Shown in pieces: positions 1 through 64,000 of a stretch of 64,000 nucleotides of DNA. The translations under genes were made by a program, and so were the position numbers. The stretch comes from Papillibacter cinnamivorans DSM 12816 (GTDB lineage Bacteria > Bacillota > Clostridia > Oscillospirales > Oscillospiraceae). The notes under the pieces are model-generated. The model searched no databases, was not told the DNA's origin, and saw only the letters and a list, made by a program, of their open reading frames with translations. The stretch covers positions 186,001 to 250,000 of the forward strand of contig NZ_FWXW01000004.1 of the NCBI RefSeq assembly GCF_900176335.1. The letters run 5' to 3'. Numbering within the stretch: position 1 is the first letter of the stretch; each line of letters opens with the position of its first letter.

Positions 1-841
1 GCACATAAAGAATCATGACGACACAAATCCCGACTGCGGGGAGATAGGTTCTCCTCATTTTCGCAGGTCGGGATGAAAGTGTTTTTTGAACTTTTAACTT
101 GGCCTGACGCGCCATGTCGTCAGCCAAATAGTCGAGAGTAGCGGTTTGGTCGATTCCTCGATCAATTTCCATCAAGATACTGCAGAGCCGAAAGGCCTCT
201 TCCGTTCCTAAACGACTTTGGAATTGCTGCAGAGCAGTAGATACGCCACCTGCCCGCATGTGCGCAAGCAAGATATCCAGTTCTGCGCCCAACACAGGAC
301 CAGCCACCTTGCGATAGGATTGCAGCGCGGTGTAAATATCCCGATTGCTTCGGAGATTTCGGCAGATGGTGCGGATGAAGCGAGGCATTTCCAATGCGAT
401 GGCTTCATCTTTCTTTTTCAGCTTTGATGAAAGCGATTCGCTTTGTTTCATAAAAAGAAGCACGGCAAACAGGATTATGAGTAATATGCCAAGCCAGAAC
501 TTGAGCAACGTGCAAAGCAGGATGAGTGAACCACTTAACGTGATAATGGCATACTTCCGTGCCGTGAATTGCTGCGGAGTGACAGCAAGACCGGCACGGG
601 AAAGCTTCTTCGAAAGCATTTCAGCGGAAGCTTTGTCCAGAAAAACATATCGGCTCAGGAATGAAACAAGTTTTTTTAGGATGGGATAATCCCATATGTC
701 CCGATCTTCCTGCTTCCATTTGTTGAGCCGGCTCAGGGTCTTATGTCCATAAAACGACTTGTCATGAAAGAGCTTCGCCGATAGGATCAGCCATGCACCG
801 CAGCCAAGCAAAATGGCGATTAATATAAGCGATAAAGTCAT
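1..841 (-). CDS. TadC-like type II/IV pilus-secretion inner-membrane protein (3' end outside window)
   Basis: The gene is read leftwards from an ATG at 841 and stays open to the window edge (about 280 codons). An AAGGCGGTG ribosome site precedes the ATG. The N-terminus (ILIAILLGCGAWLIL) is a membrane helix. A second hydrophobic hairpin lies near residues 105-130 (LSGSLILLCTLLKFWLGI). It is followed by a soluble helical stretch (RFIRTICRNLRSN, then MRAGGVSTALQQF) typical of the T2SS-F/GspF fold used by Tad platform proteins. It starts 13 bases after the TadB-like gene and belongs to the same operon. TadB and TadC proteins normally act as a pair forming the platform for the TadA ATPase. Assignment as TadC rather than TadB rests on order and similarity of layout only. 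Confidence 0.7.
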   Translation of the reverse strand, partial: MTLSLILIAILLGCGAWLILSAKLFHDKSFYGHKTLSRLNKWKQEDRDIWDYPILKKLVSFLSRYVFLDKASAEMLSKKLSRAGLAVTPQQFTARKYAIITLSGSLILLCTLLKFWLGILLIILFAVLLFMKQSESLSSKLKKKDEAIALEMPRFIRTICRNLRSNRDIYTALQSYRKVAGPVLGAELDILLAHMRAGGVSTALQQFQSRLGTEEAFRLCSILMEIDRGIDQTATLDYLADDMARQAKLKVQKTLSSRPAKMRRTYLPAVGICVVMILYV

Positions 842-854
842 GCGGCACCGCCTT

Positions 855-1763
855 TCATAACATGAGCGGACGGTTGATTTTGAGCGCCCGAAACACAGAG
901 TAGACGACGGAAGCCAGAAGCAGCACAAACAAGCCCTGACCGACGGGCGAGGTCGTGAGCGCCACATAGGCATCCGCCATCAAAATTTTGAATACAAGCG
1001 GAACGGAAAATATGAGGAAAAGCGTCAGCAGATAATCCCGCCAGACGGCATACATCGCTGCATCCGATTCCATCTGCGCCTGAAGAACATCGTGCATTGA
1101 TTCAACTACAGATACCGCTACATATTTGAGCTCACGGTCATCCTGGGCCAGGACGAGTGCATCAACCCATTGCGAGAAGTATCCATTATTGACCTGATCC
1201 TCCATGCGGCGAAGGCCGTTCTTCAAATCACTGTCCATGAGCGTTACATAGGCAAGAAAATTCCGGAACGGCTCCGGGTATTCAAGGATGTCCACATTGT
1301 CCTTGACTGTGGTAATGAAATCTTCTGTAACCAAATAGGAATTGGAAAGGATCATCATAGATGCAGCCAGACGGTCAAGTCTGGCATTTTGTGTTTTTGT
1401 CCACCTTAAACTGAACAGCAGCAGAGGCGCAAATAAGCCCATAATGCCGACAGTTACGGAAATCAGAAGAGAGGTATAAATAACACGTCCTGCAACGAGC
1501 CCGATGCCGGCACAAGCCGCCGTCAGAAAGTAATAAGCTGTCTTCGGCATTTCGCTGTACTCTATGAGGGTTCTGCGCTTCTCCGCTAGACTGGTGAGCT
1601 TCCGGCTCAGCGTCGTTTGCTTTTTGAACAGCTTGATTTTGCGGTGCTTCACGGAAGAACGCTGCATGCTCTCACGCAGCACAAGATCAAGCCTGAAGAA
1701 AAGAAAAATCGCCGTGCTCAATAAAAGAAACACAGCGAGATAACTATATATAATTGTGGTCAT
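855..1763 (-). CDS. TadB-like type II secretion F-domain membrane protein
   Basis: This 302-residue protein has an N-terminal membrane helix (residues about 4-23). A basic stretch follows, then two closely spaced helices near residues 78-120, a cytoplasmic helical domain, and two C-terminal helices (about 243-262 and 273-292). The layout is that of T2SS-F/TadB proteins, which form the inner-membrane platform of Tad pili or related secretion systems. The ATG overlaps the stop of the upstream ATPase gene by four bases (ATGA), with GGAGG just upstream, so the two are translationally coupled. The family assignment is by topology and context; sequence identity to known TadB proteins is probably low. 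Confidence 0.75.
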   Translation of the reverse strand: MTTIIYSYLAVFLLLSTAIFLFFRLDLVLRESMQRSSVKHRKIKLFKKQTTLSRKLTSLAEKRRTLIEYSEMPKTAYYFLTAACAGIGLVAGRVIYTSLLISVTVGIMGLFAPLLLFSLRWTKTQNARLDRLAASMMILSNSYLVTEDFITTVKDNVDILEYPEPFRNFLAYVTLMDSDLKNGLRRMEDQVNNGYFSQWVDALVLAQDDRELKYVAVSVVESMHDVLQAQMESDAAMYAVWRDYLLTLFLIFSVPLVFKILMADAYVALTTSPVGQGLFVLLLASVVYSVFRALKINRPLML

Positions 1764-3172
1764 ATTCGTTCCTCCGCTTGAAATTCCGGAAATAGCCGCT
1801 TCAGATGTTCTTCGGGAGCGCCGTTATCACGCAAGCGGTTGTAGAGTGCGGGGGAAATACAACCGGTACGCCGATGCTTCCCGTATACCTTGATGATATG
1901 ACCGTGACCGTCCCGTTCAACCCTGTCCATATCATAGCGGTACAGCGTTTTTCCCTTCACCGACCCATCGAGCAGCCCTCTTGCTTCAAAGATCTCCATG
2001 ATTTTGCGGGAGTTGTCTTTGAGCTGCTTCTGAAAAATGATGATTGGCCAGGCGCTGATACACATTTCCAAAAGCTGGTCGTTGGTGAGCCGGGTTCCCG
2101 CCGTATGGCACATGGAGACTAGCCTGCGATAACCGTCTTCCGCTCCGTCTGCATGGAAGGATGTCAGAATCGTGTGTCCCGTCTGACCGGCGACTGCCGC
2201 TTGGAATGCCGCACCGTCACGGACCTCAGCGGGAACAATCAAAGCCGGATGAAAACGCAGAGAGCTGACAATTAAGTCGTGCATGCTCACCGGATTCGGC
2301 GGGCCTTTGGTCACGGTGTAAAGGACACGCGCAGGTCGGTCATTTGCATTGTCGAAGTCCATCAGGTTTAGCTCGCGGCTGTCTTCGATGATATAGATGC
2401 GGTTATTGTTGTCGTCGTTTTTCAGGATGTATTCATTTAGAAGATACGACATGAGCGTGGATTTGCCGCTGCCGGTTCCTCCGGCCGCGCCGATGGAAAC
2501 ACCGTAGCAGAGGCACATTGAAAGGAAGTCCAGCATGTCCTCCGTAGCAGAACCAGAGTCAATCAGCTGCTCTCTTGTGATGCGGTTCTTATTCTGTTTT
2601 CGGATACTGACGATAACACCCTGCTCCTGCGGAACGAGGGGAGGAATGATCGCGGAGATACGGGTCCCGGAACCGATATAGCTGTCCACGCGCGGCGTCT
2701 GAGCGTCAAGCAGCATACCGCCCATCCGCACCATGCGCTTCACAATATCCAGCGCAGCGGTTGGAGACGGGAAGGCCTCCGTTCCGTAAAGGTAATCCGT
2801 GCGTTCGGCCCGGATGATTTCCACGGCATTGTAGCCGTTGACGTTAATTTCTTCCACGGATGGGTCGTAGAGGTACTTCGTCAGGATGCCAAGGCCGGCC
2901 ATATCCTGATAGATCCGCTCAACCAACTCGTCTCGGTTGTAATCCTTTCCGGCCATGCACTCTGCAGCGTATTTCAAGACAAGTTTTTTCAGCGTTTGGG
3001 CCGCTTTTATATCGTTTAGCGCGGCAGCAAGCTCCGCTGCGTGATTCTGGGCGATGGTAGAGCGCACGCTGTTCAGCACGGTCATATAATCAAAGCTGTT
3101 CTTGCCGCTTCCGGGTTCAACATTATCCTGCGCCTGCAGAACGGATAGGAATTCGTAAGTGGTAATACTCAT
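1760..3172 (-). CDS. tadA: TadA/CpaF-family secretion ATPase
   Basis: A 470-residue VirB11/GspE-type ATPase that would power assembly of a Tad-type pilus or related secretion apparatus at the inner membrane. The Walker A motif GGTGSGKST lies at about residues 231-239. An N-terminal helical domain of about 200 residues contains the CpaF-like DPSVEEINVNG segment (about 103-113). Downstream are the IIEDSREL Asp-box/Walker B region and a His-box-like GHTILTSFHADGA. These features separate CpaF/TadA from plain conjugation ATPases. The start codon overlaps the preceding NTPase stop (ATGA), and the stop overlaps the TadB-like start in the same way. Length is normal for CpaF. Confidence 0.88.
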   Translation of the reverse strand: MSITTYEFLSVLQAQDNVEPGSGKNSFDYMTVLNSVRSTIAQNHAAELAAALNDIKAAQTLKKLVLKYAAECMAGKDYNRDELVERIYQDMAGLGILTKYLYDPSVEEINVNGYNAVEIIRAERTDYLYGTEAFPSPTAALDIVKRMVRMGGMLLDAQTPRVDSYIGSGTRISAIIPPLVPQEQGVIVSIRKQNKNRITREQLIDSGSATEDMLDFLSMCLCYGVSIGAAGGTGSGKSTLMSYLLNEYILKNDDNNNRIYIIEDSRELNLMDFDNANDRPARVLYTVTKGPPNPVSMHDLIVSSLRFHPALIVPAEVRDGAAFQAAVAGQTGHTILTSFHADGAEDGYRRLVSMCHTAGTRLTNDQLLEMCISAWPIIIFQKQLKDNSRKIMEIFEARGLLDGSVKGKTLYRYDMDRVERDGHGHIIKVYGKHRRTGCISPALYNRLRDNGAPEEHLKRLFPEFQAEERI

Positions 3173-3876
3173 AAGCTACCTCCTCTCAGCTTTGTGCACA
3201 CCGCATCGATACTGGCGGAATATGTTTTGCCGGTTTTCCCGCCCGAATCGTATAAGGTCGGTTTCAGGTTCTGGAATGATTCCGCATCTTTAAAAAACGG
3301 AATCCAGACTTCCGGGGATACGCCGATCAGCTTGTGCAGCGCAGGATGGTCGAAGCTGTCGTTTATCTCAATGCAGACAGAAACGGCTGTCGTCGTGACG
3401 GTATCGACAGCTCTGCGGTATGCGTTATACCACAGGCTTGAAGATACCTGACTGCCTGTAAGCAGTAAGACTTTGTCAGCCCGGTTTAAAGCCCATGCTG
3501 CCAGTACACTGCCGGCATGAGATGGGCAATCTACGAGAACCGCATCAAACAGCGTGTTTGCCTGGTCGAGAATCGCCTTTGCCGCATCACTGCCGATGTC
3601 CTCGCCGAAAGCATCGTTATAGCATGGGGCAGCAAGAACATACAGCAGTTCATCCGCCCGGAACACAACCTGTTTCAGTGATTCCTTGGTTTTACATGCC
3701 GTGATCAGGCTCTTTTGTTTTGTGATATTGAGTTTCATTCGGGCGGACAATTCACTGTGAAGTTCAGGAGAAATAAGACACACAGACTGGCCCTTTTGGG
3801 AAAGCGCATATGCAAGGTCAATAGCCAGCGTAGTCTTTCCGGAATGCGGAGGGCCCCAGATAGCGTTTATACTCAT
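3169..3876 (-). CDS. P-loop NTPase, CpaE/TadZ-like position
   Basis: A 235-residue NTPase beginning MSINAIWGPPHSGKTT, with a Walker A motif at residues 8-16. The rest resembles MinD/ParA-fold proteins (LDQANTLFDAVLVDCPSH as the Walker B-like segment, then KVLLLTG). The classical deviant Walker A (KGGxGKT) is not present. In Tad loci this position is filled by CpaE/TadZ, which places the secretion machine at a cell site, and that is the likeliest role here. It is unrelated in detail to the true ParA at 5.6-6.5 kb. It starts four bases after the CpaB-like gene and overlaps the TadA start. Function is inferred from context. Confidence 0.7.
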   Translation of the reverse strand: MSINAIWGPPHSGKTTLAIDLAYALSQKGQSVCLISPELHSELSARMKLNITKQKSLITACKTKESLKQVVFRADELLYVLAAPCYNDAFGEDIGSDAAKAILDQANTLFDAVLVDCPSHAGSVLAAWALNRADKVLLLTGSQVSSSLWYNAYRRAVDTVTTTAVSVCIEINDSFDHPALHKLIGVSPEVWIPFFKDAESFQNLKPTLYDSGGKTGKTYSASIDAVCTKLRGGSL

Positions 3877-3879
3877 GGA

Positions 3880-4584
3880 TTATCCCTCCGTATTCTTCAG
3901 TGTCAGGTACAGTGATTCAACTCGTTCAAGGCGTATCAGCGTCTGGGCCTGATCTTCCGTGCATCTGAATATGACATAAACGGGTTTCAAGTCATAATTC
4001 GTTGTATCATCTGCCGATGCTCCGTCCTTCTTCGCTTCCAGATCGTTCAGCGACTCCAAATTACTGTTGAGAACATCATAGACATACATGGAGCTCAGGC
4101 ATTTTGCGATAGAATAGCTCGCATCCTCGCTCTTTGTGCATTCGTAAACATCTACGATATATCCAGCTCTAAGGACACCGGCGATGCCGGAAGATGCAGA
4201 CGGAAGCTCCAGCGTCACAAGACACATGCCGTTAGTTAAGCCCTTTGTACGGGCATCCTCAGACGCAATATAATCTTCTTCACTCATAAGACGATCCTGC
4301 CAAAGCATTTCACCGGCATAGAGTGTTTCTGCCGCCACCTTGCCGACTACCTCAGCCTCTGATGTCATGACTTTTCCCGGAAGACCGTAGGCACCGGCTT
4401 CTGCGGTTGTCAGCATGGCACTTGTGATGACCGTTCCTGCCGGCACATCCTGCGTGACCCGCACAACATTAACGGTTGCGGACTGCGCCGCATAAAAACG
4501 CGGCAACAGCAGGAACGCTATTGCCGCAGCCAACACCAGACAAATTGAGCCGATGAAAGCTTTGCTTCTGAATAGTTTAGTCAT
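3880..4584 (-). CDS. cpaB: CpaB/RcpC-like SAF-domain protein
   Basis: About 234 residues. One N-terminal membrane helix (about 10-30) is followed by a SAF domain (VTQDVPAGTVITSAMLTTAE, about 42-61) and a C-terminal RcpC-like region. CpaB/RcpC proteins sit at the cell envelope in Tad loci and are thought to contact glycan or the secretion channel. I chose the ATG at 4584. An in-frame TTG nine bases upstream would leave only three bases after the GGAG. In this Gram-positive context there is no outer-membrane secretin, so the protein probably faces the wall side. Followed after three bases by the P-loop NTPase gene. Confidence 0.82.
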   Translation of the reverse strand: MTKLFRSKAFIGSICLVLAAAIAFLLLPRFYAAQSATVNVVRVTQDVPAGTVITSAMLTTAEAGAYGLPGKVMTSEAEVVGKVAAETLYAGEMLWQDRLMSEEDYIASEDARTKGLTNGMCLVTLELPSASSGIAGVLRAGYIVDVYECTKSEDASYSIAKCLSSMYVYDVLNSNLESLNDLEAKKDGASADDTTNYDLKPVYVIFRCTEDQAQTLIRLERVESLYLTLKNTEG

Positions 4585-4747
4585 TAATTTCAATCACTCC
4601 GTTCGTTGTTTAAATCTTTATTGCCAGCTGAAGAAGGGATATATGATTTCTCTTTTCAGCCGGTACAGCTGGTTTTTGAGGAGAGTGTGAGAGGGGAAAC
4701 GCTTGATAGCCAGATTCAAAAAGAGCCCACTCCGCCCTTGGATAAAC
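4585..4747. other. Intergenic gap between parB and cpaB-like gene
   Basis: A 163-base gap on the minus-strand transcript. I see no gene, no clear hairpin terminator and only a weak ribosome site for the downstream gene. The parAB pair and the Tad-like genes may therefore be one transcript, though a promoter here cannot be excluded. Confidence 0.4.
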
Positions 4748-5698
4748 TCATCTTTCAAGCTCCCTTTGCTTCTGCCGGTAATGGTGGTAATACTCTAGCG
4801 CTTTGAGTACATACTCTTCGGTTTGCTTAGGAGATATATTATCAGGAATAAACTTGCTGATTCGTTCTGTAGGAATACTGAATTTTGCCCGCTGATTCGG
4901 TTTTTCCTCGCTTATAATGGAGAGAATAACGTCTTCATTGAGCTTGCCGTTTTTGGAAAAGTCACGCATCTTGATGGCCTGCGCCAGAGACGGCGTAGCC
5001 TCCTCTAAGGCAATGGTTTCAATCAAGGCTTCCTGCTCTTCTTTTTCAAGATAGGAGATTTCAACGGCAGGCCGGATTGCGATCTTGCCATCATCAACCA
5101 TGTCCAAAAGAGTTGGAGATAGATTGGTTAAACGAATGTAGCGCTGGATTTGCGTATTGCTGTCAGGAGAATCAACTGCAAGTATTTCTCGTGATTTTCC
5201 AATCAAAGAATCGGGTCCCACTGGGACACCATTTTCTTTCTTTGGTCTTCCTGCTTGTCTTTTCATGGCTTCCAGCTTCATTTTGTAGGAAAAAGCCTTT
5301 TCACTTGGCAGAATATGAGAACGCTGTAAATTCGATTCAACCATTAAAATGATTGCTTCATCTCGTGTTAAATCCTGAACTTCAGCTCTCACAGTGGGAA
5401 GGCCGGCAAGCTCACAAGCTTTTCTTCGCCTGTGCCCAGACACAATTTCATAACGTCCGTTTTCCTTTTGACGGAGAGTAATTGGGGTGATAATACCGCG
5501 CTCTTTAACGCTTTGCACAAGCTGCTCCATATCCTCGTCTATCTTCACCTTAAACGGATGCTCAGGGAAGTTGTCTATCTCTGTAATAGGGATGTCCAGT
5601 ATCTTTGGAGCGCGGTTTTCTACTCGGCCTTTATCGTCCATGAAAAGCTCATCGTATGCGTTCTTCAGACCGAGATCGATTGTTTTGACGCTGCTCAT
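4748..5698 (-). CDS. parB: ParB/Spo0J-family partition protein
   Basis: A 316-residue ParB-type protein. The N-terminal ParB/Srx CTPase fold carries the SGHRRRKA motif. After it come a helical segment (LPSEKAFSYKMKLEAMKRQAGRPK), a central HTH region ending QIQRYIRLTNL, and a C-terminal helical part. ParB proteins load on parS sites and work with ParA in DNA segregation or, on mobile elements, in maintenance and regulation. The start has AGGAGG upstream and lies inside the parA 3' end (50-base overlap), so the two are coupled. It is a distant relative of the two duplicated ParB-like proteins at 11.5 and 21.3 kb, with which it shares the central motif order. Confidence 0.9.
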   Translation of the reverse strand: MSSVKTIDLGLKNAYDELFMDDKGRVENRAPKILDIPITEIDNFPEHPFKVKIDEDMEQLVQSVKERGIITPITLRQKENGRYEIVSGHRRRKACELAGLPTVRAEVQDLTRDEAIILMVESNLQRSHILPSEKAFSYKMKLEAMKRQAGRPKKENGVPVGPDSLIGKSREILAVDSPDSNTQIQRYIRLTNLSPTLLDMVDDGKIAIRPAVEISYLEKEEQEALIETIALEEATPSLAQAIKMRDFSKNGKLNEDVILSIISEEKPNQRAKFSIPTERISKFIPDNISPKQTEEYVLKALEYYHHYRQKQRELER

Positions 5699-6476
5699 TG
5701 TCCAGCACCTCCTTCGTCAGCTGTTCGTAAGCGCATGCAACCTTTCCGCTCCCGTCATGGGCGAAAATGCTCTTGCCCTCAATACTGGTTTCGGCGGCTC
5801 TCACTGAGAATGGAATTTCAGCATCGAAAATACGGAGATTATCGCCGGTTTGGCGAAGAGAATTGATAATTGTTTTAGCGTTGTTTGTCCGGCTATCCAC
5901 CATTGTCAGTAAAACGCCGTCAATTCGGAGCTTTGGATTGATTTGTCGCTTGACCTTTGTGATTGATCGCATCAGCAAGTACAGACCCTTCGTGGATAGA
6001 TAACTGGCCTGAGAAGGTATCATTACGCTGTCCGCAGCAACAAGCGCGTTGATCGTCATCATTCCCAGAGACGGCATGCAGTCGATCAAAATATGGTCAT
6101 AATTCTGCTTCAACAGTTCAAGGGTATCTCGCAATACATACTCGCGGCTCATAACATTGATAAGGCCCACTTCAAAGGCCGACAGCTCAATGTTGGAGGG
6201 GATCAGATCAACGCCCTCGGGGTGATGAATAATGCCGTAGTCTTCCGGTATGGCTTTGTCATCAATAATGTCCTGCATTAGCGTTGCGATAGAGATGGGA
6301 AGCTCGTCGGGCGTTTTTACACCAAGACTCACAGTCAAGCTGCCCTGTGGGTCGGCATCAACGAGCAGTACTTTCTTGCCGGTACGTGCAAGGCCGACTC
6401 CGAGATTGACAGCCGTCGTAGTTTTACCTACTCCGCCTTTCTGGTTTGTGATGGCAATTATTTTGCAGTCTTCCAT
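5649..6476 (-). CDS. parA: ParA/Soj-family partition ATPase
   Basis: About 275 residues from an ATG at 6476, which is preceded by AAAGGAG. A longer reading from 6527 lacks a ribosome site. The deviant Walker A motif KGGVGKTTT lies near residues 13-21. The Walker A' motif VDADPQGS and Walker B-like DHILIDCMPS follow. These mark a bona fide ParA that binds DNA non-specifically in the ATP state and is stimulated by ParB. Its 3' end overlaps parB. Co-location with Tad-like genes and lack of ribosomal or housekeeping neighbours fit an integrative or plasmid-derived element rather than the chromosomal soj-spo0J pair. Confidence 0.92.
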   Translation of the reverse strand: MEDCKIIAITNQKGGVGKTTTAVNLGVGLARTGKKVLLVDADPQGSLTVSLGVKTPDELPISIATLMQDIIDDKAIPEDYGIIHHPEGVDLIPSNIELSAFEVGLINVMSREYVLRDTLELLKQNYDHILIDCMPSLGMMTINALVAADSVMIPSQASYLSTKGLYLLMRSITKVKRQINPKLRIDGVLLTMVDSRTNNAKTIINSLRQTGDNLRIFDAEIPFSVRAAETSIEGKSIFAHDGSGKVACAYEQLTKEVLDNEQRQNNRSRSEERIR

Positions 6477-6670
6477 GTGCGTGCACTCCTTTCTGTGTAA
6501 TAAAAAATCCTTCCTGGCAGATACCAAGAAGGACTATGTAAGTTGCAAAGAATTCAGTGAAAGTTGAGCATGTTCACGCGCTCTATGAAAATTTGGTCAT
6601 TGATATTACAATCCATTGCCCTTGAGGAGTTTTGCTTTGAGGTTACAAAGGGATATGCCGAAAAAGATAT

Positions 6671-7780
6671 CTAAACGCCTTCTTTTACTTCACACCTTAT
6701 TACTGCCTTAGTATGGTCGGTCTCTCGAATGTCAATGCCCCAAGTATATCTTCCTGGTTCGTATTGATATACAATAATGCTGGGATATTGTTGTGTGCTC
6801 ATTTGCTGAGCCAGATAAAATGTAAATGGCACTGAGGATGAAATTGCTAGGTGTATAGTTCGGATGCCTTTCTCTTTTACAAGCAGACGTATATCTTCTG
6901 CAATCCGGTCTGCATAGCTGCGAATTTTATTGTACGAGCTGAAGAAATCATAATCTTTTCTATCAATCTCAACCTTGTAAATGTGCATTGCATTATCTGG
7001 ATCTATTGTGCGAAGGTCTTCATCCTTAATAGGGTAAGTGGTTGCAATAGCAACCAGAAGCTCATTGCTTTGCCTATTGTTATCTGGTTGAATGCAGTTA
7101 ACCCAAGCCGCTTTATTATCATCGTGACAAGGTAGTTCTTTAAATTCTTGTGCGTCCTCTGTTACCCTGAATCTATGTAAAAGACGTATACGACATGTCT
7201 GACCGAACTGATGTCCTAAGCGAAATGTGAAGGGAGTATGCGCTACTCCATAATAGAAAATAATTGAACGCCAGTTTGTCTTTTTAATGTTGGCAAATGT
7301 TTCGTCTTGAGTTTTTATAGCTTGTATTATCTCTGCTTTGGAAGCATTTTGAGATTGAATTCTATAACCGATTTCAACCCTCTTGGCATAAAATGATTTT
7401 TTAAAATTAGCGTCCAAAATTGACAGATTGTGCCCCATCGTCGAATGCGCTATGAGCAAAGCTGGCTGGCGGTAAAGTATTTTAAGCGCCCACATCAAGA
7501 AGACGGCTATCGAAATAAAGATTATTACTGACTTGCCAGTAGGAGTTAACAACCCGTCTGAAAATGCAGGCCAAAAACTTGCAATTGTGTCATAAATATC
7601 CGCCTTTATTATCTTAACATCTTTAAGCTTGTCTTCTCCTAAAAAGGCAACAATCGCACAACAGGCGTCAAATACCGCTACAATTGCAAAACATTTATGA
7701 GGAATAGCCTTGCAGGCTTTTGCCAACTCACTTAGCCCCAAAATAATTTTATCCCAGACTTTCAATAGGTTATTCAGCAT
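6671..7780 (-). CDS. cap14: CBASS effector: two-helix membrane protein with SAVED domain (Cap14-like)
   Basis: A 369-residue protein. Two predicted membrane helices (about residues 29-47 and 84-102) precede a cytosolic C-terminal domain. That domain has the SAVED-type features KVEIDRK near 269 and HLAISSSVPFTFYLAQQM (310-327). SAVED domains bind cyclic oligonucleotides. The TM-SAVED arrangement is a known CBASS effector class (Cap14), thought to kill or arrest infected cells by disrupting the membrane. The ATG overlaps the last 11 bases of cap3 and has GGAG upstream, so it is the last gene of the four-gene operon. Family assignment rests on motif, topology and operon context. The ligand is not visible from sequence. 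Confidence 0.85.
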   Translation of the reverse strand: MLNNLLKVWDKIILGLSELAKACKAIPHKCFAIVAVFDACCAIVAFLGEDKLKDVKIIKADIYDTIASFWPAFSDGLLTPTGKSVIIFISIAVFLMWALKILYRQPALLIAHSTMGHNLSILDANFKKSFYAKRVEIGYRIQSQNASKAEIIQAIKTQDETFANIKKTNWRSIIFYYGVAHTPFTFRLGHQFGQTCRIRLLHRFRVTEDAQEFKELPCHDDNKAAWVNCIQPDNNRQSNELLVAIATTYPIKDEDLRTIDPDNAMHIYKVEIDRKDYDFFSSYNKIRSYADRIAEDIRLLVKEKGIRTIHLAISSSVPFTFYLAQQMSTQQYPSIIVYQYEPGRYTWGIDIRETDHTKAVIRCEVKEGV

Positions 7781-8234
7781 GCTGAACCAACTCCTTTATA
7801 ATCCCTTTATCCACTGTCCAAAGCCGATAACTTTTTAGCCCCAAAATGATAAACAGCATCCACGGGGAATTTTGTTTCTTCTTCGCAATCTTCTTCCAAC
7901 CACATGTATCTATGGTCGAAGGGATAGGATAATCTTCTCGATGGGTATGCCACTCTCCAAAATACATCTTCTGATATCCGGATTGCTCCCAAAACTGGTC
8001 CATATACTCTTGATGCCCAGAGCCTGAGCGGAGGAATCGAAAAGGAAGTTTACGGTCTCGTAGTTGTGGTTCGGTAACATTAGTTATGGTAAGGTGGGAA
8101 CCGTCTTTCATTACACCAACTAAAATGCCGCCGGATTCATTTTGATAATCGTAAACCAACATACATATCCGATTTAATTTTACTACATCGGGTGAGAGTT
8201 CAACCGTAAGCTTATCATCATATTTGAATATCAT
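7770..8234 (-). CDS. cap3: CBASS Cap3, JAB/JAMM deconjugating protease
   Basis: 154 residues from an ATG at 8234 that overlaps the cap2 stop (ATGA) and has GGAGG upstream. A longer reading from 8267 has no ribosome site. The JAMM metal-protease motif is complete: E33, then H96-T-H98, S106 and D109 with canonical spacing. Where the family usually has HTHP, this protein has HTHR. Cap3 is known to cleave the bond that Cap2 makes between the CD-NTase C-terminus and its targets, limiting or recycling the activated state. Position between cap2 and the effector is typical of type II CBASS. Confidence 0.92.
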   Translation of the reverse strand: MIFKYDDKLTVELSPDVVKLNRICMLVYDYQNESGGILVGVMKDGSHLTITNVTEPQLRDRKLPFRFLRSGSGHQEYMDQFWEQSGYQKMYFGEWHTHREDYPIPSTIDTCGWKKIAKKKQNSPWMLFIILGLKSYRLWTVDKGIIKELVQHAE

Positions 8235-9964
8235 GACACTGAATGCCTCCTTTGACAGACCGGGCATTTAGGGTTTGTTATTTCATCTGACGGGTTTTCT
8301 GAGTTGTAAAAATCAGAAACTTCATACCCCTGAGATAACAAGAGAGATGAATCACCGCGCCAAGTAAAAAAGTTATTTCTATTCAGTTTTCCTGTCAATA
8401 TATCTACGGCTTTGTGCGCGGCATGAATTGCAGTTTGCTGTGAATCGAGTGCACTGTACGGAACAAAGGTGCTTGAACAACCAGATAGGCTCTTTTTAAA
8501 GTTTTGGTTTGGTGCAACCAGGCTCCCGCGAAAAGGCCGTAAAGTTCCTTCCAAAAAATCGCTATAATAGCAACGTAGACAAGATTTCTGACTCAGATTT
8601 GTTGTTATTACATGACCTCCAATCCCATAAGGCTCATTAAAACAGACTATAAACGGCGTTGGAATGTTGTTCTCAACCAGCGCCTTATTGATGGCCAGAT
8701 TGATGGTTGGTTCCCCCAGAGCCGAAATCACCAGATCATATTGCGATAGTCTTTCCGGATTAGAAAGAATGACGGCCTCTACAGACCTATCCTGATAATT
8801 CATGGAATCGATATCCACGTCCGGGTATTTATCGCTCAGAACGCCTCGCAACAAATCCGCTTTGCTCTTACTGCTAGGCCTTCGCAATGCGTCATATCCC
8901 ATAAAATGACGATATACATTCTCCGATTTAAAAGTGTCTTTATCTAACAAGTCTATTTGTGTTATACCCATCTGACACAGGTTGTTTGCAAGATATCCAC
9001 CTACAGAGCCACATCCCAGCAACAACACCCTCTTATCCGTTAGAGAAAGCGCAGAGCCTCCCCGCGCCAGTAAATAATCGCGGTCTTCCCGGAGTAAATT
9101 TATTTGCATAACGCTGGTTTTTATTGAACTTTTCATTGGTGTTTTTCTTCGATTACTAAATCCAACGACAACCCCAAATAAAATATTGCCATCAGCGCCG
9201 GGCGAAATGAAAATGATATTGATGATTTTATTTTTCACCCGAGCATTCATAAGTTTAAAAAACTCATGGCTTATTTGGGCATCCGTGTTATCACGTATGT
9301 AGTGCATAACCGAAAACCAGTTATGTTGCTTGAATGGTGACGGGAAAGCACAACCTTGTTTCAAACCAATAACCAAAGCATACTCTTCAGGACTGTCTAC
9401 TGCTGCCGTTGAATCGAGACCAAGGGTTTCGCAAATATATCTGTTTGCATCATCAGTAGAGTTGGCTAATAGGAGCGACTTCCCATATTTAAATAATGGG
9501 AACTCTTGAATAAATCCTTCTTTTTTCGGTATTTGAAGGATTGAAAAATATATAATTCCTGGTGTATATATCCCCCAATAAGACAAGAATTCTTTCTTTA
9601 GTTCTTCTTGGTAAAGATCAGTACCCGGTAAAATACTAAGTATTTGGGCCACCCGATCAAGGCAATCTATTACTAACTGTTCGGGTCTATTTATATCGAG
9701 AAGAAGTGCGGACTCGTCGGTCAAGCATATCTTGCCAGCTGGTGTCACATGAACATGTGGCTTAGAGGTGTTTTTAATAAAAATGTCTGGCAGGGCATAA
9801 GGGAACGACGCTTCAAACGCAATTGTGATCTCTCCATAGGACAAATAGTGACCTGAATAACATGCAACATAGGAATTACCGTCTTCGGTTGGATGCGAAG
9901 ACGGTTGAAATGATAATCCTTGTTTTATATTTACGTCCCGGATAACTTTTTCTAAATCGACCAT
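8231..9964 (-). CDS. cap2: CBASS Cap2, E2-E1 ubiquitin-transfer-like fusion
   Basis: 577 residues in the classic Cap2 order. The N-terminal E2-like domain has a catalytic cysteine candidate C80 in GKICLTD. A linker follows, then an E1-like adenylation domain with GCGSVGG (317-323). Zinc-binding pairs C462/C465 and C567/C570 flank a likely E1 cysteine, C496, in SGCSSTFVPYSA. Cap2 adenylates and transfers the C-terminus of the CD-NTase onto targets, priming it for signalling. The gene starts 32 bases after the CD-NTase stop and ends overlapping cap3. All catalytic positions I can recognise are present, so the enzyme should be active. Confidence 0.93.
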   Translation of the reverse strand: MVDLEKVIRDVNIKQGLSFQPSSHPTEDGNSYVACYSGHYLSYGEITIAFEASFPYALPDIFIKNTSKPHVHVTPAGKICLTDESALLLDINRPEQLVIDCLDRVAQILSILPGTDLYQEELKKEFLSYWGIYTPGIIYFSILQIPKKEGFIQEFPLFKYGKSLLLANSTDDANRYICETLGLDSTAAVDSPEEYALVIGLKQGCAFPSPFKQHNWFSVMHYIRDNTDAQISHEFFKLMNARVKNKIINIIFISPGADGNILFGVVVGFSNRRKTPMKSSIKTSVMQINLLREDRDYLLARGGSALSLTDKRVLLLGCGSVGGYLANNLCQMGITQIDLLDKDTFKSENVYRHFMGYDALRRPSSKSKADLLRGVLSDKYPDVDIDSMNYQDRSVEAVILSNPERLSQYDLVISALGEPTINLAINKALVENNIPTPFIVCFNEPYGIGGHVITTNLSQKSCLRCYYSDFLEGTLRPFRGSLVAPNQNFKKSLSGCSSTFVPYSALDSQQTAIHAAHKAVDILTGKLNRNNFFTWRGDSSLLLSQGYEVSDFYNSENPSDEITNPKCPVCQRRHSVS

Positions 9965-9996
9965 TTTGTTAATAAGGGACCCCTCCTATAAAAGCA

Positions 9997-10998
9997 TCAT
10001 GCTGATTCAGAACTACCCACCATGCTGCGGGTGGTCAGTATCGGAAAATCAGATCCAAACAAATCTTGAAGTAACGTGCATTTCTCAGATAAGGTGGTTT
10101 TTTTCTTTACTTCCTCAAGTTTATCGTCCATAGCAACGATCTTGTCATGGAAGGTTGTTTTTTGTTTTAGCGTCATTTTATCGAAGAGGTCGTTGTAAGG
10201 TTCTACGGGAAGATTAGCACTGATCGTATAATAAATTGAACTATCCTTAAAAATCATACTGAATTTGTTTTTTATGTTTTTAATCAAATTATGTAAGGCA
10301 TCAAAATCATTATAGCTACGACTTGCAGTAATAGGGTCGTAGACAGAGGATGGCGAAAAAAGATTATACGCCAAAACCGTTAAGGCTATGCCGGTAGGAG
10401 CACCATTTCCGTCCGATGAGAACTTACGCACCTTCCATTTCTTCACATAGCGGATTACGCGCCGGAACTGCTCTGCGTCTTTGCCAGAGTGTTTATCCTG
10501 AACTAACTGGATCAATCCCTGCGGGTCAGACACTTCCCAGTGTTTTTCATCCGCATTTGAAAACTCTTTGCCCTTTGCTATGTAGAGCTTCCCGTCATCA
10601 TTATCAGCAGCATAGCAAGCAAAATCCACATGATAGATTGGCTCGTTATCTTGCTGATACTGGACGGTTACGCAGGAACGCCTAATCGAGACAGATTGTG
10701 TGTGCCCAACTAAGGCGTCACGTACCCACTTTTTAACCACAACAGGGTCAGTATAGTCACTCTTGTTGATATCGAACTTTAGCCCAACATCAATATCATA
10801 ATCCCCATCCTCAGGCTTAATCCCCGTGTTCATGGCATAGCTACCTTGATTGAAGGTCGTGTAAGAGGCTGCGTCTGTAGAAATTTCGTCTTTTAGTTTA
10901 TTCAGAAGAATGTCGCGTTTATCTCGTAGTGTTTGGTTTTCGTCCTCCAGCTTGATATTATCGTGAAATTGGGTAAAGGCAGTTTGTAAAGTAGACAT
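9997..10998 (-). CDS. CBASS cyclic-oligonucleotide synthase (CD-NTase)
   Basis: 333 residues from an ATG at 10998 with a perfect AGGAGG. The longer reading from 11049 runs through the promoter. The nucleotidyltransferase signature is intact: QGS at 51-53, catalytic acids D68 and D70 in GDYDIDVG, and a third acid D125 in YHVDFA. On phage infection such enzymes make cyclic di- or trinucleotides that open the downstream effector. The C-terminus ends Ser-Glu-Ser-Ala, the kind of small-residue tail that Cap2 conjugates. I cannot assign the CD-NTase clade with certainty. A SAVED effector partner suggests a cyclic trinucleotide or dinucleotide product. Confidence 0.92.
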   Translation of the reverse strand: MSTLQTAFTQFHDNIKLEDENQTLRDKRDILLNKLKDEISTDAASYTTFNQGSYAMNTGIKPEDGDYDIDVGLKFDINKSDYTDPVVVKKWVRDALVGHTQSVSIRRSCVTVQYQQDNEPIYHVDFACYAADNDDGKLYIAKGKEFSNADEKHWEVSDPQGLIQLVQDKHSGKDAEQFRRVIRYVKKWKVRKFSSDGNGAPTGIALTVLAYNLFSPSSVYDPITASRSYNDFDALHNLIKNIKNKFSMIFKDSSIYYTISANLPVEPYNDLFDKMTLKQKTTFHDKIVAMDDKLEEVKKKTTLSEKCTLLQDLFGSDFPILTTRSMVGSSESA

Positions 10999-11037
10999 AT
11001 TGAGCCTCCTGAAATCAAGATATAGATTTTTTATTAA

Positions 11038-11066
11038 ATTGTATACCATATATTGCGATAATGCAA
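11038..11066 (-). promoter_or_regulatory. Likely promoter of the CBASS operon
   Basis: On the minus strand a -35-like TTGCAT (11061-11066) is spaced 17 bases from a -10 TACAAT (11038-11043). It lies about 40 bases upstream of the CD-NTase ATG. The -10 is good and the -35 weak, fitting low constitutive expression. Confidence 0.5.
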
Positions 11067-11274
11067 GGAGATAGGATGCTTAGTGTAAAACATAAGCGGG
11101 GATCTTTGTTTTCAACAAAGCGGAATCCAATCGGTCATTGGTCTATATTTGTGATTTTATCATAACGTCAGTCCAATAAATCGTACTTTGCCCTATATCA
11201 TACAAAAAGCGATAGAGAACTACCGGATCAGCGACCAGACAAAGGCTTACCTACGAACGCTGAAAGTGAAATAA

Positions 11275-11319
11275 ATAATCTCCGCCGTTGTTGTGAACTG
11301 GTGAAACGGCGGAGATTAT
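11275..11319. terminator. Hairpin, possible terminator, in the gap upstream of CBASS
   Basis: A perfect 15-bp inverted repeat (arms 11275-11289 and 11305-11319, core CTCCGCCGTT/AACGGCGGAG) is followed on the + strand by CTTTTATT. The surrounding gap (11067-11471) holds no convincing gene. A 39-codon open stretch ending at 11274 may be the tail of a lost gene. The hairpin could end transcription entering from either side. Confidence 0.5.
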
Positions 11320-11484
11320 CTTTTATTACTGCTACAAGGTCAACCGGGCAATTTTTTCACGACACATTCACCGTCTGTGTGCGGGGAGTGCGAGTTATAG
11401 ACAAAATCCATGCTTCAATTGTCATTTGATAAAATGTTTATAACTCGACTAAAGTCGTTTGTATTTTTGTGTCTCGCGGTGCGT

Positions 11485-12360
11485 TCAGCGAGCATCGTCC
11501 CTGGACTTCTGCAGTTTCCGCTGGCGTTCGGCCAGCATCCGGAGGATGGATTGTTCCATTTGCTCCGCGGTATAGCCTTTGGGAAAATAGGCGGCGAATT
11601 TGTCGGCGCGGAAGGTCAGCTTGTCCCGTTGATTGGCCTTCTGCTCGGACATGATTTTGATGAGCTCCAGCTCGGTCAGCTTTCCGGTCTGCTGGAGCGC
11701 TTTCAGCCGAACTGCCTGGGACAGGGACGGCGTACACTGCTGCATCCGGCAGAAATCCAGAAGAATTTCCTGCTTCTTTTTCGGCAGGTAGGAGAGTTCC
11801 ACTGCCGGGGACATGGCGATGCTCTTTTCATCCACTAGCCTCAACAGGTCTGGGATGAGGTTGGTAAGTCGGATATATCGCTGAATTTGCACCCGGCTAT
11901 CTTCTGAACCGTCTGCCAGACTTTGAATTGATTTCTTCCCCTCCGGCTTGTGCCCAAGTTGGGCACAAGTTAAATCTGTGCGTTTTCCCTGATGCTTCAT
12001 GGCTTCAAGTTTCATCTTGTAGGCAAACGCCTTTTCGCTGGGCAACAGGTTTTCCCGCTGCTGGTTCGAATCCACCATGATGATGGTGGCGGCGTCATCG
12101 TCCAAATCTCTGATGACCACCGGCATGGTGGCCATGTCCGCAAGTTCGCTGGCGGCCTTGCGGCGGTGGCCGGAGATCAGCTCATATCCGCCCTCGGGCT
12201 TTGGCCGCACGATGCCCGGCGTGACGACGCCGTGATCGGCGATGCTTTTAGCCAGCTCCCGTAGCTCGTCATCCTGTTCCACATGGAAGGGGTGGTTTTT
12301 GAACGGATGTAATTCCGTCAGCGCGATCTCGTGGATTTTCTCCCGCTTATCGTCATCCAT
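11485..12360 (-). CDS. ParB-family protein, left duplicate
   Basis: About 291 residues from the ATG at 12360 (MDDDKREK), which has AAGGAG upstream. An ATG six codons earlier overlaps the HTH gene stop and is less likely. It has the ParB N-domain with SGHRRKAASEL, a helical segment LPSEKAFAYKMKLEA, a central HTH (QIQRYIRLTNL) and a conserved C-terminal part (CTPSLSQAVRLKALQQTGKLTELEL). It is about as similar to the right duplicate as an allele, except between residues of about 140 and 180, where the sequence differs completely. No ParA partner is adjacent, so the role may be element maintenance or transcriptional control rather than classical partition. Confidence 0.88.
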   Translation of the reverse strand: MDDDKREKIHEIALTELHPFKNHPFHVEQDDELRELAKSIADHGVVTPGIVRPKPEGGYELISGHRRKAASELADMATMPVVIRDLDDDAATIIMVDSNQQRENLLPSEKAFAYKMKLEAMKHQGKRTDLTCAQLGHKPEGKKSIQSLADGSEDSRVQIQRYIRLTNLIPDLLRLVDEKSIAMSPAVELSYLPKKKQEILLDFCRMQQCTPSLSQAVRLKALQQTGKLTELELIKIMSEQKANQRDKLTFRADKFAAYFPKGYTAEQMEQSILRMLAERQRKLQKSRDDAR

Positions 12361-12374
12361 AATTATTTCTCCTT

Positions 12375-12860
12375 TCATTCTTCTGCCTGTTCTTTGATTT
12401 CCCCCTCCGTCAGCCGCTTCGCCGCTACATATTTCTGATAGACATAGGCGGGTTGATCGGGCTTGGTCATGACGAGAGTCCCCTCGGCCACCAGCGGCTG
12501 GAGAACGGATTCCATAAAGAAACGCTTGTCCGCAAGGTCCAGAAACTCCTGAATCTGCTTGCGGCTTTTCGGCTCCTGACAGAATACGGTCACGGCCGCC
12601 TTGCGCTGTTTGCGGAAGCTCTCCTGCCGGATGAAGCCGTACCGCTGGATGTATTCGATGATCCACAGCTTGGCGGTTCGCACATCCCGGCTGTCCTTGA
12701 AGCTCTTGATCTCGCCGGAACGGAACATCCGGTACACCCGCTTGATTGGCAGGCGCAGCATGCTTGCCGCCTCCTGGGCCGTTACGATATCCTCGTACTC
12801 GGAAAACATCATCATGTAGCACTCGTCGATGGTATATGTAGTCTTATTCTGTTTGCTCAT
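12375..12860 (-). CDS. Small HTH (excisionase/MerR-like) DNA-binding protein, left duplicate
   Basis: 161 residues from an ATG at 12860 with GGAG upstream. An extension to 12926 lacks a ribosome site. The N-terminal third holds a helix-turn-helix of the excisionase/MerR type (VTAQEAASMLRLPIKRVYRMFRSGEI). The C-terminal half looks like a second winged-helix (SRKQIQEFLDLADKRFF, then TLVMTKPDQPAYV). It directly precedes the parB-like gene with a 14-base gap, and the pair is duplicated at 22.2 kb with only about six amino-acid changes. A role in controlling excision or the parB-like gene is plausible but unproven. Confidence 0.78.
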   Translation of the reverse strand: MSKQNKTTYTIDECYMMMFSEYEDIVTAQEAASMLRLPIKRVYRMFRSGEIKSFKDSRDVRTAKLWIIEYIQRYGFIRQESFRKQRKAAVTVFCQEPKSRKQIQEFLDLADKRFFMESVLQPLVAEGTLVMTKPDQPAYVYQKYVAAKRLTEGEIKEQAEE

Positions 12861-12901
12861 AGTCCGTCTCCTGTTTCTGTTTTTCGGCAGACAGAAAAAG
12901 A

Positions 12902-13007
12902 GCGGGCATTTTCGAAAGAATCTCACACATTCGTCCTCGATTTCGCGCGTTTTGCTCGCAAAAAATCGAAAAGACGTTTTGAATGAGGTATTTTCGGAAA
13001 TGCCCGC
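12902..13007. promoter_or_regulatory. Nested imperfect palindrome upstream of the HTH gene
   Basis: Outer 14-base arms (12902-12915 GCGGGCATTTTCGA and 12994-13007 TCGGAAATGCCCGC) differ at one position. Between them an inner partial dyad runs from the TCGATTTCGCG area to the CGCAAAAAATCGA area. The same structure lies upstream of the right HTH copy. It is a good candidate binding site for the HTH or ParB-like proteins, or a transfer/origin-type site. It also serves as the leader of the HTH gene. Confidence 0.5.
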
Positions 13008-13122
13008 GTATCAAGGCTTTCCGGGTTTTAGACCCCGAAAAGGCTTAAATTGCAGGGGTTTTTTGGTCGCCTGGATCAGCCTTGTCTCACCACAGCTCGC
13101 CTCAGGTCACCAGAGCAGAATG

Positions 13123-13132
13123 TTGCTCGAAA
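13123..13132. other. Attachment-core-like sequence TTGCTCGAAA, left
   Basis: Marks the exact right edge of the left 1.65-kb repeat. It is identical to the core at 22945-22954, where it is fused to tRNA-Ser sequence. Here what follows (GGTAAACAGCC) is not tRNA-like, so this would be an element-element junction. Confidence 0.6.
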
Positions 13133-13555
13133 GGTAAACAGCCACATTGGTGAGTTGAGGTAAACTCCCACACTATCACATTAGCCAAAAACCTAGTGTT
13201 ATCAATGCTTTCCAGGCTTTCTGCGTTTTATGGAAAGCCAGTTTTTTATAACTGGTTTTTGAGGCACTTACATCACTTTCGAAATTTTGCTTACTGAACC
13301 GTATGATGTAAAAAGTGCTGATATTGCGGGGAAAATGAGGCAAACAAACAACCTTCCTCGGGATCATTTTCCGAAGATATCACTATTTTGCTTTCAGTGC
13401 CCTGACTTTTGAAGCATTTTCAGGGCTTAAAAAATTAAGACATATCAAAGTGGTAAATGTGTTATATATTCTCACTCCTTGCGGTTCATTTGTTGATGGG
13501 TTGCTCGAAAAGAGTACCAAATGGAAAACAAATCGAGCATTTGGAGGAAAGAAAA
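13133..13555. other. Non-coding stretch at start of the cargo, with second att-like core
   Basis: About 420 bases without a convincing gene. It contains a hairpin CCAGTT...AACTGG followed by TTTTT at 13231-13262 and a second copy of TTGCTCGAAA at 13501-13510. The latter is faced about 25 bases downstream by TCGAGCA in inverted orientation. This may be an attachment site with arm-type repeats, or the degraded end of a further element. Confidence 0.45.
13501..13510. other. Attachment-core-like sequence TTGCTCGAAA, middle
   Basis: Exact 10-base match to the cores at 13123 and 22945. It has no repeat module beside it. Chance occurrence within 400 bases of the first copy is unlikely but possible. 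Confidence 0.4.
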
Positions 13556-13596
13556 ATCCCGTTTATCCTGCTTCCGGTAAGCAGAATGAACGGGAT
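13556..13596 (-). terminator. Terminator of the first Crp/Fnr gene
   Basis: Inverted repeat ATCCCGTT...AACGGGAT with a second internal stem (CTGCTT/AAGCAG). On the minus strand it is followed by TTTTTC, just after the stop at 13615. Confidence 0.75.
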
Positions 13597-13614
13597 GCTA
13601 AGCTGTCTTTAGGA

Positions 13615-14268
13615 TTATTCCTTTAGAAGTTCAATATAATCCGAGCCGAACTTTATCAATCCTTCATCTCTCATTTTTGCCAACTCCCTTGATAAGGATG
13701 TACGCTGAACGCCGATTTTTTCCGCAAGTGCCTTTTTCGTCATGTTCAGCTTGATATGATTTGAGTTTTGATTTTTATATTCATGTTTAAGAAAACTGAT
13801 TACGCTTTCGCGTATCGTTCTGCTGACGTAATGCCTGATTTTATCTCCTAGGAGATATGCGTGATCCGATATAAATTCCAGATAGATTCTTAGGAAATCC
13901 CGGTTTTCGGAGAACAGTTCAAACAGCCGCTCCTTGTTGATTTTTAAGATGATCGTAGGTCCCTGCGACGTAATAGTCATCGGATAATACGGATTTTTGG
14001 AAAAGAGAAGATTTCCGCCCAGGATGTCGTTTTCAAAAAACTCCGCGACGGTCAGCAGGCCCCCGTTGGAATCAATCCGTTCCACGGAAACTTTTCCTGA
14101 AAGGATGATTTCCAGCTTCAAACAAGGTTCACCCTCAAAATGCACGACGCTGTTCTCGCCGTATACCGCCGTTTGAAAACTTCCGTCGCTGAAATATCCA
14201 CTTATCAGGTCTTTCGGCATATCTTTCAGAAGATCCGCTTTTTTAATCAGATCAATATATTTGTTCAA
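13615..14268 (-). CDS. Crp/Fnr-family regulator (island, type A)
   Basis: 217 residues from a TTG start at 14268 with GGGAGG eight bases upstream. It has an N-terminal cyclic-nucleotide-binding fold (about 20-130), a long helix, and a C-terminal winged HTH with recognition region GVQRTSLSRELAKM. No FNR-type N-terminal cysteine cluster is present, so direct oxygen sensing by that mechanism is unlikely. It is transcribed away from the NapH-like gene, with a GTTACC/GGTAAC palindrome in the shared promoter region, its probable operator. Homologues next to hcp (HcpR type) control nitrosative-stress genes. That role here is an inference. Confidence 0.85.
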   Translation of the reverse strand: MNKYIDLIKKADLLKDMPKDLISGYFSDGSFQTAVYGENSVVHFEGEPCLKLEIILSGKVSVERIDSNGGLLTVAEFFENDILGGNLLFSKNPYYPMTITSQGPTIILKINKERLFELFSENRDFLRIYLEFISDHAYLLGDKIRHYVSRTIRESVISFLKHEYKNQNSNHIKLNMTKKALAEKIGVQRTSLSRELAKMRDEGLIKFGSDYIELLKE

Positions 14269-14289
14269 TATAAATTCCTCCCGAATGGT

Positions 14290-14331
14290 GTTACCTTGGT
14301 AACGCCATTTTCATGATTATATCTGTATAAT
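14290..14331 (+). promoter_or_regulatory. Crp-type operator and class II promoter for the NapH-like gene
   Basis: A 14-base palindrome GTTACCTTGGTAAC (14290-14303) is centred at 14296.5. A perfect -10 TATAAT lies at 14326-14331, and no good -35 is seen. The centre would fall at about -41.5 from the start site, the standard class II position for Crp/Fnr activation. The facing Crp gene is the obvious regulator. Confidence 0.65.
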
Positions 14332-14375
14332 TAAAACGGATCAAGAAAAAGTCAAAAGAGTGGAGGGGAAGTACT

Positions 14376-15011
14376 ATGAAATATATCGCTGCAGTTATTC
14401 GTTTGCTGTTTCTGGTTTTGTTCTTCTTTTTAGCCGTTCAGGCCAAGACGGCGCTGTGGCTTGGATTGTTTGCCGCAAGCCTTTTGGCTGCTTTGTTTTT
14501 CGGGAGACTTTATTGCGGATATGTCTGCCCCATGAATACCTGCATGATTCCGGCGGAGTGGCTTTCCAAAAAGCTTAAACTTCAGGTAAAGGATACTCCC
14601 AGATGGCTGAAAAACGGTTATTTCTCATGGATTGCTCTGGCCGTCAGCATAGCGGCGATGCTGCTTTCCAAAAGATTTCTTCATATCAATTTACCGGTCC
14701 TTCTCATATGGGTTGCCGTATCTGTTCTTGTGTCCCTGAGATACAGGCCCGCTGTATTTCATAATACCATCTGCCCGTTCGGAGCGCTGCAAAGAACATT
14801 CGGCAGATTTGCGCGCATGTCCGAAAAAGTCGATATAAGCGCCTGCGTTGGCTGCGGATTATGCGAAAGGGTATGTCCTTCCGACGCGATTGCGGTAAGC
14901 GGACCCAATAAGAAAGCCATCATTAACGTTTCGTTGTGCCATCAGTGCACGAATTGCCGGCAGGCCTGTCCCAAGGAAGCAATCCGGTATACAGGCGTTA
15001 AAAAAGGGTAA
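14376..15011 (+). CDS. NapH/NosR-like Fe-S membrane protein
   Basis: 211 residues. Hydrophobic helices run at about 5-45, 83-100 and 103-120. Conserved cysteine motifs FGRLYCGYVCP and CPFGAL sit between and after them. The C-terminal bicluster ferredoxin domain has CVGCGLCERVCP and CHQCTNCRQACP, binding two [4Fe-4S] clusters. Members pass electrons across or along the membrane to reductases such as those for nitrate, nitrous oxide or Fe-S enzymes. The start has a GGAGGGG ribosome site. It faces the preceding Crp gene and meets the next Crp gene end to end, its stop abutting that gene's stop. The redox partner is unknown; hcp downstream is a candidate. Confidence 0.85.
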   Translation: MKYIAAVIRLLFLVLFFFLAVQAKTALWLGLFAASLLAALFFGRLYCGYVCPMNTCMIPAEWLSKKLKLQVKDTPRWLKNGYFSWIALAVSIAAMLLSKRFLHINLPVLLIWVAVSVLVSLRYRPAVFHNTICPFGALQRTFGRFARMSEKVDISACVGCGLCERVCPSDAIAVSGPNKKAIINVSLCHQCTNCRQACPKEAIRYTGVKKG

Positions 15012-15671
15012 TTACAGAAGCTCGAACTGATTTTTGTGAAACTTCAGGACGCCGTCATCTCTGAGCTTTGAAAGCTCAGCCGACATGGCGCTGCGCTCGA
15101 CGGAAAGGTAGTCCGCGAGTTCCTGCCGGTTGAACGGAATACAAAATCGGCTGCTTCCCGCTTTTTTTGCCTCGGCCGAAAGGTATGCCATAAGCTTTTC
15201 GCGGGTGCTTCGTTTTGAGGTAAATTCAATTTTCTGCGTCAGCGATATGTTTTTCATGGATACGATACTCAGCATATTCTGAATGAGCCTGCTGTGAAAA
15301 CCGCACGCCTTGGCGCACGGAACGGCAAGCCTGTGACAGTCGATAAAGAGGAGCTCGCTTTCGGTCGTTGTGATAACACTGACCGGAAGCGTTTTCATTT
15401 CCGCGCAGGCAAAGGATTCCCCAAACAGGTTTCCAATGTCGATTTTGGCAAGGATACTTCTGTTCCCATAATAGTCGTCCTGAACAACCTGAACTTCCCC
15501 CGACAAAACGATGCCGAACCGCTCAATTCTTTCGCCGCTGGAAAATACGGTTTGACCTTTTCCATATTGAATCGCTTTTGCGGACAGGCACGATAAAAGC
15601 GGCTGTAAATCTGATTCTTCAATGCCTTTGAATAATTGCACCGTTTTCAGTACACTCATATAATTTTTCAT
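15012..15671 (-). CDS. Crp/Fnr-family regulator (island, type B)
   Basis: 219 residues with a cyclic-nucleotide-binding-type N-domain and a C-terminal HTH (recognition region SVERSAMSAELSKL). A cysteine-rich stretch IDCHRLAVPCAKACGFHSRL (about 123-142) sits where a heme, Fe-S or thiol sensor could lie, and it is kept in the chromosomal paralogue at 37.6 kb. It is divergent from the ferredoxin-like gene, with a perfect GTTGGAATTCCAAC palindrome between. It most likely controls that operon and itself. The HTH is nearly identical to that of the paralogue, predicting the same operator. Confidence 0.87.
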   Translation of the reverse strand: MKNYMSVLKTVQLFKGIEESDLQPLLSCLSAKAIQYGKGQTVFSSGERIERFGIVLSGEVQVVQDDYYGNRSILAKIDIGNLFGESFACAEMKTLPVSVITTTESELLFIDCHRLAVPCAKACGFHSRLIQNMLSIVSMKNISLTQKIEFTSKRSTREKLMAYLSAEAKKAGSSRFCIPFNRQELADYLSVERSAMSAELSKLRDDGVLKFHKNQFELL

Positions 15672-15684
15672 AATATCCTCTTTC

Positions 15685-15726
15685 GTTGGAATTCCAACAT
15701 ACTTATTACCTTAAGAATAGTAAACT
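15685..15726 (+). promoter_or_regulatory. Crp-type operator and promoter of the ferredoxin-cupin-rubredoxin-hcp operon
   Basis: A perfect palindrome GTTGGAATTCCAAC (15685-15698, centre 15691.5) lies 29.5 bases before a -10-like TAAACT (15721-15726). That is exactly the spacing seen at 14290 and 38285. It also lies just upstream of the Crp gene reading the other way. Confidence 0.65.
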
Positions 15727-15786
15727 CAAGACATAAAGTCAACAAGAATATGAAACAAAGCACTCGAAAGAAAAGGTGAACGGGAC

Positions 15787-16491
15787 ATGATTCGAAAAAT
15801 TGTCCGAATTGACGAAGAAAAATGTAACGGCTGCGGACTGTGTGCAAAAGCCTGCCATGAAGGCGCGATCGGCATGGTAAACGGAAAAGCGAAGCTTCTC
15901 AGAGACGATTACTGCGACGGTCTGGGCGACTGCCTGCCGGCCTGCCCGACGGGTGCCATCAGTTTTGAAGAACGCGAAGCGAAAGAATACGACGAAGCCG
16001 CCGTAAAGAAAAGCAAGCTGAGCAAACAGGAAGAAACACCGGCCTGCGGATGCCCGGGAACACAGCCCAAAACCATTCGCCGGGAAGCCGGATGCGAAAT
16101 CGCCCGGACCGAATCATTTGAGAATAAAAGCCAGCTCACGCAGTGGCCGGTCCAAATTAAGCTTGCGCCGGTTAACGCGCCGTATTTTGCAGGCGCGAAC
16201 CTGCTGATCGCTGCCGACTGTACGGCCTATGCTTACGGCGATTTCCACAACAGGTTTATCAGGAATAAAGTGACCCTGATCGGCTGCCCCAAGCTTGACG
16301 AAGGGGATTACAGCGAAAAATTGACGGAGATCATTAAAAACAACAGCATTAAAAGCGTCACGGTCGTGCGCATGGACGTACCCTGCTGCGGAGGGATCGA
16401 AAACGCGATAAAAAAGGCGCTTCAAAACAGCGGAAAAATGATTCCTTGGCAGATTGTCACGATTTCGCCCGATGGCAAAATACTTGATTGA
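15787..16491 (+). CDS. Ferredoxin-like protein with N-terminal 2x[4Fe-4S] domain (island copy)
   Basis: 234 residues. The N-terminal domain has CNGCGLCAKACHEGAI and a second set YCDGLGDCLPACPTGAI, both consistent with cubane clusters. After a low-complexity linker, a C-terminal domain carries further conserved cysteines (CPGTQPK, AADCTAYAYGDF, LIGCPKLD, VPCCGGIE). This looks like a redox-active or metal-binding domain of unknown function. It is the first gene of an operon with cupin, rubredoxin, hcp and ferredoxin. It has a close paralogue at 38.4 kb. A role in electron delivery to Hcp is plausible. Confidence 0.82.
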   Translation: MIRKIVRIDEEKCNGCGLCAKACHEGAIGMVNGKAKLLRDDYCDGLGDCLPACPTGAISFEEREAKEYDEAAVKKSKLSKQEETPACGCPGTQPKTIRREAGCEIARTESFENKSQLTQWPVQIKLAPVNAPYFAGANLLIAADCTAYAYGDFHNRFIRNKVTLIGCPKLDEGDYSEKLTEIIKNNSIKSVTVVRMDVPCCGGIENAIKKALQNSGKMIPWQIVTISPDGKILD

Positions 16492-16505
16492 AAGGGGTAC
16501 GCGTT

Positions 16506-16820
16506 ATGATAGAAAAAGAGTATAAGCTGTCCGGAACCAATAAAAAAGCCATAGAAAAAGTCCTGTTTGACGAAAACCTTCATTACCTCCACATGGTGTT
16601 TAACAAAGGCGAGGGATTGCCGGAGCACTTTTCCAATTCTAACGTGTATATGACCGTCATTCGCGGAAGGCTCTCCATTGGCCTTGATGAGCAGGAAATC
16701 CACGAGTACGAAGCCGGAACCCTACTGAAGATTCCGTTCCAAACTAAAATGAATGTCAGAAATGTGCATGACGAAACGCTGGAGTTAATTGTCGTAAAAG
16801 CGCCCGCTCCAAAAAGCTGA
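16506..16820 (+). CDS. Small cupin-domain protein (island copy)
   Basis: About 104 residues from an ATG at 16506 with AAAGGGG upstream. A single cupin barrel is visible: the [16 protein letters not shown] segment as motif 1 and the [16 protein letters not shown] segment as motif 2. Cupin folds of this size bind a metal or small ligand. Only one or two of the usual histidines are obvious (LPEHF), so catalytic activity is uncertain. It always follows the ferredoxin-like gene in this window, here and at 39.1 kb, suggesting they act together. Confidence 0.8.
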
Positions 16821-16840
16821 GAAAACGAGGCGGAAACCAG

Positions 16841-17005
16841 ATGAAAAAGTACAGGTGTATCCCCTGCGGATATATCTATGATCCCGCGCTTGGCGATCCT
16901 GACAGTGGCATCGCGCCCGACACGTCATTTGAAGATTTGCCCGATAATTGGCAGTGCCCTATTTGTTTTGTCGGTAAGGACGATTTTGAACCTATTGAAG
17001 ACTAA
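16841..17005 (+). CDS. Rubredoxin
   Basis: A 54-residue protein starting [15 protein letters not shown] with a second cysteine pair in CPICF. The CxxC...CxxC pattern with conserved aromatics (Y4, Y11, W at about 39) is the rubredoxin fold holding one Fe(SCys)4. The last motif has F where most rubredoxins have G after the second cysteine. It sits between the cupin and hcp genes. Rubredoxins donate electrons in anaerobic oxidative or nitrosative stress systems, so it is a natural partner for Hcp. Confidence 0.9.
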
Positions 17006-17026
17006 ATTTTAAAGGAGGAAGCAAAA

Positions 17027-18658
17027 ATGAGTATGTTTTGTTATCAGTGTCAGGAAACTGCTGGAGGAAAGGGCTGCGCGGTGCGCGGAGTCTGCGGAAA
17101 AAGCGAAGAAGTGGCAAAACTTCAGGATCTTCTGATTTACACTCTCAAGGGCATTTCAGAAATTGTAGTCAAAGGAAAGTTGGACGTCAAAAACCTCGGC
17201 GAGACAAATTATGAAGTTTTCAGCAGCCTGTTCATGACCATTACCAACGCGAATTTCGACGATGGATCGATTGAAAAACAGATCATGAAAATGATTGCCG
17301 CCAGAGATAAACTGAGGGGTTCCGTTCCTTCCGCGGGTCTGCACGACGCGGCGACCTTTACTGTGAGCGCCAGGGCGTCCATGCTGGAAAAGGCAGCCTC
17401 CGTCGGCGTGCTGGCAACCGCAGACGAAGATGTGCGTTCTCTCCGCGAAATGATCACATACGGCCTTAAGGGCATGGCGGCCTATGCCGAGCACGCGAAA
17501 AACATTGGAAAAGAAGATTTTACCATTAACGCTTTCATCTATGAGGCGCTGGCGGCAACGCTGGACGATTCCCTCACCGCCGATGATCTGGTGGCGCTGA
17601 CGCTGAAAACGGGCGAATACGGCGTCAAGGTTATGGCACTTCTGGACGAGGCTAATACATCAAGGTTCGGCAATCCGGAGATCACCGAGGTCGATATCGG
17701 CGTCAGAAAAAATCCCGCGATCCTGATTTCGGGCCACGATCTGACCGATCTGGAACAGCTTTTGGAACAGACTAAAGGCACCGGCGTGGATGTTTATACC
17801 CACAGCGAGATGCTGCCCGCCCACTACTACCCGGATTTCAAGAAATATGAAAACTTTGCCGGAAATTACGGCAATGCATGGTGGAAACAGCTTGACGAAT
17901 TCGTATCTTTCCATGGCCCCATCCTTTTCACCACCAACTGCATCGTCCCGCCAAGAAGCGAAGAGGTCCGGGGTAGAATCTTTACCACGGGTTCCACGGG
18001 CTATCCCGGCTGCAGGCACATTGAAGCCGACGAAAACGGCAAAAAGGATTTTTCAGAAATCATCGCGCTTGCCAAAACCCTTCCCGCACCCGATGAGATC
18101 GAGACAGGCAGTATCGTCGGCGGTTTTGCCCATAACCAGGTGATAGCTCTGGCGGATAAGGTTGTTGACGCCGTCAAATCCGGCGCGATCAAAAAGTTCT
18201 TCGTTATGGCCGGCTGCGACGGACGCATGAAATCCAGAGAATACTACACTGAGTTTGCCGAGAAGCTTCCGAAGGACACGGTGATTCTGACGGCGGGCTG
18301 TGCGAAGTATCGCTATAACAAACTAAAGCTGGGCGACATCGGCGGGATTCCGAGAGTTCTGGACGCCGGGCAATGCAACGACTCCTATTCTCTGGTGGTC
18401 ATCGCCCTGAAGCTCAAAGAGGTGTTCGGGCTCGACGACATTAACAAGCTGCCGATTGCCTACAATATTTCCTGGTATGAGCAGAAGGCCGTCATTGTAC
18501 TCCTGGCCCTGCTGTATCTGGGCGTGAAAGATATCCACCTCGGCCCCACGCTTCCGGGTTTCCTGTCTCCGAATGTTGCCAAGGTATTGGTTGAAAAATT
18601 CGGTATTGCGGGTATCGGAACGGCTGACGACGATATCAAACTGTTTATGGACGCCTGA
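17027..18658 (+). CDS. hcp: Hybrid cluster protein (hydroxylamine reductase / NO reductase)
   Basis: 543 residues starting [17 protein letters not shown]. The N-terminal [4Fe-4S] ligands C5, C8, C17 and C23 match the class I spacing (Cx2Cx8Cx5C). Later conserved cysteine and glutamate motifs of the hybrid Fe-S-O cluster are present ([43 protein letters not shown]). Hcp reduces NO to N2O or hydroxylamine to ammonia and protects anaerobes from nitrosative stress; it can also drive protein S-nitrosylation. A strong AAAGGAGG precedes the start. It lies in the Crp-controlled operon after rubredoxin. Full length, with no visible damage. Confidence 0.97.
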
Positions 18659-18680
18659 TTTAAGAAAGGAGTCCCAGCAT

Positions 18681-18869
18681 ATGAAAGCGACAATCGACAG
18701 GGAAGGCTGTATTTCATGCGGACTATGCGCATCGACTTGTCCGGAGGTATTCCGGATGGCTGATGACGGGCGCGCGGAGGTTTGCGCGGACCCTGTTCCT
18801 GAATCTGCGGAAGACGCGGCAGTTGAAGCGCGTGATAACTGTCCTGTCTCTGTTATCACGGTGGAATAG
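18681..18869 (+). CDS. Short [4Fe-4S] ferredoxin
   Basis: 62 residues from an ATG at 18681 with AAAGGAG upstream. Cysteines in CISCGLCASTCPEVF plus a distant NCPVSVI give four ligands for one [4Fe-4S] cluster, as in monocluster ferredoxins. The sequence between is acidic (about ten D/E residues). Last gene of the hcp operon, and a likely electron donor to Hcp. Confidence 0.9.
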   Translation: MKATIDREGCISCGLCASTCPEVFRMADDGRAEVCADPVPESAEDAAVEARDNCPVSVITVE

Positions 18870-18877
18870 TCATGAAT

Positions 18878-18920
18878 AAGCGCCCTTCTGAAAGGTTTCG
18901 GCAGTTCAGAAGGGCGCTTT
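18878..18920 (+). terminator. Terminator of the hcp operon
   Basis: Inverted repeat with arms AAGCGCCCTTCTGAA and TTCAGAAGGGCGCTT (15 bp) about ten bases after the ferredoxin stop, followed by T residues. Confidence 0.85.
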
Positions 18921-19118
18921 AACATTTAGTCTCGAATCGATTATGGTATAGTTATTATTAATTTTATGTTTTGCAGCCATAAAATGTAAATTGAGAGCCT
19001 TATCGAAAAAAGACATCAGCAAAGTATGCCCGTTACCCATTATGATTGACTGCCTGAATATGATGTGGAACGGGCGGATAAAACAATAACCTTCTGAAAG
19101 AGAGGCAAGGGGTGCAAA

Positions 19119-19652
19119 ATGAGCCATATCGGACAGGTAATCAACGCTATGATCGCATATTACGCCGGAGATGTACGGAGAATCAGCCATTTTTTGAAAG
19201 TATACGGTTTTTCCAAGGCAATTGGAGAGATGGAAGGCCTCGACAAAAGCACGCAGGAGATTGTTGAAATCGCGGCGCTTACTCATGACATTGGAATTAA
19301 AAACAGCGAAAAGAAATATAACAGTTCCGCCGGGAACTATCAGCAGCTCGAAGGCCCGCCGGAAGCAAAAAAACTTTTGGAGGAGTTAGGTACCGAATCA
19401 AGTGTTATTGACCGAGTATGCTGGCTCATCGCGCATCATCATACCTATACGGACATTAAGGAGATCGATTATCAGATATTAGTTGAGGCGGACTTTCTGG
19501 TTAATGCTGATGAAGATAATATGTCTCCGGAAACAATACTGAAAATTAAAAACAAGATTTTCAGAACCAGTACAGGAAATACATTTATTAGTACATTGTT
19601 TGAGGCAACTTCAAAGTCACATCCGGGAAAAAGTCCAACGCAGAATGATTAA
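19119..19652 (+). CDS. HD-domain phosphohydrolase
   Basis: 177 residues. Conserved HD pattern: H25 in ISHFLKVYGF, HD in LTHDIGI (about 65-71), HHH near residue 108, and D in EADFLVNADED. These metal-binding residues mark the HD superfamily, often acting on nucleotides or on (p)ppGpp-like or cyclic signals. A GGGG ribosome site lies upstream. It sits alone between the hcp operon terminator and the AAA ATPase, with no operon partner. Similar HD proteins occur next to hcp or Crp genes in Clostridia, but the substrate is not predictable. Confidence 0.82.
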   Translation: MSHIGQVINAMIAYYAGDVRRISHFLKVYGFSKAIGEMEGLDKSTQEIVEIAALTHDIGIKNSEKKYNSSAGNYQQLEGPPEAKKLLEELGTESSVIDRVCWLIAHHHTYTDIKEIDYQILVEADFLVNADEDNMSPETILKIKNKIFRTSTGNTFISTLFEATSKSHPGKSPTQND

Positions 19653-19750
19653 TAATGCACCTTAGCATTTGATATATTACCGGTACCAATCAATCTGAAA
19701 TGCGGAAAGAGCTTCTTTTATCTAAGTGCGGGGAAAATCAGATATACGTA

Positions 19751-19806
19751 TTGACACGCCATCAAATATCGGCTAAACTAAAATAGTATTTTATTTTGGC
19801 CGAATA
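19751..19806 (+). promoter_or_regulatory. Promoter with overlapping palindrome, upstream of the AAA ATPase
   Basis: A perfect -35 TTGACA (19751-19756) is spaced 17 bases from a -10 TAAACT (19774-19779). An imperfect 20-bp inverted repeat (about 19767-19806, TATCGGCTAAAC... to ...TTTTGGCCGAATA) covers the -10 and the start region. This suggests repression at this promoter or an early hairpin in the RNA. Confidence 0.55.
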
Positions 19807-19848
19807 TTTTCTTTTGTTATCGTCTATAATGGAAGTGAGGTGCTGACA

Positions 19849-21102
19849 ATGTATATCAAAAGAGCGATTGAGAATTCCATCATAAAAATCTCAGATACCT
19901 TTTCCGTGTTGCTTCTGACAGGGCCGAGACAGGTTGGAAAGACAACTCTCCTGCAACATCTGGCAGAACCGGACCGAACCTATATTACACTGGATGATCC
20001 GGACGTGCGCTTTCTCGCGAAGAACGACCCTGCTTTGTTTATGCAGAGATACACTCCTCCGGTCATCATCGACGAAATTCAGTATGCGCCGGAGATCCTT
20101 CCGTACATCAAGATGAGTGTTGACCGCTCAAAAGACAGAGGAGATTTCTGGCTTACCGGCTCCCAGATGTTTCATATGATGAAAAATGTCAGTGAGTCTC
20201 TGGCAGGCCGCGTCGGAATTGTAAATCTGCTTGGCCTGTCAGGCAGCGAAATTGATCGTATCCCGTCCGAGCCCTTTACAACCACACCCGAAAGACTTAT
20301 GGCCAGGGCGAAAACGGCGCGTAAAATGTCTCTTGCCGATATATACGAGCGCATTTTCCGGGGTGGAATGCCGGCCTTGTATACGGGTGATGAGATTAAC
20401 CTGGAGACTTTCTATTCCTCCTATATGAACACCTACCTTCAGCGGGACATCAAGGATCTGACGCAGGTGGCGGACGAAATGTCCTTCTATAACTTCATGG
20501 TCGCCGTCGCGGCCAGGACCGCAAAGCCGATCATCTATGACGAACTGGCGAAGGACGCCGGAATCAGCGCGCCCACCGCGAAAAAGTGGCTCTCCATTCT
20601 GGTTTCATCCCGTATCGTGGCACTGGTTCAACCCTATCACAACAATGTTCTGAAACGTATAGTGAAAACGCCCCTTCTGCATTTTTTGGATACGGGGCTC
20701 TGCGCATACCTGCTGAAATGGGGCAACGCGGAGATTCTTGAGAGAGGCGCTATGGCGGGCTCGTTCTTTGAAAGCTGGGTTTTCTCCGAGATTTACAAAA
20801 GCTACCTGAATGCAGGGAAGGAACCGCCCATCTTCTATTATCGCGATAAGGACAAGAAAGAAATTGACCTGTTGCTCCATTATGACGGCGCGCTGTATCC
20901 CATCGAAATCAAAAAATCGGCATCGCCCGGCTCGGAGGCCATTAAACATTTCAAAGTGCTTAATCCGGTAACCGAGCCCGAACGATTCGGCGAACTGGAG
21001 CAATACAAGCTGGATATTGGAACCGGTGCTGTTGTCTGCATGGCAACCGATCTTCTCCCGATCGATAAGAGAAACTGGTATGTACCCGCGTGGCTGTTAT
21101 GA
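19849..21102 (+). CDS. AAA ATPase with C-terminal DUF4143 (archaeal-type ATPase family)
   Basis: 417 residues from an ATG at 19849; a GTG nine bases upstream is possible. Walker A GPRQVGKTT (about 25-33), Walker B PVIIDEIQYAPEI, and sensor LTGSQ are followed by the C-terminal domain containing DLLLHYDGALYPIEIKKS. That last segment is a DUF4143 region with PD-(D/E)XK-like residues. Such proteins are common and scattered in genomic islands, with no agreed function. They may act in toxin-antitoxin-like or DNA-related roles. It is the last gene before the right repeat copy. Confidence 0.88.
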   Translation: MYIKRAIENSIIKISDTFSVLLLTGPRQVGKTTLLQHLAEPDRTYITLDDPDVRFLAKNDPALFMQRYTPPVIIDEIQYAPEILPYIKMSVDRSKDRGDFWLTGSQMFHMMKNVSESLAGRVGIVNLLGLSGSEIDRIPSEPFTTTPERLMARAKTARKMSLADIYERIFRGGMPALYTGDEINLETFYSSYMNTYLQRDIKDLTQVADEMSFYNFMVAVAARTAKPIIYDELAKDAGISAPTAKKWLSILVSSRIVALVQPYHNNVLKRIVKTPLLHFLDTGLCAYLLKWGNAEILERGAMAGSFFESWVFSEIYKSYLNAGKEPPIFYYRDKDKKEIDLLLHYDGALYPIEIKKSASPGSEAIKHFKVLNPVTEPERFGELEQYKLDIGTGAVVCMATDLLPIDKRNWYVPAWLL

Positions 21103-21301
21103 TTTCCAAAATACAAAACCCCATATTGACTGCTTGAAAAACAAGCAGCGAAACGGGATTTTGTGCTCAAACTAATTCGTTCATAATACAGTATAAATCC
21201 TTGAATCGATTCAAGATGAGTCGCCAATTTTTTACTGATCCCGTTATTATCCGAGGAGATGTCAATTGAGCAGAATAGTTTTTTGATATAATCGCATTAA
21301 T
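21103..21301. other. Short gap before the right repeat
   Basis: About 200 bases with no gene and no clear signal that I can support. Confidence 0.4.
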
Positions 21302-21315
21302 GCCTCGCGGCACAT

Positions 21316-22182
21316 TCAGCGCTCATTGTCTCTGGCCTTTTTCAGTTTCTGCTGGCGCTCGGCCAGCATCCGGAGAATGGATTTTTCCATCTGCTCTGCG
21401 GTATAGCCTTTGGGGAAATAGGCGGCGAATTTGTCGGCGCGAAAGGTCAGCTTGTCCCGTTGATTGGCCTTCTGTTCGGACATGATCTTGATAAGCTCCA
21501 GCTCGGTCAGCTTGCCGGTTTGCTGGAGTGCTTTCAGCCGCACCGCTTGGGACAGAGACGGCGTGCACTGCTGCATCCGGCAGAAATCCAGAAGAATTTC
21601 CTGCTTTTTCTTCGGCAGGCAAGAGAGCTCTACTGCCGGGGACATGGCAATGCTCTTTTCGTCCACGAGCTTCAGCAGATCGGGGATGAGATTGGTGAGG
21701 CGGATAAAGCGGCGAACAGTATCCCCACTGATACCTGCCTGAGCGGCAATTTCATCATCACTTCTGAAATTCGCCGCAACTTGCGGCGAATTAGCTTTTG
21801 GCCTGCCAGCTTGCCGCTTTATTGCCTCAAGCTTCATCTTGTAGGCAAACGCTTTCTCGCTGGGAAGCAGGTTTTCTCGCTGCTGATTCGAGTCCACCAT
21901 AATGATGGTGGCTGCGTCATCGTCTAGTTCCCGTATGACCACCGGCATGGTGGCCACGCCCGCAAGTTCGCTGGCGGCTTTTCGGCGGTGGCCGGAGATC
22001 AGCTCATAGCCGCCCTCAGGTTTGGACCGCACGATACCCGGAGTGACGACGCCGTGATCGGCAATGCTTTTCGCCAGTTCCCGCAGTTCGTCGTCCTGTT
22101 CCACATGGAAAGGGTGGTTTTTGAACGGATGTAAATCAGTCAGCGCGATTTCGTGGATCTTCTCCCTCTTATCGTCATCCAT
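21316..22182 (-). CDS. ParB-family protein, right duplicate
   Basis: About 288 residues from the ATG at 22182 with AAGGAG upstream. The N-terminal and C-terminal thirds are nearly identical to the left duplicate. The central HTH region is different (RSDDEIAAQAGISGDTV, then RRFIRLTNL, instead of the left copy's SIQSLADGSEDSRV, then QIQRYIRLTNL). This implies the two copies recognise different DNA sites. It belongs to the two-gene module with the HTH protein just upstream. No adjacent ParA. Confidence 0.88.
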   Translation of the reverse strand: MDDDKREKIHEIALTDLHPFKNHPFHVEQDDELRELAKSIADHGVVTPGIVRSKPEGGYELISGHRRKAASELAGVATMPVVIRELDDDAATIIMVDSNQQRENLLPSEKAFAYKMKLEAIKRQAGRPKANSPQVAANFRSDDEIAAQAGISGDTVRRFIRLTNLIPDLLKLVDEKSIAMSPAVELSCLPKKKQEILLDFCRMQQCTPSLSQAVRLKALQQTGKLTELELIKIMSEQKANQRDKLTFRADKFAAYFPKGYTAEQMEKSILRMLAERQQKLKKARDNER

Positions 22183-22196
22183 AATTATTTCTCCTT

Positions 22197-22682
22197 TCAT
22201 TCTTCGACCTGTTCTTTGATCTCCTGCCCGGTCAGCCGCTTTGCCGCCACATACTTCTGGTGGACGTAGGCGGGCTGGTCGGGCTTGGTCATGACGAGGG
22301 TCCCCTCAGCCACCAGTGGCTGCAGGACGGATTCCATAAAGAACCGCTTGTCTGCGAGGTCTAGAAACTCCTGAATCTGCTTGCGGCTTTTCGGCTCCTG
22401 ACAAAACACAGTAACAGCCGCTTTACGTTGCTTCCGAAAACTCTCCTGCCGGATGAAGCCATAGCGCTGGACATACTCGATGATCCATAGCTTGGCGGTA
22501 CGGACATCGCGTGCGTCCTTAAAGCTTTTGATCTCGCCGGAGCGGAACATCCGATATACCCGCTTTACCGGCAGGCGCAGCATGCTTGCCGCCTCCTGGG
22601 CCGTTACGATATCCTCGTACTCGGAGAACATCATCATGTAACACTCGTCGATGGTATATGTAGTCTTATTCTGTTTGCTCAT
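22197..22682 (-). CDS. Small HTH (excisionase/MerR-like) protein, right duplicate
   Basis: 161 residues from an ATG at 22682 with GGAG upstream. It is almost identical to the protein at 12375-12860: I to V, S to A and Y to H changes plus two near the C-terminus. The same N-terminal excisionase-like HTH and C-terminal winged helix are present. The upstream nested palindrome is kept. Silent differences are more numerous than amino-acid ones, suggesting both copies are or were under selection. Confidence 0.78.
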   Translation of the reverse strand: MSKQNKTTYTIDECYMMMFSEYEDIVTAQEAASMLRLPVKRVYRMFRSGEIKSFKDARDVRTAKLWIIEYVQRYGFIRQESFRKQRKAAVTVFCQEPKSRKQIQEFLDLADKRFFMESVLQPLVAEGTLVMTKPDQPAYVHQKYVAAKRLTGQEIKEQVEE

Positions 22683-22944
22683 AGTCCGTCTCCTGTTTCT
22701 GTTTTTCGGCAGACAGAAAAAGAGCGGGCATTTTCGAAAGAATCTCACACATTCGTCCTCGATTTCGCGCGTTTTGCTCGCAAAAAATCGAAAAGACGTT
22801 TTGAATGAGGTATTCTCGGAAATGCCCGCGTATAAAGGCTTTCCGGGTTTCAGGCCCCGAAAAGCTCTGTATTGCAGGGGGTTTGCGGTCGCCTGGATCA
22901 GCCTTGTCTCACCACAGCTCGCCTCAGGTCGCCGGAGCGGTCAA

Positions 22945-23003
22945 TTGCTCGAAATCAGTTTGACGGCAACGTCACGTGGGTTCGAATCCCGCCATCTCCG
23001 CCA
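22945..23003 (+). tRNA. 3' part of tRNA-Ser(CGA), attachment-site scar
   Basis: The sequence from 22948 reads as the anticodon loop CTCGAAA (anticodon CGA), a 3' anticodon stem strand, and a class II variable arm TGACG-GCAA-CGTCA. It continues with a perfect T arm GTGGG-TTCGAAT-CCCGC, the acceptor strand CATCTCC, discriminator G and encoded CCA at 23001-23003. The 5' half is replaced by mobile-element sequence: the five bases before the loop do not pair with the stem. So this is a tRNA fragment left by integration at the anticodon loop, not a working gene. The rebuilt gene should lie at the other end of the element. Confidence 0.82.
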
Positions 23004-23039
23004 AAAAGCCAGTAAACGCAAGGGCTTGCTGGATTTTCC

Positions 23040-24015
23040 ATGTCTGGAATTCTGATCTGTTACTCCCCGAAAATGAAAATGTTGTTAATGTTATCCCGCC
23101 TGTTTTTATGGGACTTTTGTTTTTGTTCTCGGGGTATTTCACCCCCGGGTCGCTTCAGCGCAAGGGACCCGGAACCTTCCTGAAGGACAGGCTGATGCGC
23201 CTCGGAATCCCCCCGCTTTTTTACGTTTTACTATTGAGCCCCATAGCGTCATGGGGATATCAGAGGTTGCATTCGCCCGCCGGGAGCGCGGCGTCAGGCC
23301 GCTTCAACCTGGGGGTGATGTGGTTTGTGGTGATGCTGTTCGTACTCGACCTGGGGTATCTTGCCTGGCGCATGACAATGAAAAAAAACCGGAGCGCCCG
23401 GCCGCGACTGCGTTTTCCAGGCTTACGTTCCCTAAAATTGCCTTCTTCACGCTGGCGCTGGCGACTGTCAGCTATCTGTTCCGGATCGTTGTTCCGTATG
23501 GCACGTCTTTGCTCGAGTTCCCGTCGCTTGCCTATCTGCCGCAATACCTGGGCTTCTTTCTGATCGGGATTCTTGCCGATAGACGGGGCTGGCTCCGGTC
23601 GATCCCCGGGTCGCTTGGGTAGATGGGTTTTGTTTTGGCCATACTCGCGTCGGTCACCTTGTTCCCGGCGGCGCTGATTGGCTCTGGCAGCGCGTGGATA
23701 GGCCGCGGCAGCTGGCAGTCGGCCGTTTTTGCGCTGTGGGATTCGATCTTCGCCGTGGGGATGAGCCTTGCGCTGATTACGTTCTTCCGCCGCTTCCTGA
23801 ACGGAGGGAAAAAATTCGGCCGGTTTCTCTCCCGGCATTCCTTCGCCGTGTACGTCATCCATGTACCGGTCATCATTTTTCTGATGCTGGCTCTGTCCGG
23901 GCTGCAGACATATCCGCAGCTGAAGTTCTGCCTGGCGGCAGCCGTGGGGTTACCGCTCTGTTTTGGTATTGCCTGGCTGATCCGCAAGATCCCGTATGCA
24001 AAGAAGATCCTTTAG
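23040..24015 (+). pseudogene. Broken acyltransferase-3 family membrane protein
   Basis: The remaining sequence encodes typical acyltransferase-3 features (FLFSGYFTPGSLQRKGP, KDRLMRLGIPPLFY, VMWFVVMLFVLDL, SFAVYVIHVPVIIFL). The reading frame shifts by one near 23390-23430, and an in-frame TAG stands at 23620-23622. Roughly the first 60 residues, including the usual catalytic His of the first helix, are missing. It lies directly next to the tRNA scar and may have been truncated by insertion or deletion there. Intact relatives acylate sugars or surface polymers. Confidence 0.82.
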
Positions 24016-24053
24016 TTTTGCAGATTCCCCGGCCGAAAAACCGTAATCAAAAG

Positions 24054-24094
24054 TCCCCACCGCCTCTGCAATCAACGCAGTCGGGCGGTGGGGA
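24054..24094. terminator. Strong hairpin after the acyltransferase remnant
   Basis: An 11-bp inverted repeat TCCCCACCGCC/GGCGGTGGGGA lies just past the last codon region. There is no T run on the + strand side, so function as a terminator is doubtful. Confidence 0.45.
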
Positions 24095-24204
24095 TTACCG
24101 TGCTTCTTTGCCGGGGGTTGACGCTTTCCATTGCCCGGCCGCCGAATTGAGCGCTGGATAGTGGGAGTATCCGCAATGCTGCTTAATAACGCTCAAGAAA
24201 ACGC

Positions 24205-24402
24205 ATGAAGAGAGCGGCTGTTTCGGCTCTGGGCGCCGACGGCGTGCTGGCGGGCAGCGCGGTGCTGGCAGGATATGACGTTTCGGAGAAAGAGGGGGCC
24301 GGACAGATCCTCTCGGACATGAACTAGGAACTCCGCCGCGTTATGAGCTTTACCTGCGCAAGGGATCTGAAAAGCATCGAGCCCACAGCGATCCGGTTTT
24401 GA
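24205..24402 (+). pseudogene. Remnant resembling the C-terminus of an FMN-dependent alpha-hydroxy-acid oxidase
   Basis: The translation contains ALGADGVLAGSAVLAGY and, after an in-frame TAG at about 24325, RRVMSFTCARDLKSIEP. This matches the order seen at the end of (S)-2-hydroxy-acid oxidase/dehydrogenase proteins (GADGV-GR, then the final helix). Only about 65 codons survive. I am moderately sure it is a decayed fragment and less sure of the family. Confidence 0.45.
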
Positions 24403-24447
24403 TTTTTTAAATGAAGCGGCCGGATGGCCGCCGCTTCATTTAAAAAA
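24403..24447. terminator. Bidirectional terminator
   Basis: Long inverted repeat with TTTTTTAAATGAAGCGG at 24403-24419 and its complement at 24431-24447. The A/T tails on both sides allow termination from either direction. Confidence 0.8.
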
Positions 24448-24582
24448 ATCGGGTTTTAATGGAGAACACCTCGCAATAAATTCGCCGGAAGCGAAAAGAA
24501 GGTTGAAATGATATTTTCGGGAAATCACTCCTCGAAATAACGACGCGGGCCGCGGAGAACGGGCGGTGTCCTGCCGAAAAAA

Positions 24583-24613
24583 ATCAGGCGGCTTTGAAGT
24601 TCAAAGACCGCCT
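24583..24613 (-). terminator. Terminator of the SLH protein gene
   Basis: Inverted repeat AGGCGGCTTTGAA/TTCAAAG-A-CCGCCT. On the minus strand it is followed by GATTTTTTT. It lies about 215 bases after the stop of the large surface protein. Confidence 0.75.
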
Positions 24614-24827
24614 GGCGGGGGAGTGATATTGCGGATTACTTTCTCACTAAAGGCAGCGGCGCGCCGGTATCTGCTCCGTCTGACAGCCGCTTATCCGCAT
24701 TTTCTCTGTTTGGGATTTCCAACGATGCCGCTGCCGTTTCCGTACATTTCAAGGCGCCGCACAGCATACGCCGGGGATTTGCCTCGCCCGGATGTCCTTC
24801 GGAACGCTACCAGCGAAAACCGGCGCG
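24614..24827. other. 3' untranslated region of the SLH gene
   Basis: No gene seen between the stop of the surface protein and its terminator. Confidence 0.4.
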
Positions 24828-27800
24828 TCACGACGCGCTGTTTACGATATATTCGATGAGCCGGCGGAATACCACCGCGGCCTCGGCGCGGGTGGAAGCC
24901 GCGAGAGGATCGAAGAGATTATCAGGCTTGCCGTTCAGGATCCCCGTGCCGCGCATGGAGTCCACGTCGTTCTGCGCCCAGCCGGCAATCTGCGCCTCGT
25001 CGTTGAAAGCAGCGCCCTTATCGGCAAGGTCAAGTCCCAGGAAGGTCATGAACCGCTGCATGATCGCGGCCATTTCCTGACGGGTGACGGGACGCTCGGG
25101 CTCGAATTTGTCCGCCGACACGCCCAACACGATGCCGTTTTCCGCCGCCCACTGGACATAGGGCGCGTAATAGGCGGCCTGCGGCACGTCGCCGAAGGGC
25201 ACGTCGGTGTATTCACCGGGGTCCGCGCCGAACATGCGTCCGATCACCGTGACGAACATGCCGCGGGTCATGGGGGCGTCGGGCGCGAAGAGGTTCGGCG
25301 TGACGCCAAGGAACAGCAGCCTTGCGGAGTTGAAGTCGATATCGTTTTTGGCCCAGTGGCCGCCGATATCGTCGAAGTCTTTGGCGTTGTAGATGATTTC
25401 ATATTGCACAGGCCCGCGGGAGATGTATTTCATCCGGGAGCCCTCCACGATGCCCAGGCCCACGATGAACTGTTCTCCGTCGGCATCGGTATAAAGGACC
25501 ACGTTGCCCCAGGGGTTATCCGTTTCGGGCATATCCAAATAGCCGATCTTTCCGGCCGGAGGCACCTCATCCTCTTTCGCGGGTTCTTCCGGGGGCACAT
25601 AGACTCCGATCTCGCCGCCGGAGGATGTGGTGAATTCCACATCTTCGCCGTAGCCTATACTGTCCAGTCCCTCGTAATTGAGAATGGCATACGCGCGCAC
25701 ATGATAGGCTGTTCCGGGGGTGAGCCCGATAGCGGCGGCCGAGAAGTCACCCGCCACGGCGAGTGCGTCCGTCAGTACGGTAACGCCCGGATCGCCCAGT
25801 TCCGGATCCTGGAAATCCCCGTAGACAAAACCGCGCTCTGTGAGGTACGGCACAGCCGCCGAATTTAGGGTAAGGCTGCCGCGGAAGGTGGCGCCGGCGG
25901 GGGTGAGCGCGGTCACCGGGTTCGTCTGAATGGTGTTTTCCGTGGTATCCAGCAGGGTGGTGAACGTCATGTCCTCACCGTAGCTGATGCCGCCCTCATT
26001 GATGGCATAGGCGCGGACATGGTAGGTCACACCGGACGCAAAGCCTGAAATCTGACCGGAAAAGCTGCCGGTTCCATCGCCCTCATCAACATGATACTCA
26101 GCGCGATATGTGGAGTTGCCGTAATTCGGATTTATGGTGTAGCTTGCCAGGAAGCCGCGCTCGCTCACTGTGGCGCTCCCCATGGCAGTCACCTCCCCGG
26201 TGAAGGTGCCGGAGGTGTAACCGGTCCCCGCTGCCGAAACCGTCACCACGGTGGGTAGGCTGCCCGTTTCCCAGAACGTCCAGTGGGCGTATATGGTTGT
26301 GGCTTCCTCATAGACCGTATGGGTCGTGATGGCGGTACCCTCCGACGCATCGGTGTACCAGCCATTAAAGACGTATTCATTGCCCGGCCACGTCGGGACC
26401 GGCAGGGACGCAAGTTTTCCATCAGCGTCGGTCAGCGCCGTGGCGGGGGAGAGGGAGCCGCCATTCGGATCGAAGGTGACGGTTTTGATTGCCGCTGTCG
26501 GCGTCCAGCGGGCGTAGACAATGACGTCTTCGGTAAAGACGGTGTCGGTGGTGATCTCGTCACCGCCGGAAGACAGGGTGAACCAGCCGTCAAAGATGTA
26601 TCCTTCCCACTGCGCCTCGGGCAGCGCAGACAGTTTTCCTTCGGCGCCGACGATATCCGCCGCTGTCTCGCAGGTGCCGCCGTTTGCGTCAAACTGGACC
26701 GTGATGGGGCTGTCGACAGCCAGGAAGACCACCTCGTCGGTGCTGTAGGCCGTGCCGTTCGCCGTTAACGCATAGGCGCGGACATAGTATCTCATCCCCT
26801 CGGTCAGCCCGGTGAGAGCTGCGGCTGTGCGGCCCGGATCGGATCCCGCCCCCTCGCACTCGACGGCATTTTCTCCGGTGGTGGGAACCCCCGTGGTGTT
26901 GTAGACCAGGCCCCGCTGGAGGATGGGGTTGCCTCCGCTGGAAGTTACGTCCACGGTGAAGCCCGCCGACTTGTCATCCACGTCAAAGGGCCCGTACAGG
27001 GTGACGGCGGCAAGCGGGGCTTCGCCGGTGGTGAAGGAATAACTCTCTCCCCAAAAGGTCTCGTCATAAACGGTGGAGACATAGGGCCTGGCATAATAGG
27101 TCGTGGACGGCGAAAGCCCGCTGAAATCAGCCGTAAATGGATCCGTGCCCGCCCCGAAAACCGGAGAATACAAGACACCGGAGGTGATAAAATTCGGGTC
27201 GGGCGTGGCCGAGACCAGGATGCCGAGGCAGTAGGCCGCTCTGCTGCCGGTGCCGTCCTGAGTCATCTGCGCGGTGATGGAGGCATTGCTGGAGCCGGGT
27301 TCGGCCCCGGTGACGGCAAAGACGGGCGGGTCGGCCGTGTCGGTGGTGAAAGTCTCTACTCCTGATTGGCCGCAGCCGTCGGCGTTATAGGCGTAGATCC
27401 TGTAATAATAGGTCGTGCCGGTTCTCAGACCGGTCAGGTCGAACTGTTTGCTGACGGGTACTGTGGAGGTAAAGTTCAGTTCCCGGCTGTTCACGCCCTG
27501 CATGCCGAACGCCGGCTCGGTGATTTCGGACGACCAGACCATGAGCGCGCCGGAGAGCGGGCGCCCGTTGGGATCGAGGGATACGGTGACGCTTGCGCTC
27601 AGTTCGGCGACGGGGTCGGCCACGGGAATGCCGACAACGGGCGGGCCGCTGATGTGGGTGGTGACGGCGACGACGTCGCCGTACCTTACGGCGTAGCCGC
27701 CGATGCGGGTGGGATCGATCACCCTGGCGTAGCCTCTGAGATAATAGGTGGTGTTTCGAGTCAGACCCTCAATGGTCCCCATGCCTCTGTTGATCACAGT

Positions 27801-30077
27801 CGGCAGGGAAAACTCGCTTACGCCGTCACCGCCGAGGGTGGGCTCATGGTTGGTGGCGGAATAGAGGATAGACCCAGCGGCGGCGGGCGGCGACCAGGTC
27901 AGCTTAACGCCGATAGTGTTGGCTGTCACCCCGGTAATATCCAAAGAGGTGATGACGGGGGGCGCGACCGTGCCCAGCTCGGGATCCGTGGTGAAGGAAA
28001 CGTCGGCCCCGTAGCCGAAGCCGGTACCGTTTTTCGCGCAGGCGCGCACATAATAGGTCGTGTCCGGAGACAGGCCGGTGAGCGTCCTGGAAAAATCTCC
28101 GTCGATATCGCCGGAGGACCAGTACTCGGTGTCGGGGCCGTTCACAATGGGATTCGGGAACTGGGAGAAGACGAAGCCGGTTTCGGTCACATCGTTGCCC
28201 GCGCCCGTAGGCTCGTCAAAGTGGCCCGAGACAAGGACGGAGGAGGTTGTGATGGTCGTCGGATTGATGGCTAAGGTCGTAACCGAGGGCAGGACGGCCT
28301 CCGACGTTTCGGTCGTGAAAAAGAGCTCATCTCCGTAGAACGTGCCGCTCTCGTTGTGCAGGAAGGCCCTATATTTATAAGTCGTCCCTGCAGCCAGGCC
28401 CGTGAGCGTCAGGTCGAACCGTCCCGTAATGTCGCCGTCCACGACGCTGTCCAGAACGAACTTCGACCCGGTGGCTCCCAAGGCGGGTGTGAGGGGAACC
28501 TGAGCGTATACGATGCCCCGCAGCGTGGGGGAAAGGCCGCCGGTGGAGGTCGCGAACCCGGACAGCTGAATGGACGAGCTGGTCTTGAATTCCTGATTGG
28601 CAAGGGTGGCGGCCTCCGGGCTGCGCAGGGTCATGAAGGGCAGCACGATGCCGTAAGTAACCCCTACGTTGGTGCGGACAAAGCTACGGAACCAGTAGTG
28701 CTGATTGGGTGTCAGATTGTCGAGCGGCGCGGAAATGGCGGTATCGTCGCTCTGGGAGGTGATGGGCACGTAAATCACTGTTGCGTCAGGGTCGTCGCGC
28801 CCCGGGTTTTCATTTGTATCGGAGTAGATGAAGCCTTGCTCCAGGATATAGGAATTGCCCACGCTTTCGATATAAGCGTGAAGCATCGCATGGGTGTCGC
28901 GGATGGCCGTCGCGGCCTGGGTGTGGATAATTGCTGCCGTGGCGGTGAGCGGTGTCGTGAAGGTTTTTGCGGAGCTCCAGGCTATAGCGCCCTGGCTTTT
29001 CAGTTCGACAACCGCGGCGTAATCGGTTTCAGCCGTCAGGCCGACCAGCCGGAACATCGCCCGTCCGGTGGTGCCGTCGTAATCCACCAGGCTGCCCACA
29101 ACGACGTCCGGATCGAGAGGAATATTCACGCTGTCGGCAGGCGCTGCGTAAAGAGCGAGACTCTGCATCGTGTCGCGCGGATCCATCGTCACATCGGCAT
29201 AGACATAGGTCGACGCCGTGTGGGGCGAGACGGAGTCAATGGCGACGGCGGGAAAGCTGTAAGTCGTGAAATATAGCTTGGAAGAATAGCCTATGAAAGA
29301 GTGGACATTGGAGATGCTCGCCTGGGCGACATAGGCGGTACCGGGCTCCAGGCCGGAGAGTGTATGGCTGTAGCGCAGCAGATTGTCGCTGTCCGACCAG
29401 ACCCTCGGCCCCACGGATGCGACCGCGCGGGCATCGTCTGCCTGGAGGTTTTCTCCGGTGTCCTCCGCAGCCTTGTAGATCACCAGCTGCTCCCCAAGCA
29501 GTTCCCCCGACAGGTTCCAGACCGGGTTCGCCGGGTCAAAGGGGAATCCCGTGCCGGTGCTCACGAGGGTAGCTTTCAGGGAGACGGAGGTCGCCGTGAG
29601 CCCTTGCAGCTGGATAGCGCCCAGCGTCGGCCGCGCCGGTTCCGGCGTCGTGACGGGGAACAGGTCGCTGTAATAGTAATGCTCGGCGACATTCACGTCG
29701 TCATACCACCCCGCGGAGCCCTTGATCCGGACGTAATACTGCGTTTCGGGCTCAAGACCCCCGACAATGCAGCTGTAATCGCCCCTCGGATCGGTGCCGT
29801 ACGGGATGTTGAAGTTATAGGTCGTCACCTTCTGCAGGGTGGTGCCGGACTTTTTCAGGACATCCACCAGCAGCTCCTGCCTGCTGTCCTCGGAACTGTC
29901 CTTCCCATAATGGAAAGTCACATGGATCTTGGTGGTGCTGTAGGGTGTTGCCATAATATCGATAATAAACTGCGAGCCCGCTGCGGCCCGGATTGGCGCA
30001 ATTGTCAACAGGCCTGTAAATACAGCAGAGAAAGCCAGCAGGAAGGAGAGCGCTTTTTTCAATAACGGTTTTCGCAT
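24828..30077 (-). CDS. Giant cell-surface protein: fibronectin-III-like repeats, two InlB-type repeats and SLH anchor
   Basis: 1,749 residues. The signal peptide MRKPLLKKALSFLLAFSAVF... has a likely cut after APIRAAA. The body is built of more than a dozen beta-sandwich units with the recurring pattern GLxPxTxYYxRAYAxN...GxxYG, each about 85-110 residues. Two Listeria-Bacteroides (InlB B) repeats, FDANGG and FDPNGG ending YARW/YAHW, lie at about 1120-1262. The last 175 residues hold three S-layer-homology motifs (FNSARLLFLGV, YAPYVQWAAENGIVLG, IAGWAQNDVDSMRGTGIL) that bind wall polymer. AGGATATCC precedes the start. It is the likely product of, or client controlled by, the adjacent divergent sensory system. 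Probable role: adhesion or surface structure. Confidence 0.9.
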   Translation of the reverse strand: MRKPLLKKALSFLLAFSAVFTGLLTIAPIRAAAGSQFIIDIMATPYSTTKIHVTFHYGKDSSEDSRQELLVDVLKKSGTTLQKVTTYNFNIPYGTDPRGDYSCIVGGLEPETQYYVRIKGSAGWYDDVNVAEHYYYSDLFPVTTPEPARPTLGAIQLQGLTATSVSLKATLVSTGTGFPFDPANPVWNLSGELLGEQLVIYKAAEDTGENLQADDARAVASVGPRVWSDSDNLLRYSHTLSGLEPGTAYVAQASISNVHSFIGYSSKLYFTTYSFPAVAIDSVSPHTASTYVYADVTMDPRDTMQSLALYAAPADSVNIPLDPDVVVGSLVDYDGTTGRAMFRLVGLTAETDYAAVVELKSQGAIAWSSAKTFTTPLTATAAIIHTQAATAIRDTHAMLHAYIESVGNSYILEQGFIYSDTNENPGRDDPDATVIYVPITSQSDDTAISAPLDNLTPNQHYWFRSFVRTNVGVTYGIVLPFMTLRSPEAATLANQEFKTSSSIQLSGFATSTGGLSPTLRGIVYAQVPLTPALGATGSKFVLDSVVDGDITGRFDLTLTGLAAGTTYKYRAFLHNESGTFYGDELFFTTETSEAVLPSVTTLAINPTTITTSSVLVSGHFDEPTGAGNDVTETGFVFSQFPNPIVNGPDTEYWSSGDIDGDFSRTLTGLSPDTTYYVRACAKNGTGFGYGADVSFTTDPELGTVAPPVITSLDITGVTANTIGVKLTWSPPAAAGSILYSATNHEPTLGGDGVSEFSLPTVINRGMGTIEGLTRNTTYYLRGYARVIDPTRIGGYAVRYGDVVAVTTHISGPPVVGIPVADPVAELSASVTVSLDPNGRPLSGALMVWSSEITEPAFGMQGVNSRELNFTSTVPVSKQFDLTGLRTGTTYYYRIYAYNADGCGQSGVETFTTDTADPPVFAVTGAEPGSSNASITAQMTQDGTGSRAAYCLGILVSATPDPNFITSGVLYSPVFGAGTDPFTADFSGLSPSTTYYARPYVSTVYDETFWGESYSFTTGEAPLAAVTLYGPFDVDDKSAGFTVDVTSSGGNPILQRGLVYNTTGVPTTGENAVECEGAGSDPGRTAAALTGLTEGMRYYVRAYALTANGTAYSTDEVVFLAVDSPITVQFDANGGTCETAADIVGAEGKLSALPEAQWEGYIFDGWFTLSSGGDEITTDTVFTEDVIVYARWTPTAAIKTVTFDPNGGSLSPATALTDADGKLASLPVPTWPGNEYVFNGWYTDASEGTAITTHTVYEEATTIYAHWTFWETGSLPTVVTVSAAGTGYTSGTFTGEVTAMGSATVSERGFLASYTINPNYGNSTYRAEYHVDEGDGTGSFSGQISGFASGVTYHVRAYAINEGGISYGEDMTFTTLLDTTENTIQTNPVTALTPAGATFRGSLTLNSAAVPYLTERGFVYGDFQDPELGDPGVTVLTDALAVAGDFSAAAIGLTPGTAYHVRAYAILNYEGLDSIGYGEDVEFTTSSGGEIGVYVPPEEPAKEDEVPPAGKIGYLDMPETDNPWGNVVLYTDADGEQFIVGLGIVEGSRMKYISRGPVQYEIIYNAKDFDDIGGHWAKNDIDFNSARLLFLGVTPNLFAPDAPMTRGMFVTVIGRMFGADPGEYTDVPFGDVPQAAYYAPYVQWAAENGIVLGVSADKFEPERPVTRQEMAAIMQRFMTFLGLDLADKGAAFNDEAQIAGWAQNDVDSMRGTGILNGKPDNLFDPLAASTRAEAAVVFRRLIEYIVNSAS

Positions 30078-30332
30078 GGATATCCTCCTTTAATCCCGGC
30101 CAATCGCTTGGCGGCAGAGTAGATTGAAAGTCGCTCCGGTCCACTTCAATCATAAAGAAAGTTCCATGCGCTGCACAGCTCAAACGGGGTGGATGCGAAA
30201 CCGTTTTTCAATCCTTTTGGATGAATTTTTTACCAATTTTTCAGCCTCTATGACATTGTCAGAAATACCGCTTCATGCTATGCTGAAGATAAGAAAGACC
30301 GGCGGCGGATTTGCCGTGAGGAGTGAACCGGA
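30078..30332. other. Divergent intergenic region
   Basis: 255 bases between the SLH gene and the response regulator. It must hold both promoters. I see no strong palindrome or consensus hexamer pair. Confidence 0.35.
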
Positions 30333-30977
30333 ATGCGAATTATCGTAGTGGAGGACCAGAATCTCGTGCTTGATTCTCTTGTCAATCTGATCTCCGGCGA
30401 ACTGGATTTCGAAGTGGTGAAGGCGCTGACCGATGCGTCTTTTGTGGATGCCGCCTGTGAAAAGCTGCGGCCGGATGTTGTTTTAATGGATGTCTGCACG
30501 GAAAACGGCTCCAGCGGCCTGAAAGCGGCCGTCCGGCTGCACCGGGACTTCCCCGATATCAAGGTGATTATCATGACCGGCCTTCCGGACCTGTCCTTCA
30601 TTGACGAGGCGCGGGAGGCCGGCGTTTTCAGCTTTATTTATAAAAATTTAAACGCCAGGGACCTCATTGCCGTTCTGCGCCAGGCTGAGAAAAATTACAG
30701 CACCTGGCCGACAAAGCCCACCATGCCCATCCTTGGCTATAACGAACTGAGCGAACGCGAAGTGGAGGTGCTGCGTTTTTACTGCAGGGGCATGAGCAGA
30801 CAGGATATCGCCGAACATTACGGACTTTCCGAGAACACGGTAAAAGGGTACGTCCGCTCCATCCTGTCGAAAACCGGCTATGACAGCATCGCGAAGCTCA
30901 CGATGTACGCTCTTGCAAACGGATATATAACGCCTCACGGCAGCGGACCGCCAGGAGAGAAGGCGACGGACGGATGA
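30333..30977 (+). CDS. NarL/LuxR-family response regulator
   Basis: 214 residues. The receiver domain has the acid pair E7-D8, phospho-acceptor D53 in VLMDVCT, T/S in IIMTG and K in SFIYKN. The C-terminal LuxR HTH is LSEREVEVLRFYCRGMSRQDIAEHYGLSENTVKGYVRSI. The stop overlaps the start of the next gene (ATGA), coupling it to the sensor genes. The most likely target is its own operon and possibly the divergent SLH gene. The cognate kinase is presumably the third gene. Confidence 0.93.
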   Translation: MRIIVVEDQNLVLDSLVNLISGELDFEVVKALTDASFVDAACEKLRPDVVLMDVCTENGSSGLKAAVRLHRDFPDIKVIIMTGLPDLSFIDEAREAGVFSFIYKNLNARDLIAVLRQAEKNYSTWPTKPTMPILGYNELSEREVEVLRFYCRGMSRQDIAEHYGLSENTVKGYVRSILSKTGYDSIAKLTMYALANGYITPHGSGPPGEKATDG

Positions 30978-33463
30978 AGCGTCTGACGATATTCGCAGCC
31001 GTTCTGTTTCTCTCGCTGGCCGCCTTTACAGCGTTCAGCCTGACGGGCCTCCTGCCGCAAAACACGCCGCGGACGGCGGCGCTGCTCAACGATCAGGCCC
31101 CCGAACCGTATAATCGTCTTATCATGCGGGAACTGGACGGTTTCACCGTCAAGTATCATTTCAATAAATACATGCTGCATTTGATCGGCAGCAGCATCGC
31201 CTATGTTCAGGCGGAGGACGCGCGGGTCCTTCCACGACTTGACGAGGGAATGCCGGGCCGGTTTTTTCCGCACTACATTTCCACTGTCGTCTTTTTAATG
31301 CCGGAGAATATGGAGCCGATCCGGTCTTTTGCCGAGCTGTATGCTTCGCCCTGCCGGTTTTTTGTGACCAGAAAGCATATGGCCCGGGTCCTTCCGGCCA
31401 TGGCGCTGGCATTGAACGGCGGCGCCTCGCTGGACGAAGCGGTCTCTCTTCTTGCACTTCTTCAGGAGGAAGGCCGGCTGATCGTTGGAGAGACTACGGG
31501 GGAATTTGAGAGCGTGATGGATGGCCGAACCGTGGCACTCGTTCCGGACGACGAGGGAGCCCGGCTCATCTTATCCGGCCTGCCCGTGATGATGCATGTT
31601 CCGTCTGACGGGACTTACAGCTTCACCGTAGGCCTTTTCGCGCCGTCCGACTCGGCTGCGGAAATCGTCTTTACATCAGACGAACTGGTGGAAGCCGGAC
31701 TGCGGACAACAGACGGCCGGACGCTCCCGGGGCTGTATCCGGACGCGTCCGAATACTTGGCCGCCGTAAAGGCGCTGGGGGACCCCGATTATATGCTCCT
31801 GGCGCACGATACGGTACCGGCTTACCGCCGGGGCGTGATGGGAACGCACCTGTTTTCCACCGCCGACGGAAGCGAGCGGGTGGCGCTGTATATACCCCTT
31901 GCGATTCTGATCGTTTTCTGGGGCGTCAGTCTCTCCTGGCGCGTCGTCGACCGGGGACTGAGAAGACTCTTGCAGACTCAGACGGCTTTGCTCCTTCTGT
32001 GGCTGCTGATCGTGCTGCTCAAACAGTCGGCGGATACGGATTTAACCCGCTTTCTATGGTATCTGTATTACCTGCCGCTCATAGGCAGCGCCGCGGTGCT
32101 TGCGCTTACCTCCATCCATATCGGCGGAATTATACCGGAACACTGGAAAAAAGTCCGCACGGCGATTCTTGTGCCGAGCGGGCTAATTGTGCTGATGGTC
32201 ATGACCAACGATCTGCATCAGTTTGTATTCCGTTTTACGTCGGAACTGCTGCCGGCCGAATCATACGAATACCAGCCCGGTTTCTTTCTGCTTTTTGCAT
32301 GGGTCGCTTTTCTGGCGCTGGGCGGGCTTATGATTCTCTACCGCTGTGCGGGAAACCGCAGAAACGGCCGGTATATTGTGCTGCTCAGCGGACTTGTCGG
32401 AAGCATAGCGCTTTATAACATTCTGTATATTGCCGGCGTTTCGTTCATACGGCAGACGCAGATGGGTCCGGTCCACGTCGTTTTTATTCTTCTGCTCTGG
32501 GAGCTGACGCTGCGCAGCGGGCTGATTCCGTACAACCGGTACTACAGGCTTCTGTTCGAGTCCAGCCGTCTGTCCTTGTACCTCGTCCGGCATGACGGGA
32601 GCGTTCACAGTGATTCCTCCGGCGCCGAGCCTTTGCCCCCGGATATCACTGCCGGAATTACCGGGGGCCGGCGCCTGTTTTTTGCACCGGACGATCCCGG
32701 CGGAGCACTGGGACCCGATTACGAGGCGGCGGAAATCTCTGGCGGCTTTGTCGTCTGGAAGCACGATCTTTCGGGTATCCGCAGCCTGAATAAAAACCTC
32801 CGAAGAATTCGGCAGAGCCTTTTGGGCCAGACGGCCCTTCTTGAAAAACAGGTGGAGCAGGAACGGGTTTCTCAGGCCCTCTCGGCCCGCAGGCATATGC
32901 TGGAACGCCTGGACGGGCTGGTGCGGCCCCGCCTCGATGAAGTGGGAAGGCTGGCGGAGCGGCTGTCGCCGTCTTTATCTGAAGCCGAATTCAGATCGGT
33001 ACTGCGGGATATTATAAGCCTTATCGGTTACTGCAAGCGGATAGGGCTTCTTCACCTCGGCGCTCTGCCGGACGGATCGGTTCCGGCACGGCTGGTTACT
33101 CTGCTTCTCCAGGAAATCTGCGCCGACAGCGCGGAGGATAAAATGGAGATCGCGCTGTATGGAGAACCGTCCGGTGCCATAAGCCTCCGTGAAGCGATCG
33201 GATATCTTGATTTTTGCCGCGATCTGTTTTCTGTTTTGCGCGACTGTGCATCCGGCAGCATATTCGTGCATGCCGACGATCCGGACGGTGCCCTGGCGCT
33301 CGGTTTTCTCTGCGATCTGCCTGCGGAATCTCTCGAAGATCTCAGAGCGTTTGCTGAAAACAGGCGATCTGTGCTGGCAAAGGGAAGCCTTACTCTGAAC
33401 GTCATCTTTGAAGATCCCTCTTTGCGCCTGGTGCTGCGAAAGGAGGGAAAACCCGTTGACTGA
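30974..33463 (+). CDS. Large membrane sensor: extracellular binding-protein-like domain plus multi-helix module, kinase-like tail without ATPase
   Basis: 829 residues. An N-terminal signal or anchor helix is followed by an extracellular region of about 250 residues resembling periplasmic ligand-binding folds (PIRSFAELYASPCRFFV, VMDGRTVALVPDDEGA). About seven membrane helices lie between about 310 and 520, like the histidine-kinase N-terminal 7TM module. The cytosolic tail has a coiled coil (LLGQTALLEKQVEQERVSQALSARRHML) and a DHp-like segment. No HATPase N, G1 or G2 boxes are seen, so it cannot phosphorylate by itself. It overlaps both neighbours. Likely a co-sensor feeding the kinase encoded next. 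Confidence 0.75.
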   Translation: MKRLTIFAAVLFLSLAAFTAFSLTGLLPQNTPRTAALLNDQAPEPYNRLIMRELDGFTVKYHFNKYMLHLIGSSIAYVQAEDARVLPRLDEGMPGRFFPHYISTVVFLMPENMEPIRSFAELYASPCRFFVTRKHMARVLPAMALALNGGASLDEAVSLLALLQEEGRLIVGETTGEFESVMDGRTVALVPDDEGARLILSGLPVMMHVPSDGTYSFTVGLFAPSDSAAEIVFTSDELVEAGLRTTDGRTLPGLYPDASEYLAAVKALGDPDYMLLAHDTVPAYRRGVMGTHLFSTADGSERVALYIPLAILIVFWGVSLSWRVVDRGLRRLLQTQTALLLLWLLIVLLKQSADTDLTRFLWYLYYLPLIGSAAVLALTSIHIGGIIPEHWKKVRTAILVPSGLIVLMVMTNDLHQFVFRFTSELLPAESYEYQPGFFLLFAWVAFLALGGLMILYRCAGNRRNGRYIVLLSGLVGSIALYNILYIAGVSFIRQTQMGPVHVVFILLLWELTLRSGLIPYNRYYRLLFESSRLSLYLVRHDGSVHSDSSGAEPLPPDITAGITGGRRLFFAPDDPGGALGPDYEAAEISGGFVVWKHDLSGIRSLNKNLRRIRQSLLGQTALLEKQVEQERVSQALSARRHMLERLDGLVRPRLDEVGRLAERLSPSLSEAEFRSVLRDIISLIGYCKRIGLLHLGALPDGSVPARLVTLLLQEICADSAEDKMEIALYGEPSGAISLREAIGYLDFCRDLFSVLRDCASGSIFVHADDPDGALALGFLCDLPAESLEDLRAFAENRRSVLAKGSLTLNVIFEDPSLRLVLRKEGKPVD

Positions 33464-34865
33464 GCTGATCGGACTGAGCAATCTCACCCTGAATCTGCTG
33501 TTTGCTCTCTTCTTTCTCGCGCTGCTCGTTTCCTGCCTTCTCATCTATTTCGTATTGACAGGAATACGTCTGGACAAAGCAAACACGGCCTTTGAAGCAC
33601 TCCTTCTGGCCTGGCTGATGTGGGTCAGTTGGTTTATCGGAGCGCTGAAAGACAATCTCTTCAACGGCCTTATTTTGATGCCGGGGGCGGATCTCCGCCT
33701 TTTTCTGGTTCCGGCGGCTGTACTCGGCTTCTATCTTGCGGTGCGTACCCGCCGCCTGCGCTTCTGGCTGTCGGCTCTTGCGCTGCTGGTGGTCCTGCCT
33801 GTGTTCGACCCTTTGTCCGCCGGCTTGCTCGGGCTGCGTCTGACAGCGTCCGGCGCGGTGCTGGGACTGCTCGGCCTTCTGGAGCTGTCGAGAAGGCTGA
33901 CGGATTTTCGGGAGAACATCACCGGTCTGTCCGTCAAGGAGGCGCTTGACAGGCTGCCGGACGGGTTGCTGTATGCCGGAAAAGGCTACCGTCCCGTCTC
34001 GGTAAACCGGCGTGCGCGGGAAATGCTCGGCAGTCTCGGCCTTTCGGCTTACGACCGCGTCGACGTTCTCTGGAACGCCCTTTCGTGCCATCCGAACCGA
34101 GTTCCGGAAACGGACAGCCCGGACGGGCTTTTAATCCGCGCGGGGGAAGGTTTCTGCTATTATATTCAGAAATATCCCATTGCGGTCGGGCGCAGGAGCT
34201 TTACCCAGCTTTATCTCCGGGATGTGACGGAGGAATTTCATGTCGCAGCGCAGATCAGAGACGAAAACAGACAACTTGAAGAAAATGCGAGGGAGCTCAA
34301 GAGACTCCTCGAGCTTGCCGAGAAAAATGCCTGGAGAAAAGAAATTTTAAATTCCCGCGCCCGCCTGCACGACGTGCTCAGCCAAAGGCTTTCCCTGACG
34401 CGTGTTTTGCTGGGAAGCCTGGGGAAGACGCCGGATGTCAAGCGGATCAATGAAATCAAGGGACTGCTCCGAAATATCGGACAGGATTTGTTTTACGAGC
34501 CGGAGCTTTCGCCCCAGGTGCGGCTGGAGCAGCTGATTCAGATGTACCGGACCATCGGGACCGATATTACCTGCGCGGGCCGGCTTCCCGAACCCAATGA
34601 TATAGCCGACACATTTGTCAAGATCGCGCGCGAAGCGTTTTCCAACGCGCTTCGGCATGCGGGTGCGTCGCATATTCTCTTGCGTTTCCGCGAGGACGAA
34701 TCGAGCTGCGAAATGTCGGTCTCAAATGACGGATATTGTCCCGCCGGGCCCCCGAAAGAAGGTAACGGCATGCAGAACATGCGCGCGCGGCTGGAGCCCT
34801 TCGGCGGGAAAATGGAGGTCAGCGCACAGCGGGAATTTTGTATCCATGTATCTGTTCCAAGATGA
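33456..34865 (+). CDS. Sensor histidine kinase (NarX/HisKA_3-type), partner of the response regulator
   Basis: 469 residues from a TTG at 33456 that overlaps the previous stop by eight bases and has AGGAGG nine bases upstream. Membrane helices lie at about 8-33, 45-63, 80-96, 101-119 and 122-143. A PAS-like or linker region and coiled coil (ENRQLEENARELKRLLELAEK) follow. The phospho-acceptor H305 is in RARLHDVLSQRLSLTRVLL. The HATPase N box is FVKIAREAFSNALRHAG and the G region is PPKEGNGMQNMRARL. It pairs with LuxR-type regulators, as here. Because the 829-residue protein lacks an ATPase, this is the catalytic member. Confidence 0.85.
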   Translation: MTELIGLSNLTLNLLFALFFLALLVSCLLIYFVLTGIRLDKANTAFEALLLAWLMWVSWFIGALKDNLFNGLILMPGADLRLFLVPAAVLGFYLAVRTRRLRFWLSALALLVVLPVFDPLSAGLLGLRLTASGAVLGLLGLLELSRRLTDFRENITGLSVKEALDRLPDGLLYAGKGYRPVSVNRRAREMLGSLGLSAYDRVDVLWNALSCHPNRVPETDSPDGLLIRAGEGFCYYIQKYPIAVGRRSFTQLYLRDVTEEFHVAAQIRDENRQLEENARELKRLLELAEKNAWRKEILNSRARLHDVLSQRLSLTRVLLGSLGKTPDVKRINEIKGLLRNIGQDLFYEPELSPQVRLEQLIQMYRTIGTDITCAGRLPEPNDIADTFVKIAREAFSNALRHAGASHILLRFREDESSCEMSVSNDGYCPAGPPKEGNGMQNMRARLEPFGGKMEVSAQREFCIHVSVPR

Positions 34866-34971
34866 TTCGGACGGATGCAGGCCTGGGCTGTTATGGATGC
34901 CGGGGTGCTCCAATCAGACCCGGCGATCGAATAATCGCTTGCCCGGGCGGCGATGGGAAAATGGGGAGCGA

Positions 34972-35008
34972 AACGCCGGAAGCCTCGAAACGCGGGGCTT
35001 CCGGCGTT
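34972..35008 (+). terminator. Hairpin terminator after the kinase gene
   Basis: 13-bp inverted repeat AACGCCGGAAGCC/GGCTTCCGGCGTT with ATTCC after it. It lies 105 bases after the stop. Confidence 0.65.
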
Positions 35009-35467
35009 ATTCCATCCGTCTGCAGAATAAAAACGACGGTTTTCTCTTAAACTGTGCTTTTCAGTCAGGCGGAGGGCGGACGCCCGCGGGGCCGAATTTT
35101 GCATACTTCGCCCCAAAGCCGGTAAACACAAAATTCACCGACTTTTCCGTGACTTCCCTTTGGCTCATCTTAGCACAGCTGCGATAAAACCGCCTTGCCG
35201 CTGGTTGACTTCGTTTCCAGTCGTGTCCGGATCCATGATTCAGCTGAAAAATACTTCCGGTGGCGCTGAGCGCCGACTCATTGTATAATGGGAAACGGAT
35301 AAAGCCCCGCAGACGGCCTGGTCTTGCCGTCCCTGTCTGCGCAGTATAATATTTATTTAATAAAGCCATAAATTAATATTCAAATATCGGGGATGAACCT
35401 GGTATAGTATATGTGGTATGATAAGCACGGCGGGAGATAAAATTCATATGGAACTGGGAGCCGCGAA
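35009..35467. other. Non-coding gap with promoter of the flippase-like gene
   Basis: About 460 bases without a convincing gene. Near the right end, AT-rich sequence with GGTATAGTATATG (about 35399-35413) could supply a -10 for the next gene. A partial hairpin GCAGACGG...CCGTCCCTGTCTGC lies near 35305-35340. Confidence 0.35.
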
Positions 35468-36388
35468 ATGACCACGAAAATGAAATTAAAACTGTTGATC
35501 GGTGTTGTCATTACCGTCGCCATTGTCTATTATTCCGTCACTTCGTTAAAGGATCTGCATCCGGCTGCGCTCTTTCAGAAAAACATCAACTGGTGGATCG
35601 TGGCGCTCTCGGTCGCCGTCTATATCTATGCCAATTATATCCGGGGGCTTGCATTTACGCACGGTATCGATAAGAACATGGATCGGCTGACCGCCTTTCA
35701 GGTGATGGGCATCGGGCACGCGGTGAATATGGTTCTGCCTCTTCACGCGGGGGAAGGCATCCGCATTGTTTTTTTCCCGGCCGACTACAGCGTCAGACGG
35801 CGCACGGAGCTGATGATTATTTCGGCTATAGCGGACGTTGTCGCAATCCTCATGATTTCACTGTTTTCGGTTCCCTTTTCCGGATTTACGGATCCGCTTG
35901 TGCTCAGAACGCTGCGTATAGTATCATTGATTTGTCTCGGCCTGACCGCACTGCTGGTAATCGTCGTCCTTTTCGTTCCCAGGTTCCATAAATATTCCGA
36001 AGAGTATCTGAACCTTGCCATGGCGAAAATGATGGTCTGGGTTCTCCTTTCATGGATATTGCTGCTGATATCCGTCTGGGTGGGCCTGATTTCCTTCGGC
36101 TTTCCGATGGTGGAGTCCATACGCATATCCCTTGCCGTTTTTGCCGTGACGAACATCATCAACTTCATACCCGCCTCGCCGGGCGCCATCGGCCTTTTTG
36201 AATATGGGACCATCCTCGCAATGGCAGGGCTGGGGATTGACCGGACGGTTGCGCTGGAAACAAGTTTGCTGCTGCACCTGATTCAGTATATGGCTCTTCT
36301 GCCCATGGGAACGGTTTTGTATATTTTGGCGCTGCACGGAAAATACGGAGAGAAGCTCAGGAACTTTTTCAGAAAAAGACGGCAATAG
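35468..36388 (+). CDS. Lysylphosphatidylglycerol-synthase-type flippase domain membrane protein (UPF0104)
   Basis: 306 residues with about eight membrane helices. Family landmarks are the RGLAFTHGI and VNMVLPLHAGEGIR segments and the INFIPASPGAIGLFEYGTILAM motif. It corresponds to the membrane flippase half of MprF or AglD-type proteins, without the soluble aminoacyl-transferase part. Likely moves or helps export a lipid-linked surface molecule. GGGAG lies eight bases before the ATG. It is followed by a family 2 glycosyltransferase gene 66 bases downstream. The pair may decorate or export a glycolipid. Confidence 0.85.
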   Translation: MTTKMKLKLLIGVVITVAIVYYSVTSLKDLHPAALFQKNINWWIVALSVAVYIYANYIRGLAFTHGIDKNMDRLTAFQVMGIGHAVNMVLPLHAGEGIRIVFFPADYSVRRRTELMIISAIADVVAILMISLFSVPFSGFTDPLVLRTLRIVSLICLGLTALLVIVVLFVPRFHKYSEEYLNLAMAKMMVWVLLSWILLLISVWVGLISFGFPMVESIRISLAVFAVTNIINFIPASPGAIGLFEYGTILAMAGLGIDRTVALETSLLLHLIQYMALLPMGTVLYILALHGKYGEKLRNFFRKRRQ

Positions 36389-36454
36389 GAACGGCACGAT
36401 TCCGCCGCTGCCGGGTGTATAAAGACAAAAAATAAAGGAGAGACAAGAGCGGGA

Positions 36455-37462
36455 ATGAACAATACCAAACTTTTATCGATCGTTGTTCCATGCTATAATT
36501 CTCAGGACTACCTCCGCCGCTGCCTGAACACCCTGATTCAGGGGGGTCCGGAGGTGGAAATAATTGTTGTGGACGACGGTTCCACGGATAAAACGGCGGA
36601 AATTGCCCGGGAATACTGTACCCGCTTCCCCAAAATGGTCCGTCTGAAGCAAAAGGAAAACGGCGGACACGGCTCGGCGATCAACTGTGGGCTGGAGATG
36701 GCTGTCGGAACTTATTTCAAAGTGGTGGACAGCGACGACTGGCTGAACGTTCCGGCTTATAAGGAACTGCTCTCAAAGCTGCGCGGCGTCGGCCCGGTCG
36801 ATCTCGTCATCGCCAACTATGTTTATGAGTATGTCTATACCGGCAAAAGCTACACGGTGCGCTACAGGAATGTTTTCCCCCGGGACAGGGTCATATCCTG
36901 GGAGGAAATGCGTCGGTTTCGCCTGGAACAGCTGATGCTTATGCATTCCATGATCTATCGTACGGACCTGCTCAGGCAGTGCGGGCTGGTTCTCCCGGAA
37001 CACACCTTTTACGTGGACAATCTTTTCGCGTATCTGCCCTTGCCTTATGTAAGAAGCCTGATCTATTTCGACTGCGATCTGTACCGCTATTTTATAGGCC
37101 GCCCGGACCAGTCCGTTAACATGAATGTCATGGTTAAGCGCATCGATCAGCAGCTTACGGTTACATATCGGATGATCGAGGCCTTTGACGTCTACAGCGA
37201 TATCGGGTCTAAAGAGCTGAAGCTGTACATGATTCATCACCTTTCCATGATGGTGGCCACCAGCATCGTGTACATAAACCTTGCGGAAGAGAACGACAAG
37301 GCGGATCGTCTCAACGCGTATATCCGGCAGAAGGACGAGAGACTGTATGCCGCTATCCGCTGGAATTTCCTGAATGTCTGCGCAAACCTGTCGCAGGTTT
37401 TCGGGCAGCGCACGACACTGCAGGCGATGAAGATAGCAAAGCGCATTTACAAATTCAGCTGA
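36455..37462 (+). CDS. Family 2 glycosyltransferase
   Basis: 335 residues. GT-A fold hallmarks: LSIVVPCYNSQDYL (nucleotide-binding strand), VVDDGSTD, ENGGHGSAINCGL, and the metal-binding VVDSDDWLN motif. No N-terminal signal and no clear membrane helix, though the C-terminus is basic. It sits downstream of the flippase-like gene and may add a sugar to the same lipid or polymer. The donor and acceptor are not predictable. Confidence 0.9.
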   Translation: MNNTKLLSIVVPCYNSQDYLRRCLNTLIQGGPEVEIIVVDDGSTDKTAEIAREYCTRFPKMVRLKQKENGGHGSAINCGLEMAVGTYFKVVDSDDWLNVPAYKELLSKLRGVGPVDLVIANYVYEYVYTGKSYTVRYRNVFPRDRVISWEEMRRFRLEQLMLMHSMIYRTDLLRQCGLVLPEHTFYVDNLFAYLPLPYVRSLIYFDCDLYRYFIGRPDQSVNMNVMVKRIDQQLTVTYRMIEAFDVYSDIGSKELKLYMIHHLSMMVATSIVYINLAEENDKADRLNAYIRQKDERLYAAIRWNFLNVCANLSQVFGQRTTLQAMKIAKRIYKFS

Positions 37463-37613
37463 GGAAAGAGACCGCGTACGATTTCCACATACCGGATACC
37501 AACGAGCTCCGGGGGTACAGATCTTTTGCCAAAAACGGACCGGTAAAACGCGGAATGCCGGGGGAAATTAAGCGCTCGAAAGACGCTTCGGGCGCCGATG
37601 CCGGATCACTGCC

Positions 37614-38270
37614 CTACAGAAGTTCAAATTCGTCCCTGTGAAAATTCAAAACACCCTCTTTTCTGAGCTTTGAAAGCACCGCCGACATTGCGCTGCGCTC
37701 GACGGAAAGGTAATCCGCCAGTTCCTGCCGGTCAAACGGGATGCAAAAACGGCTGCTTCCCGACTTTTGCGCTTCTGACGACAGGTAGGACAGAAGCTTT
37801 TCCCGGGTGGAGCGCTTGGAAATGAATTCGATTTTTTGCGTCAGCGCGATATTCTTCCGGGCTACAATATCCAGCATGTTCTGAATCAGCCTGCTGTGAA
37901 AGCCGCACGCCTTCTGGCATGGAGCGGCAAGCCTGCGGCAGTCGATAAAAAGAAGCTCGCTTTCGGTCGTCGCCATCACGCTGACCGGAAGCGTTTTATT
38001 GTCCGCGCAGGCGAAAGATTCGCCGAACAGATTGCCCGGCCCGATTTTTGCCAGAATACTTCGATTTCCGTAATAATCATCCTGTACGACCTGTACCTGC
38101 CCGGACAAAACGATGCCGAAAGAATCGGTGGGCTCGCCGCTGTGAAACACGGCGCTTCCTTTCTCGTAATGAGCCTGTTTCGCGGACAGGCAGGACAGAA
38201 GCGGCTCCAGGTCGGACGTTTCAATCCCCAGGAACAGGTCGACGGATGCAAGGATATCCGGATAATTCAT
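37614..38270 (-). CDS. Crp/Fnr-family regulator (chromosomal paralogue of the type B island regulator)
   Basis: 218 residues from an ATG at 38270 with AAGGGA upstream. The much longer open frame to 39497 runs antisense through two real genes. It closely resembles the island regulator at 15012-15671, including the cysteine stretch IDCRRLAAPCQKACGFHSRL and HTH SVERSAMSAVLSKL. A near-perfect GTTGGATTTCCAAC lies in the divergent promoter region. Probably controls the next two genes and itself, and may cross-talk with the island copy because the recognition helix is nearly the same. Confidence 0.87.
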   Translation of the reverse strand: MNYPDILASVDLFLGIETSDLEPLLSCLSAKQAHYEKGSAVFHSGEPTDSFGIVLSGQVQVVQDDYYGNRSILAKIGPGNLFGESFACADNKTLPVSVMATTESELLFIDCRRLAAPCQKACGFHSRLIQNMLDIVARKNIALTQKIEFISKRSTREKLLSYLSSEAQKSGSSRFCIPFDRQELADYLSVERSAMSAVLSKLRKEGVLNFHRDEFELL

Positions 38271-38284
38271 CGTATGTCCCTTCT

Positions 38285-38326
38285 GTTGGATTTCCAACAT
38301 ACTTTTTTCTTTCAGAATAGTAGACT
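38285..38326 (+). promoter_or_regulatory. Crp-type operator and promoter of the chromosomal ferredoxin-cupin pair
   Basis: Palindrome GTTGGATTTCCAAC (38285-38298, centre 38291.5) with -10-like TAGACT at 38321-38326. The 29.5-base spacing is identical to that of the island promoters. Confidence 0.65.
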
Positions 38327-38375
38327 TAAAGCGTAAAGTCAATGGGAACCCCCTGGAAAGAGAAAGGTGACAGAT

Positions 38376-39077
38376 ATGTTCCGGAAAATCATCAGGATCG
38401 ACGAAGAGAAGTGCACGGGATGCGGAAAATGCGCCGAAGCCTGCCACGAAGGCGCTATCGGCATGGTAAACGGAAAGGCCAGACTGCTCAGGGACGACTA
38501 CTGCGACGGTTTGGGAGACTGCCTGCCGGCCTGCCCCGCCGGGGCAATCGGGTTTGAAACACGCGAAGCGTCGGCGTACGACGAGTCCGCCGTGCAGGAG
38601 AACAAACGGAATCGGCAGGACGGCAGCTCGTGCAGCTGCCCCGGCACGCAGCCGAAAGCCGTACGGCACGACTCCGCCGGTCAGGCTGCCGCCTCCGACA
38701 GGAGCGAACCCATAAGCCGACTTGCGCAGTGGCCCGTCCAGATCAAGCTTGCTCCGGTAAAAGCACCGTATTTTGCGGACGCGAATCTTCTCATTGCCGC
38801 CGACTGCACGGCTTATGCCCGCGGCGATTTTCACAGCCGTTTTATGAAAAACCGGATCACGCTGATAGGCTGCCCCAAGCTGGACGACGGGGATTACGGC
38901 GATAAGCTGACGGCGATTCTGAAAAACAACGAGATAAAAAGCGTAACGATAGTCCGCATGGAGGTCCCCTGCTGCGGGGGGATTGAAAACGCGGTGAAAA
39001 GGGCGCTGCAAAGCAGCGGAAAATTTCTGCCGTGGCAGGTCGTCACCGTGGCGGCCGACGGAAGAATCCTGGAATAA
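38376..39077 (+). CDS. Ferredoxin-like protein with 2x[4Fe-4S] domain (chromosomal copy)
   Basis: 233 residues from the ATG at 38376 with AAAGGTG upstream. Same architecture as the island copy: CTGCGKCAEACHEGAI and YCDGLGDCLPACPAGAI, a variable linker, then the cysteine-bearing C-terminal domain (CPGTQPK, AADCTAYARGDF, LIGCPKLDDGD, VPCCGGIE). The linker is the least conserved part, the C-terminal domain is highly conserved. This points to a specific function for the C-domain that is still unrecognised. Followed by the cupin gene. Confidence 0.82.
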   Translation: MFRKIIRIDEEKCTGCGKCAEACHEGAIGMVNGKARLLRDDYCDGLGDCLPACPAGAIGFETREASAYDESAVQENKRNRQDGSSCSCPGTQPKAVRHDSAGQAAASDRSEPISRLAQWPVQIKLAPVKAPYFADANLLIAADCTAYARGDFHSRFMKNRITLIGCPKLDDGDYGDKLTAILKNNEIKSVTIVRMEVPCCGGIENAVKRALQSSGKFLPWQVVTVAADGRILE

Positions 39078-39092
39078 AAGGAGGGAAAACCT

Positions 39093-39407
39093 ATGGTGGA
39101 ACAAGTATTTATACTGTCTGCGGGCGATGAAAAAGCAGTGGAAAAAGTCATCTTCGACGAGAACCTGCATTATATCCATCTGGTATTCGGCAGGGACGAG
39201 GGGCTTCCCGAGCATTATTCCAATGCAAATCTTTACATGACCGTCATAAGAGGCAGGCTTTCCATCGGGCTGGATGAGCAGGAGATCCACGAATATAAAG
39301 CCGGTACCTTGCTGAAGATCCCGTTTCATACGAAGATGAACGTGAAGAACCTGCATTCGGAAACGCTGGAGCTGATTCTTGTGAAAGCTCCTGCCCCAAT
39401 AAGCTGA
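39093..39407 (+). CDS. Small cupin-domain protein (chromosomal copy)
   Basis: 104 residues, close paralogue of the protein at 16506-16820. Same cupin segments ([41 protein letters not shown]). AAAGGAGGG precedes the start. Unlike the island, no rubredoxin or hcp follows, so the minimal conserved unit is regulator, ferredoxin-like protein and cupin. Confidence 0.82.
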   Translation: MVEQVFILSAGDEKAVEKVIFDENLHYIHLVFGRDEGLPEHYSNANLYMTVIRGRLSIGLDEQEIHEYKAGTLLKIPFHTKMNVKNLHSETLELILVKAPAPIS

Positions 39408-39486
39408 GGGAAACAGCCGGCAGGTTCTTTCCCAAAAACGGGGATATGAAGCGGGATGCTGAAACTCGGGAAAAACGCAGGCGAAT

Positions 39487-39535
39487 CCCAAGCACATAAA
39501 AAATCACCCGCCGGGTGATTTTTTATGTGCTTGGG
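39487..39535. terminator. Very strong terminator after the cupin gene
   Basis: A 23-bp perfect inverted repeat (arms 39487-39509 and 39513-39535, inner GAxxxxTCACCC/GGGTGAxxxxTT) with internal A/T runs, 80 bases after the stop. Confidence 0.85.
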
Positions 39536-39666
39536 AAGGGGAAAAAGTCGTCCGTATTGGCCTTTTCCGGAATGCGCATGAGTTTCAAACCAAGACGGAA
39601 CGTATCGTCGGTAGGGGAGCTTTGTAGAAACGGGAGCATTCAATACAATTAACCGATAAAAAGCAA

Positions 39667-39750
39667 AGACAAGACGCATGGCTGTCCCCTCGCCTTCGGC
39701 GAGGGGACAGCCATGCTGTTTCATTTGTTGTATCAACATTTTTATTGAAG
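39667..39750 (-). repeat. Dispersed palindromic repeat, copy 1
   Basis: Core is an 18-bp perfect hairpin (39677-39694 and 39698-39715, loop TTC). Conserved arms outside it read, on the minus strand, TTCAATAAAAATGTTGATA at one end and GTCTTGTCTT at the other. A second copy with the same flanks and stem, with compensating changes, is at 53757-53840. Looks like a REP or MITE-type element. Confidence 0.75.
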
Positions 39751-40037
39751 CCCGGTACAAGTATGATAACTTCCGAGAAATAACAGCGGGGAAGGGTTCC
39801 GTTTTGTTGGAGCGATATGGTATACTGGTTAAAGCGCGCGCTGGCTGGTATGCACGGTTTTTTCATTTTTCGCAGTTGGGTGTCTGATGCTTTTTTGCAG
39901 TGCAACCCTCGGTTGCGGATCTTCCAGGCCGGATTGCTGGAACGCAACCGCGGCATTGGGTAAGGTAAGGGAAGCCGGACACGGCGCTCCCCGGCACTTC
40001 CCGTGCCGGAGGGATTAAGAAAAAGGAGAACAGCCGG
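39751..40037. other. Non-coding gap
   Basis: About 290 bases. GGTATACTGG at about 39816 may be part of a promoter for the XRE gene. Otherwise no feature I can support. Confidence 0.3.
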
Positions 40038-40559
40038 ATGACATTGGGCGAAAAACTGCAGCAAGTGAGGCGCCAAAGGGGCCTTTCCCAGGACCGGCTG
40101 GCGGAAATGCTGAACGTGTCCCGCCAGGCCGTTTCCAAATGGGAGCGGGACGAAGCGGTTCCGGAAACGGACAAGATAATCCGCCTGAGTGAAATCTTCT
40201 CCGTGAGCACGGACTTTCTGTTAAAAGAGGAGCCTGCGGGGGAAGGGCGGACAGAGCGGAAACAGGAACCGGATTTTTTCCGGGAAATGGGACAGCTGTT
40301 TCGGCGAAAATGGTATTATCTCGGATATGCCGTCGTGGCCTGGGGAGCCTGGGACCTTGTGCAGGCGCTCTTCATACGCATGATTTGGGGAGGCATGAGC
40401 GGATATTTGGATGACGGTTCCGGTTTTTCGGTCATCGTGGGCGCTCCTGTGAACATGCTCTGGCTCCTTATAATTCCCGGCGTGGTCAAGATGTTGTGCG
40501 GCGCGTTGATTGTAATTTTCGGAAGACGATACTTGAAAAAGACGGAGGGAACGTTTTGA
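40038..40559 (+). CDS. XRE-family regulator with C-terminal membrane helices
   Basis: 173 residues. An N-terminal HTH of the Xre/Cro type (LGEKLQQVRRQRGLSQDRLAEMLNVSRQAVSKWER) is followed by two membrane helices near 95-115 and 135-160. Membrane-tethered XRE proteins of this layout are common in Firmicutes next to small membrane proteins that they regulate. AAGGAG precedes the start. The stop overlaps the TTG of the next gene, so the two are co-translated. Confidence 0.87.
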   Translation: MTLGEKLQQVRRQRGLSQDRLAEMLNVSRQAVSKWERDEAVPETDKIIRLSEIFSVSTDFLLKEEPAGEGRTERKQEPDFFREMGQLFRRKWYYLGYAVVAWGAWDLVQALFIRMIWGGMSGYLDDGSGFSVIVGAPVNMLWLLIIPGVVKMLCGALIVIFGRRYLKKTEGTF

Positions 40560-41089
40560 GAAACATATGGATCGGAATGATTTTGATTTTTCTGGATTTC
40601 AATCTGAACATCGGAAGCTCCCAGATTGGGCTCATCCCCGATTTTCTGGGCTATATCATACTGATAAACGGACTGTCAGAGATGAACCGGGAAAGCCCGC
40701 AGTTCGGCAGGGTGAAGCCCTTTGCCATCGGGATGGCCATATACACCGCGATACTGTATGTGATGGATTTTCTGGGGATTTCCGCCGCTTTGGGCGGGTT
40801 TCCCTACCTCTTGGGGGTCGTCTCCACTTTGGTTTCTTTATATATTTCCTATCATATCGTGACGGGCGTGCGTGAGATCGAGGAAACCCGCGGCACCTTT
40901 ATGAACGGGGACGCCCTGAAGACGGCATGGAACAGACTGGCTGTTTTCAGCGTGATCGCCCTGTTCGCCGTCTGGATTCCCTTTTTGGCTCTGTTTATTC
41001 TGATAGCGGGCTTTATCGTATCGATTTTGTATCTGGTCGCTTTCAACACAGCCAAAAAACTGTATTATGAGCCGGCGGCCCGGCTATAA
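40556..41089 (+). CDS. Small multi-helix membrane protein
   Basis: 177 residues from a TTG at 40556 that overlaps the upstream TGA and has GGAGGG seven bases before. An ATG further upstream has no ribosome site. Four or five hydrophobic helices (about 3-18, 23-40, 57-78, 80-105, 130-160). No recognised catalytic motif. Coupled to the membrane-anchored XRE regulator and probably its target or partner. Confidence 0.7.
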   Translation: MRNIWIGMILIFLDFNLNIGSSQIGLIPDFLGYIILINGLSEMNRESPQFGRVKPFAIGMAIYTAILYVMDFLGISAALGGFPYLLGVVSTLVSLYISYHIVTGVREIEETRGTFMNGDALKTAWNRLAVFSVIALFAVWIPFLALFILIAGFIVSILYLVAFNTAKKLYYEPAARL

Positions 41090-41125
41090 GCCCCCTGTGG
41101 AGAGTGAGAGGAGAAAACGCGGCAT

Positions 41126-41500
41126 ATGTTCGGTAACGGGTTCTTTTTTAGTATTTTTCCCCTGATGTTCGGATCGGTCTTTGTTTTTATAATTGGAATT
41201 ATTGTTGTGACGGCAGTTAGAGGCATCGGCCAATGGAATAAAAACAACAGGTCCCCGGTTCTGACGGTGGACGCCGAAGTCGTGGCCAAACGGTCGAAGG
41301 TGACGCACCACCGTCATAATACCTCGGATGCGGACCTCTATATGTCCTCTTCCACCAGTTATTTCGCCACCTTTCAGGTGGAAAGCGGAGACAGGATGGA
41401 GCTGGGCATGTCGGGCAGGGAATACGGGATGCTGGCGGAGGGAGACCTGGGAAGACTTACCTTTCAGGGGACCCGGTATCTGGGTTTCGAGAGGAAGTGA
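41126..41500 (+). CDS. DUF2500-type small membrane protein
   Basis: 124 residues. One N-terminal membrane helix (about 9-33) is followed by a small beta-rich domain (VDAEVVAKRSKVTHHR, YFATFQVESGDRMELGMSG, GDLGRLTFQGTRYLGFER) matching the DUF2500 family. Function unknown. The stop overlaps the GTG start of the NUDIX gene. Confidence 0.8.
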   Translation: MFGNGFFFSIFPLMFGSVFVFIIGIIVVTAVRGIGQWNKNNRSPVLTVDAEVVAKRSKVTHHRHNTSDADLYMSSSTSYFATFQVESGDRMELGMSGREYGMLAEGDLGRLTFQGTRYLGFERK

Positions 41501-41922
41501 AGGACACTGTGACGGAAGTGGTGGCGGCGCTGATATGGGAGGACGGCAGGTTCTTGATCTGCCGGCGCCCGGCCCATAAGGCCCGAGGCCTTCTATGGGA
41601 ATTTGCCGGCGGAAAGGTGGAGCCGGGGGAGACAGGGCCCCAGGCGCTTATCCGGGAGTGCCGGGAGGAGTTGGGGATTGAAATCAGCGTTGGGGATGTA
41701 TTCGCGGAAGTGACCCATGCCTATCCGGACCTGACGGTACACCTGACGCTGTTTAACGCCGGGATTAAAAGCGGCGTGCCGGAGATGCGGGAACACTGCG
41801 GCCTTCGGTGGATTACCGCCGGGGAAACAGCCCGATATGACTTTTGCCCGGCGGATCGGGAGATCATCGAAAAACTGGGCGGAGTATGGAAGAATGGTTT
41901 CGAAAAACCGGTACGGGAATAG
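41497..41922 (+). CDS. MutT-like NUDIX hydrolase
   Basis: 141 residues from a GTG at 41497, overlapping the previous stop. The complete NUDIX box is in the segment GGKVEPGETGPQALIRECRE plus ELGIEI (G-x5-E-x7-REx2EExG pattern). N-terminal EVVAALIWEDGRFLICRRP and the length match MutT/8-oxo-dGTP diphosphatase proteins. Probably cleans the nucleotide pool or hydrolyses a related nucleoside diphosphate. Confidence 0.9.
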   Translation: MKDTVTEVVAALIWEDGRFLICRRPAHKARGLLWEFAGGKVEPGETGPQALIRECREELGIEISVGDVFAEVTHAYPDLTVHLTLFNAGIKSGVPEMREHCGLRWITAGETARYDFCPADREIIEKLGGVWKNGFEKPVRE

Positions 41923-41966
41923 CTGGTTTAAAAAGCTGTGCAATCCGCTGTGTGAATAACAAAATC

Positions 41967-42006
41967 AGGCTGCGGCAAAACGATATCGTGCGTTTTGCCG
42001 CAGCCT
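41967..42006. terminator. Terminator between NUDIX and iscR-like genes
   Basis: 16-bp inverted repeat AGGCTGCGGCAAAACG/CGTTTTGCCGCAGCCT followed by CATATTTTT. Shared by the two convergent genes. Confidence 0.8.
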
Positions 42007-42084
42007 CATATTTTTGCAGTGCTTCGCTCTCATGGGTAGCTCCGCAAAGCCATAGGTTTACGCGTTTTTAGAACAAATGCCGCC

Positions 42085-42513
42085 TTATATGACATAGTCG
42101 CCGGAGGAGATGTTTTTCGCCAGATCTCCCACCGTGATCCCTTCAAAATAACCGTCGATCAGACGATCCAGCTCGGTCCACATGGGAAGCGTTCTGCAGC
42201 TTGCCGCCCGGCTGCAGTGAGCATCCTTATGCTCCAGACAGGCGACGGGCGCAAGCGTGCCCTCCGTCAGCTTCAGAATGCTGCCCACGGTGTATTCATG
42301 GGGGGCTCGGTTGAGCCTGTAGCCGCCGCCCTTGCCGTGAACCGCGTCCACCAAACCGGCTTTCGACAGAACGGTCATAATGCTTTCCAGGTACTTGGGG
42401 GAGATATCCTGCCGCGCGGCGATATCCTTCAGCGGAACGTAAACGCCGGTGTTGTGTTCCGAGAGGTCCACCATCACGCGCAGGGCATATCTTCCTTTTG
42501 TGGATACCATCAT
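42085..42513 (-). CDS. iscR: Rrf2-family Fe-S regulator (IscR-like)
   Basis: 142 residues. An N-terminal winged HTH (STKGRYALRVMVDLSEH..., DISPKYLESIMTVLSKAGLV) is followed by a dimer helix and the cluster-ligand pattern C-x7-C-x5-C (CLEHKDAHC-SRAASC, about 91-105), as in IscR. Such proteins sense Fe-S status or cysteine supply. It lies just downstream of the Fe-S/cysteine operon on the same strand and most likely controls it. GGAGGTG precedes the start. Confidence 0.85.
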   Translation of the reverse strand: MMVSTKGRYALRVMVDLSEHNTGVYVPLKDIAARQDISPKYLESIMTVLSKAGLVDAVHGKGGGYRLNRAPHEYTVGSILKLTEGTLAPVACLEHKDAHCSRAASCRTLPMWTELDRLIDGYFEGITVGDLAKNISSGDYVI

Positions 42514-42876
42514 GATATGGCACCTCCGGAATAAAATCGGTATTAAATCCTCGCAGCGGTTAAAATAGCGGCATCTTCCAAAAGCGCATCATGGTATAGG
42601 GGCCGCTTTGCGGCTATTGTACCACAGGCGCGAAGCGGCTCGTGGTATATGGCATCGCCGCCGGTTGCACCGCGAGGTGCGAGGCGGAGGCGCCGTCGAA
42701 CCTGGTATAATAGATGCTTTGCGGCTATTATACCACAGGAGCGAAGCGGCTCGTGGTATATGGCATCGCCGCCGGTTGCACCGCGAGGTGCGAGGCGGAC
42801 GCGCCGTCGAACCTGGTTAATAGACGCTTTGCGGCTATTATACCACAATGTGCTCGAGAGAATCAAAGAGATTGGG
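42514..42876 (-). repeat. Tandem repeats between mnmA and iscR
   Basis: A unit of about 110 bases is repeated: about 42600-42713, 42714-42823, and a partial third at 42824-42849. Each contains TTTGCGGCTATTATACCACA, a run ending CGAACCTGG, and a GCACC-GCGA-GGTGC hairpin. Where the units meet, TGGTATAATAG faces CTATTATACCA across about 11 bases, giving -10-like TATAAT on both strands. No gene. A leader or regulatory region for iscR is possible. Confidence 0.75.
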
Positions 42877-43944
42877 TCAGCGGATAGTGCCCCCGCCCAT
42901 GACGACGTCGCCGTCGTACAGCACTACCGCCTGCCCTCCTGCGACCGCACGCTGGGGCTCGTCGAAGACGAGATGCACTTTGGTCTCGCCGGTGGGCGAA
43001 ACGGTTGCCCGCTGCTCCGGCTGCCGGTAGCGCACTTTCGCCTTGACGCGCAAAGTACCCGGAGGAGAATCAAAAGCGATCCAGTTGAAATCCACCGCAT
43101 CCAGCTCTCTGGAAAACAGCTCTCCGTTTCTGCCGAGGATCACCGTATTGTCCTCCGCTCTCTTTTCACGCACATACATCGGTTCTTTCAGGGAAAGACC
43201 GAGTCCCTTCCTCTGGCCGACGGTATACCGGATGATCCCCCTGTGCTCCCCGAGGACATTTCCGCTGCTGTCGAGAAAGCTCCCGGGGTGCCAGGACCTG
43301 CCCGTGCGGCTTTCTATGACCGCGGCATAGTCGCCGCCGGGGGCAAAGCAGATATCCTGGCTCTCGCGCTTGTCGGCGTTGACAAAATCTTTCTCACGGG
43401 CAATATCACGGATTTCCGCCTTCCGCAGGTTTCCCAGAGGAAACTGCGTATGGGAAAGCTGCTCCTGGCTCATAAAATACAGAACATAGCTCTGGTCTTT
43501 GGTATCGTCCGCCGCTTTTTTCAGAAGACGGCGTCCGCTTTCCGTTTCAATACGCGCGTAATGGCCGGTTGCAATCCATCCGCATCCCAGCAGCGAAGCG
43601 CGTCGGAAAAGCTTGTCGAACTTCATGTAGTGGTTGCAGTCGATACAGGGATTGGGCGTCGCTCCCGCTTCGTAAGCGGAGATAAAGCGGTCGATGACCT
43701 GCGTTTGGAAGTCGTCCGTAAAATTGAAAACGTAGTACGGTATGCCGAGGCGGCAAGCGACGCTCCGCGCATCCTCCACGTCGTCAAGAGAGCAGCAGGA
43801 TTTCTCGCCCGGTATGCCCGCATCCTTGTTGTCAAACAGGTGCATGGTTGCCCCGATACAGTCGTATCCCTGCTCAGTCATCAGATAAGCCGCGACGCTG
43901 GAGTCCACTCCGCCGCTCATGGCGATCAGCACCTTACGGTTCAT
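42877..43944 (-). CDS. mnmA: tRNA-specific 2-thiouridylase
   Basis: 355 residues. PP-loop SGGVDSSVA (about 10-18) activates uridine with ATP. Catalytic cysteines are in NPCIDCNHYMKF (about 101-112) and SQDICF (about 199-204). The C-terminal beta-barrel is present. MnmA makes 2-thiouridine at the wobble base of Lys, Glu and Gln tRNAs using sulfur ultimately from IscS, whose gene lies in the same operon. Starts inside the nadA 3' end (11-base overlap). Confidence 0.95.
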   Translation of the reverse strand: MNRKVLIAMSGGVDSSVAAYLMTEQGYDCIGATMHLFDNKDAGIPGEKSCCSLDDVEDARSVACRLGIPYYVFNFTDDFQTQVIDRFISAYEAGATPNPCIDCNHYMKFDKLFRRASLLGCGWIATGHYARIETESGRRLLKKAADDTKDQSYVLYFMSQEQLSHTQFPLGNLRKAEIRDIAREKDFVNADKRESQDICFAPGGDYAAVIESRTGRSWHPGSFLDSSGNVLGEHRGIIRYTVGQRKGLGLSLKEPMYVREKRAEDNTVILGRNGELFSRELDAVDFNWIAFDSPPGTLRVKAKVRYRQPEQRATVSPTGETKVHLVFDEPQRAVAGGQAVVLYDGDVVMGGGTIR

Positions 43945-44857
43945 TGCCCAGCCTCAGCATGGCGTCGATGCACCTTCCGGCTCCGGCGATTGTATCGGGA
44001 TCCAGGTGGATTTCCTCTCCGCCGGCACCCTTCACGCAGTTGTATACATCGGCGAGGGTGGTGAGCTTCATGTTGTGGCAGACGCAGTCCTTCGACAGCG
44101 GATAGAACCGCTTGTCCGGGTACTGAAACTGCAGGTGCTGTACGATGCTGTTTTCCGTGCCGATCAGAAATTCATTATTTTCACTGGTTTCCGCATAGGA
44201 GAGGATGCCCGTGGTGCTGCCCACGTAGTCGGCAAGGGCGGTTACCGAGGGATGACACTCGGGATGCGCGAGAAGAAGCGCCCCCGGGTGGGCCTCCCGG
44301 GCCTTTTCCACGTCCTTTGCTGTCATGCGCAGATGCGTCGGGCAGCCGCCGCGGACCAGCCGGAGGTTCTTTTCGGGGACCTGCTTTGCCACCCAGTCTC
44401 CCAGATTGCAGTCCGGAAGAAATAAAATATTGGGGTTTTCCAGCTTCCGGATGATCCTGACGGCCGAGGAGGAGGTTACGCAGATGTCACAGGCGGTTTT
44501 CGTCTCCGCAGTCGTGTTGATGTAGGCAACGACGGTATAGCCCGGGTACATTTCCTTCATCTGAAGGATCAGATCCTTGTCCGCCTGGTCGGCCATGGGG
44601 CAGCCCGCCTGGGAGTGGGACAGCAGCACGGTTTTTTCCGGAGACAGGATTTTCACCGTCTCGGCCATAAACCGGACGCCGCACATCAGCATTGTCTTCT
44701 GCGGCGCTTCCGCGGCCTTCCTGCTCAGGCCGAAGGAGTCGCCCACGTAGTCGGCCGCTTCCCAGATGTCCTGGCTCTGATAGGCGTGGGCCAGGATGCA
44801 GATATCGTTTTCCCGTTTCAGACGCAGGATTTCGTCCTGCATATCACGTGTATTCAT
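43934..44857 (-). CDS. nadA: Quinolinate synthase A
   Basis: 307 residues. Conserved cluster cysteines lie in MCGVRFMAET, ACDICVTSSSA and DCVCHNMKL, and substrate-binding motifs include AHAYQ, FLPDCNLG and HPECHP. The enzyme makes quinolinate from iminoaspartate and dihydroxyacetone phosphate with a [4Fe-4S] cluster. Its place next to iscS and iscU is logical, since it depends on cluster assembly. No nadB or nadC is seen in the window. ATG overlaps the iscU stop. Confidence 0.95.
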   Translation of the reverse strand: MNTRDMQDEILRLKRENDICILAHAYQSQDIWEAADYVGDSFGLSRKAAEAPQKTMLMCGVRFMAETVKILSPEKTVLLSHSQAGCPMADQADKDLILQMKEMYPGYTVVAYINTTAETKTACDICVTSSSAVRIIRKLENPNILFLPDCNLGDWVAKQVPEKNLRLVRGGCPTHLRMTAKDVEKAREAHPGALLLAHPECHPSVTALADYVGSTTGILSYAETSENNEFLIGTENSIVQHLQFQYPDKRFYPLSKDCVCHNMKLTTLADVYNCVKGAGGEEIHLDPDTIAGAGRCIDAMLRLGNEP

Positions 44858-45291
44858 TTCTGCTTTTCACAGTGTCCGCAGGTTTCGCAGTCGGGAAACA
44901 GGGAGCGGTCGTACCCGATTCCGTTTTTATTGTAATAATCCATAACCGCAGCCTTGATCGCTTCTTCGGCAAGCACCGAACAGTGCATTTTGTGTGCCGG
45001 GAGCCCGTCCAGGGCCTCCGCCACCGCCTGGTTCGTGACAGCCAGCACCTCGTCGAGGGGTTTCCCCTTGATCATCTCGGTGGCCATGGAGCTGGAGGCG
45101 ATGGCCGAACCGCAGCCGAAGGTTTCAAACTTCGCGTCTTCCACCGTTTGGTCCTTGATTTTCAGATAGATTTTCATGATGTCGCCGCATCTGGCGTTTC
45201 CCACCTCGCCCACGCCGTCGGCGTCTTCGATGATGCCTACGTTCCTCGGATGGGTGAAATGATCCATGACCTTTTCACTGTAGAGTGCCAT
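44854..45291 (-). CDS. iscU: Fe-S cluster scaffold IscU/NifU-N type
   Basis: 145 residues. Three ligands are in NARCGDIM (C35), FGCGSAIASSS and HCSVLAEEAI, with the conserved Asp after the first. The C-terminus carries an extra CETCGHC motif, seen in clostridial IscU proteins. The scaffold receives sulfur from IscS and hands clusters to apo-proteins. It lies 51 bases after iscS and is coupled to nadA. Confidence 0.93.
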   Translation of the reverse strand: MALYSEKVMDHFTHPRNVGIIEDADGVGEVGNARCGDIMKIYLKIKDQTVEDAKFETFGCGSAIASSSMATEMIKGKPLDEVLAVTNQAVAEALDGLPAHKMHCSVLAEEAIKAAVMDYYNKNGIGYDRSLFPDCETCGHCEKQK

Positions 45292-45342
45292 AACGAGTAT
45301 CCTTTCCGTTTATAACATAGAGTTAAACAATTTTTAGTGTTT

Positions 45343-46530
45343 TCATAACATGAATTTCCGCTTGCCGCATTCAAGGTCCCGCCAGACGGGAGAAATGCTC
45401 CGCAGATAGGAAACCGTCTCCGGGACGACCTTCAGGATATATTCGATTTCCTCCGGGGTATTCTCCTCGTTTAAGGAAAGGCGAAGGGAGCCGTGGGCGA
45501 TTTCATGGGGCCTGCCGATGGCCAGCAGTACGTGGCTGGGTTCAAGTGAGCCGGAGGTGCAGGCGGAACCGGAAGAGGCGAAGACCCCGGCCCTGTCCAG
45601 AAGCAGCAGCAGCGATTCCCCCTCAATGCCTTCGAAGCAGAAATTCACGTTTCCCGGAAGCCTCCTCTCCCGGTCCCCGTTTAAAATCGAGTGGGGAACG
45701 GCGGACAGCCCGGCGATGAGCCTGTCCCGGAGGGAGGAGACTTTGGCGGAGTTTTCCTCCATGTGTTCGCAGGCCTCCTCAAAGGCCGCCGCCATGCCCA
45801 CGATGGCGGGGATGTTTTCCGTCCCGGCCCGCTTTCCCCGCTCCTGGGCGCCTCCCTCGATGATGCTGGTGAGGGGGACGCCTTTTCTGGTGTAAAGGAC
45901 GCCGATCCCCTTGGGACCGCGGAATTTATGGGCGGACAGGGACATAAGGTCGATGTTCTCCCGGTTTACGTCGATAGGCAGATGCCCCGCGGCCTGCACC
46001 GCGTCGGTGTGAAAGAGGACGCCCCGCTCTCTGCAGACGGCCCCGATCTCGGAAACCGGCTGTATGGTGCCTATCTCGTTGTTGGCGTACAGGATGGTTA
46101 CGAGGCAGGTGTCCTCCCGGATGGCGGAAGCGACCTCCCGCGCCGTAATGACGCCGTTTTCGTGTACGTCCAGCAGCGTGATTTCAAAGCCCCGCTCCCG
46201 GAGCCTGTCCAGCGTGTGCAGCACCGCGTGGTGTTCGAAGGCCGTGGATACGATGTGCTTTTTGCCCTTCTTTTCCCCCAGCGCGGCGGCGGACAGGATT
46301 GCCTGGCTGTCGGCCTCGCTGCCGCCGGAGGTGAATGTGATCTCTTTCGCCTGGCATCCGATTTGCCCCGCCATGGTCTCCCTGGCTCTCTGCAGAGCCT
46401 CGGCGGCCGCCTGGCCCACCGAATGAAGGCTCGAGGGGTTGCCGTAGGTTGTTTCCATGTACGGCAGCATGGCCTCGATTGCCCTGCGGCTCATCTTTGT
46501 GGTTGCTGCGTTATCTGCGTATACTGTCAT
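45343..46530 (-). CDS. iscS: Cysteine desulfurase IscS/NifS
   Basis: 395 residues from an ATG at 46530 with GGAGAG upstream. YADNAATTKMS start, PLP lysine in LSAHKFRGPKG, and active-site cysteine in SGSACTSGS. The flexible catalytic loop has group I-like length. Provides sulfur from cysteine for IscU and MnmA. The preceding gene, cysK, makes its substrate. Confidence 0.93.
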   Translation of the reverse strand: MTVYADNAATTKMSRRAIEAMLPYMETTYGNPSSLHSVGQAAAEALQRARETMAGQIGCQAKEITFTSGGSEADSQAILSAAALGEKKGKKHIVSTAFEHHAVLHTLDRLRERGFEITLLDVHENGVITAREVASAIREDTCLVTILYANNEIGTIQPVSEIGAVCRERGVLFHTDAVQAAGHLPIDVNRENIDLMSLSAHKFRGPKGIGVLYTRKGVPLTSIIEGGAQERGKRAGTENIPAIVGMAAAFEEACEHMEENSAKVSSLRDRLIAGLSAVPHSILNGDRERRLPGNVNFCFEGIEGESLLLLLDRAGVFASSGSACTSGSLEPSHVLLAIGRPHEIAHGSLRLSLNEENTPEEIEYILKVVPETVSYLRSISPVWRDLECGKRKFML

Positions 46531-46556
46531 AAAATTGCTCTCCGTTTTCTCGCTCC

Positions 46557-46586
46557 GCACGGCGGTACGACGTCGTACCGCCGTGC
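46557..46586 (-). promoter_or_regulatory. Perfect 30-base palindrome between cysK and iscS
   Basis: Arms GCACGGCGGTACGAC and its exact complement, with no loop bases. It lies between the cysK stop and the iscS ribosome site. No T run follows on the transcribed strand, so a simple terminator is unlikely. RNA processing, differential stability or a binding site are possible. Confidence 0.6.
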
Positions 46587-46595
46587 AGCGCTGCT

Positions 46596-47528
46596 CTAGT
46601 CCGCAAACAGCGGGGTGGATAAGTACCTGTCGCCGGTATCGGGCAGTATGGCGACGATCGTACTGCCCCGGGCTTCCGGGCGTTTTGCCAGCTTTATGGC
46701 CGCCCAGACGGCGGCGCCCGAGGAAATGCCCACCAGGACGCCCTCGGACCTGCCGATCATCCGGCCTGTAGCAAACGCGTCCTCATTTTCCACCGGGACG
46801 ATCTCGTCGTAGATAGCGGTATTCAACACCTCCGGCACAAAGCCGGCGCCGATCCCCTGAATTTTGTGAACGCCGGCGACACCTTTGGAAAGGACGGGGG
46901 AAGCTGCAGGCTCCACCGCCACAATCTTTATTTTGGGATTTTTTGATTTCAGATATTCGCCCACGCCCGTGACGGTACCCCCGGTGCCGACGCCGGAAAC
47001 GAAATAATCGATCTTTCCGTCCGTATCCCTGTAAATCTCGGGTCCGGTCGTCTCAAAGTGGACTCTGGGATTGGCCGGATTGACAAACTGGCCGGGAACG
47101 AAACTGCCGGGTATCTGCTTTGCAAGTTCGGCGGCCTTTGCGATGGCTCCCTTCATTCCCGCGGCGCCCTCGGTGAGCACCAGCTCCGCGCCGTATGCCC
47201 GCATCAGCTGGCGGCGCTCCACCGACATGGTCTCCGGCATGACAATGATGATGCGGTAGCCTCTCGCCGCAGCGGCCGAGGCAAGGCCGATGCCGGTATT
47301 CCCGGAGGTGGGCTCGATGATAACGGAACCTTCCTTTAACAGCCCCTTCTCCTCCGCGTCGTCGATCATAGCCTTGGCGATCCTGTCCTTGACGGAACCC
47401 GCGGGATTGAGGTATTCCAGTTTGGCGAGGATTTTCGCCTCCAGGCCCAGCGCCTTTTCAATGTGCGTCAGTTCCAGCAGGGGTGTTTTTCCGATGAGCT
47501 GATCTGCGGACGTATAAATATTTGACAT
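46596..47528 (-). CDS. cysK: Cysteine synthase A (O-acetylserine sulfhydrylase)
   Basis: 310 residues. PLP lysine in [11 protein letters not shown], substrate loop [10 protein letters not shown], phosphate loop [15 protein letters not shown] near the C-terminus. Makes cysteine from O-acetylserine and sulfide. Starts two bases after the previous gene's stop, in one operon with iscS. Confidence 0.95.
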
Positions 47529-47530
47529 GG

Positions 47531-48823
47531 TTACGCCTCCTTAATTGCTTCAAAGCCGCGGGACAGGTCCGCCAGGATATCGTCGATATGCTCGGTGCCG
47601 ATGGAGAGCCTCACGGTGTTGGGCTGGATACCGCTCTCCAGAAGCTCCGCTTCGGTAAGCTGGCTGTGAGTGGTGGACGCGGGATGGATCACCAGCGACT
47701 TGACATCCGCAACGTTTGCCAGCAAAGAAAAGAGCTCCAGGCTCTCGGTAAATTTTTTCGCGGTCTCCGCGTCTCCCCAGATTTCGAAGGTAAAAATAGA
47801 GGCCGCGCCCTTAGGGAAATAGCGGTCGTAAAGCTCTTTTGCACTGCCTTTTGCGAGGGAGGGATGGTTGACCCGCTTCACCTGAGGGTGGTTTTTCAGA
47901 AACTCCACGACTTTCAGCGCGTTTTCCACGTGGCGCTCCACCCGGAGGGAAAGCGTCTCCAACCCCTGAAGAAGCAGAAAGGAATTGAAAGGGGAGAGTG
48001 CCGCGCCCTGATCCCGCATGAGCGTGGTCCGGAGCTTGACAATATACGCGAGATTGCCGCAGGCCTCGGTAAATATCACTCCGTGATAGGATGGATTGGG
48101 TTTGGAAAGGCCGGGAAATTTTCCGCTACGCGCCCAGTCGAAATTGCCGGAGTCGACGATAACGCCGCCCATTACCGTGCCGTGCCCGCCGATGAACTTC
48201 GTGGCGGAATGGACGACCACGTCCGCCCCGTGTTCGATCGGCCGGAGCAGGTAAGGCGTTGCGAAGGTGCTGTCCACGATAAGCGGTATACCGTGGGCAT
48301 GGGCGATCCCGGAGACAGCCTCCAGGTTGATTGCGTCGGAGTTGGGATTTCCCAGTGTCTCCGCAAAGAGCAGCTTGGTGTTGGCCTTTATCGCCGCCTC
48401 AAAGTTGGACGGATCCGAAGAGTCTGCATAGGTTACTTCAATTCCCTGTTCGCGCAGGGTGTTGGAAAACAGGTTGCGGGTTCCGCCGTAGAGATTTTGA
48501 GCGGATACGATATGATCTCCAGCCAGGGCGATATTCTGAACGGCGCAGGTGATGGCGGCGGAGCCCGACGCGGTGGCGAGCGCTCCGGCGCCTTTTTCCA
48601 GCGCGGCGATCCTGGTTTCAAAAACGGATGTGGTGGGGTTTGTCAGCCGGGTATAGATATTTCCGCTTTCGGTAAGGCCGAATCGGCCGGCTGCCTGGGC
48701 GGAGTTTTTAAACACGTAGGAGGTCGTTGCGTAGATAGGCACAGCCCTGGCGTCGGTGGCGGAGTCCGGAGATTCCTGACCCGCGTGAACCTGCAGAGTT
48801 TCGAAATGATAGGATTCTTTCAA
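47531..48823 (-). CDS. metY: O-acetylhomoserine/O-acetylserine sulfhydrylase (Cys/Met PLP family)
   Basis: 430 residues from a TTG at 48823 with AGAGGAAG upstream. The open frame extends to 48928, but the extension has no family similarity. Features: [23 protein letters not shown] lysine in [11 protein letters not shown], and C-terminal [12 protein letters not shown]. Uses sulfide to make homocysteine or cysteine. First gene of the sulfur/Fe-S operon. MetY is the best fit by length and motifs, but a methionine gamma-lyase activity cannot be excluded. Confidence 0.88.
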
Positions 48824-48939
48824 TGGACTTACTTCCTCTCGTTTAAATGTTTTGGCGGCCGGGTAACATCGGCGCATTCGCCCGAAACGGAAGTTTGTCC
48901 GCAGAAGGAGTTCAAACAGCAACTGCATATTACCTACCT

Positions 48940-48986
48940 CGCTACTAGTTTAATAGGATAATAACACAGCCGCTTAATAATTACAA
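48940..48986 (-). promoter_or_regulatory. Promoter and Rrf2-type operator of the sulfur/Fe-S operon
   Basis: On the minus strand TTGTAA (48981-48986), a 17-base gap, then TATTAT (48958-48963). Directly after the -10 lies CCTATTAAACTAGTAG (48942-48957), a dyad like the sites of CymR/IscR-type Rrf2 regulators in Firmicutes. It would block initiation. The iscR-like gene at 42.1 kb is the obvious candidate. Confidence 0.55.
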
Positions 48987-49237
48987 CAAAAAAATTATAA
49001 TTTATATAAATAATTCGGATTTTACGTTTTCGGGCAATGAATTTGGAAATGCGCCCTTGAAGCGCCGGCTGCTGTGATATAATAACTTCACAGCAGCTGC
49101 GATAATTTGCCCGCTCCCCGGGGACATGGCGGGCTGAAAAGCCGCTGCCGGCCTGTCCGCTGCCGAATGTCCCGATATCCCCAATTCGCCGGAAGCGGCC
49201 GTACTGTTTCCAAAAATCAACGACAGGATGTGAGCAT
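48987..49237. other. Divergent intergenic region
   Basis: About 250 bases between the sulfur operon promoter and the sigma-54 regulator gene. AT-rich on the left, GC-richer on the right. A short hairpin (ACAGCAGCTGCG, about 49089-49100) is the only feature seen. Confidence 0.3.
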
Positions 49238-50572
49238 ATGAAAGAAAGCCGCCGGCATTTTTCTGAGATTTCGGACATTCTGCGCTGTTTTGACTATGTG
49301 GACGAAGCGGTGAACATACTGGACAGGGACGGCGTTTTCCTATACGCCAACAAGAAGGTGGAGGATCTGTACGGCCTGAAGCGGGAGCAGATTATCGGAC
49401 ACGATATCGTGGAGCTGGTAAACCGAAAGGATCTCAAGATCTTCGACGTGATGGAAAGTGGCAAGCCCATGGTGGACTATGAGTTTTCCGCCGTACTGAG
49501 AAACGGGAACAAGGCTTACTTTTTAAACAACATCTATCCGGTATTTGACGAGGCCAATGAAGTGATCGGCGTATGCGACATCTACAGGTCCTATAAAAGA
49601 TCCATTTCCGCCGTAAATAAAATCCTGGGGTTTCATGCTACCTACCGATTCCAGGACATTATCGGGGACAGTCCCGGCATCCATCGGGCGGTGAAGCGTG
49701 CCAAGGATTACGCCCTTACCAACAAGAATATCCTGATTACGGGAGAGAGCGGGACGGGCAAGGAGCTGTTTGCCCAGGCGATCCACAACTACAGCAAGCG
49801 GTGCGAGGGGCCCTTTATTGCCGTCAACTGCGCCAGTTTTCCGGCGGAGCTCATCGAAAGCGAGCTGTTCGGCTATGAGGAGGGCGCCTTTACCGGCGCG
49901 AGAAAGGGCGGCAACATCGGTAAATTCCAGCTGGCGGACGGCGGGACGCTTTTTCTCGACGAAATCGGCGAAATGCCCATCCACCTGCAGGCAAAGCTCC
50001 TGCGGGCGGCCGAGTCCAAAACCATCCTGCGCATCGGAGGCAGGAGCGAGATCCCCGTGGACGTACGGGTGATTTCCGCCACCAACCGGGATCTTCTCAA
50101 AATGGTTCGGAACAACGAGTTCCGCACCGACCTGTATTACCGGCTTTCCACATTCAGTGTGGAAATTCCGCCCCTGAGAAGCCGGACGGAAGACATCCTG
50201 GCTCTGGCGGTGTATTTTCTCAACCGGACCGCGGCGGAGGACGAAAACGGTCCCAAGACGTTTTCCGCAGAAGCGGTGCAGGAGCTGCGCCGCTACTCCT
50301 GGCCGGGTAACGTGAGGGAGCTGGAAAACGTCATTTACCGGATTGTCATCAACTGTAAAACCCCCGTTATACAAAGCGAGGATGTGGTGAACAATTTCGG
50401 ATTTGCCAGGCTGGAATCCGCGTCGGCGGAGCAGAGGACAAAGCCGGAGAAAAAAGTCGGCCCGGAGGAGCTCCGCGGCGCGCTGGCCGCCACGGGCGGT
50501 AACAAGAAAAAAGCGGCCGAGCTTTTAGGGATCTCCAGGAGGACGGTATACCGGATTTTGAATCAAAGATAA
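49238..50572 (+). CDS. PAS-domain sigma-54-dependent activator
   Basis: 444 residues. An N-terminal PAS domain (about 10-115, [20 protein letters not shown]) is followed by an AAA+ domain: Walker A GESGTGKE (about 167-174), the sigma-54 contact loop [10 protein letters not shown], and Walker [14 protein letters not shown] Fis-type HTH ([25 protein letters not shown]) ends the protein. No receiver domain, so a small ligand or redox signal through PAS is likely. It lies just upstream of its probable targets, with a binding palindrome and a sigma-54 promoter between. Confidence 0.93.
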
Positions 50573-50585
50573 AAAGAACTTTCAG

Positions 50586-50629
50586 ATGTGCCGTGTGACA
50601 TGACCCATGTGTCATGTCACACGGCACAT
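50586..50629 (+). promoter_or_regulatory. Palindromic upstream activator site
   Basis: A 17-bp perfect inverted repeat (50588-50604 and 50611-50627, core TGTGACATGAC/GTCATGTCACA) plus flanking AT on each side. A weaker repeat CATGTCACGC...GATGACACGC follows to about 50655. It lies about 130 bases before the -24 element, a typical distance for an enhancer bound by a sigma-54 activator. It could also form a terminator for the activator gene. Confidence 0.65.
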
Positions 50630-50760
50630 GCCGCATGTCACGCATCGGATGACACGCTGCCGCCAAATTATGTACGTATATGTAAATGAAGAGAGATAGG
50701 ACCGCACGGTTTTTTGTCACATACAATAAATGAAAGCGATAAAGCGTACTTGCGCTGTCT

Positions 50761-50776
50761 TGGCACCCGAATTGCA
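50761..50776 (+). promoter_or_regulatory. Sigma-54 (-24/-12) promoter
   Basis: TGGCACCCGAATTGCA matches the consensus TGGCAC-N5-TTGCA exactly. Transcription would start near 50787, about 30 bases before the aminotransferase ATG. Confidence 0.88.
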
Positions 50777-50817
50777 TTCTGAAGTATACAGCAGGTAAAA
50801 AATGCAAGGAGGCAAGT

Positions 50818-52164
50818 ATGAACCAGGAACAGTTTTACGAAGAGAGCATCCGGCAGTATGCGGCCCGGACGCCGAAATCCAAGGAAGCGTACGCCCTCGC
50901 AAGAGAGTATCTGGCCGGAGGGGAGACCAGATCCATCGCCTATCACAGACCCTATCCCCTGACCGTCCGCCGGGCCGAAGGCTGTAGGCTCTACGACGTC
51001 GACGGCAACGAATACGTGGATTTTCTGGGCAACTACACCTCGCTGATCCACGGTCATGCCCATCCGGAAATTACAAAACGGATTGTGGAAGCCGTGTCCG
51101 TCGGGACGGCCTGCCCCGCCGGGATCGAGGATCAGGTGGAGCTGGGAAGGATTCTCTGCGAAAGAGTCCCTGGAATCGAACGGATTCGGTTCTGCAACTC
51201 CGGGACGGAGGCAACCATGTTTGCCGTGCGGGCGGCCAGGGCTTTTAAGCGCAGAGACGGGATCATCAAAATGGAGGGCGGATATCACGGGACCGCGGAC
51301 TTTGCGGAATTCAGCATCGCGCCTCCGGTGGATCCCAAGGTCAAACGGACCGTCTTTGAGCCGGTACCGGAATCCTTCGGAATACCGGTAAATGCCGGCC
51401 GGGATCTGTTTATCGCACCGTTCAACGACCTGGATGAGGTGGAGAACATCCTGAAAAAGCACCATCCGGAAATTGCCGGCATCATCGTGGAACCGGTTTT
51501 GGGCGCCCTGGGCGTCATTCCTCCGGCGCCGGGATACCTGGAGGGGCTGCGCCGTCTGGCGGATACATACGACGTGCTCCTGATCTTCGACGAGGTCCAG
51601 ACCCTGCGGGTGCACTACGGAGGCGCCCAGAGCAAATACGGTGTCACCCCGGATCTCACCGCCGTGGCGAAGATCATCGGCGGTGGGCTGCCTGTGGGCG
51701 GAATCGGCGGAAAAGCCGAGGTCATGTCCGTATTCGACCCGCTGAAAAAGGAGCACCTTTCCCAGAGCGGCACCTTCAACGGCAACCGGGCCACCATGGC
51801 GGCCGGCATCGCCTCCATGGAGCTGCTCGACCGCGGGGCTATCGACCGTCTGGAACGCCTGTCCGAACGGCTGGAAGCCGGAATGGTGAAGGCCATTGCC
51901 GACAACGCCATCCCCGCCACCGTTACCCGGGTGGGCTCGCTTCTGAACCTGCACTTCACCGCCGAAAAGCCACACGACTATCAGAGCGTACTGAATCCGC
52001 ACTTCGACAAGCTGCCCCTGTACCATCTGGAGATGCTCCGCAGGGGGTATTTCCTGGCGGTCCGCGGCACGTGGGCCCTCTCCACCGTTATGAGCGAAAA
52101 GGAGATCGACGGAGCCGTGGCGGCCTTCGGGGAAGTCATGGAAGAAATGAGGCCTTTATTTTAA
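50818..52164 (+). CDS. Class III PLP aminotransferase, glutamate-1-semialdehyde aminomutase-like
   Basis: 448 residues, AAGGAGG before the ATG. Motifs: DVDGNEYVDFLGNYTSLIHGHAHP, NSGTEATMFAVRAARA, PLP aspartate in LLIFDEVQT, and lysine in VAKIIGGGLPVGG. Closest in pattern to HemL-like aminomutases, but the setting (sigma-54, PAS regulator, amino-acid permease) points to catabolism of an amino acid or amine rather than heme synthesis. The substrate cannot be read from the sequence. Confidence 0.85.
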   Translation: MNQEQFYEESIRQYAARTPKSKEAYALAREYLAGGETRSIAYHRPYPLTVRRAEGCRLYDVDGNEYVDFLGNYTSLIHGHAHPEITKRIVEAVSVGTACPAGIEDQVELGRILCERVPGIERIRFCNSGTEATMFAVRAARAFKRRDGIIKMEGGYHGTADFAEFSIAPPVDPKVKRTVFEPVPESFGIPVNAGRDLFIAPFNDLDEVENILKKHHPEIAGIIVEPVLGALGVIPPAPGYLEGLRRLADTYDVLLIFDEVQTLRVHYGGAQSKYGVTPDLTAVAKIIGGGLPVGGIGGKAEVMSVFDPLKKEHLSQSGTFNGNRATMAAGIASMELLDRGAIDRLERLSERLEAGMVKAIADNAIPATVTRVGSLLNLHFTAEKPHDYQSVLNPHFDKLPLYHLEMLRRGYFLAVRGTWALSTVMSEKEIDGAVAAFGEVMEEMRPLF

Positions 52165-52325
52165 AAACGTAAGTACCTGAATACGGAACCCATCGTCCGC
52201 ACGTCGGCGCAGCGGTATGTCGCAATACGGGACGGGAGGTCAGACTTTATGCCGGCAATGGCGCCGGTGTGGCTCGCTTTCCGTCTGTTGGCATGCCCTT
52301 TTAATCTCAAACGGAGGGAATCATT

Positions 52326-53648
52326 ATGGAAAAGAAAGGTCTTGAGAGAAATATCGGCGTCATCGGAGGCTCCGCAATCCTCATCGGCTATGTCATCGGA
52401 GCGTCTATCTTCGTCCTGCCTGGCACGGTCGCGGCCGAGGTCGGGCCCTCGGTCTGGCTGAGTTATATCATCGCCAGCATCATGGCGATCCTGTCGGCTC
52501 TCATCGCCGCGGGGATGAGCGGCGTATTGGCCGTTCCGGGAGCCTCGGCGGAATTTGTCAGGCGTACGTGGGGCGAAAAAATGTCATTGGCTTACGGCAT
52601 CTGTTATCTGTTTATCGCGTGCCTGTCATTGGCGCTGGTGGCCTACGGCATGGCCTATTACGTCCAGGCGCTTTTTCCCGGTGTGAGCATTATCGCGGTG
52701 GCCCTCGTCGCTCTCGTCATAACCGGAGTTTTCAATCTCAGCGGCAATAAAGTTCTCACCGCCATACAGACCGCTTCGGTAGGATTGCTGGTGGTGGGCA
52801 TCGCCGTCTTTGTCCTGGGCTCCGTGCCCCACATCGACGTGTCAAACCTCACACCCATGTTCCCCGTGGGCGTATTTCCGGTGATTGCCGCCAGCGTCAC
52901 CCTCTCCTTCTCTTACGCGGGCTTTACGGCACTGGTGGATCTGGGAGGGGAGATCAAAAATCCCGCGAAATCCCTTCCGAGGATTCTTGTGATTTCCGTG
53001 GCCGTCGTTACGGTGCTGTATGTGTTCATATCCCTCGCCATGGTGGGAACGGTTCCGTATGCCGAGCTGGGAAACGGCGCGCCGGCCTATCTGGTTGCCA
53101 CCCGGTTTTTACCCCCGGGTTTTGATGTAGCCATCACCCTGGTGGCCATCATCGGCTCCTATACCACCCTGTTCGCACTCATTCAGGCAAACTCGAGAAT
53201 TCTCTATAACCTGAGCGAAAACGGTTACTTTCCCTCCGTATTCACAAAGCTTTCGAAAAACGGTATCCCCTATAACGGCGTGGTTCTCATCACCATCGTG
53301 GCTATTATCATGCTGGTGCTTTTGACCTCGCTGATCCAGTACGCCAACATCATCGTCTTTCTGCTGGTGGGCTTTTATGTGCTGTATGCCGTGGGCATGC
53401 TTCGGATTAAAACCAAAATGCCGGAGGAATATAAAAACGCCACCTTTAAATTCTCCGGAGCCGGCTTTTATATCTGGCCGGTTGCCCTGATTGTGGGTTC
53501 GGTCCTCTATGCCATAGTAGTGGCCAAGTCAGACACCCAGGCGCTGATTGTGGGTGTCGTGGCCGCTGTGGTGATCTACGCGGTTTCCGCTTTGATTATC
53601 GCCCGAAAAAAGAAAAGCGCCCGGGACACGGCAAAGGATAAGGTCTGA
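52326..53648 (+). CDS. APC-family amino-acid/polyamine permease
   Basis: 440 residues with about twelve membrane helices. N-terminal GSAILIGYVIGASIFVLPG is the substrate-site region of the family, and AGFTALVDLGGEIKNPAKSLPR is the conserved cytosolic loop. Probably imports the substrate of the aminotransferase just upstream (160-base gap, no terminator seen between). A basic tail ends the protein. Confidence 0.9.
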   Translation: MEKKGLERNIGVIGGSAILIGYVIGASIFVLPGTVAAEVGPSVWLSYIIASIMAILSALIAAGMSGVLAVPGASAEFVRRTWGEKMSLAYGICYLFIACLSLALVAYGMAYYVQALFPGVSIIAVALVALVITGVFNLSGNKVLTAIQTASVGLLVVGIAVFVLGSVPHIDVSNLTPMFPVGVFPVIAASVTLSFSYAGFTALVDLGGEIKNPAKSLPRILVISVAVVTVLYVFISLAMVGTVPYAELGNGAPAYLVATRFLPPGFDVAITLVAIIGSYTTLFALIQANSRILYNLSENGYFPSVFTKLSKNGIPYNGVVLITIVAIIMLVLLTSLIQYANIIVFLLVGFYVLYAVGMLRIKTKMPEEYKNATFKFSGAGFYIWPVALIVGSVLYAIVVAKSDTQALIVGVVAAVVIYAVSALIIARKKKSARDTAKDKV

Positions 53649-53682
53649 CCCGCCGACCCGGAGGATTCCGAATTTTTGTCCC

Positions 53683-53730
53683 AAAGCAGGAACCGGCCGC
53701 CCGATCCGCGGGGCGGCCGGTTCCTGCTTT
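53683..53730 (+). terminator. Terminator after the permease gene
   Basis: 20-bp inverted repeat (53683-53702, 53711-53730) AAAGCAGGAACCGGCCGCCC and complement. Confidence 0.85.
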
Positions 53731-53756
53731 GTATGAAAATGCGCTTGAATACTAAA

Positions 53757-53840
53757 CTTCAATAAAAATGTTGATAAAACAAGTGAAATAGCATGGTTGT
53801 CTCCCGCCTCCGGCGGGGGACAACCATATGTCTTGTTTCA
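53757..53840 (+). repeat. Dispersed palindromic repeat, copy 2
   Basis: Starts CTTCAATAAAAATGTTGATA, centre is a GGTTGTC...GACAACC hairpin with TCC loop, ends GTCTTGTTTC. Clearly the same family as 39667-39750 in opposite orientation; the stem differs but still pairs. Confidence 0.75.
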
Positions 53841-53988
53841 TCTTTTTTATTTGGAAATAGCATATGGCCGGAGAAAAAGTATTTGCGTTGAAGGAGCGGT
53901 CCGAAAATGGTAAGATATTGGTAACCGCGGATGAAAACGGCGGCCTTGCCGATCAGCAAAGGCTGGGGAAATCGGCGGAAAGCGCGGG

Positions 53989-54714
53989 ATGGGTATGGAG
54001 AAAGCGAAAAAAAGGGGATATTCGCCGGAGGACGAGCGGGAGTTTGCCCCTCCCGCCCTGAAGACGCTCCGCCGTGCGGCCGGGGAGCTCTGCTTCCTGT
54101 TAAATCGGGGGTACCCGATGAAGGCCGCTTCCACTTTCGTGGGAAATCATTACCTCCTGTCTCAGCGGCAGCGGGTCGCCCTGACGCGCTATGCCGCGCC
54201 GGAGCGGAATATCGCCCTGCGGAAGGCAAAGCAGGTGGATCCGATGACCCTGGCGGGCGGGACGGTGCACATAGACGGATTCAATGAGATCATCACTCTG
54301 GAAGTCGCCCAGTCGGGCGCCCCGGTTTTCCGCTGCATGGACGGGACCTTCCGGGATCTGGCGGGCCTCCGGGGGACCTATCGGCTCATCGGAAAAACCG
54401 ACATCGCGGTGCGCCTGGTTCTCTCCCGGCTGAAAAAGTACGCGGTGAAAAAGGCCGTGTTCTGGCTGGACGCGCCGGTGTCCAATTCCGGGGCCCTCAA
54501 GGTCCGGATAGCCGAAATTGCGGAGGAAATGAACTTTGACGCAGAAACTGAGCTGTCGGGAAGCGTGGACAAGACGCTCTGCGATCTGCCCAATGTAATC
54601 ACCGGCGACAGCGTGATTCTGGACCGCTGCTCCGGCTGGCTGAATCTGAACGAGGAGATGATACCCGGGATTCCGGAAGCCTGGATCATTGATTTGACGG
54701 AACGAGAATTATGA
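53989..54714 (+). CDS. DUF434-family protein
   Basis: 241 residues; a start two codons later is equally possible. The N-terminus (REFAPPALKTLRRAAGELCFLLNRGYPMKAASTFVGNHY) matches the DUF434 family. The second half (VHIDGFNEIITLEVAQSG, FWLDAPVSNSGALK, VITGDSVILDRC) is the associated PIN/NYN-like or DUF5616 domain with conserved acids. Function unknown; a nuclease-like fold has been suggested by others for such domains, but I cannot confirm it here. Confidence 0.75.
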   Translation: MGMEKAKKRGYSPEDEREFAPPALKTLRRAAGELCFLLNRGYPMKAASTFVGNHYLLSQRQRVALTRYAAPERNIALRKAKQVDPMTLAGGTVHIDGFNEIITLEVAQSGAPVFRCMDGTFRDLAGLRGTYRLIGKTDIAVRLVLSRLKKYAVKKAVFWLDAPVSNSGALKVRIAEIAEEMNFDAETELSGSVDKTLCDLPNVITGDSVILDRCSGWLNLNEEMIPGIPEAWIIDLTEREL

Positions 54715-54736
54715 AAAGATTTAGGGAGGAGCGCGT

Positions 54737-55123
54737 ATGAACCGGTATCAGTGGCTGGAGGAAACCCTCCTGAAAATGCCCGGAGCGGAGCGTGACTACA
54801 AAGAGGAATGGGGCTGGTTCCGCTACCGGGTGGGCGGCAAGATGTTCGCAGCCACCTGCCGCCCGGGGCCCCAGTATAAGGGCTACGACTGTCGGGAACT
54901 GATTAACTTAAAATGCGAGCCCCGCCTCGCCGAGCTTTTCCGGAAGGAATATCCCGACGTGATACCGGGGTTTTACTGCGACAAGCGCTGCTGGAACTCC
55001 GTCTTTCTGGACGGAGAAGTGCCGGACGAGGTGCTGCGGGACATGTGCCGCATGTCCTACGAGCTGGTTTTCGGAAAGCTCCCGAAAAAAGTGCGGATAG
55101 AATTGGGGGAGGGGCGGAAATGA
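54737..55123 (+). CDS. MmcQ/YjbR-family protein
   Basis: 128 residues. The pattern EEWGWFRYRVGGKMFAATC, INLKCEPRLAELFRKEYPDVIPGFYCDKRCWNSVFLDG, then VPDEVLRDMCRMSYELV is typical of YjbR proteins (double wing, CyaY-like fold). Molecular role unknown, perhaps DNA binding. GGGAGGAG upstream. The stop overlaps the next ATG. Confidence 0.88.
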   Translation: MNRYQWLEETLLKMPGAERDYKEEWGWFRYRVGGKMFAATCRPGPQYKGYDCRELINLKCEPRLAELFRKEYPDVIPGFYCDKRCWNSVFLDGEVPDEVLRDMCRMSYELVFGKLPKKVRIELGEGRK

Positions 55124-55377
55124 GTGAACTGTCAAGCCTTCCGAATATCGGAAAGGGGATGGACGAGCAGCTTCGCGCCGTGGGCGTCACCTCCTTCGAT
55201 GAACTGAAGACGCTGGGCAGCCGGGCGGCCTGGCTGCGGATCCAGAGCATCGACGAGTCCGCCTGCATCCATCGGCTGATGGGCCTGGAGGGCGCCATCC
55301 GTGGCGTGAGGAAATCGGATCTTCCGCCGGAAATCAAGGCGGAGCTGAGGGAGTTCTACACGGCTCACAGGCTGTGA
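55120..55377 (+). CDS. TfoX C-terminal-domain protein
   Basis: 85 residues from an ATG at 55120 overlapping the YjbR stop. LPNIGKGMDEQLRAVGVTSFDELKTLGSRAAWLRI is the TfoX/Sxy C-terminal helix-hairpin-helix domain. The N-terminal TfoX domain is absent, so this is a stand-alone C-domain as often found beside YjbR in Firmicutes. A role in DNA binding or competence regulation is uncertain. Confidence 0.85.
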   Translation: MSELSSLPNIGKGMDEQLRAVGVTSFDELKTLGSRAAWLRIQSIDESACIHRLMGLEGAIRGVRKSDLPPEIKAELREFYTAHRL

Positions 55378-55414
55378 CGCCGGCGGATCGTTATTTCCAA
55401 AGGGGGCGGTTTTG

Positions 55415-55939
55415 ATGAAGGCGGAACTGAGAAAATGGAATATCGGGGACGCGGAGAACCTTGCCCGCTTCGCCGATAATCCCAATGTCGCCTGCAATCT
55501 CCGGGATGCCTTTCCCCATCCCTATACCCTGGAGGATGCCAGGGCTTATATTCAAGGGTGCCTGTCCGGGGACGAGGCCCGGAAGCTTTGCCGCGCCATT
55601 GTGGTGGACGGGCGCACTGTGGGCAGCATAGGGGTATTTCTGGGCTCCGACGTGTACCGGAAAAGCGCGGAGCTGGGGTATTGGCTGGCGGAGGAATACT
55701 GGCGCCGGGGAATTATGAGCGCCGCGGTAAAACGGATCTGCCGGGAAGCCTTTGAGAAATACGACATTGTGCGGATTTACGCGGAGCCATTTGCACACAA
55801 CCTCGGCTCCAGGAGGGTGCTGGAGAACGCCGGCTTTACCCTGGAGGGCGTCATGAAAAACGGGGTTTTTAAGAAAGGGAAGATATGCGACTACTGTATG
55901 TATGCCCTTTTCAGGCATGAGGTGCGGGAAATCCGATAA
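55415..55939 (+). CDS. GNAT acetyltransferase (RimJ/RimL-like)
   Basis: About 174 residues from an ATG at 55415 with AAAGGGGG upstream. ELGYWLAEEYWRRGIMSAAVKRICREAF is the acetyl-CoA motif A, and NLGSRRVLENAGFTLEGVMKNGVFK is motif B, both characteristic of protein or small-molecule N-acetyltransferases of the Acetyltransf_3 group. Target unknown. Confidence 0.9.
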   Translation: MKAELRKWNIGDAENLARFADNPNVACNLRDAFPHPYTLEDARAYIQGCLSGDEARKLCRAIVVDGRTVGSIGVFLGSDVYRKSAELGYWLAEEYWRRGIMSAAVKRICREAFEKYDIVRIYAEPFAHNLGSRRVLENAGFTLEGVMKNGVFKKGKICDYCMYALFRHEVREIR

Positions 55940-55972
55940 GAGCTGCTTCCGCGGCGAAAGGAGGCCGGTGAG

Positions 55973-56803
55973 TTGAGAGGAGAGGATCTGCGGTATAAAA
56001 AGCGCTCGGATTTCAGGCTGAAGTGCGGCGCTGCGTATTACACCATGCTCCGGTATGGCCTATGGCTGTCAGGGAAATACAAATTTGCAGAAACGACGGG
56101 TAAAGAGCGGCTCCCAGAACTCCAGACCTCCCATAAAACTCCTCTGCTGAGAAAACTCAAAGACGTGGACATGCGCTATCAGTATAACAAGATCCGGAAT
56201 CTGGAGCTGGCGGTCCAAAGGCTGGACAAAATCCTCCTGCCTCCCGGCCGGACCCTGAGCTACTGGAAGTGCATTGGAAAACCCACCTACCGGAAAGGAT
56301 ACCTGGACGGCATCGTCCTGCACGCGGGCATGGTGGGGCACGGCTGCGGCGGAGGCCTATGCCAGCTTTCCAATCTCATCTACTGGATGACTCTGCACAC
56401 CCCTCTGGAGGTGACCGAGCGGCATCGGCACGGCTACGACGTGTTTCCGGACTCGAATCGGACTCAGCCCTTCGGCAGCGGCGCCACCTGTTACTATCCC
56501 TATGGGGACCTGATGATCTATAATCCCACAAACAGGCCCTTTCAGCTGTGCCTTTGGGTGGGGGACGAATATCTGGAGGGGGAGTGGCGGTCCCTGGAGC
56601 CTCCGGAACATACATACAGAATTGTGGAAAAAGATCATGAAATGAGAAGCGAGTGGTGGGGAGGATTCAGCAGTCATAACAGGCTGTATAAGCAGGTTCT
56701 TACCCCGGATGGGAGGCTTGTGAGCGAAACTCTGGCGGCGGAAAACCACGCCATGATGATGTATTCCCCGTTCCTGCCTGAAAAAGCGGAAGCGGAGGTC
56801 TGA
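55973..56803 (+). CDS. VanW-family protein
   Basis: 276 residues from a TTG with AAAGGAGG upstream. The VanW domain is seen in GRTLSYWKCIGKPTYRKGYLDG, GCGGGLCQLSNLIYWMTLHTPLEVTERHRHGYD and FGSGATCYYPYGDLMIYNPT. VanW occurs in some vancomycin-resistance clusters, but single copies like this are common in Clostridia and do not imply resistance. No other van genes are present. Confidence 0.92.
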   Translation: MRGEDLRYKKRSDFRLKCGAAYYTMLRYGLWLSGKYKFAETTGKERLPELQTSHKTPLLRKLKDVDMRYQYNKIRNLELAVQRLDKILLPPGRTLSYWKCIGKPTYRKGYLDGIVLHAGMVGHGCGGGLCQLSNLIYWMTLHTPLEVTERHRHGYDVFPDSNRTQPFGSGATCYYPYGDLMIYNPTNRPFQLCLWVGDEYLEGEWRSLEPPEHTYRIVEKDHEMRSEWWGGFSSHNRLYKQVLTPDGRLVSETLAAENHAMMMYSPFLPEKAEAEV

Positions 56804-56818
56804 GAAGGAGGCGTTACC

Positions 56819-57652
56819 ATGCTGGAAATACCGGAAAGCGTCAATCTGGCCCGGCAGCTGAACGATACGGTCCGCGGCAGGACGATTCAAAGGGCTGCCG
56901 CAAACGCGTCTCCTCATAAATTTGCCTTTTATCACGAAGACCCGGCAGGATATGGGGCGCTGCTGACCGGACAAACCATAGGGGAAAGTTTCGGGAGAGG
57001 CGCCATGGTGGAGATGCAAGCCGGGGACCGCCGCCTGGTGTTCGGTGACGGGGCGAACCTTCGGTATTATGAAAATGGGAAAGAGGCTCCGAACAAGCAT
57101 CAGCTGTTCCTGGAACTGGAAGGCGGTTCCGCTCTGGTCTGCACCGTGCAGATGTACGGCGCGGTGCTGGCCTTTCTCGAAGGACAGTGCGAAAGCCGGT
57201 ATTACCTGGCCGCAAGGGAAAAGCCCCAGCCCCTGAGCGGCGCCTTTGACCGGGCATATTTCGACGCATTGCGAGGCAAGGGCTGGGAAAAGCTTTCGGC
57301 AAAGGCGTTTCTCGCCACCGAACAGCGCGTCCCCGGGCTGGGAAACGGCGTGCTGCAGGATATCCTCTTTCATGCGGGAATTCATCCCAAACGGAAGATG
57401 GGAACACTGTCGGAGAAGGAATGGGACGGGCTTTTCCGATTGCTTAAGGAGACACTTGCGGAAATGACGCGTCTGGGAGGGCGCGATACGGAGCGGGATC
57501 TTTTCGGGCGGCCGGGAGGCTATAAGACCCTGCTGAGCAAGAACACAGTGGGCAAGCCCTGCCCCGTCTGCAAAGCGGAAATTCAAAAAGCGGCCTATAT
57601 GGGAGGGACCGTCTACTGGTGCCCTGTCTGCCAGCCGCTTGAGGATAAATAA
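56819..57652 (+). CDS. Fpg/Nei-family DNA glycosylase-like protein without the N-terminal proline
   Basis: 277 residues. The order of Fpg features is kept: an N-terminal MLEIPE box (the family norm is MPELPE), the H2TH region (QRVPGLGNGVLQDILFHAGIHP), and a C-terminal zinc finger CPVC...CPVC. Residue 2, the proline that attacks damaged bases in Fpg/Nei, is leucine, while E3 is retained. Either the enzyme uses another nucleophile, acts as a binding protein, or works on a different lesion. Such MxEIPE variants occur across Clostridia and are usually labelled endonuclease VIII. Activity is unproven. Confidence 0.82.
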   Translation: MLEIPESVNLARQLNDTVRGRTIQRAAANASPHKFAFYHEDPAGYGALLTGQTIGESFGRGAMVEMQAGDRRLVFGDGANLRYYENGKEAPNKHQLFLELEGGSALVCTVQMYGAVLAFLEGQCESRYYLAAREKPQPLSGAFDRAYFDALRGKGWEKLSAKAFLATEQRVPGLGNGVLQDILFHAGIHPKRKMGTLSEKEWDGLFRLLKETLAEMTRLGGRDTERDLFGRPGGYKTLLSKNTVGKPCPVCKAEIQKAAYMGGTVYWCPVCQPLEDK

Positions 57653-57670
57653 TGCCTTAGGAGAATCGGA

Positions 57671-58882
57671 ATGAAGAGAGAATTCATACAGGGGGAAAAT
57701 GGGTACAGCATTCCCTGCGCCGGGGCGCTTTCCGGAAAAGAGAAGAGGGTCGTCCTCTTTTGCCACGGGCTGGGCAGCAGCAAGGAGAGCCCCGCGGTGC
57801 TGACCGTTTCTCCGGTCCTGCGGGAGCAGGGAATCGGAACCTTTGCCTTTGATTTTCCCGGACACGGGGAGAGCCCCGCGGACGGAGAGCGGTTCCGGGT
57901 GGAAAACTGCGTAAATGACCTCGCCGCGGTGGAAGCCCATGTGCGCTCGCTTTGCCCCGGGGCGGAGATCGGGTATTTTGCCTCCAGCTTTGGCGCGTAT
58001 ATCAATCTTATCTATCTTTCCACCCGCGCGCCTGCGGGGCGAAGTTCCTTTCTGCGCTGCGCAGCCGTGGACATGGCCGGGATTATGAAGCGCAACACAA
58101 CGCGGGAACATGAGGCCCAGCTGGAAGTACAGGGATATGTCGTGCTGGACGGGGACTATGCCCGGCCGCTGAAAATCACCCGGGGCTTTCTGGAGGATTT
58201 GAGCGCTTATGACGTTTTCCGCCTGTACCGCCCCGGAACCGCCCGGCTGGAAATGATCCATGGGACGGCGGACGAGACGGCGCCCCTGGCCGACGCACGG
58301 CGCTTTGCAAATCATGCCGGCGCGGAGCTTCTGGAAGTGGAAGGCGCGGATCACCGGTTTCTGATTCCCGGGGGGATGGAAAGGGTTGCGGACGCGGCAT
58401 TGCGCTTTTTTACGCCTTACGCTGCGGATACTCGGTGGGAGGTAAGAAGACTTGCCCGGATTGAATTGCCGGAAGCGCTGGAGCTCGCCTGGGAAGTGTT
58501 TTCGGAATATGTGGCGCCCGGATATTCGGAGGAAGGCATTCGCACTTTCCAAAGCGTATTGCAGAACCCGGAAACGACGGAAAACTTCTCATTTTACGGC
58601 GCTTTTGACGGAGAGAATCTGGCGGGAATGGCTGCCACGAGAAACGGGGGAGAGCACATTTCACTCTTTTTTGTCCGCACCCCGTATCAGGGCAAAAGAG
58701 CCGGAAGGGCGCTCTTTGGGGCGATGCGGAAAGACAGCCCCTCGGGCTGCCTGACGGTCAATTCCTCCCCCTATGCCCTCGCCGTGTATCGCTGCCTGGG
58801 ATTTTCAGGGGATGGAGAGGAGCGGCTGCAGGACGGGATCCGCTATATTCCCCTGAGATACGGGAAAGGAAAAGAAGAATGA
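57671..58882 (+). CDS. Alpha/beta hydrolase fused to GNAT acetyltransferase
   Basis: 403 residues. The N-terminal alpha/beta hydrolase (about 1-255) has FCHGLGSSKES, FDFPGHGES, a nucleophile elbow at SSFG (YFASSFGAY), IHGTADET (acid) and EGADHRF (histidine). The elbow has Ala where the usual first Gly stands. The C-terminal part (about 260-400) is a GNAT domain with ISLFFVRTPYQGKRAGRALFGAMR and YALAVYRCLGF. Fusion of the two folds is unusual. GNAT may modify, and the hydrolase may act on, the same peptide or ester. Stop overlaps next start. Confidence 0.85.
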   Translation: MKREFIQGENGYSIPCAGALSGKEKRVVLFCHGLGSSKESPAVLTVSPVLREQGIGTFAFDFPGHGESPADGERFRVENCVNDLAAVEAHVRSLCPGAEIGYFASSFGAYINLIYLSTRAPAGRSSFLRCAAVDMAGIMKRNTTREHEAQLEVQGYVVLDGDYARPLKITRGFLEDLSAYDVFRLYRPGTARLEMIHGTADETAPLADARRFANHAGAELLEVEGADHRFLIPGGMERVADAALRFFTPYAADTRWEVRRLARIELPEALELAWEVFSEYVAPGYSEEGIRTFQSVLQNPETTENFSFYGAFDGENLAGMAATRNGGEHISLFFVRTPYQGKRAGRALFGAMRKDSPSGCLTVNSSPYALAVYRCLGFSGDGEERLQDGIRYIPLRYGKGKEE

Positions 58883-59349
58883 TTCAATTTCGCTGTGCGG
58901 TATTGGCGGTAAAGGACGTCGAGGTTTCCAAACGGTTTTACGGGGAGCTCTTCGACCGGAAGGTGATTCTGGATCTGGGCAAAAACGCGACACTCGACGG
59001 AGGTTTTGCCCTCCAGGAGGATTTTCCGTGGCTCTTGGACCTGCCGGAGGACTCCGTGGTATGGAAACCGCATAATATGGAGCTCTATTTTGAGGCGGAC
59101 GACTTTGACGCCTTTCTGGAAAAACTGAAGCGTTTTGATGTCCGGCTGGTTCATCCCCCCAAAAAGCATGAATGGCAGCAGAGGGTGGTCCGCATCTACG
59201 ACCCGGACGGGCATATCGTCGAGATTGGCGAATCCATGGCGGTGATCGCCCGCAGATATCTGGCGGAAGGGTATTCCGTTCATGAAACCGCTCAAATCAT
59301 TCAGCATCCGGCGGAATTTGTGGAGCTGTGCAGGACGGGTAAATTGTAA
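58879..59349 (+). CDS. Glyoxalase/VOC-family protein
   Basis: 156 residues, overlapping the previous gene by four bases. The VOC fold is shown by FRCAVLAVKDVEVSKRFYGELF (first strand-helix), GGFALQEDFP, and VRIYDPDGHIVEIGESM (metal-site strand). An unusual C-terminal tail (MAVIARRYLAEGYSVHETAQIIQ) resembles a small helical domain. Function could be glyoxalase, dioxygenase-like or antibiotic binding. Confidence 0.85.
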   Translation: MIQFRCAVLAVKDVEVSKRFYGELFDRKVILDLGKNATLDGGFALQEDFPWLLDLPEDSVVWKPHNMELYFEADDFDAFLEKLKRFDVRLVHPPKKHEWQQRVVRIYDPDGHIVEIGESMAVIARRYLAEGYSVHETAQIIQHPAEFVELCRTGKL

Positions 59350-59355
59350 TAACAG

Positions 59356-59395
59356 AACGGGGTGTGGATATGAAAATCCGCACCCCGTTTTTTAA
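59356..59395 (+). terminator. Terminator after the VOC gene
   Basis: 14-bp inverted repeat AACGGGGTGTGGAT/ATCCGCACCCCGTT followed by TTTTT. Confidence 0.88.
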
Positions 59396-59422
59396 AATGA
59401 TCCGGCAGCCGGCTGATTCGTT

Positions 59423-59596
59423 CTAATGTCTACCGCAGACGGAGGAATTGGAGCAGCCGGAGCACCCGTATCCACAGCCGGCGGATTTTCCGGCCTTTTT
59501 CTTTTTGATGAGGTTGGCGGAGATCAGCACCAACGCGGTAAACAGGACCGCGCTGATGAGAATGGTAGCGAGGTTTTCAATGAGTAAGCTTAACAT
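59423..59596 (-). CDS. FeoB-associated Cys-rich membrane protein
   Basis: 57 residues, too short for most gene callers. One membrane helix (LATILISAVLFTALVLISA), a KKKK stretch, and a tail rich in Gly and Cys (CGYGCSGCSNSSVCG). Small proteins of this exact layout are regularly encoded just after feoB in Firmicutes and are thought to help FeoB. GGAGAAATTCCT precedes the ATG. Confidence 0.9.
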   Translation of the reverse strand: MLSLLIENLATILISAVLFTALVLISANLIKKKKAGKSAGCGYGCSGCSNSSVCGRH

Positions 59597-59614
59597 AGGA
59601 ATTTCTCCTTTTAT

Positions 59615-61771
59615 TTATGCCCTTGCCCGGACCGAGCTCCGGGGGGCGGGGACGGATTCTTCTTGATAGGGACGAAGCAGAAGATAGAGGAACACGGCTG
59701 CCAGAAGGATTGCCGCTACAGTGCCGATTCCGAAGCCGCCCCCGGTGAAGAGGGATCCCAGCTGGTAGATGCACAGAGAGACCGCGTATGCGAAAGCCGT
59801 CTGATAGCCGATGGCGATGAAGGTCCATCCTGCGCTGTTCATCTCACGCCGGATTGCGCCGATGGCGGCGAAGCAGGGGGCGCAGAGAAGGTTGAACACC
59901 AGGAAGGAGTAGGCCGCCAGGGGCGTGAAGCTGGCCGCCAGGGTCCCCCAGTATTCCGCGCCGTCCTCCGCCACCTGGGTGAAGCCGTACAAAACGCCGA
60001 AGGTTCCCACCACGTTCTCCTTGGCCACGAGGCCGGTGATGGCGGCCACGGACGCCTGCCAGCTGCCCCAGCCCAGAGGCGCAAAGAGGGGAGCGATGGC
60101 GCTGCCGATGACAGACAGAAATCCGTCGCCGAGATCCTCCACCATGCCCAAGCGCCCGTCCACGACGCCGAAATTGGAGGTGAACCAGATGAAGACGGTG
60201 GACAGCAGGATGATGGTGCCCGCCTTCCGGATAAAGGACCAGCCCCGTTCCCACATGCTGCGCAGGACATTGCTTACAGTGGGCCAGTGGTAGGCGGGAA
60301 GCTCCATGACGAAGGGGGCGGGGTCCCCCGCAAAGAGCCTTGTCTTCTTCAAAAGAATGCCGGAGGTGACGATGGCCGCGATGCCCACGAAATAGGCGCT
60401 GGGAGCCACCCACCAGGCGCCGCCGAACAAGGCCCCCGCGATGAGGGCGATGATTGGAAGCTTGGCCCCGCAGGGGATAAAGGTGGTGGTGATGATGGTC
60501 ATCTTCCGGTCCCGGTCGTTTTCAATGGTCCGGGAGGCCATGATGCCGGGAACGCCGCAGCCGGTGCCGATGAGCATGGGAATGAAGGATTTCCCCGACA
60601 GGCCGAACTTGCGGAAGATCCGGTCCATGATGAAAGCGATCCGGGCCATATAGCCGCATGCCTCCAGAAAGGCGAGAAAGGCGAAGAGTACCAGCATCAT
60701 GGGGACGAATCCCAGCACGGCGCCGACCCCCGCCACGATGCCGTCCAGAATCAGGCTCTGGAGCCAGCCCGCGGTTCCCACGGAGACGAGGAAGGATTCA
60801 ATTGCGGGGGGAATAATCTCGCCGAAGAGCACGTCGTTGGTCCAGTCGGTCACCCAGGCCCCCACCGTGCTCACCGAGACATAGTACACAACGAACATTA
60901 CCGCGGCAAAGATGGGAAGCGCCAGGAATCGGTTGGTCACCACCCGGTCGATTCGGTCGGAGAGGGACAGTTTTCCCTGGGATTTTTTGCTGCAGCAGTC
61001 CCGGATGATAGAGGCGATGTAAAGGTAACGCTCGTTGGTGATGATGCTTTCGGCGTCGTCGTCCATCTCCGCCTCACAGCTTTGGATATCTTCCTCGATA
61101 TGTGCCAAAAGGGGTTCGGGCAGTCCCAGCTGCTCGCGCACCTTCGCGTCCCGCTCAAAGAGCTTGACGGCAAACCAGCGCTGCCGGCCCCCCTCCACTT
61201 TGCCATGGGCCGCCTCCTCGATATGGGCGATGGCGTGTTCCACGCTGCCGGAAAAGGAGTGCTGCGGCACCATGGGAACGCCTGCCCTGGCAAGGCGCAC
61301 CGCCTGCTCCGCGGCCTCGGCGACGCCTGTCCCCTTCAGGGCGGAGATCTCCACAACCGGACAACCCAGTTCCTTGGAAAGCCTGTCTATGAATATCTTG
61401 TCGCCGCTTTTCTGCACCACGTCCATCATATTCACCGCCACCACCATGGGGATGCCCAGTTCGGTCAGCTGGGTGGTGAGGTACAGGTTCCGCTCCAGGT
61501 TGGTGCCGTCCACGATGTTGAGGATGGCGTCGGGCTTTTCCGTTGTCAGGTAATTTCTGGCTACCACCTCTTCCAGGGTATAGGGGGAAAGAGAATAGAT
61601 CCCGGGCAGGTCCGCGATCATCACGTCCCGGTGGTTTTTCAGCCTGCCTTCCTTTTTTTCCACCGTGACACCCGGCCAGTTTCCCACGAACTGATTGGAG
61701 CCGGTCAGGGCGTTGAATAGGGTCGTCTTGCCGCTGTTGGGATTGCCGGCCAGGGCGATCTTGATTGACAT
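59615..61771 (-). CDS. feoB: Ferrous iron transporter FeoB
   Basis: 718 residues. The N-terminal G domain has G1 GNPNSGKTT (residues 8-16), G2 PGVTVEKKEG, G3 DLPGIYSL, G4 NMMD and G5 SALKGTG. A helical spacer and about ten membrane helices follow, including the FIPMLIGTGCGVPGIMASR gate motif. Imports Fe2+ with GTP hydrolysis as regulator. Two feoA genes lie upstream and a Cys-rich helper downstream. Controlled by DtxR-type boxes. Confidence 0.97.
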   Translation of the reverse strand: MSIKIALAGNPNSGKTTLFNALTGSNQFVGNWPGVTVEKKEGRLKNHRDVMIADLPGIYSLSPYTLEEVVARNYLTTEKPDAILNIVDGTNLERNLYLTTQLTELGIPMVVAVNMMDVVQKSGDKIFIDRLSKELGCPVVEISALKGTGVAEAAEQAVRLARAGVPMVPQHSFSGSVEHAIAHIEEAAHGKVEGGRQRWFAVKLFERDAKVREQLGLPEPLLAHIEEDIQSCEAEMDDDAESIITNERYLYIASIIRDCCSKKSQGKLSLSDRIDRVVTNRFLALPIFAAVMFVVYYVSVSTVGAWVTDWTNDVLFGEIIPPAIESFLVSVGTAGWLQSLILDGIVAGVGAVLGFVPMMLVLFAFLAFLEACGYMARIAFIMDRIFRKFGLSGKSFIPMLIGTGCGVPGIMASRTIENDRDRKMTIITTTFIPCGAKLPIIALIAGALFGGAWWVAPSAYFVGIAAIVTSGILLKKTRLFAGDPAPFVMELPAYHWPTVSNVLRSMWERGWSFIRKAGTIILLSTVFIWFTSNFGVVDGRLGMVEDLGDGFLSVIGSAIAPLFAPLGWGSWQASVAAITGLVAKENVVGTFGVLYGFTQVAEDGAEYWGTLAASFTPLAAYSFLVFNLLCAPCFAAIGAIRREMNSAGWTFIAIGYQTAFAYAVSLCIYQLGSLFTGGGFGIGTVAAILLAAVFLYLLLRPYQEESVPAPRSSVRARA

Positions 61772-61809
61772 GGGTAACCTCCTCGCGGTAAAGTTTAAAA
61801 TACATTAAG

Positions 61810-61825
61810 GTTAGTCACAACTAAC
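61810..61825 (-). promoter_or_regulatory. DtxR-type box upstream of feoB
   Basis: GTTAG-TCACAA-CTAAC, an inverted repeat with six-base spacer like those at 62380 and 62404. Confidence 0.6.
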
Positions 61826-61869
61826 ATACGGGGCGAAATCTGCGGGGCGAGTCCGCCGGCCGCCCCGCT

Positions 61870-62091
61870 TTACTGCACCGATATCAGCTCGGCGTCCGCT
61901 TTGCGAAGGGACAGTGCGTACCCCCGCACCGAGATTTCCAGGGGATCGCCCAGGGGCGCCACCTTGCGGATAAAAATCTGCGTGCCTTTTGTAATCCCCA
62001 TATCCATGATCCTGCGTCTGAGGGCACCCGTCCCGGTGACTTTGGAAACCGTGACCGTACGCCCGCAGGGAATTTCCCTGAGTGTCTGCAT
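61870..62091 (-). CDS. feoA: FeoA, first copy downstream
   Basis: 73 residues from an ATG at 62091 with GGAGC upstream. SH3-like FeoA fold: RTVTVSKVTGTGALRRRIMDMGITKGTQIFIRKVAPLGDPLEISVRGYALSLRKADAELISV. It binds FeoB or acts in cytosol to support transport. Confidence 0.92.
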   Translation of the reverse strand: MQTLREIPCGRTVTVSKVTGTGALRRRIMDMGITKGTQIFIRKVAPLGDPLEISVRGYALSLRKADAELISVQ

Positions 62092-62114
62092 AGCTGCTGC
62101 TCCTTTCCGTATTT

Positions 62115-62327
62115 TCAGATCAGTATCTTGTTTGCCATTTCCCGGCTGACGGCAACCCGGGAGTCCTTGACGCTGACAATCACGCTGCCGCCGTTTTCGG
62201 CGATAACCGTGACGGCGCTCCCCGTCACAAAACCGAGGGACTCCAGAAACTGCCTGATTTCCGTCTTGCCGCCGATTCGCTTGATAGTAGCTTCTTCTCC
62301 CGGTTTTGCCATAGTAAGAGGCACCAT
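62115..62327 (-). CDS. feoA: FeoA, second copy
   Basis: 70 residues from an ATG at 62327 following GGGGGG. IKRIGGKTEIRQFLESLGFVTGSAVTVIAENGGSVIVSVKDSRVAVSREMANKILI is a divergent FeoA. Two distinct FeoA genes before FeoB are common in Clostridia. It is the first gene of the feo operon, right under the DtxR-type boxes. Confidence 0.9.
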   Translation of the reverse strand: MVPLTMAKPGEEATIKRIGGKTEIRQFLESLGFVTGSAVTVIAENGGSVIVSVKDSRVAVSREMANKILI

Positions 62328-62379
62328 GCATCCCCCCTGAATTTTGGGGTATCCCGATGTTATTGAATACCCAATATAG

Positions 62380-62421
62380 GTTAGGTTCATCTAACTAAAT
62401 TAAGGTTAGCACAAACTAACC
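62380..62421. promoter_or_regulatory. Two DtxR/IdeR-type boxes upstream of feoA
   Basis: GTTAG-GTTCAT-CTAAC (62380-62395) and GGTTAG-CACAAA-CTAACC (62404-62421). Both fit the iron-dependent repressor consensus (TTAGGTTAGGCTAACCTAA-like). They lie between the feo operon and the divergent regulator gene. Confidence 0.75.
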
Positions 62422-62535
62422 GGCTTGTCAATACGGTTTTGGAAAAATCCGCAGGTTTCCTCCTTTGCATTCCGAAGGATCCTGTGGTATCCTATGGGAA
62501 AGAGGGTTTACCGGCCGTGAAAGGGGAGAGGCAGC

Positions 62536-62904
62536 GTGAAGATGCAGGAATCCGCCCAAATGTATCTGGAGACCATACTGATATTAAGCCGCAGGCATCC
62601 CCAGGTCAGATCCGTTGATATTGTCGGCGAGCTTGGATATAAAAAATCCAGCGTCAGCGTAGCCATGAAGCATTTACGGGAAAACGGCTATATTGAGATG
62701 GACCACGACGGTTTTATCGCACTCACCGGAGAGGGGAAAAAGATTGCCGAAACCATGTACGAGCGGCATACGTTTTTATCCGACTGGCTGGTCAGCCTTG
62801 GGGTGGACGGAGCCGTCGCCGCGGAGGACGCCTGCCGGATGGAGCACGTCATCAGCCCGGAAAGCTTCGGGGCCATCAAGCGGTATGTGGAGGAAAAACC
62901 CTGA
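62536..62904 (+). CDS. DtxR/MntR-family metal-dependent regulator, short form
   Basis: 122 residues from a GTG at 62536 (GGGGAG seven bases before); an ATG two codons later is possible. N-terminal HTH (SAQMYLETILILSRRHPQVRSVDIVGELGYKKSSVSVAMKHL) and dimerisation domain (ALTGEGKKIAETMYERHTFLSDWLVSLGV, then ACRMEHVISPESF). The C-terminal SH3-like domain is missing, as in MntR. With iron or manganese it would bind the nearby boxes and repress feo. Confidence 0.88.
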   Translation: MKMQESAQMYLETILILSRRHPQVRSVDIVGELGYKKSSVSVAMKHLRENGYIEMDHDGFIALTGEGKKIAETMYERHTFLSDWLVSLGVDGAVAAEDACRMEHVISPESFGAIKRYVEEKP

Positions 62905-63797
62905 CCGCAGCTTGAATTGTACTTTAAAATACCGCTGTGAAGCTGTTATGGCCTCGCAGCGGTGTCTTGTTATTTGATCAAAACTTTAAATCCTCTCAAA
63001 TGCCGCACAGGGTATGTTTTTACAGAAACAAAAAATTACCCCCAGCGGGGAGCGCGTGCTCCCATCCGAAGCTTTCGTAGTCAATCTTTTTTGTTAATAA
63101 GCTTTTTAAAGAGAACGGGTATTACGCGCCTCCGGCGGGGGTTCATTTTTCCACTCGCCGGGAAAAAGGAACGAAAAAGCGGCGCCAAGAGGCCCCGGCC
63201 CCTTGGATTCCTACGGAAAGGCTCGGTGTCAAATGAGCCTCCAAAAGAACCCGGCCATAACCGGAATGAACCGCAAAGACAGCTCATAATACAGGAGCTC
63301 TCATTTTCAGCCCGCGACCGGCCTTCCGAAAACTGGCCTTAAGCGGCTCAGAAAGTCTGCTAAAACCTTCTGCCTGTGACGTCTAAGAGGGGCTGTGCAT
63401 CAAATCCTGTTCCGATAGCGGGACATAATACATAAAAAGGCATGCGAAAACACTGAATTCCAGAAATGCTTCATAAGCCTGGAAGCTTGTAAAACAGTGA
63501 ATCTTCTAAACGTCGCGCAAAGTACGTTTTCGCAGACTCATTAAGCCCCACAACCTCAACCCCGGAGAGCTCCGATCGCGGGCTCAAAAACAGACCTCTT
63601 GCCATAGAGCTGTCCGTGCGTTTGAAACTGCCGAAAGTCAATTACTTATTAAGAGCGCCCATCGGAGCACCCTCTCCTGAGATCCAAGAGGGCGGAGCCT
63701 CCTGGTCCGTTTTTGGTGACTTTTTGCGGAATCAAAAAGTTACCCCCAGCGGGGAGCGCGTTTCTCCCGTCTAAAGCCTTTACGAAGAATTGGAATC
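62905..63797. other. Long non-coding gap with internal direct repeats
   Basis: About 890 bases without a supported gene. Two copies of a segment beginning AAAAATTACCCCCAGCGGGG or AAAAAGTTACCCCCAGCGGG followed by AGCGCG lie at about 63031-63056 and 63733-63760. Several other short repeats and hairpins give it the look of decayed repeat or IS-like DNA. Confidence 0.45.
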
Positions 63798-63846
63798 AAA
63801 AAGCTCCCGCGAAGAAAACCGGCAAACCGGTCTCCGCGGGAGCTTT
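63798..63846 (-). terminator. Terminator of the partial M20 gene
   Basis: Inverted repeat AAAGCTCCCGCG/CGCGGGAGCTTT with inner stem CCGG..CCGG. T-rich on the minus-strand exit. Confidence 0.75.
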
Positions 63847-63860
63847 GATTCGAAGCAGGA

Positions 63861-64000
63861 TTACATTTTGTCGATCAGCAGCAGGGTGCGCAGCAGCACG
63901 TTTGCCCCCTTCAGGCAGGCGGAAACCGGAGTGTACTCCAGTTCGCAGTGGCTGTGCCCTTCCACGCTGGGGACAAAGATCATGGTGGTGGGGATCACGT
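63861..64000 (-). CDS. C-terminus of an M20-family Zn hydrolase (hydantoinase/carbamoylase type), 5' end outside window
   Basis: Only the last 45 or so codons are present. The reading PTTMIFVPSVEGHSHCELEYT matches the conserved C-terminal motif of allantoate amidohydrolase and N-carbamoyl amino-acid hydrolases, with the metal-site-near H-S-H-C and the final LLRTLLLIDKM helix. Substrate cannot be told from this part. Confidence 0.8.
   Translation of the reverse strand, partial: VIPTTMIFVPSVEGHSHCELEYTPVSACLKGANVLLRTLLLIDKM

Follow-up and report, generated by a model that had tools for sequence, protein, structure and literature searches.

In the 64,000-nucleotide window (the whole stretch of DNA analysed here), two ParB-like genes are nearly identical at both ends and unrelated in between. 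This arrangement raises the question of what is exchanged in such a gene, and of what becomes of the DNA site that the encoded protein would read. The genes belong to a two-gene module that is present twice on the minus strand, each time with a gene for a small helix-turn-helix (HTH) protein followed by a ParB-like gene.

11485..12378, minus strand: left ParB-like gene, an open frame whose ATG overlaps the stop of the upstream gene
12375..12926, minus strand: partner gene of the left module, with HTH_17 and a Fic-like C-terminal domain, distantly excisionase-like
11876..11993, minus strand: left specificity cassette, a gap between BLAST pieces, unrelated to the right copy
21316..22200, minus strand: right ParB-like gene, with ParB_N and HTH_ParB matches and an AlphaFold model
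22197..22748, minus strand: partner gene of the right module, with Fic-like_C and HTH_17
21707..21815, minus strand: right specificity cassette, a gap between BLAST pieces

The two modules (11470–13132 versus 21301–22954, ~1.66 kb) align as two BLAST pieces with 88.7–89.9% identity. The alignment is interrupted only once, with sharp edges, by a block of 109–118 bp (11876–11993 on the left and 21707–21815 on the right) that codes for a linker, helix 3 and the beginning of recognition helix 4. When the two ParB-like genes were aligned by codons, 66 of 102 nt differed in the densest discordant block, versus 91 of the remaining 789 nt. The encoded proteins are 94% identical in the flanks and 16% in the central segment, and the pair ranks first for discordance among all 6670 pairs of 116 homologues. 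Because the break is visible in the DNA, selection on the protein alone is not its cause. An initial annotation of this DNA had described near-identical ends around an unrelated centre and had assigned the swapped part to DNA recognition, and the comparisons made here bear out both statements.

The 116 homologues came from genome contigs, from genomes within the same family and from the organism's own genome. They were compared pairwise once 8 of 124 had been removed, namely one distant paralogue and 7 duplicates that belong to the own genome. As a control, an alignment window was slid along all pairs whose remaining alignment was at least 80% identical, and pairs in which the window itself was less than 50% identical were counted. 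At residues ~133–167 this was true of 428 of 1847 pairs, and at the overlapping positions ~121–155 and ~145–179 of 272 of 1812 and 12 of 1749 pairs, respectively. In each of the other 19 alignment windows the count was 0 of 1474–1651 pairs. Discordance is therefore confined to the central windows and reflects neither chance nor smooth divergence along the gene, the pattern that the initial annotation had set against its proposal that recombination changes the recognised site. Identity across the 116 homologues correlates at 0.92 between the N- and C-terminal flanks and at 0.40–0.44 between either flank and the centre, so that the centre varies apart from the flanks, in support of that proposal.

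Even among the 485 pairs with flanks at least 95% identical, the centre is less than 50% identical in 30%, and one genome (G502) holds two genes with 100% identical flank residues, unlike centres and different sites. Swapped pairs with a clear block show indels and unrelated DNA inside it and 7–15% nucleotide difference outside; the automatic block finder, applied to nine pairs, returned a wrong block for L276/L278 and only a partial block for several. From near-identical flanks combined with conflicting similarity, we infer exchange of the segment. The codons immediately upstream of the segment are the best conserved stretch of the gene (0.31–0.59 bits per column), and those immediately downstream have 0.72–0.78 bits per column, versus up to 1.8 elsewhere. 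Such conservation at both edges would make homologous crossovers more likely in these codons.

Visual inspection of the aligned pair brought to light odd-centred palindromes within the swapped block. In both copies the linker DNA is a perfect odd-centred palindrome of 23–25 bp, and its sequence differs between the copies.

11947..11969, no strand assigned: left embedded palindrome CTTGTGCCCAA-N-TTGGGCACAAG, presumed site of the left ParB, with perfect arms of 11
21768..21792, no strand assigned: right embedded palindrome AATTCGCCGCAA-N-TTGCGGCGAATT, presumed site of the right ParB, with perfect arms of 12

These are two of the eight palindromes in the window that score at least 10. A count of exact 14-bp palindromes within 4 kb of the genes, made separately for each central type, gave no shared motif because only even centres were allowed. 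When the whole gene was scanned in 254 full-length homologues (3 partial rows of 257 having been dropped), the best palindrome lay at the same codon column in 241. A score of at least 10 was reached in 81 of 94 distinct central segments, and none of 564 windows taken elsewhere in these genes scored 8 or more. When codons were redrawn at random for an unchanged peptide, 74 of the 94 segments had p≤0.001 and 87 had p≤0.01, while 5 lay above 0.05.

The commonest form of the palindrome is AACTT-S-NNNN-CAA-N-TTG-NNNN-S-AAGTT, about 25 bp long, in which the innermost CAA-N-TTG is the most constant portion. At bases −4 to −8 the two arms vary together; these positions are Watson–Crick paired in 41–45 of 47 distinct sites and carry three or four different bases each, and 52 four-base cores occur among 240 rows. 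Palindrome scores below 7 were obtained for 25 of 308 genes. In most of them a decayed palindrome of this form is still present, and about eight have none; one (L136) has a good site outside the search range and is hence counted among the low scorers.

Both proteins match ParB_N (PF02195; left 66.1 and right 67.8 bits, cut-off 26.3) and TIGR00180 (93.2 and 91.4, cut-off 58.45). For HTH_ParB (PF17762, cut-off 22.6 bits), the right protein scores 23.0, a third ParB of the window 22.7, and the left protein 19.3, which is below the cut-off. In the nucleotide-binding motifs GxRR and NxQR, residues G70, R72, R73, N105, Q107 and R108 are invariant among 46 family members, and position 71 is H in at least 90% of them. 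An AlphaFold model of the right ParB, made from a 46-row alignment, has a mean pLDDT of 87.5. Foldseek matched this model to ParB, Noc and KorB structures, which places the fold in the ParB clamp family. The helices that concern us here were located as follows.

11908..11934, minus strand: left helix 3 region of the HTH, residues 149–157, from the alignment to the right copy and the model
11863..11898, minus strand: left recognition helix 4 SRVQIQRYIRLT, residues 161–172, from the alignment to the right copy and the model
21736..21762, minus strand: right helix 3, residues 147–155, from the AlphaFold model
21691..21726, minus strand: right recognition helix 4 GDTVRRFIRLTN, residues 159–170, from the AlphaFold model

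The right palindrome encodes residues 137–145, directly before helix 3. Residues 131–140 and 141–150 have mean pLDDT values of 57 and 66 and form the least certain stretch of the protein's middle. The linker stands out as an insertion in each of three alignments, to Thermus Spo0J, to Spo0J 6sdk and to Noc 7nfu. As the linker is both inserted and the part that encodes the palindrome, it may exist to hold the site.

If the palindrome is read by the protein, its bases should follow the residues that read them. Of the 254 rows, 31 without a score of 8 at the column and then 11 of the remaining 223 without the helix anchor were dropped, and the 212 rows left gave 164 distinct site–helix pairs, which were scored for mutual information with helix residues numbered relative to the R of RYIRL. 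Helix residue −4 shares 1.14 bits with base −4 and 1.02 bits with base −5 (z 26 and 27; 164 pairs), and helix residue −18 shares 0.99 bits with base −7 (z 25; 164 pairs). The peaks for bases −4 and −5 fall on residues two and three of the S-x-x-x-[IV] motif that starts recognition helix 4, and those for bases −7 and −6 at the residues just preceding and starting helix 3. When the numbering is transferred by way of the alignment to Thermus Spo0J, positions −16 and −5 of the helices correspond to Q162 and R173 of Caulobacter ParB; according to PMC7383237, these two residues contact parS and R173 is a specificity residue.

The covarying helix residues are not encoded by the palindrome itself. Helix and site are nevertheless linked, and the covariation is partly inherited. 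Inheritance is probably not its whole cause, since the linker columns, which lie nearer on the DNA, gave near-zero values: no more than 0.08 bits with any of bases −4 to −7, as did columns further upstream. The outer bases −9 and −11 track the linker, as expected for codons of two linker types.

Individual pairings are close to uniform. At base −5, G accompanies Arg in 36 of 36 cases and Lys in 17 of 17 (53 of 53 together). At base −4, G accompanies Asp in 34 of 34, and C accompanies Asn in 45 of 45, or Asn, Ser and Thr in 65 of 65. At base −7, Arg goes with G (52 of 54), Glu with C (16 of 16), Lys with T (24 of 25) and Gln with A (4 of 4). Arg–G, Gln–A and Asp/Glu–C are classical direct contacts. 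At helix position −4 the left copy carries Val, which is rare there (2 of 164) and little covered by the rules. If such an amino-acid-to-base code can be read, the site of a new member would be predictable from its helices. Leaving out whole helix clusters (50 clusters), accuracy at bases −4 to −7 was 0.88, 0.87, 0.70 and 0.70, versus 0.45, 0.44, 0.48 and 0.55. From 21 further records we set aside 4 without an anchor, 4 with training helices and 1 without a score-7 palindrome, which left 12 helices non-identical to the training helices, some of them close. On these the rules were correct in 12 of 12 at −4, 12 of 12 at −5, 5 of 6 at −6 and 10 of 11 at −7, a rule being available for 6 of the 12 at −6 and 11 of the 12 at −7, and one helix being scored by a two-base rule (C/T at −5). 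The palindromes of 5 of the 21 records, 3 of them among the 12, had been visible before the rules were written; for the 9 helices with palindromes unseen beforehand, the counts were 9 of 9, 9 of 9, 3 of 4 and 8 of 9.

The site tracks the helices and not the flanks. Over 240 rows, the core changes at least 161 times when mapped on the flank tree and 83 times on the helix tree, which is built from 22 HTH residues; for shuffled labels the number is 192–203. Many rows are near-identical, so these counts are not dated events. Four genes compared with four paralogues are 45–48% identical in their flanks, have 21–22 of 23 helix residues identical and share the core CCGCC, in 16 of 16 pairs. A centre that varies independently of the flanks and together with a palindromic site, as the initial annotation had envisaged, was thus found on both counts across the homologues. 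That reading was half right; the place of the palindrome inside the swapped segment had gone unseen.

In the 2.89 Mb genome of the organism, the left palindrome has one copy at up to 3 mismatches. The right palindrome has one copy at up to 2 mismatches, and one 3-mismatch match lies on contig C10. The site of a relative, sought in six genomes with up to two mismatches, was present at six places in four genomes; by their coordinates all six are inside family parB genes, and two different genes of genome G415 share the site. A further copy of the site, at up to 3 mismatches, lies around 3 of 247 genes (1.71 Mb of loci), and the arrangement in PMC12704722, with parS upstream of the operon, is therefore not seen at these loci.

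The initial annotation had also suggested that the swap lets related elements live together. The window pair and the G502 pair do differ in site, yet genomes give no general sign of avoiding equal sites: of 84 within-genome pairs, 6 have the half-site in common, versus 2.98 expected by random dealing (48 genomes with at least two genes read; the counts are low, and a copy that is integrated is not necessarily active). Where flanks are at least 0.90 identical, the site is shared by 2 of 6 within-genome pairs, versus 0.307 of 88 pairs between genomes. The set that gave the 84 pairs comprised 317 genes minus 7 partial ones and 2 without an anchor, and its threshold of 7 lets in a few off-position palindromes, for example that of L207. 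The suggestion of coexistence is not supported by these counts. As a separate observation, loci L013, L014, L023 and L031 each carry two family ParB genes in tandem, ~2 kb apart, with differing embedded sites.

A third family ParB of the window adjoins a ParA gene.

4748..5698, minus strand: third family ParB, embedded site decayed, with 10 of 13 paired bases and core GTCCCA-N-TGGGAC
5649..6527, minus strand: ParA of the third ParB, AAA_31 match of 196.9 bits

This ParB is 40–44% identical overall to the window pair. Its claimed likeness to the left copy stands for the recognition helix (..QIQRYIRLT) and fails for the linker (RQAGRPK), which resembles that of the right copy. A search of the window for a better site, with two patterns derived from relatives, gave only the decayed in-gene site and the site of the left copy, besides scattered matches at 5 or more mismatches. 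A fourth family ParB lies on the same contig outside the window. No ParA was found beside the two window modules. Across the family, an upstream ParA match was found for 128 of 204 testable genes and none for the other 76, both window modules included; as the window modules are without an adjacent ParA, partition by orphans is at most putative.

Several family members reside on plasmids or on conjugative elements, in Clostridia and relatives. Embedded palindromes also extend to a distant paralogue kind with another HTH type (L086 1437–2438, 28% identical to the right copy) and to its relatives L353, L356, L357 and L373; a viral scan with this paralogue gave two remote loci, which were left out of the comparisons. 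Four phage ParBs (L349–L352) have no embedded palindrome. The chromosomal ParB and Noc of the organism (L001 and L002) lack a linker site of this kind, their best palindromes scoring 7 (even-centred, with two mismatches) and 4. In a later set of 30 loci, seven (L369–L372, L380, L383 and L384), some of them remote ParBs, have no palindrome, and the sites of L366 and L381 are decayed. Among the loci compared, close relatives of the partner gene are confined to L093, L102 and the two modules of the window. Those of L093 and L102 also adjoin ParB genes, and the embedded site of L102 is decayed.

Several other features of the window were recorded. At and upstream of the partner-gene start, 173 bp (12820–12992 and 22642–22814) are 100% identical between the modules, versus ~89% elsewhere in them, which may reflect recent gene conversion or a constrained control region. 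Between the ParA–ParB pair and the left module lies a CBASS-type anti-phage operon (6671–11049, minus strand) with genes for an oligonucleotide cyclase (SMODS), an E1–E2 fusion, a JAB peptidase and a SAVED effector (2TM effector models). Adjoining the right module, 19840–21102 matches the PADLOC candidate family PDC-S01 (E 3.8e-105). The window further contains a 1.8 kb duplicated block (15035–16821 and 37637–39408, 74% DNA identity), an overlapping direct repeat of ~133 bp with 96% identity (42605–42847) and other long palindromes with arms of 15–16 at 39511, 46571 and 50607.

Taken from sequence comparison, the explanation that we regard as very probable is that each gene carries its own protein's predicted parS-like binding site within an exchangeable cassette. 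The predicted site would be written in codons for a flexible linker that immediately precedes the HTH, and each subunit would read the variable bases −4 to −7 of one half-site with recognition helix 4 and the beginning of helix 3. Reader and site would be exchanged by crossovers, presumably through homologous recombination, on the upstream side in the codons for SE[KR]AFAYKMKLEA.. and on the downstream side in those for RYIRLT.LIP.LL..VD. Because both are contained within ~120 bp, recombination in the conserved flanks would replace them at once, and a gene would gain a new specificity in one step with the match of reader and site kept. By analogy to ParB, a dimer would load at the single in-gene site and then spread along the element. 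With an adjacent ParA it may form a partition complex, and in orphan modules such as the two in the window it may regulate or mark the locus that encodes it. We also think it likely that reader and target constitute one exchangeable unit, that the linker exists to hold a centromere-like site, that the family moves among more than 50 specificities through replacement of ~120 bp, and that an amino-acid-to-base code underlies them.

One alternative, which we consider possible but doubtful, is that the palindrome is an autoregulatory operator only, at which bound ParB blocks the elongating RNA polymerase and so sets its own level with no role in segregation; exchange of the cassette would then merely prevent cross-repression among related elements. 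This account is compatible with the main claim, a site read by the protein, and it is suited by a site that is within the gene and mostly single, and by the 76 of 204 genes, the window modules among them, that have no upstream ParA match. Against it stand the 128 genes that do have one, the ParB clamp fold and the lack of cross-talk avoidance within genomes. It is improbable, by comparison of the DNA inside and outside the block, that the central segment arose by fast point mutation under selection with no exchange of segments. Many intermediate variants exist, and site and helix could co-evolve stepwise; however, unrelated DNA and indels inside the block, against 7–15% nucleotide difference outside it in swapped pairs with a clear block, the G502 pair included, speak against this reading, as do near-identical helices with the same core on flanks that are 45–48% identical, and 161 site changes on the flank tree versus 83 on the helix tree.

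Inverted repeats are typical targets of recombinases and the edges of the segment are recurrent, so the segment might be shuffled by a site-specific recombinase that acts on the palindrome. We hold this to be very improbable, as the palindrome is allele-specific, lies inside the exchanged block rather than at its edges, and has bases that track residues of the ParB helices. Least credible of all, and extremely improbable, is an mRNA hairpin in the coding region acting as an attenuator or in translational control. The inverted repeat on the sense strand can fold, but its mismatches there comprise 12 G.T versus 30 A.C and 41 others over 122 distinct sites, so that wobble pairs are not preferred, and on these mismatch types the RNA hairpin was rejected. 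In addition, CAA-N-TTG is the most constant portion although it is unable to pair fully across a one-base loop, the bases covary with DNA-reading residues, and the window has no Rfam match at gathering thresholds.

An exchangeable cassette holding both reader and site, the explanation that we favour, would illustrate joint change of a DNA-binding protein and its site with no mismatched intermediate, a problem that PMC7383237 approaches through mutational paths. The 164 distinct reader–site pairs are a natural data set, showing a simple code, with which ParB–parS recognition and its evolution are testable and partly predictable. They also provide a computed candidate site for a common kind of ParB, relatives at E≤1e-40 being present in 144 of 400 sampled genomes of the taxonomic family that the window comes from.

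The family resembles ParB/Spo0J–parS (ParABS) and Noc–NBS in its ParB_N domain, its predicted HTH and its clamp-family fold. Unlike the sites of those systems, its sites are odd-centred, ~25 bp long, diversified into 52 cores and placed in an extra linker within the gene. PMC4442127 places parS-359 of Bacillus subtilis within the parB gene (PMC4333373 also mentions a parS in parB), and in PMC4333373 it is one of eight functional parS of one consensus in that species. The family site is likewise inside parB and, unlike parS-359, adjoins the HTH, is mostly single, is hypervariable and is co-exchanged with its reader. As a matter of background, parS-359 lies away from the HTH codons of parB. By inspection, the embedded palindromes also differ from the canonical parS TGTTTCACGTGAAACA given in PMC4333373, being other sequences with an odd centre. 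Permissive and specificity-switching mutations on the route from ParB to Noc, as described in PMC7383237, indicate that a few helix residues alter the site that is read; that route runs through stepwise substitution with sites located elsewhere, whereas the family has a natural cassette with reader and presumed site together. A literature search within one collection of papers found no ParB gene with an embedded, co-varying site. In the HsdS subunits of type I restriction systems, conserved flanks permit the recombinational swap of a target-recognition segment. We know of no HsdS gene with its own target in the swapped DNA. The family is thus like HsdS in that a recognition segment is swapped between conserved flanks, and unlike HsdS, as far as is known, in that the cassette would include the target.
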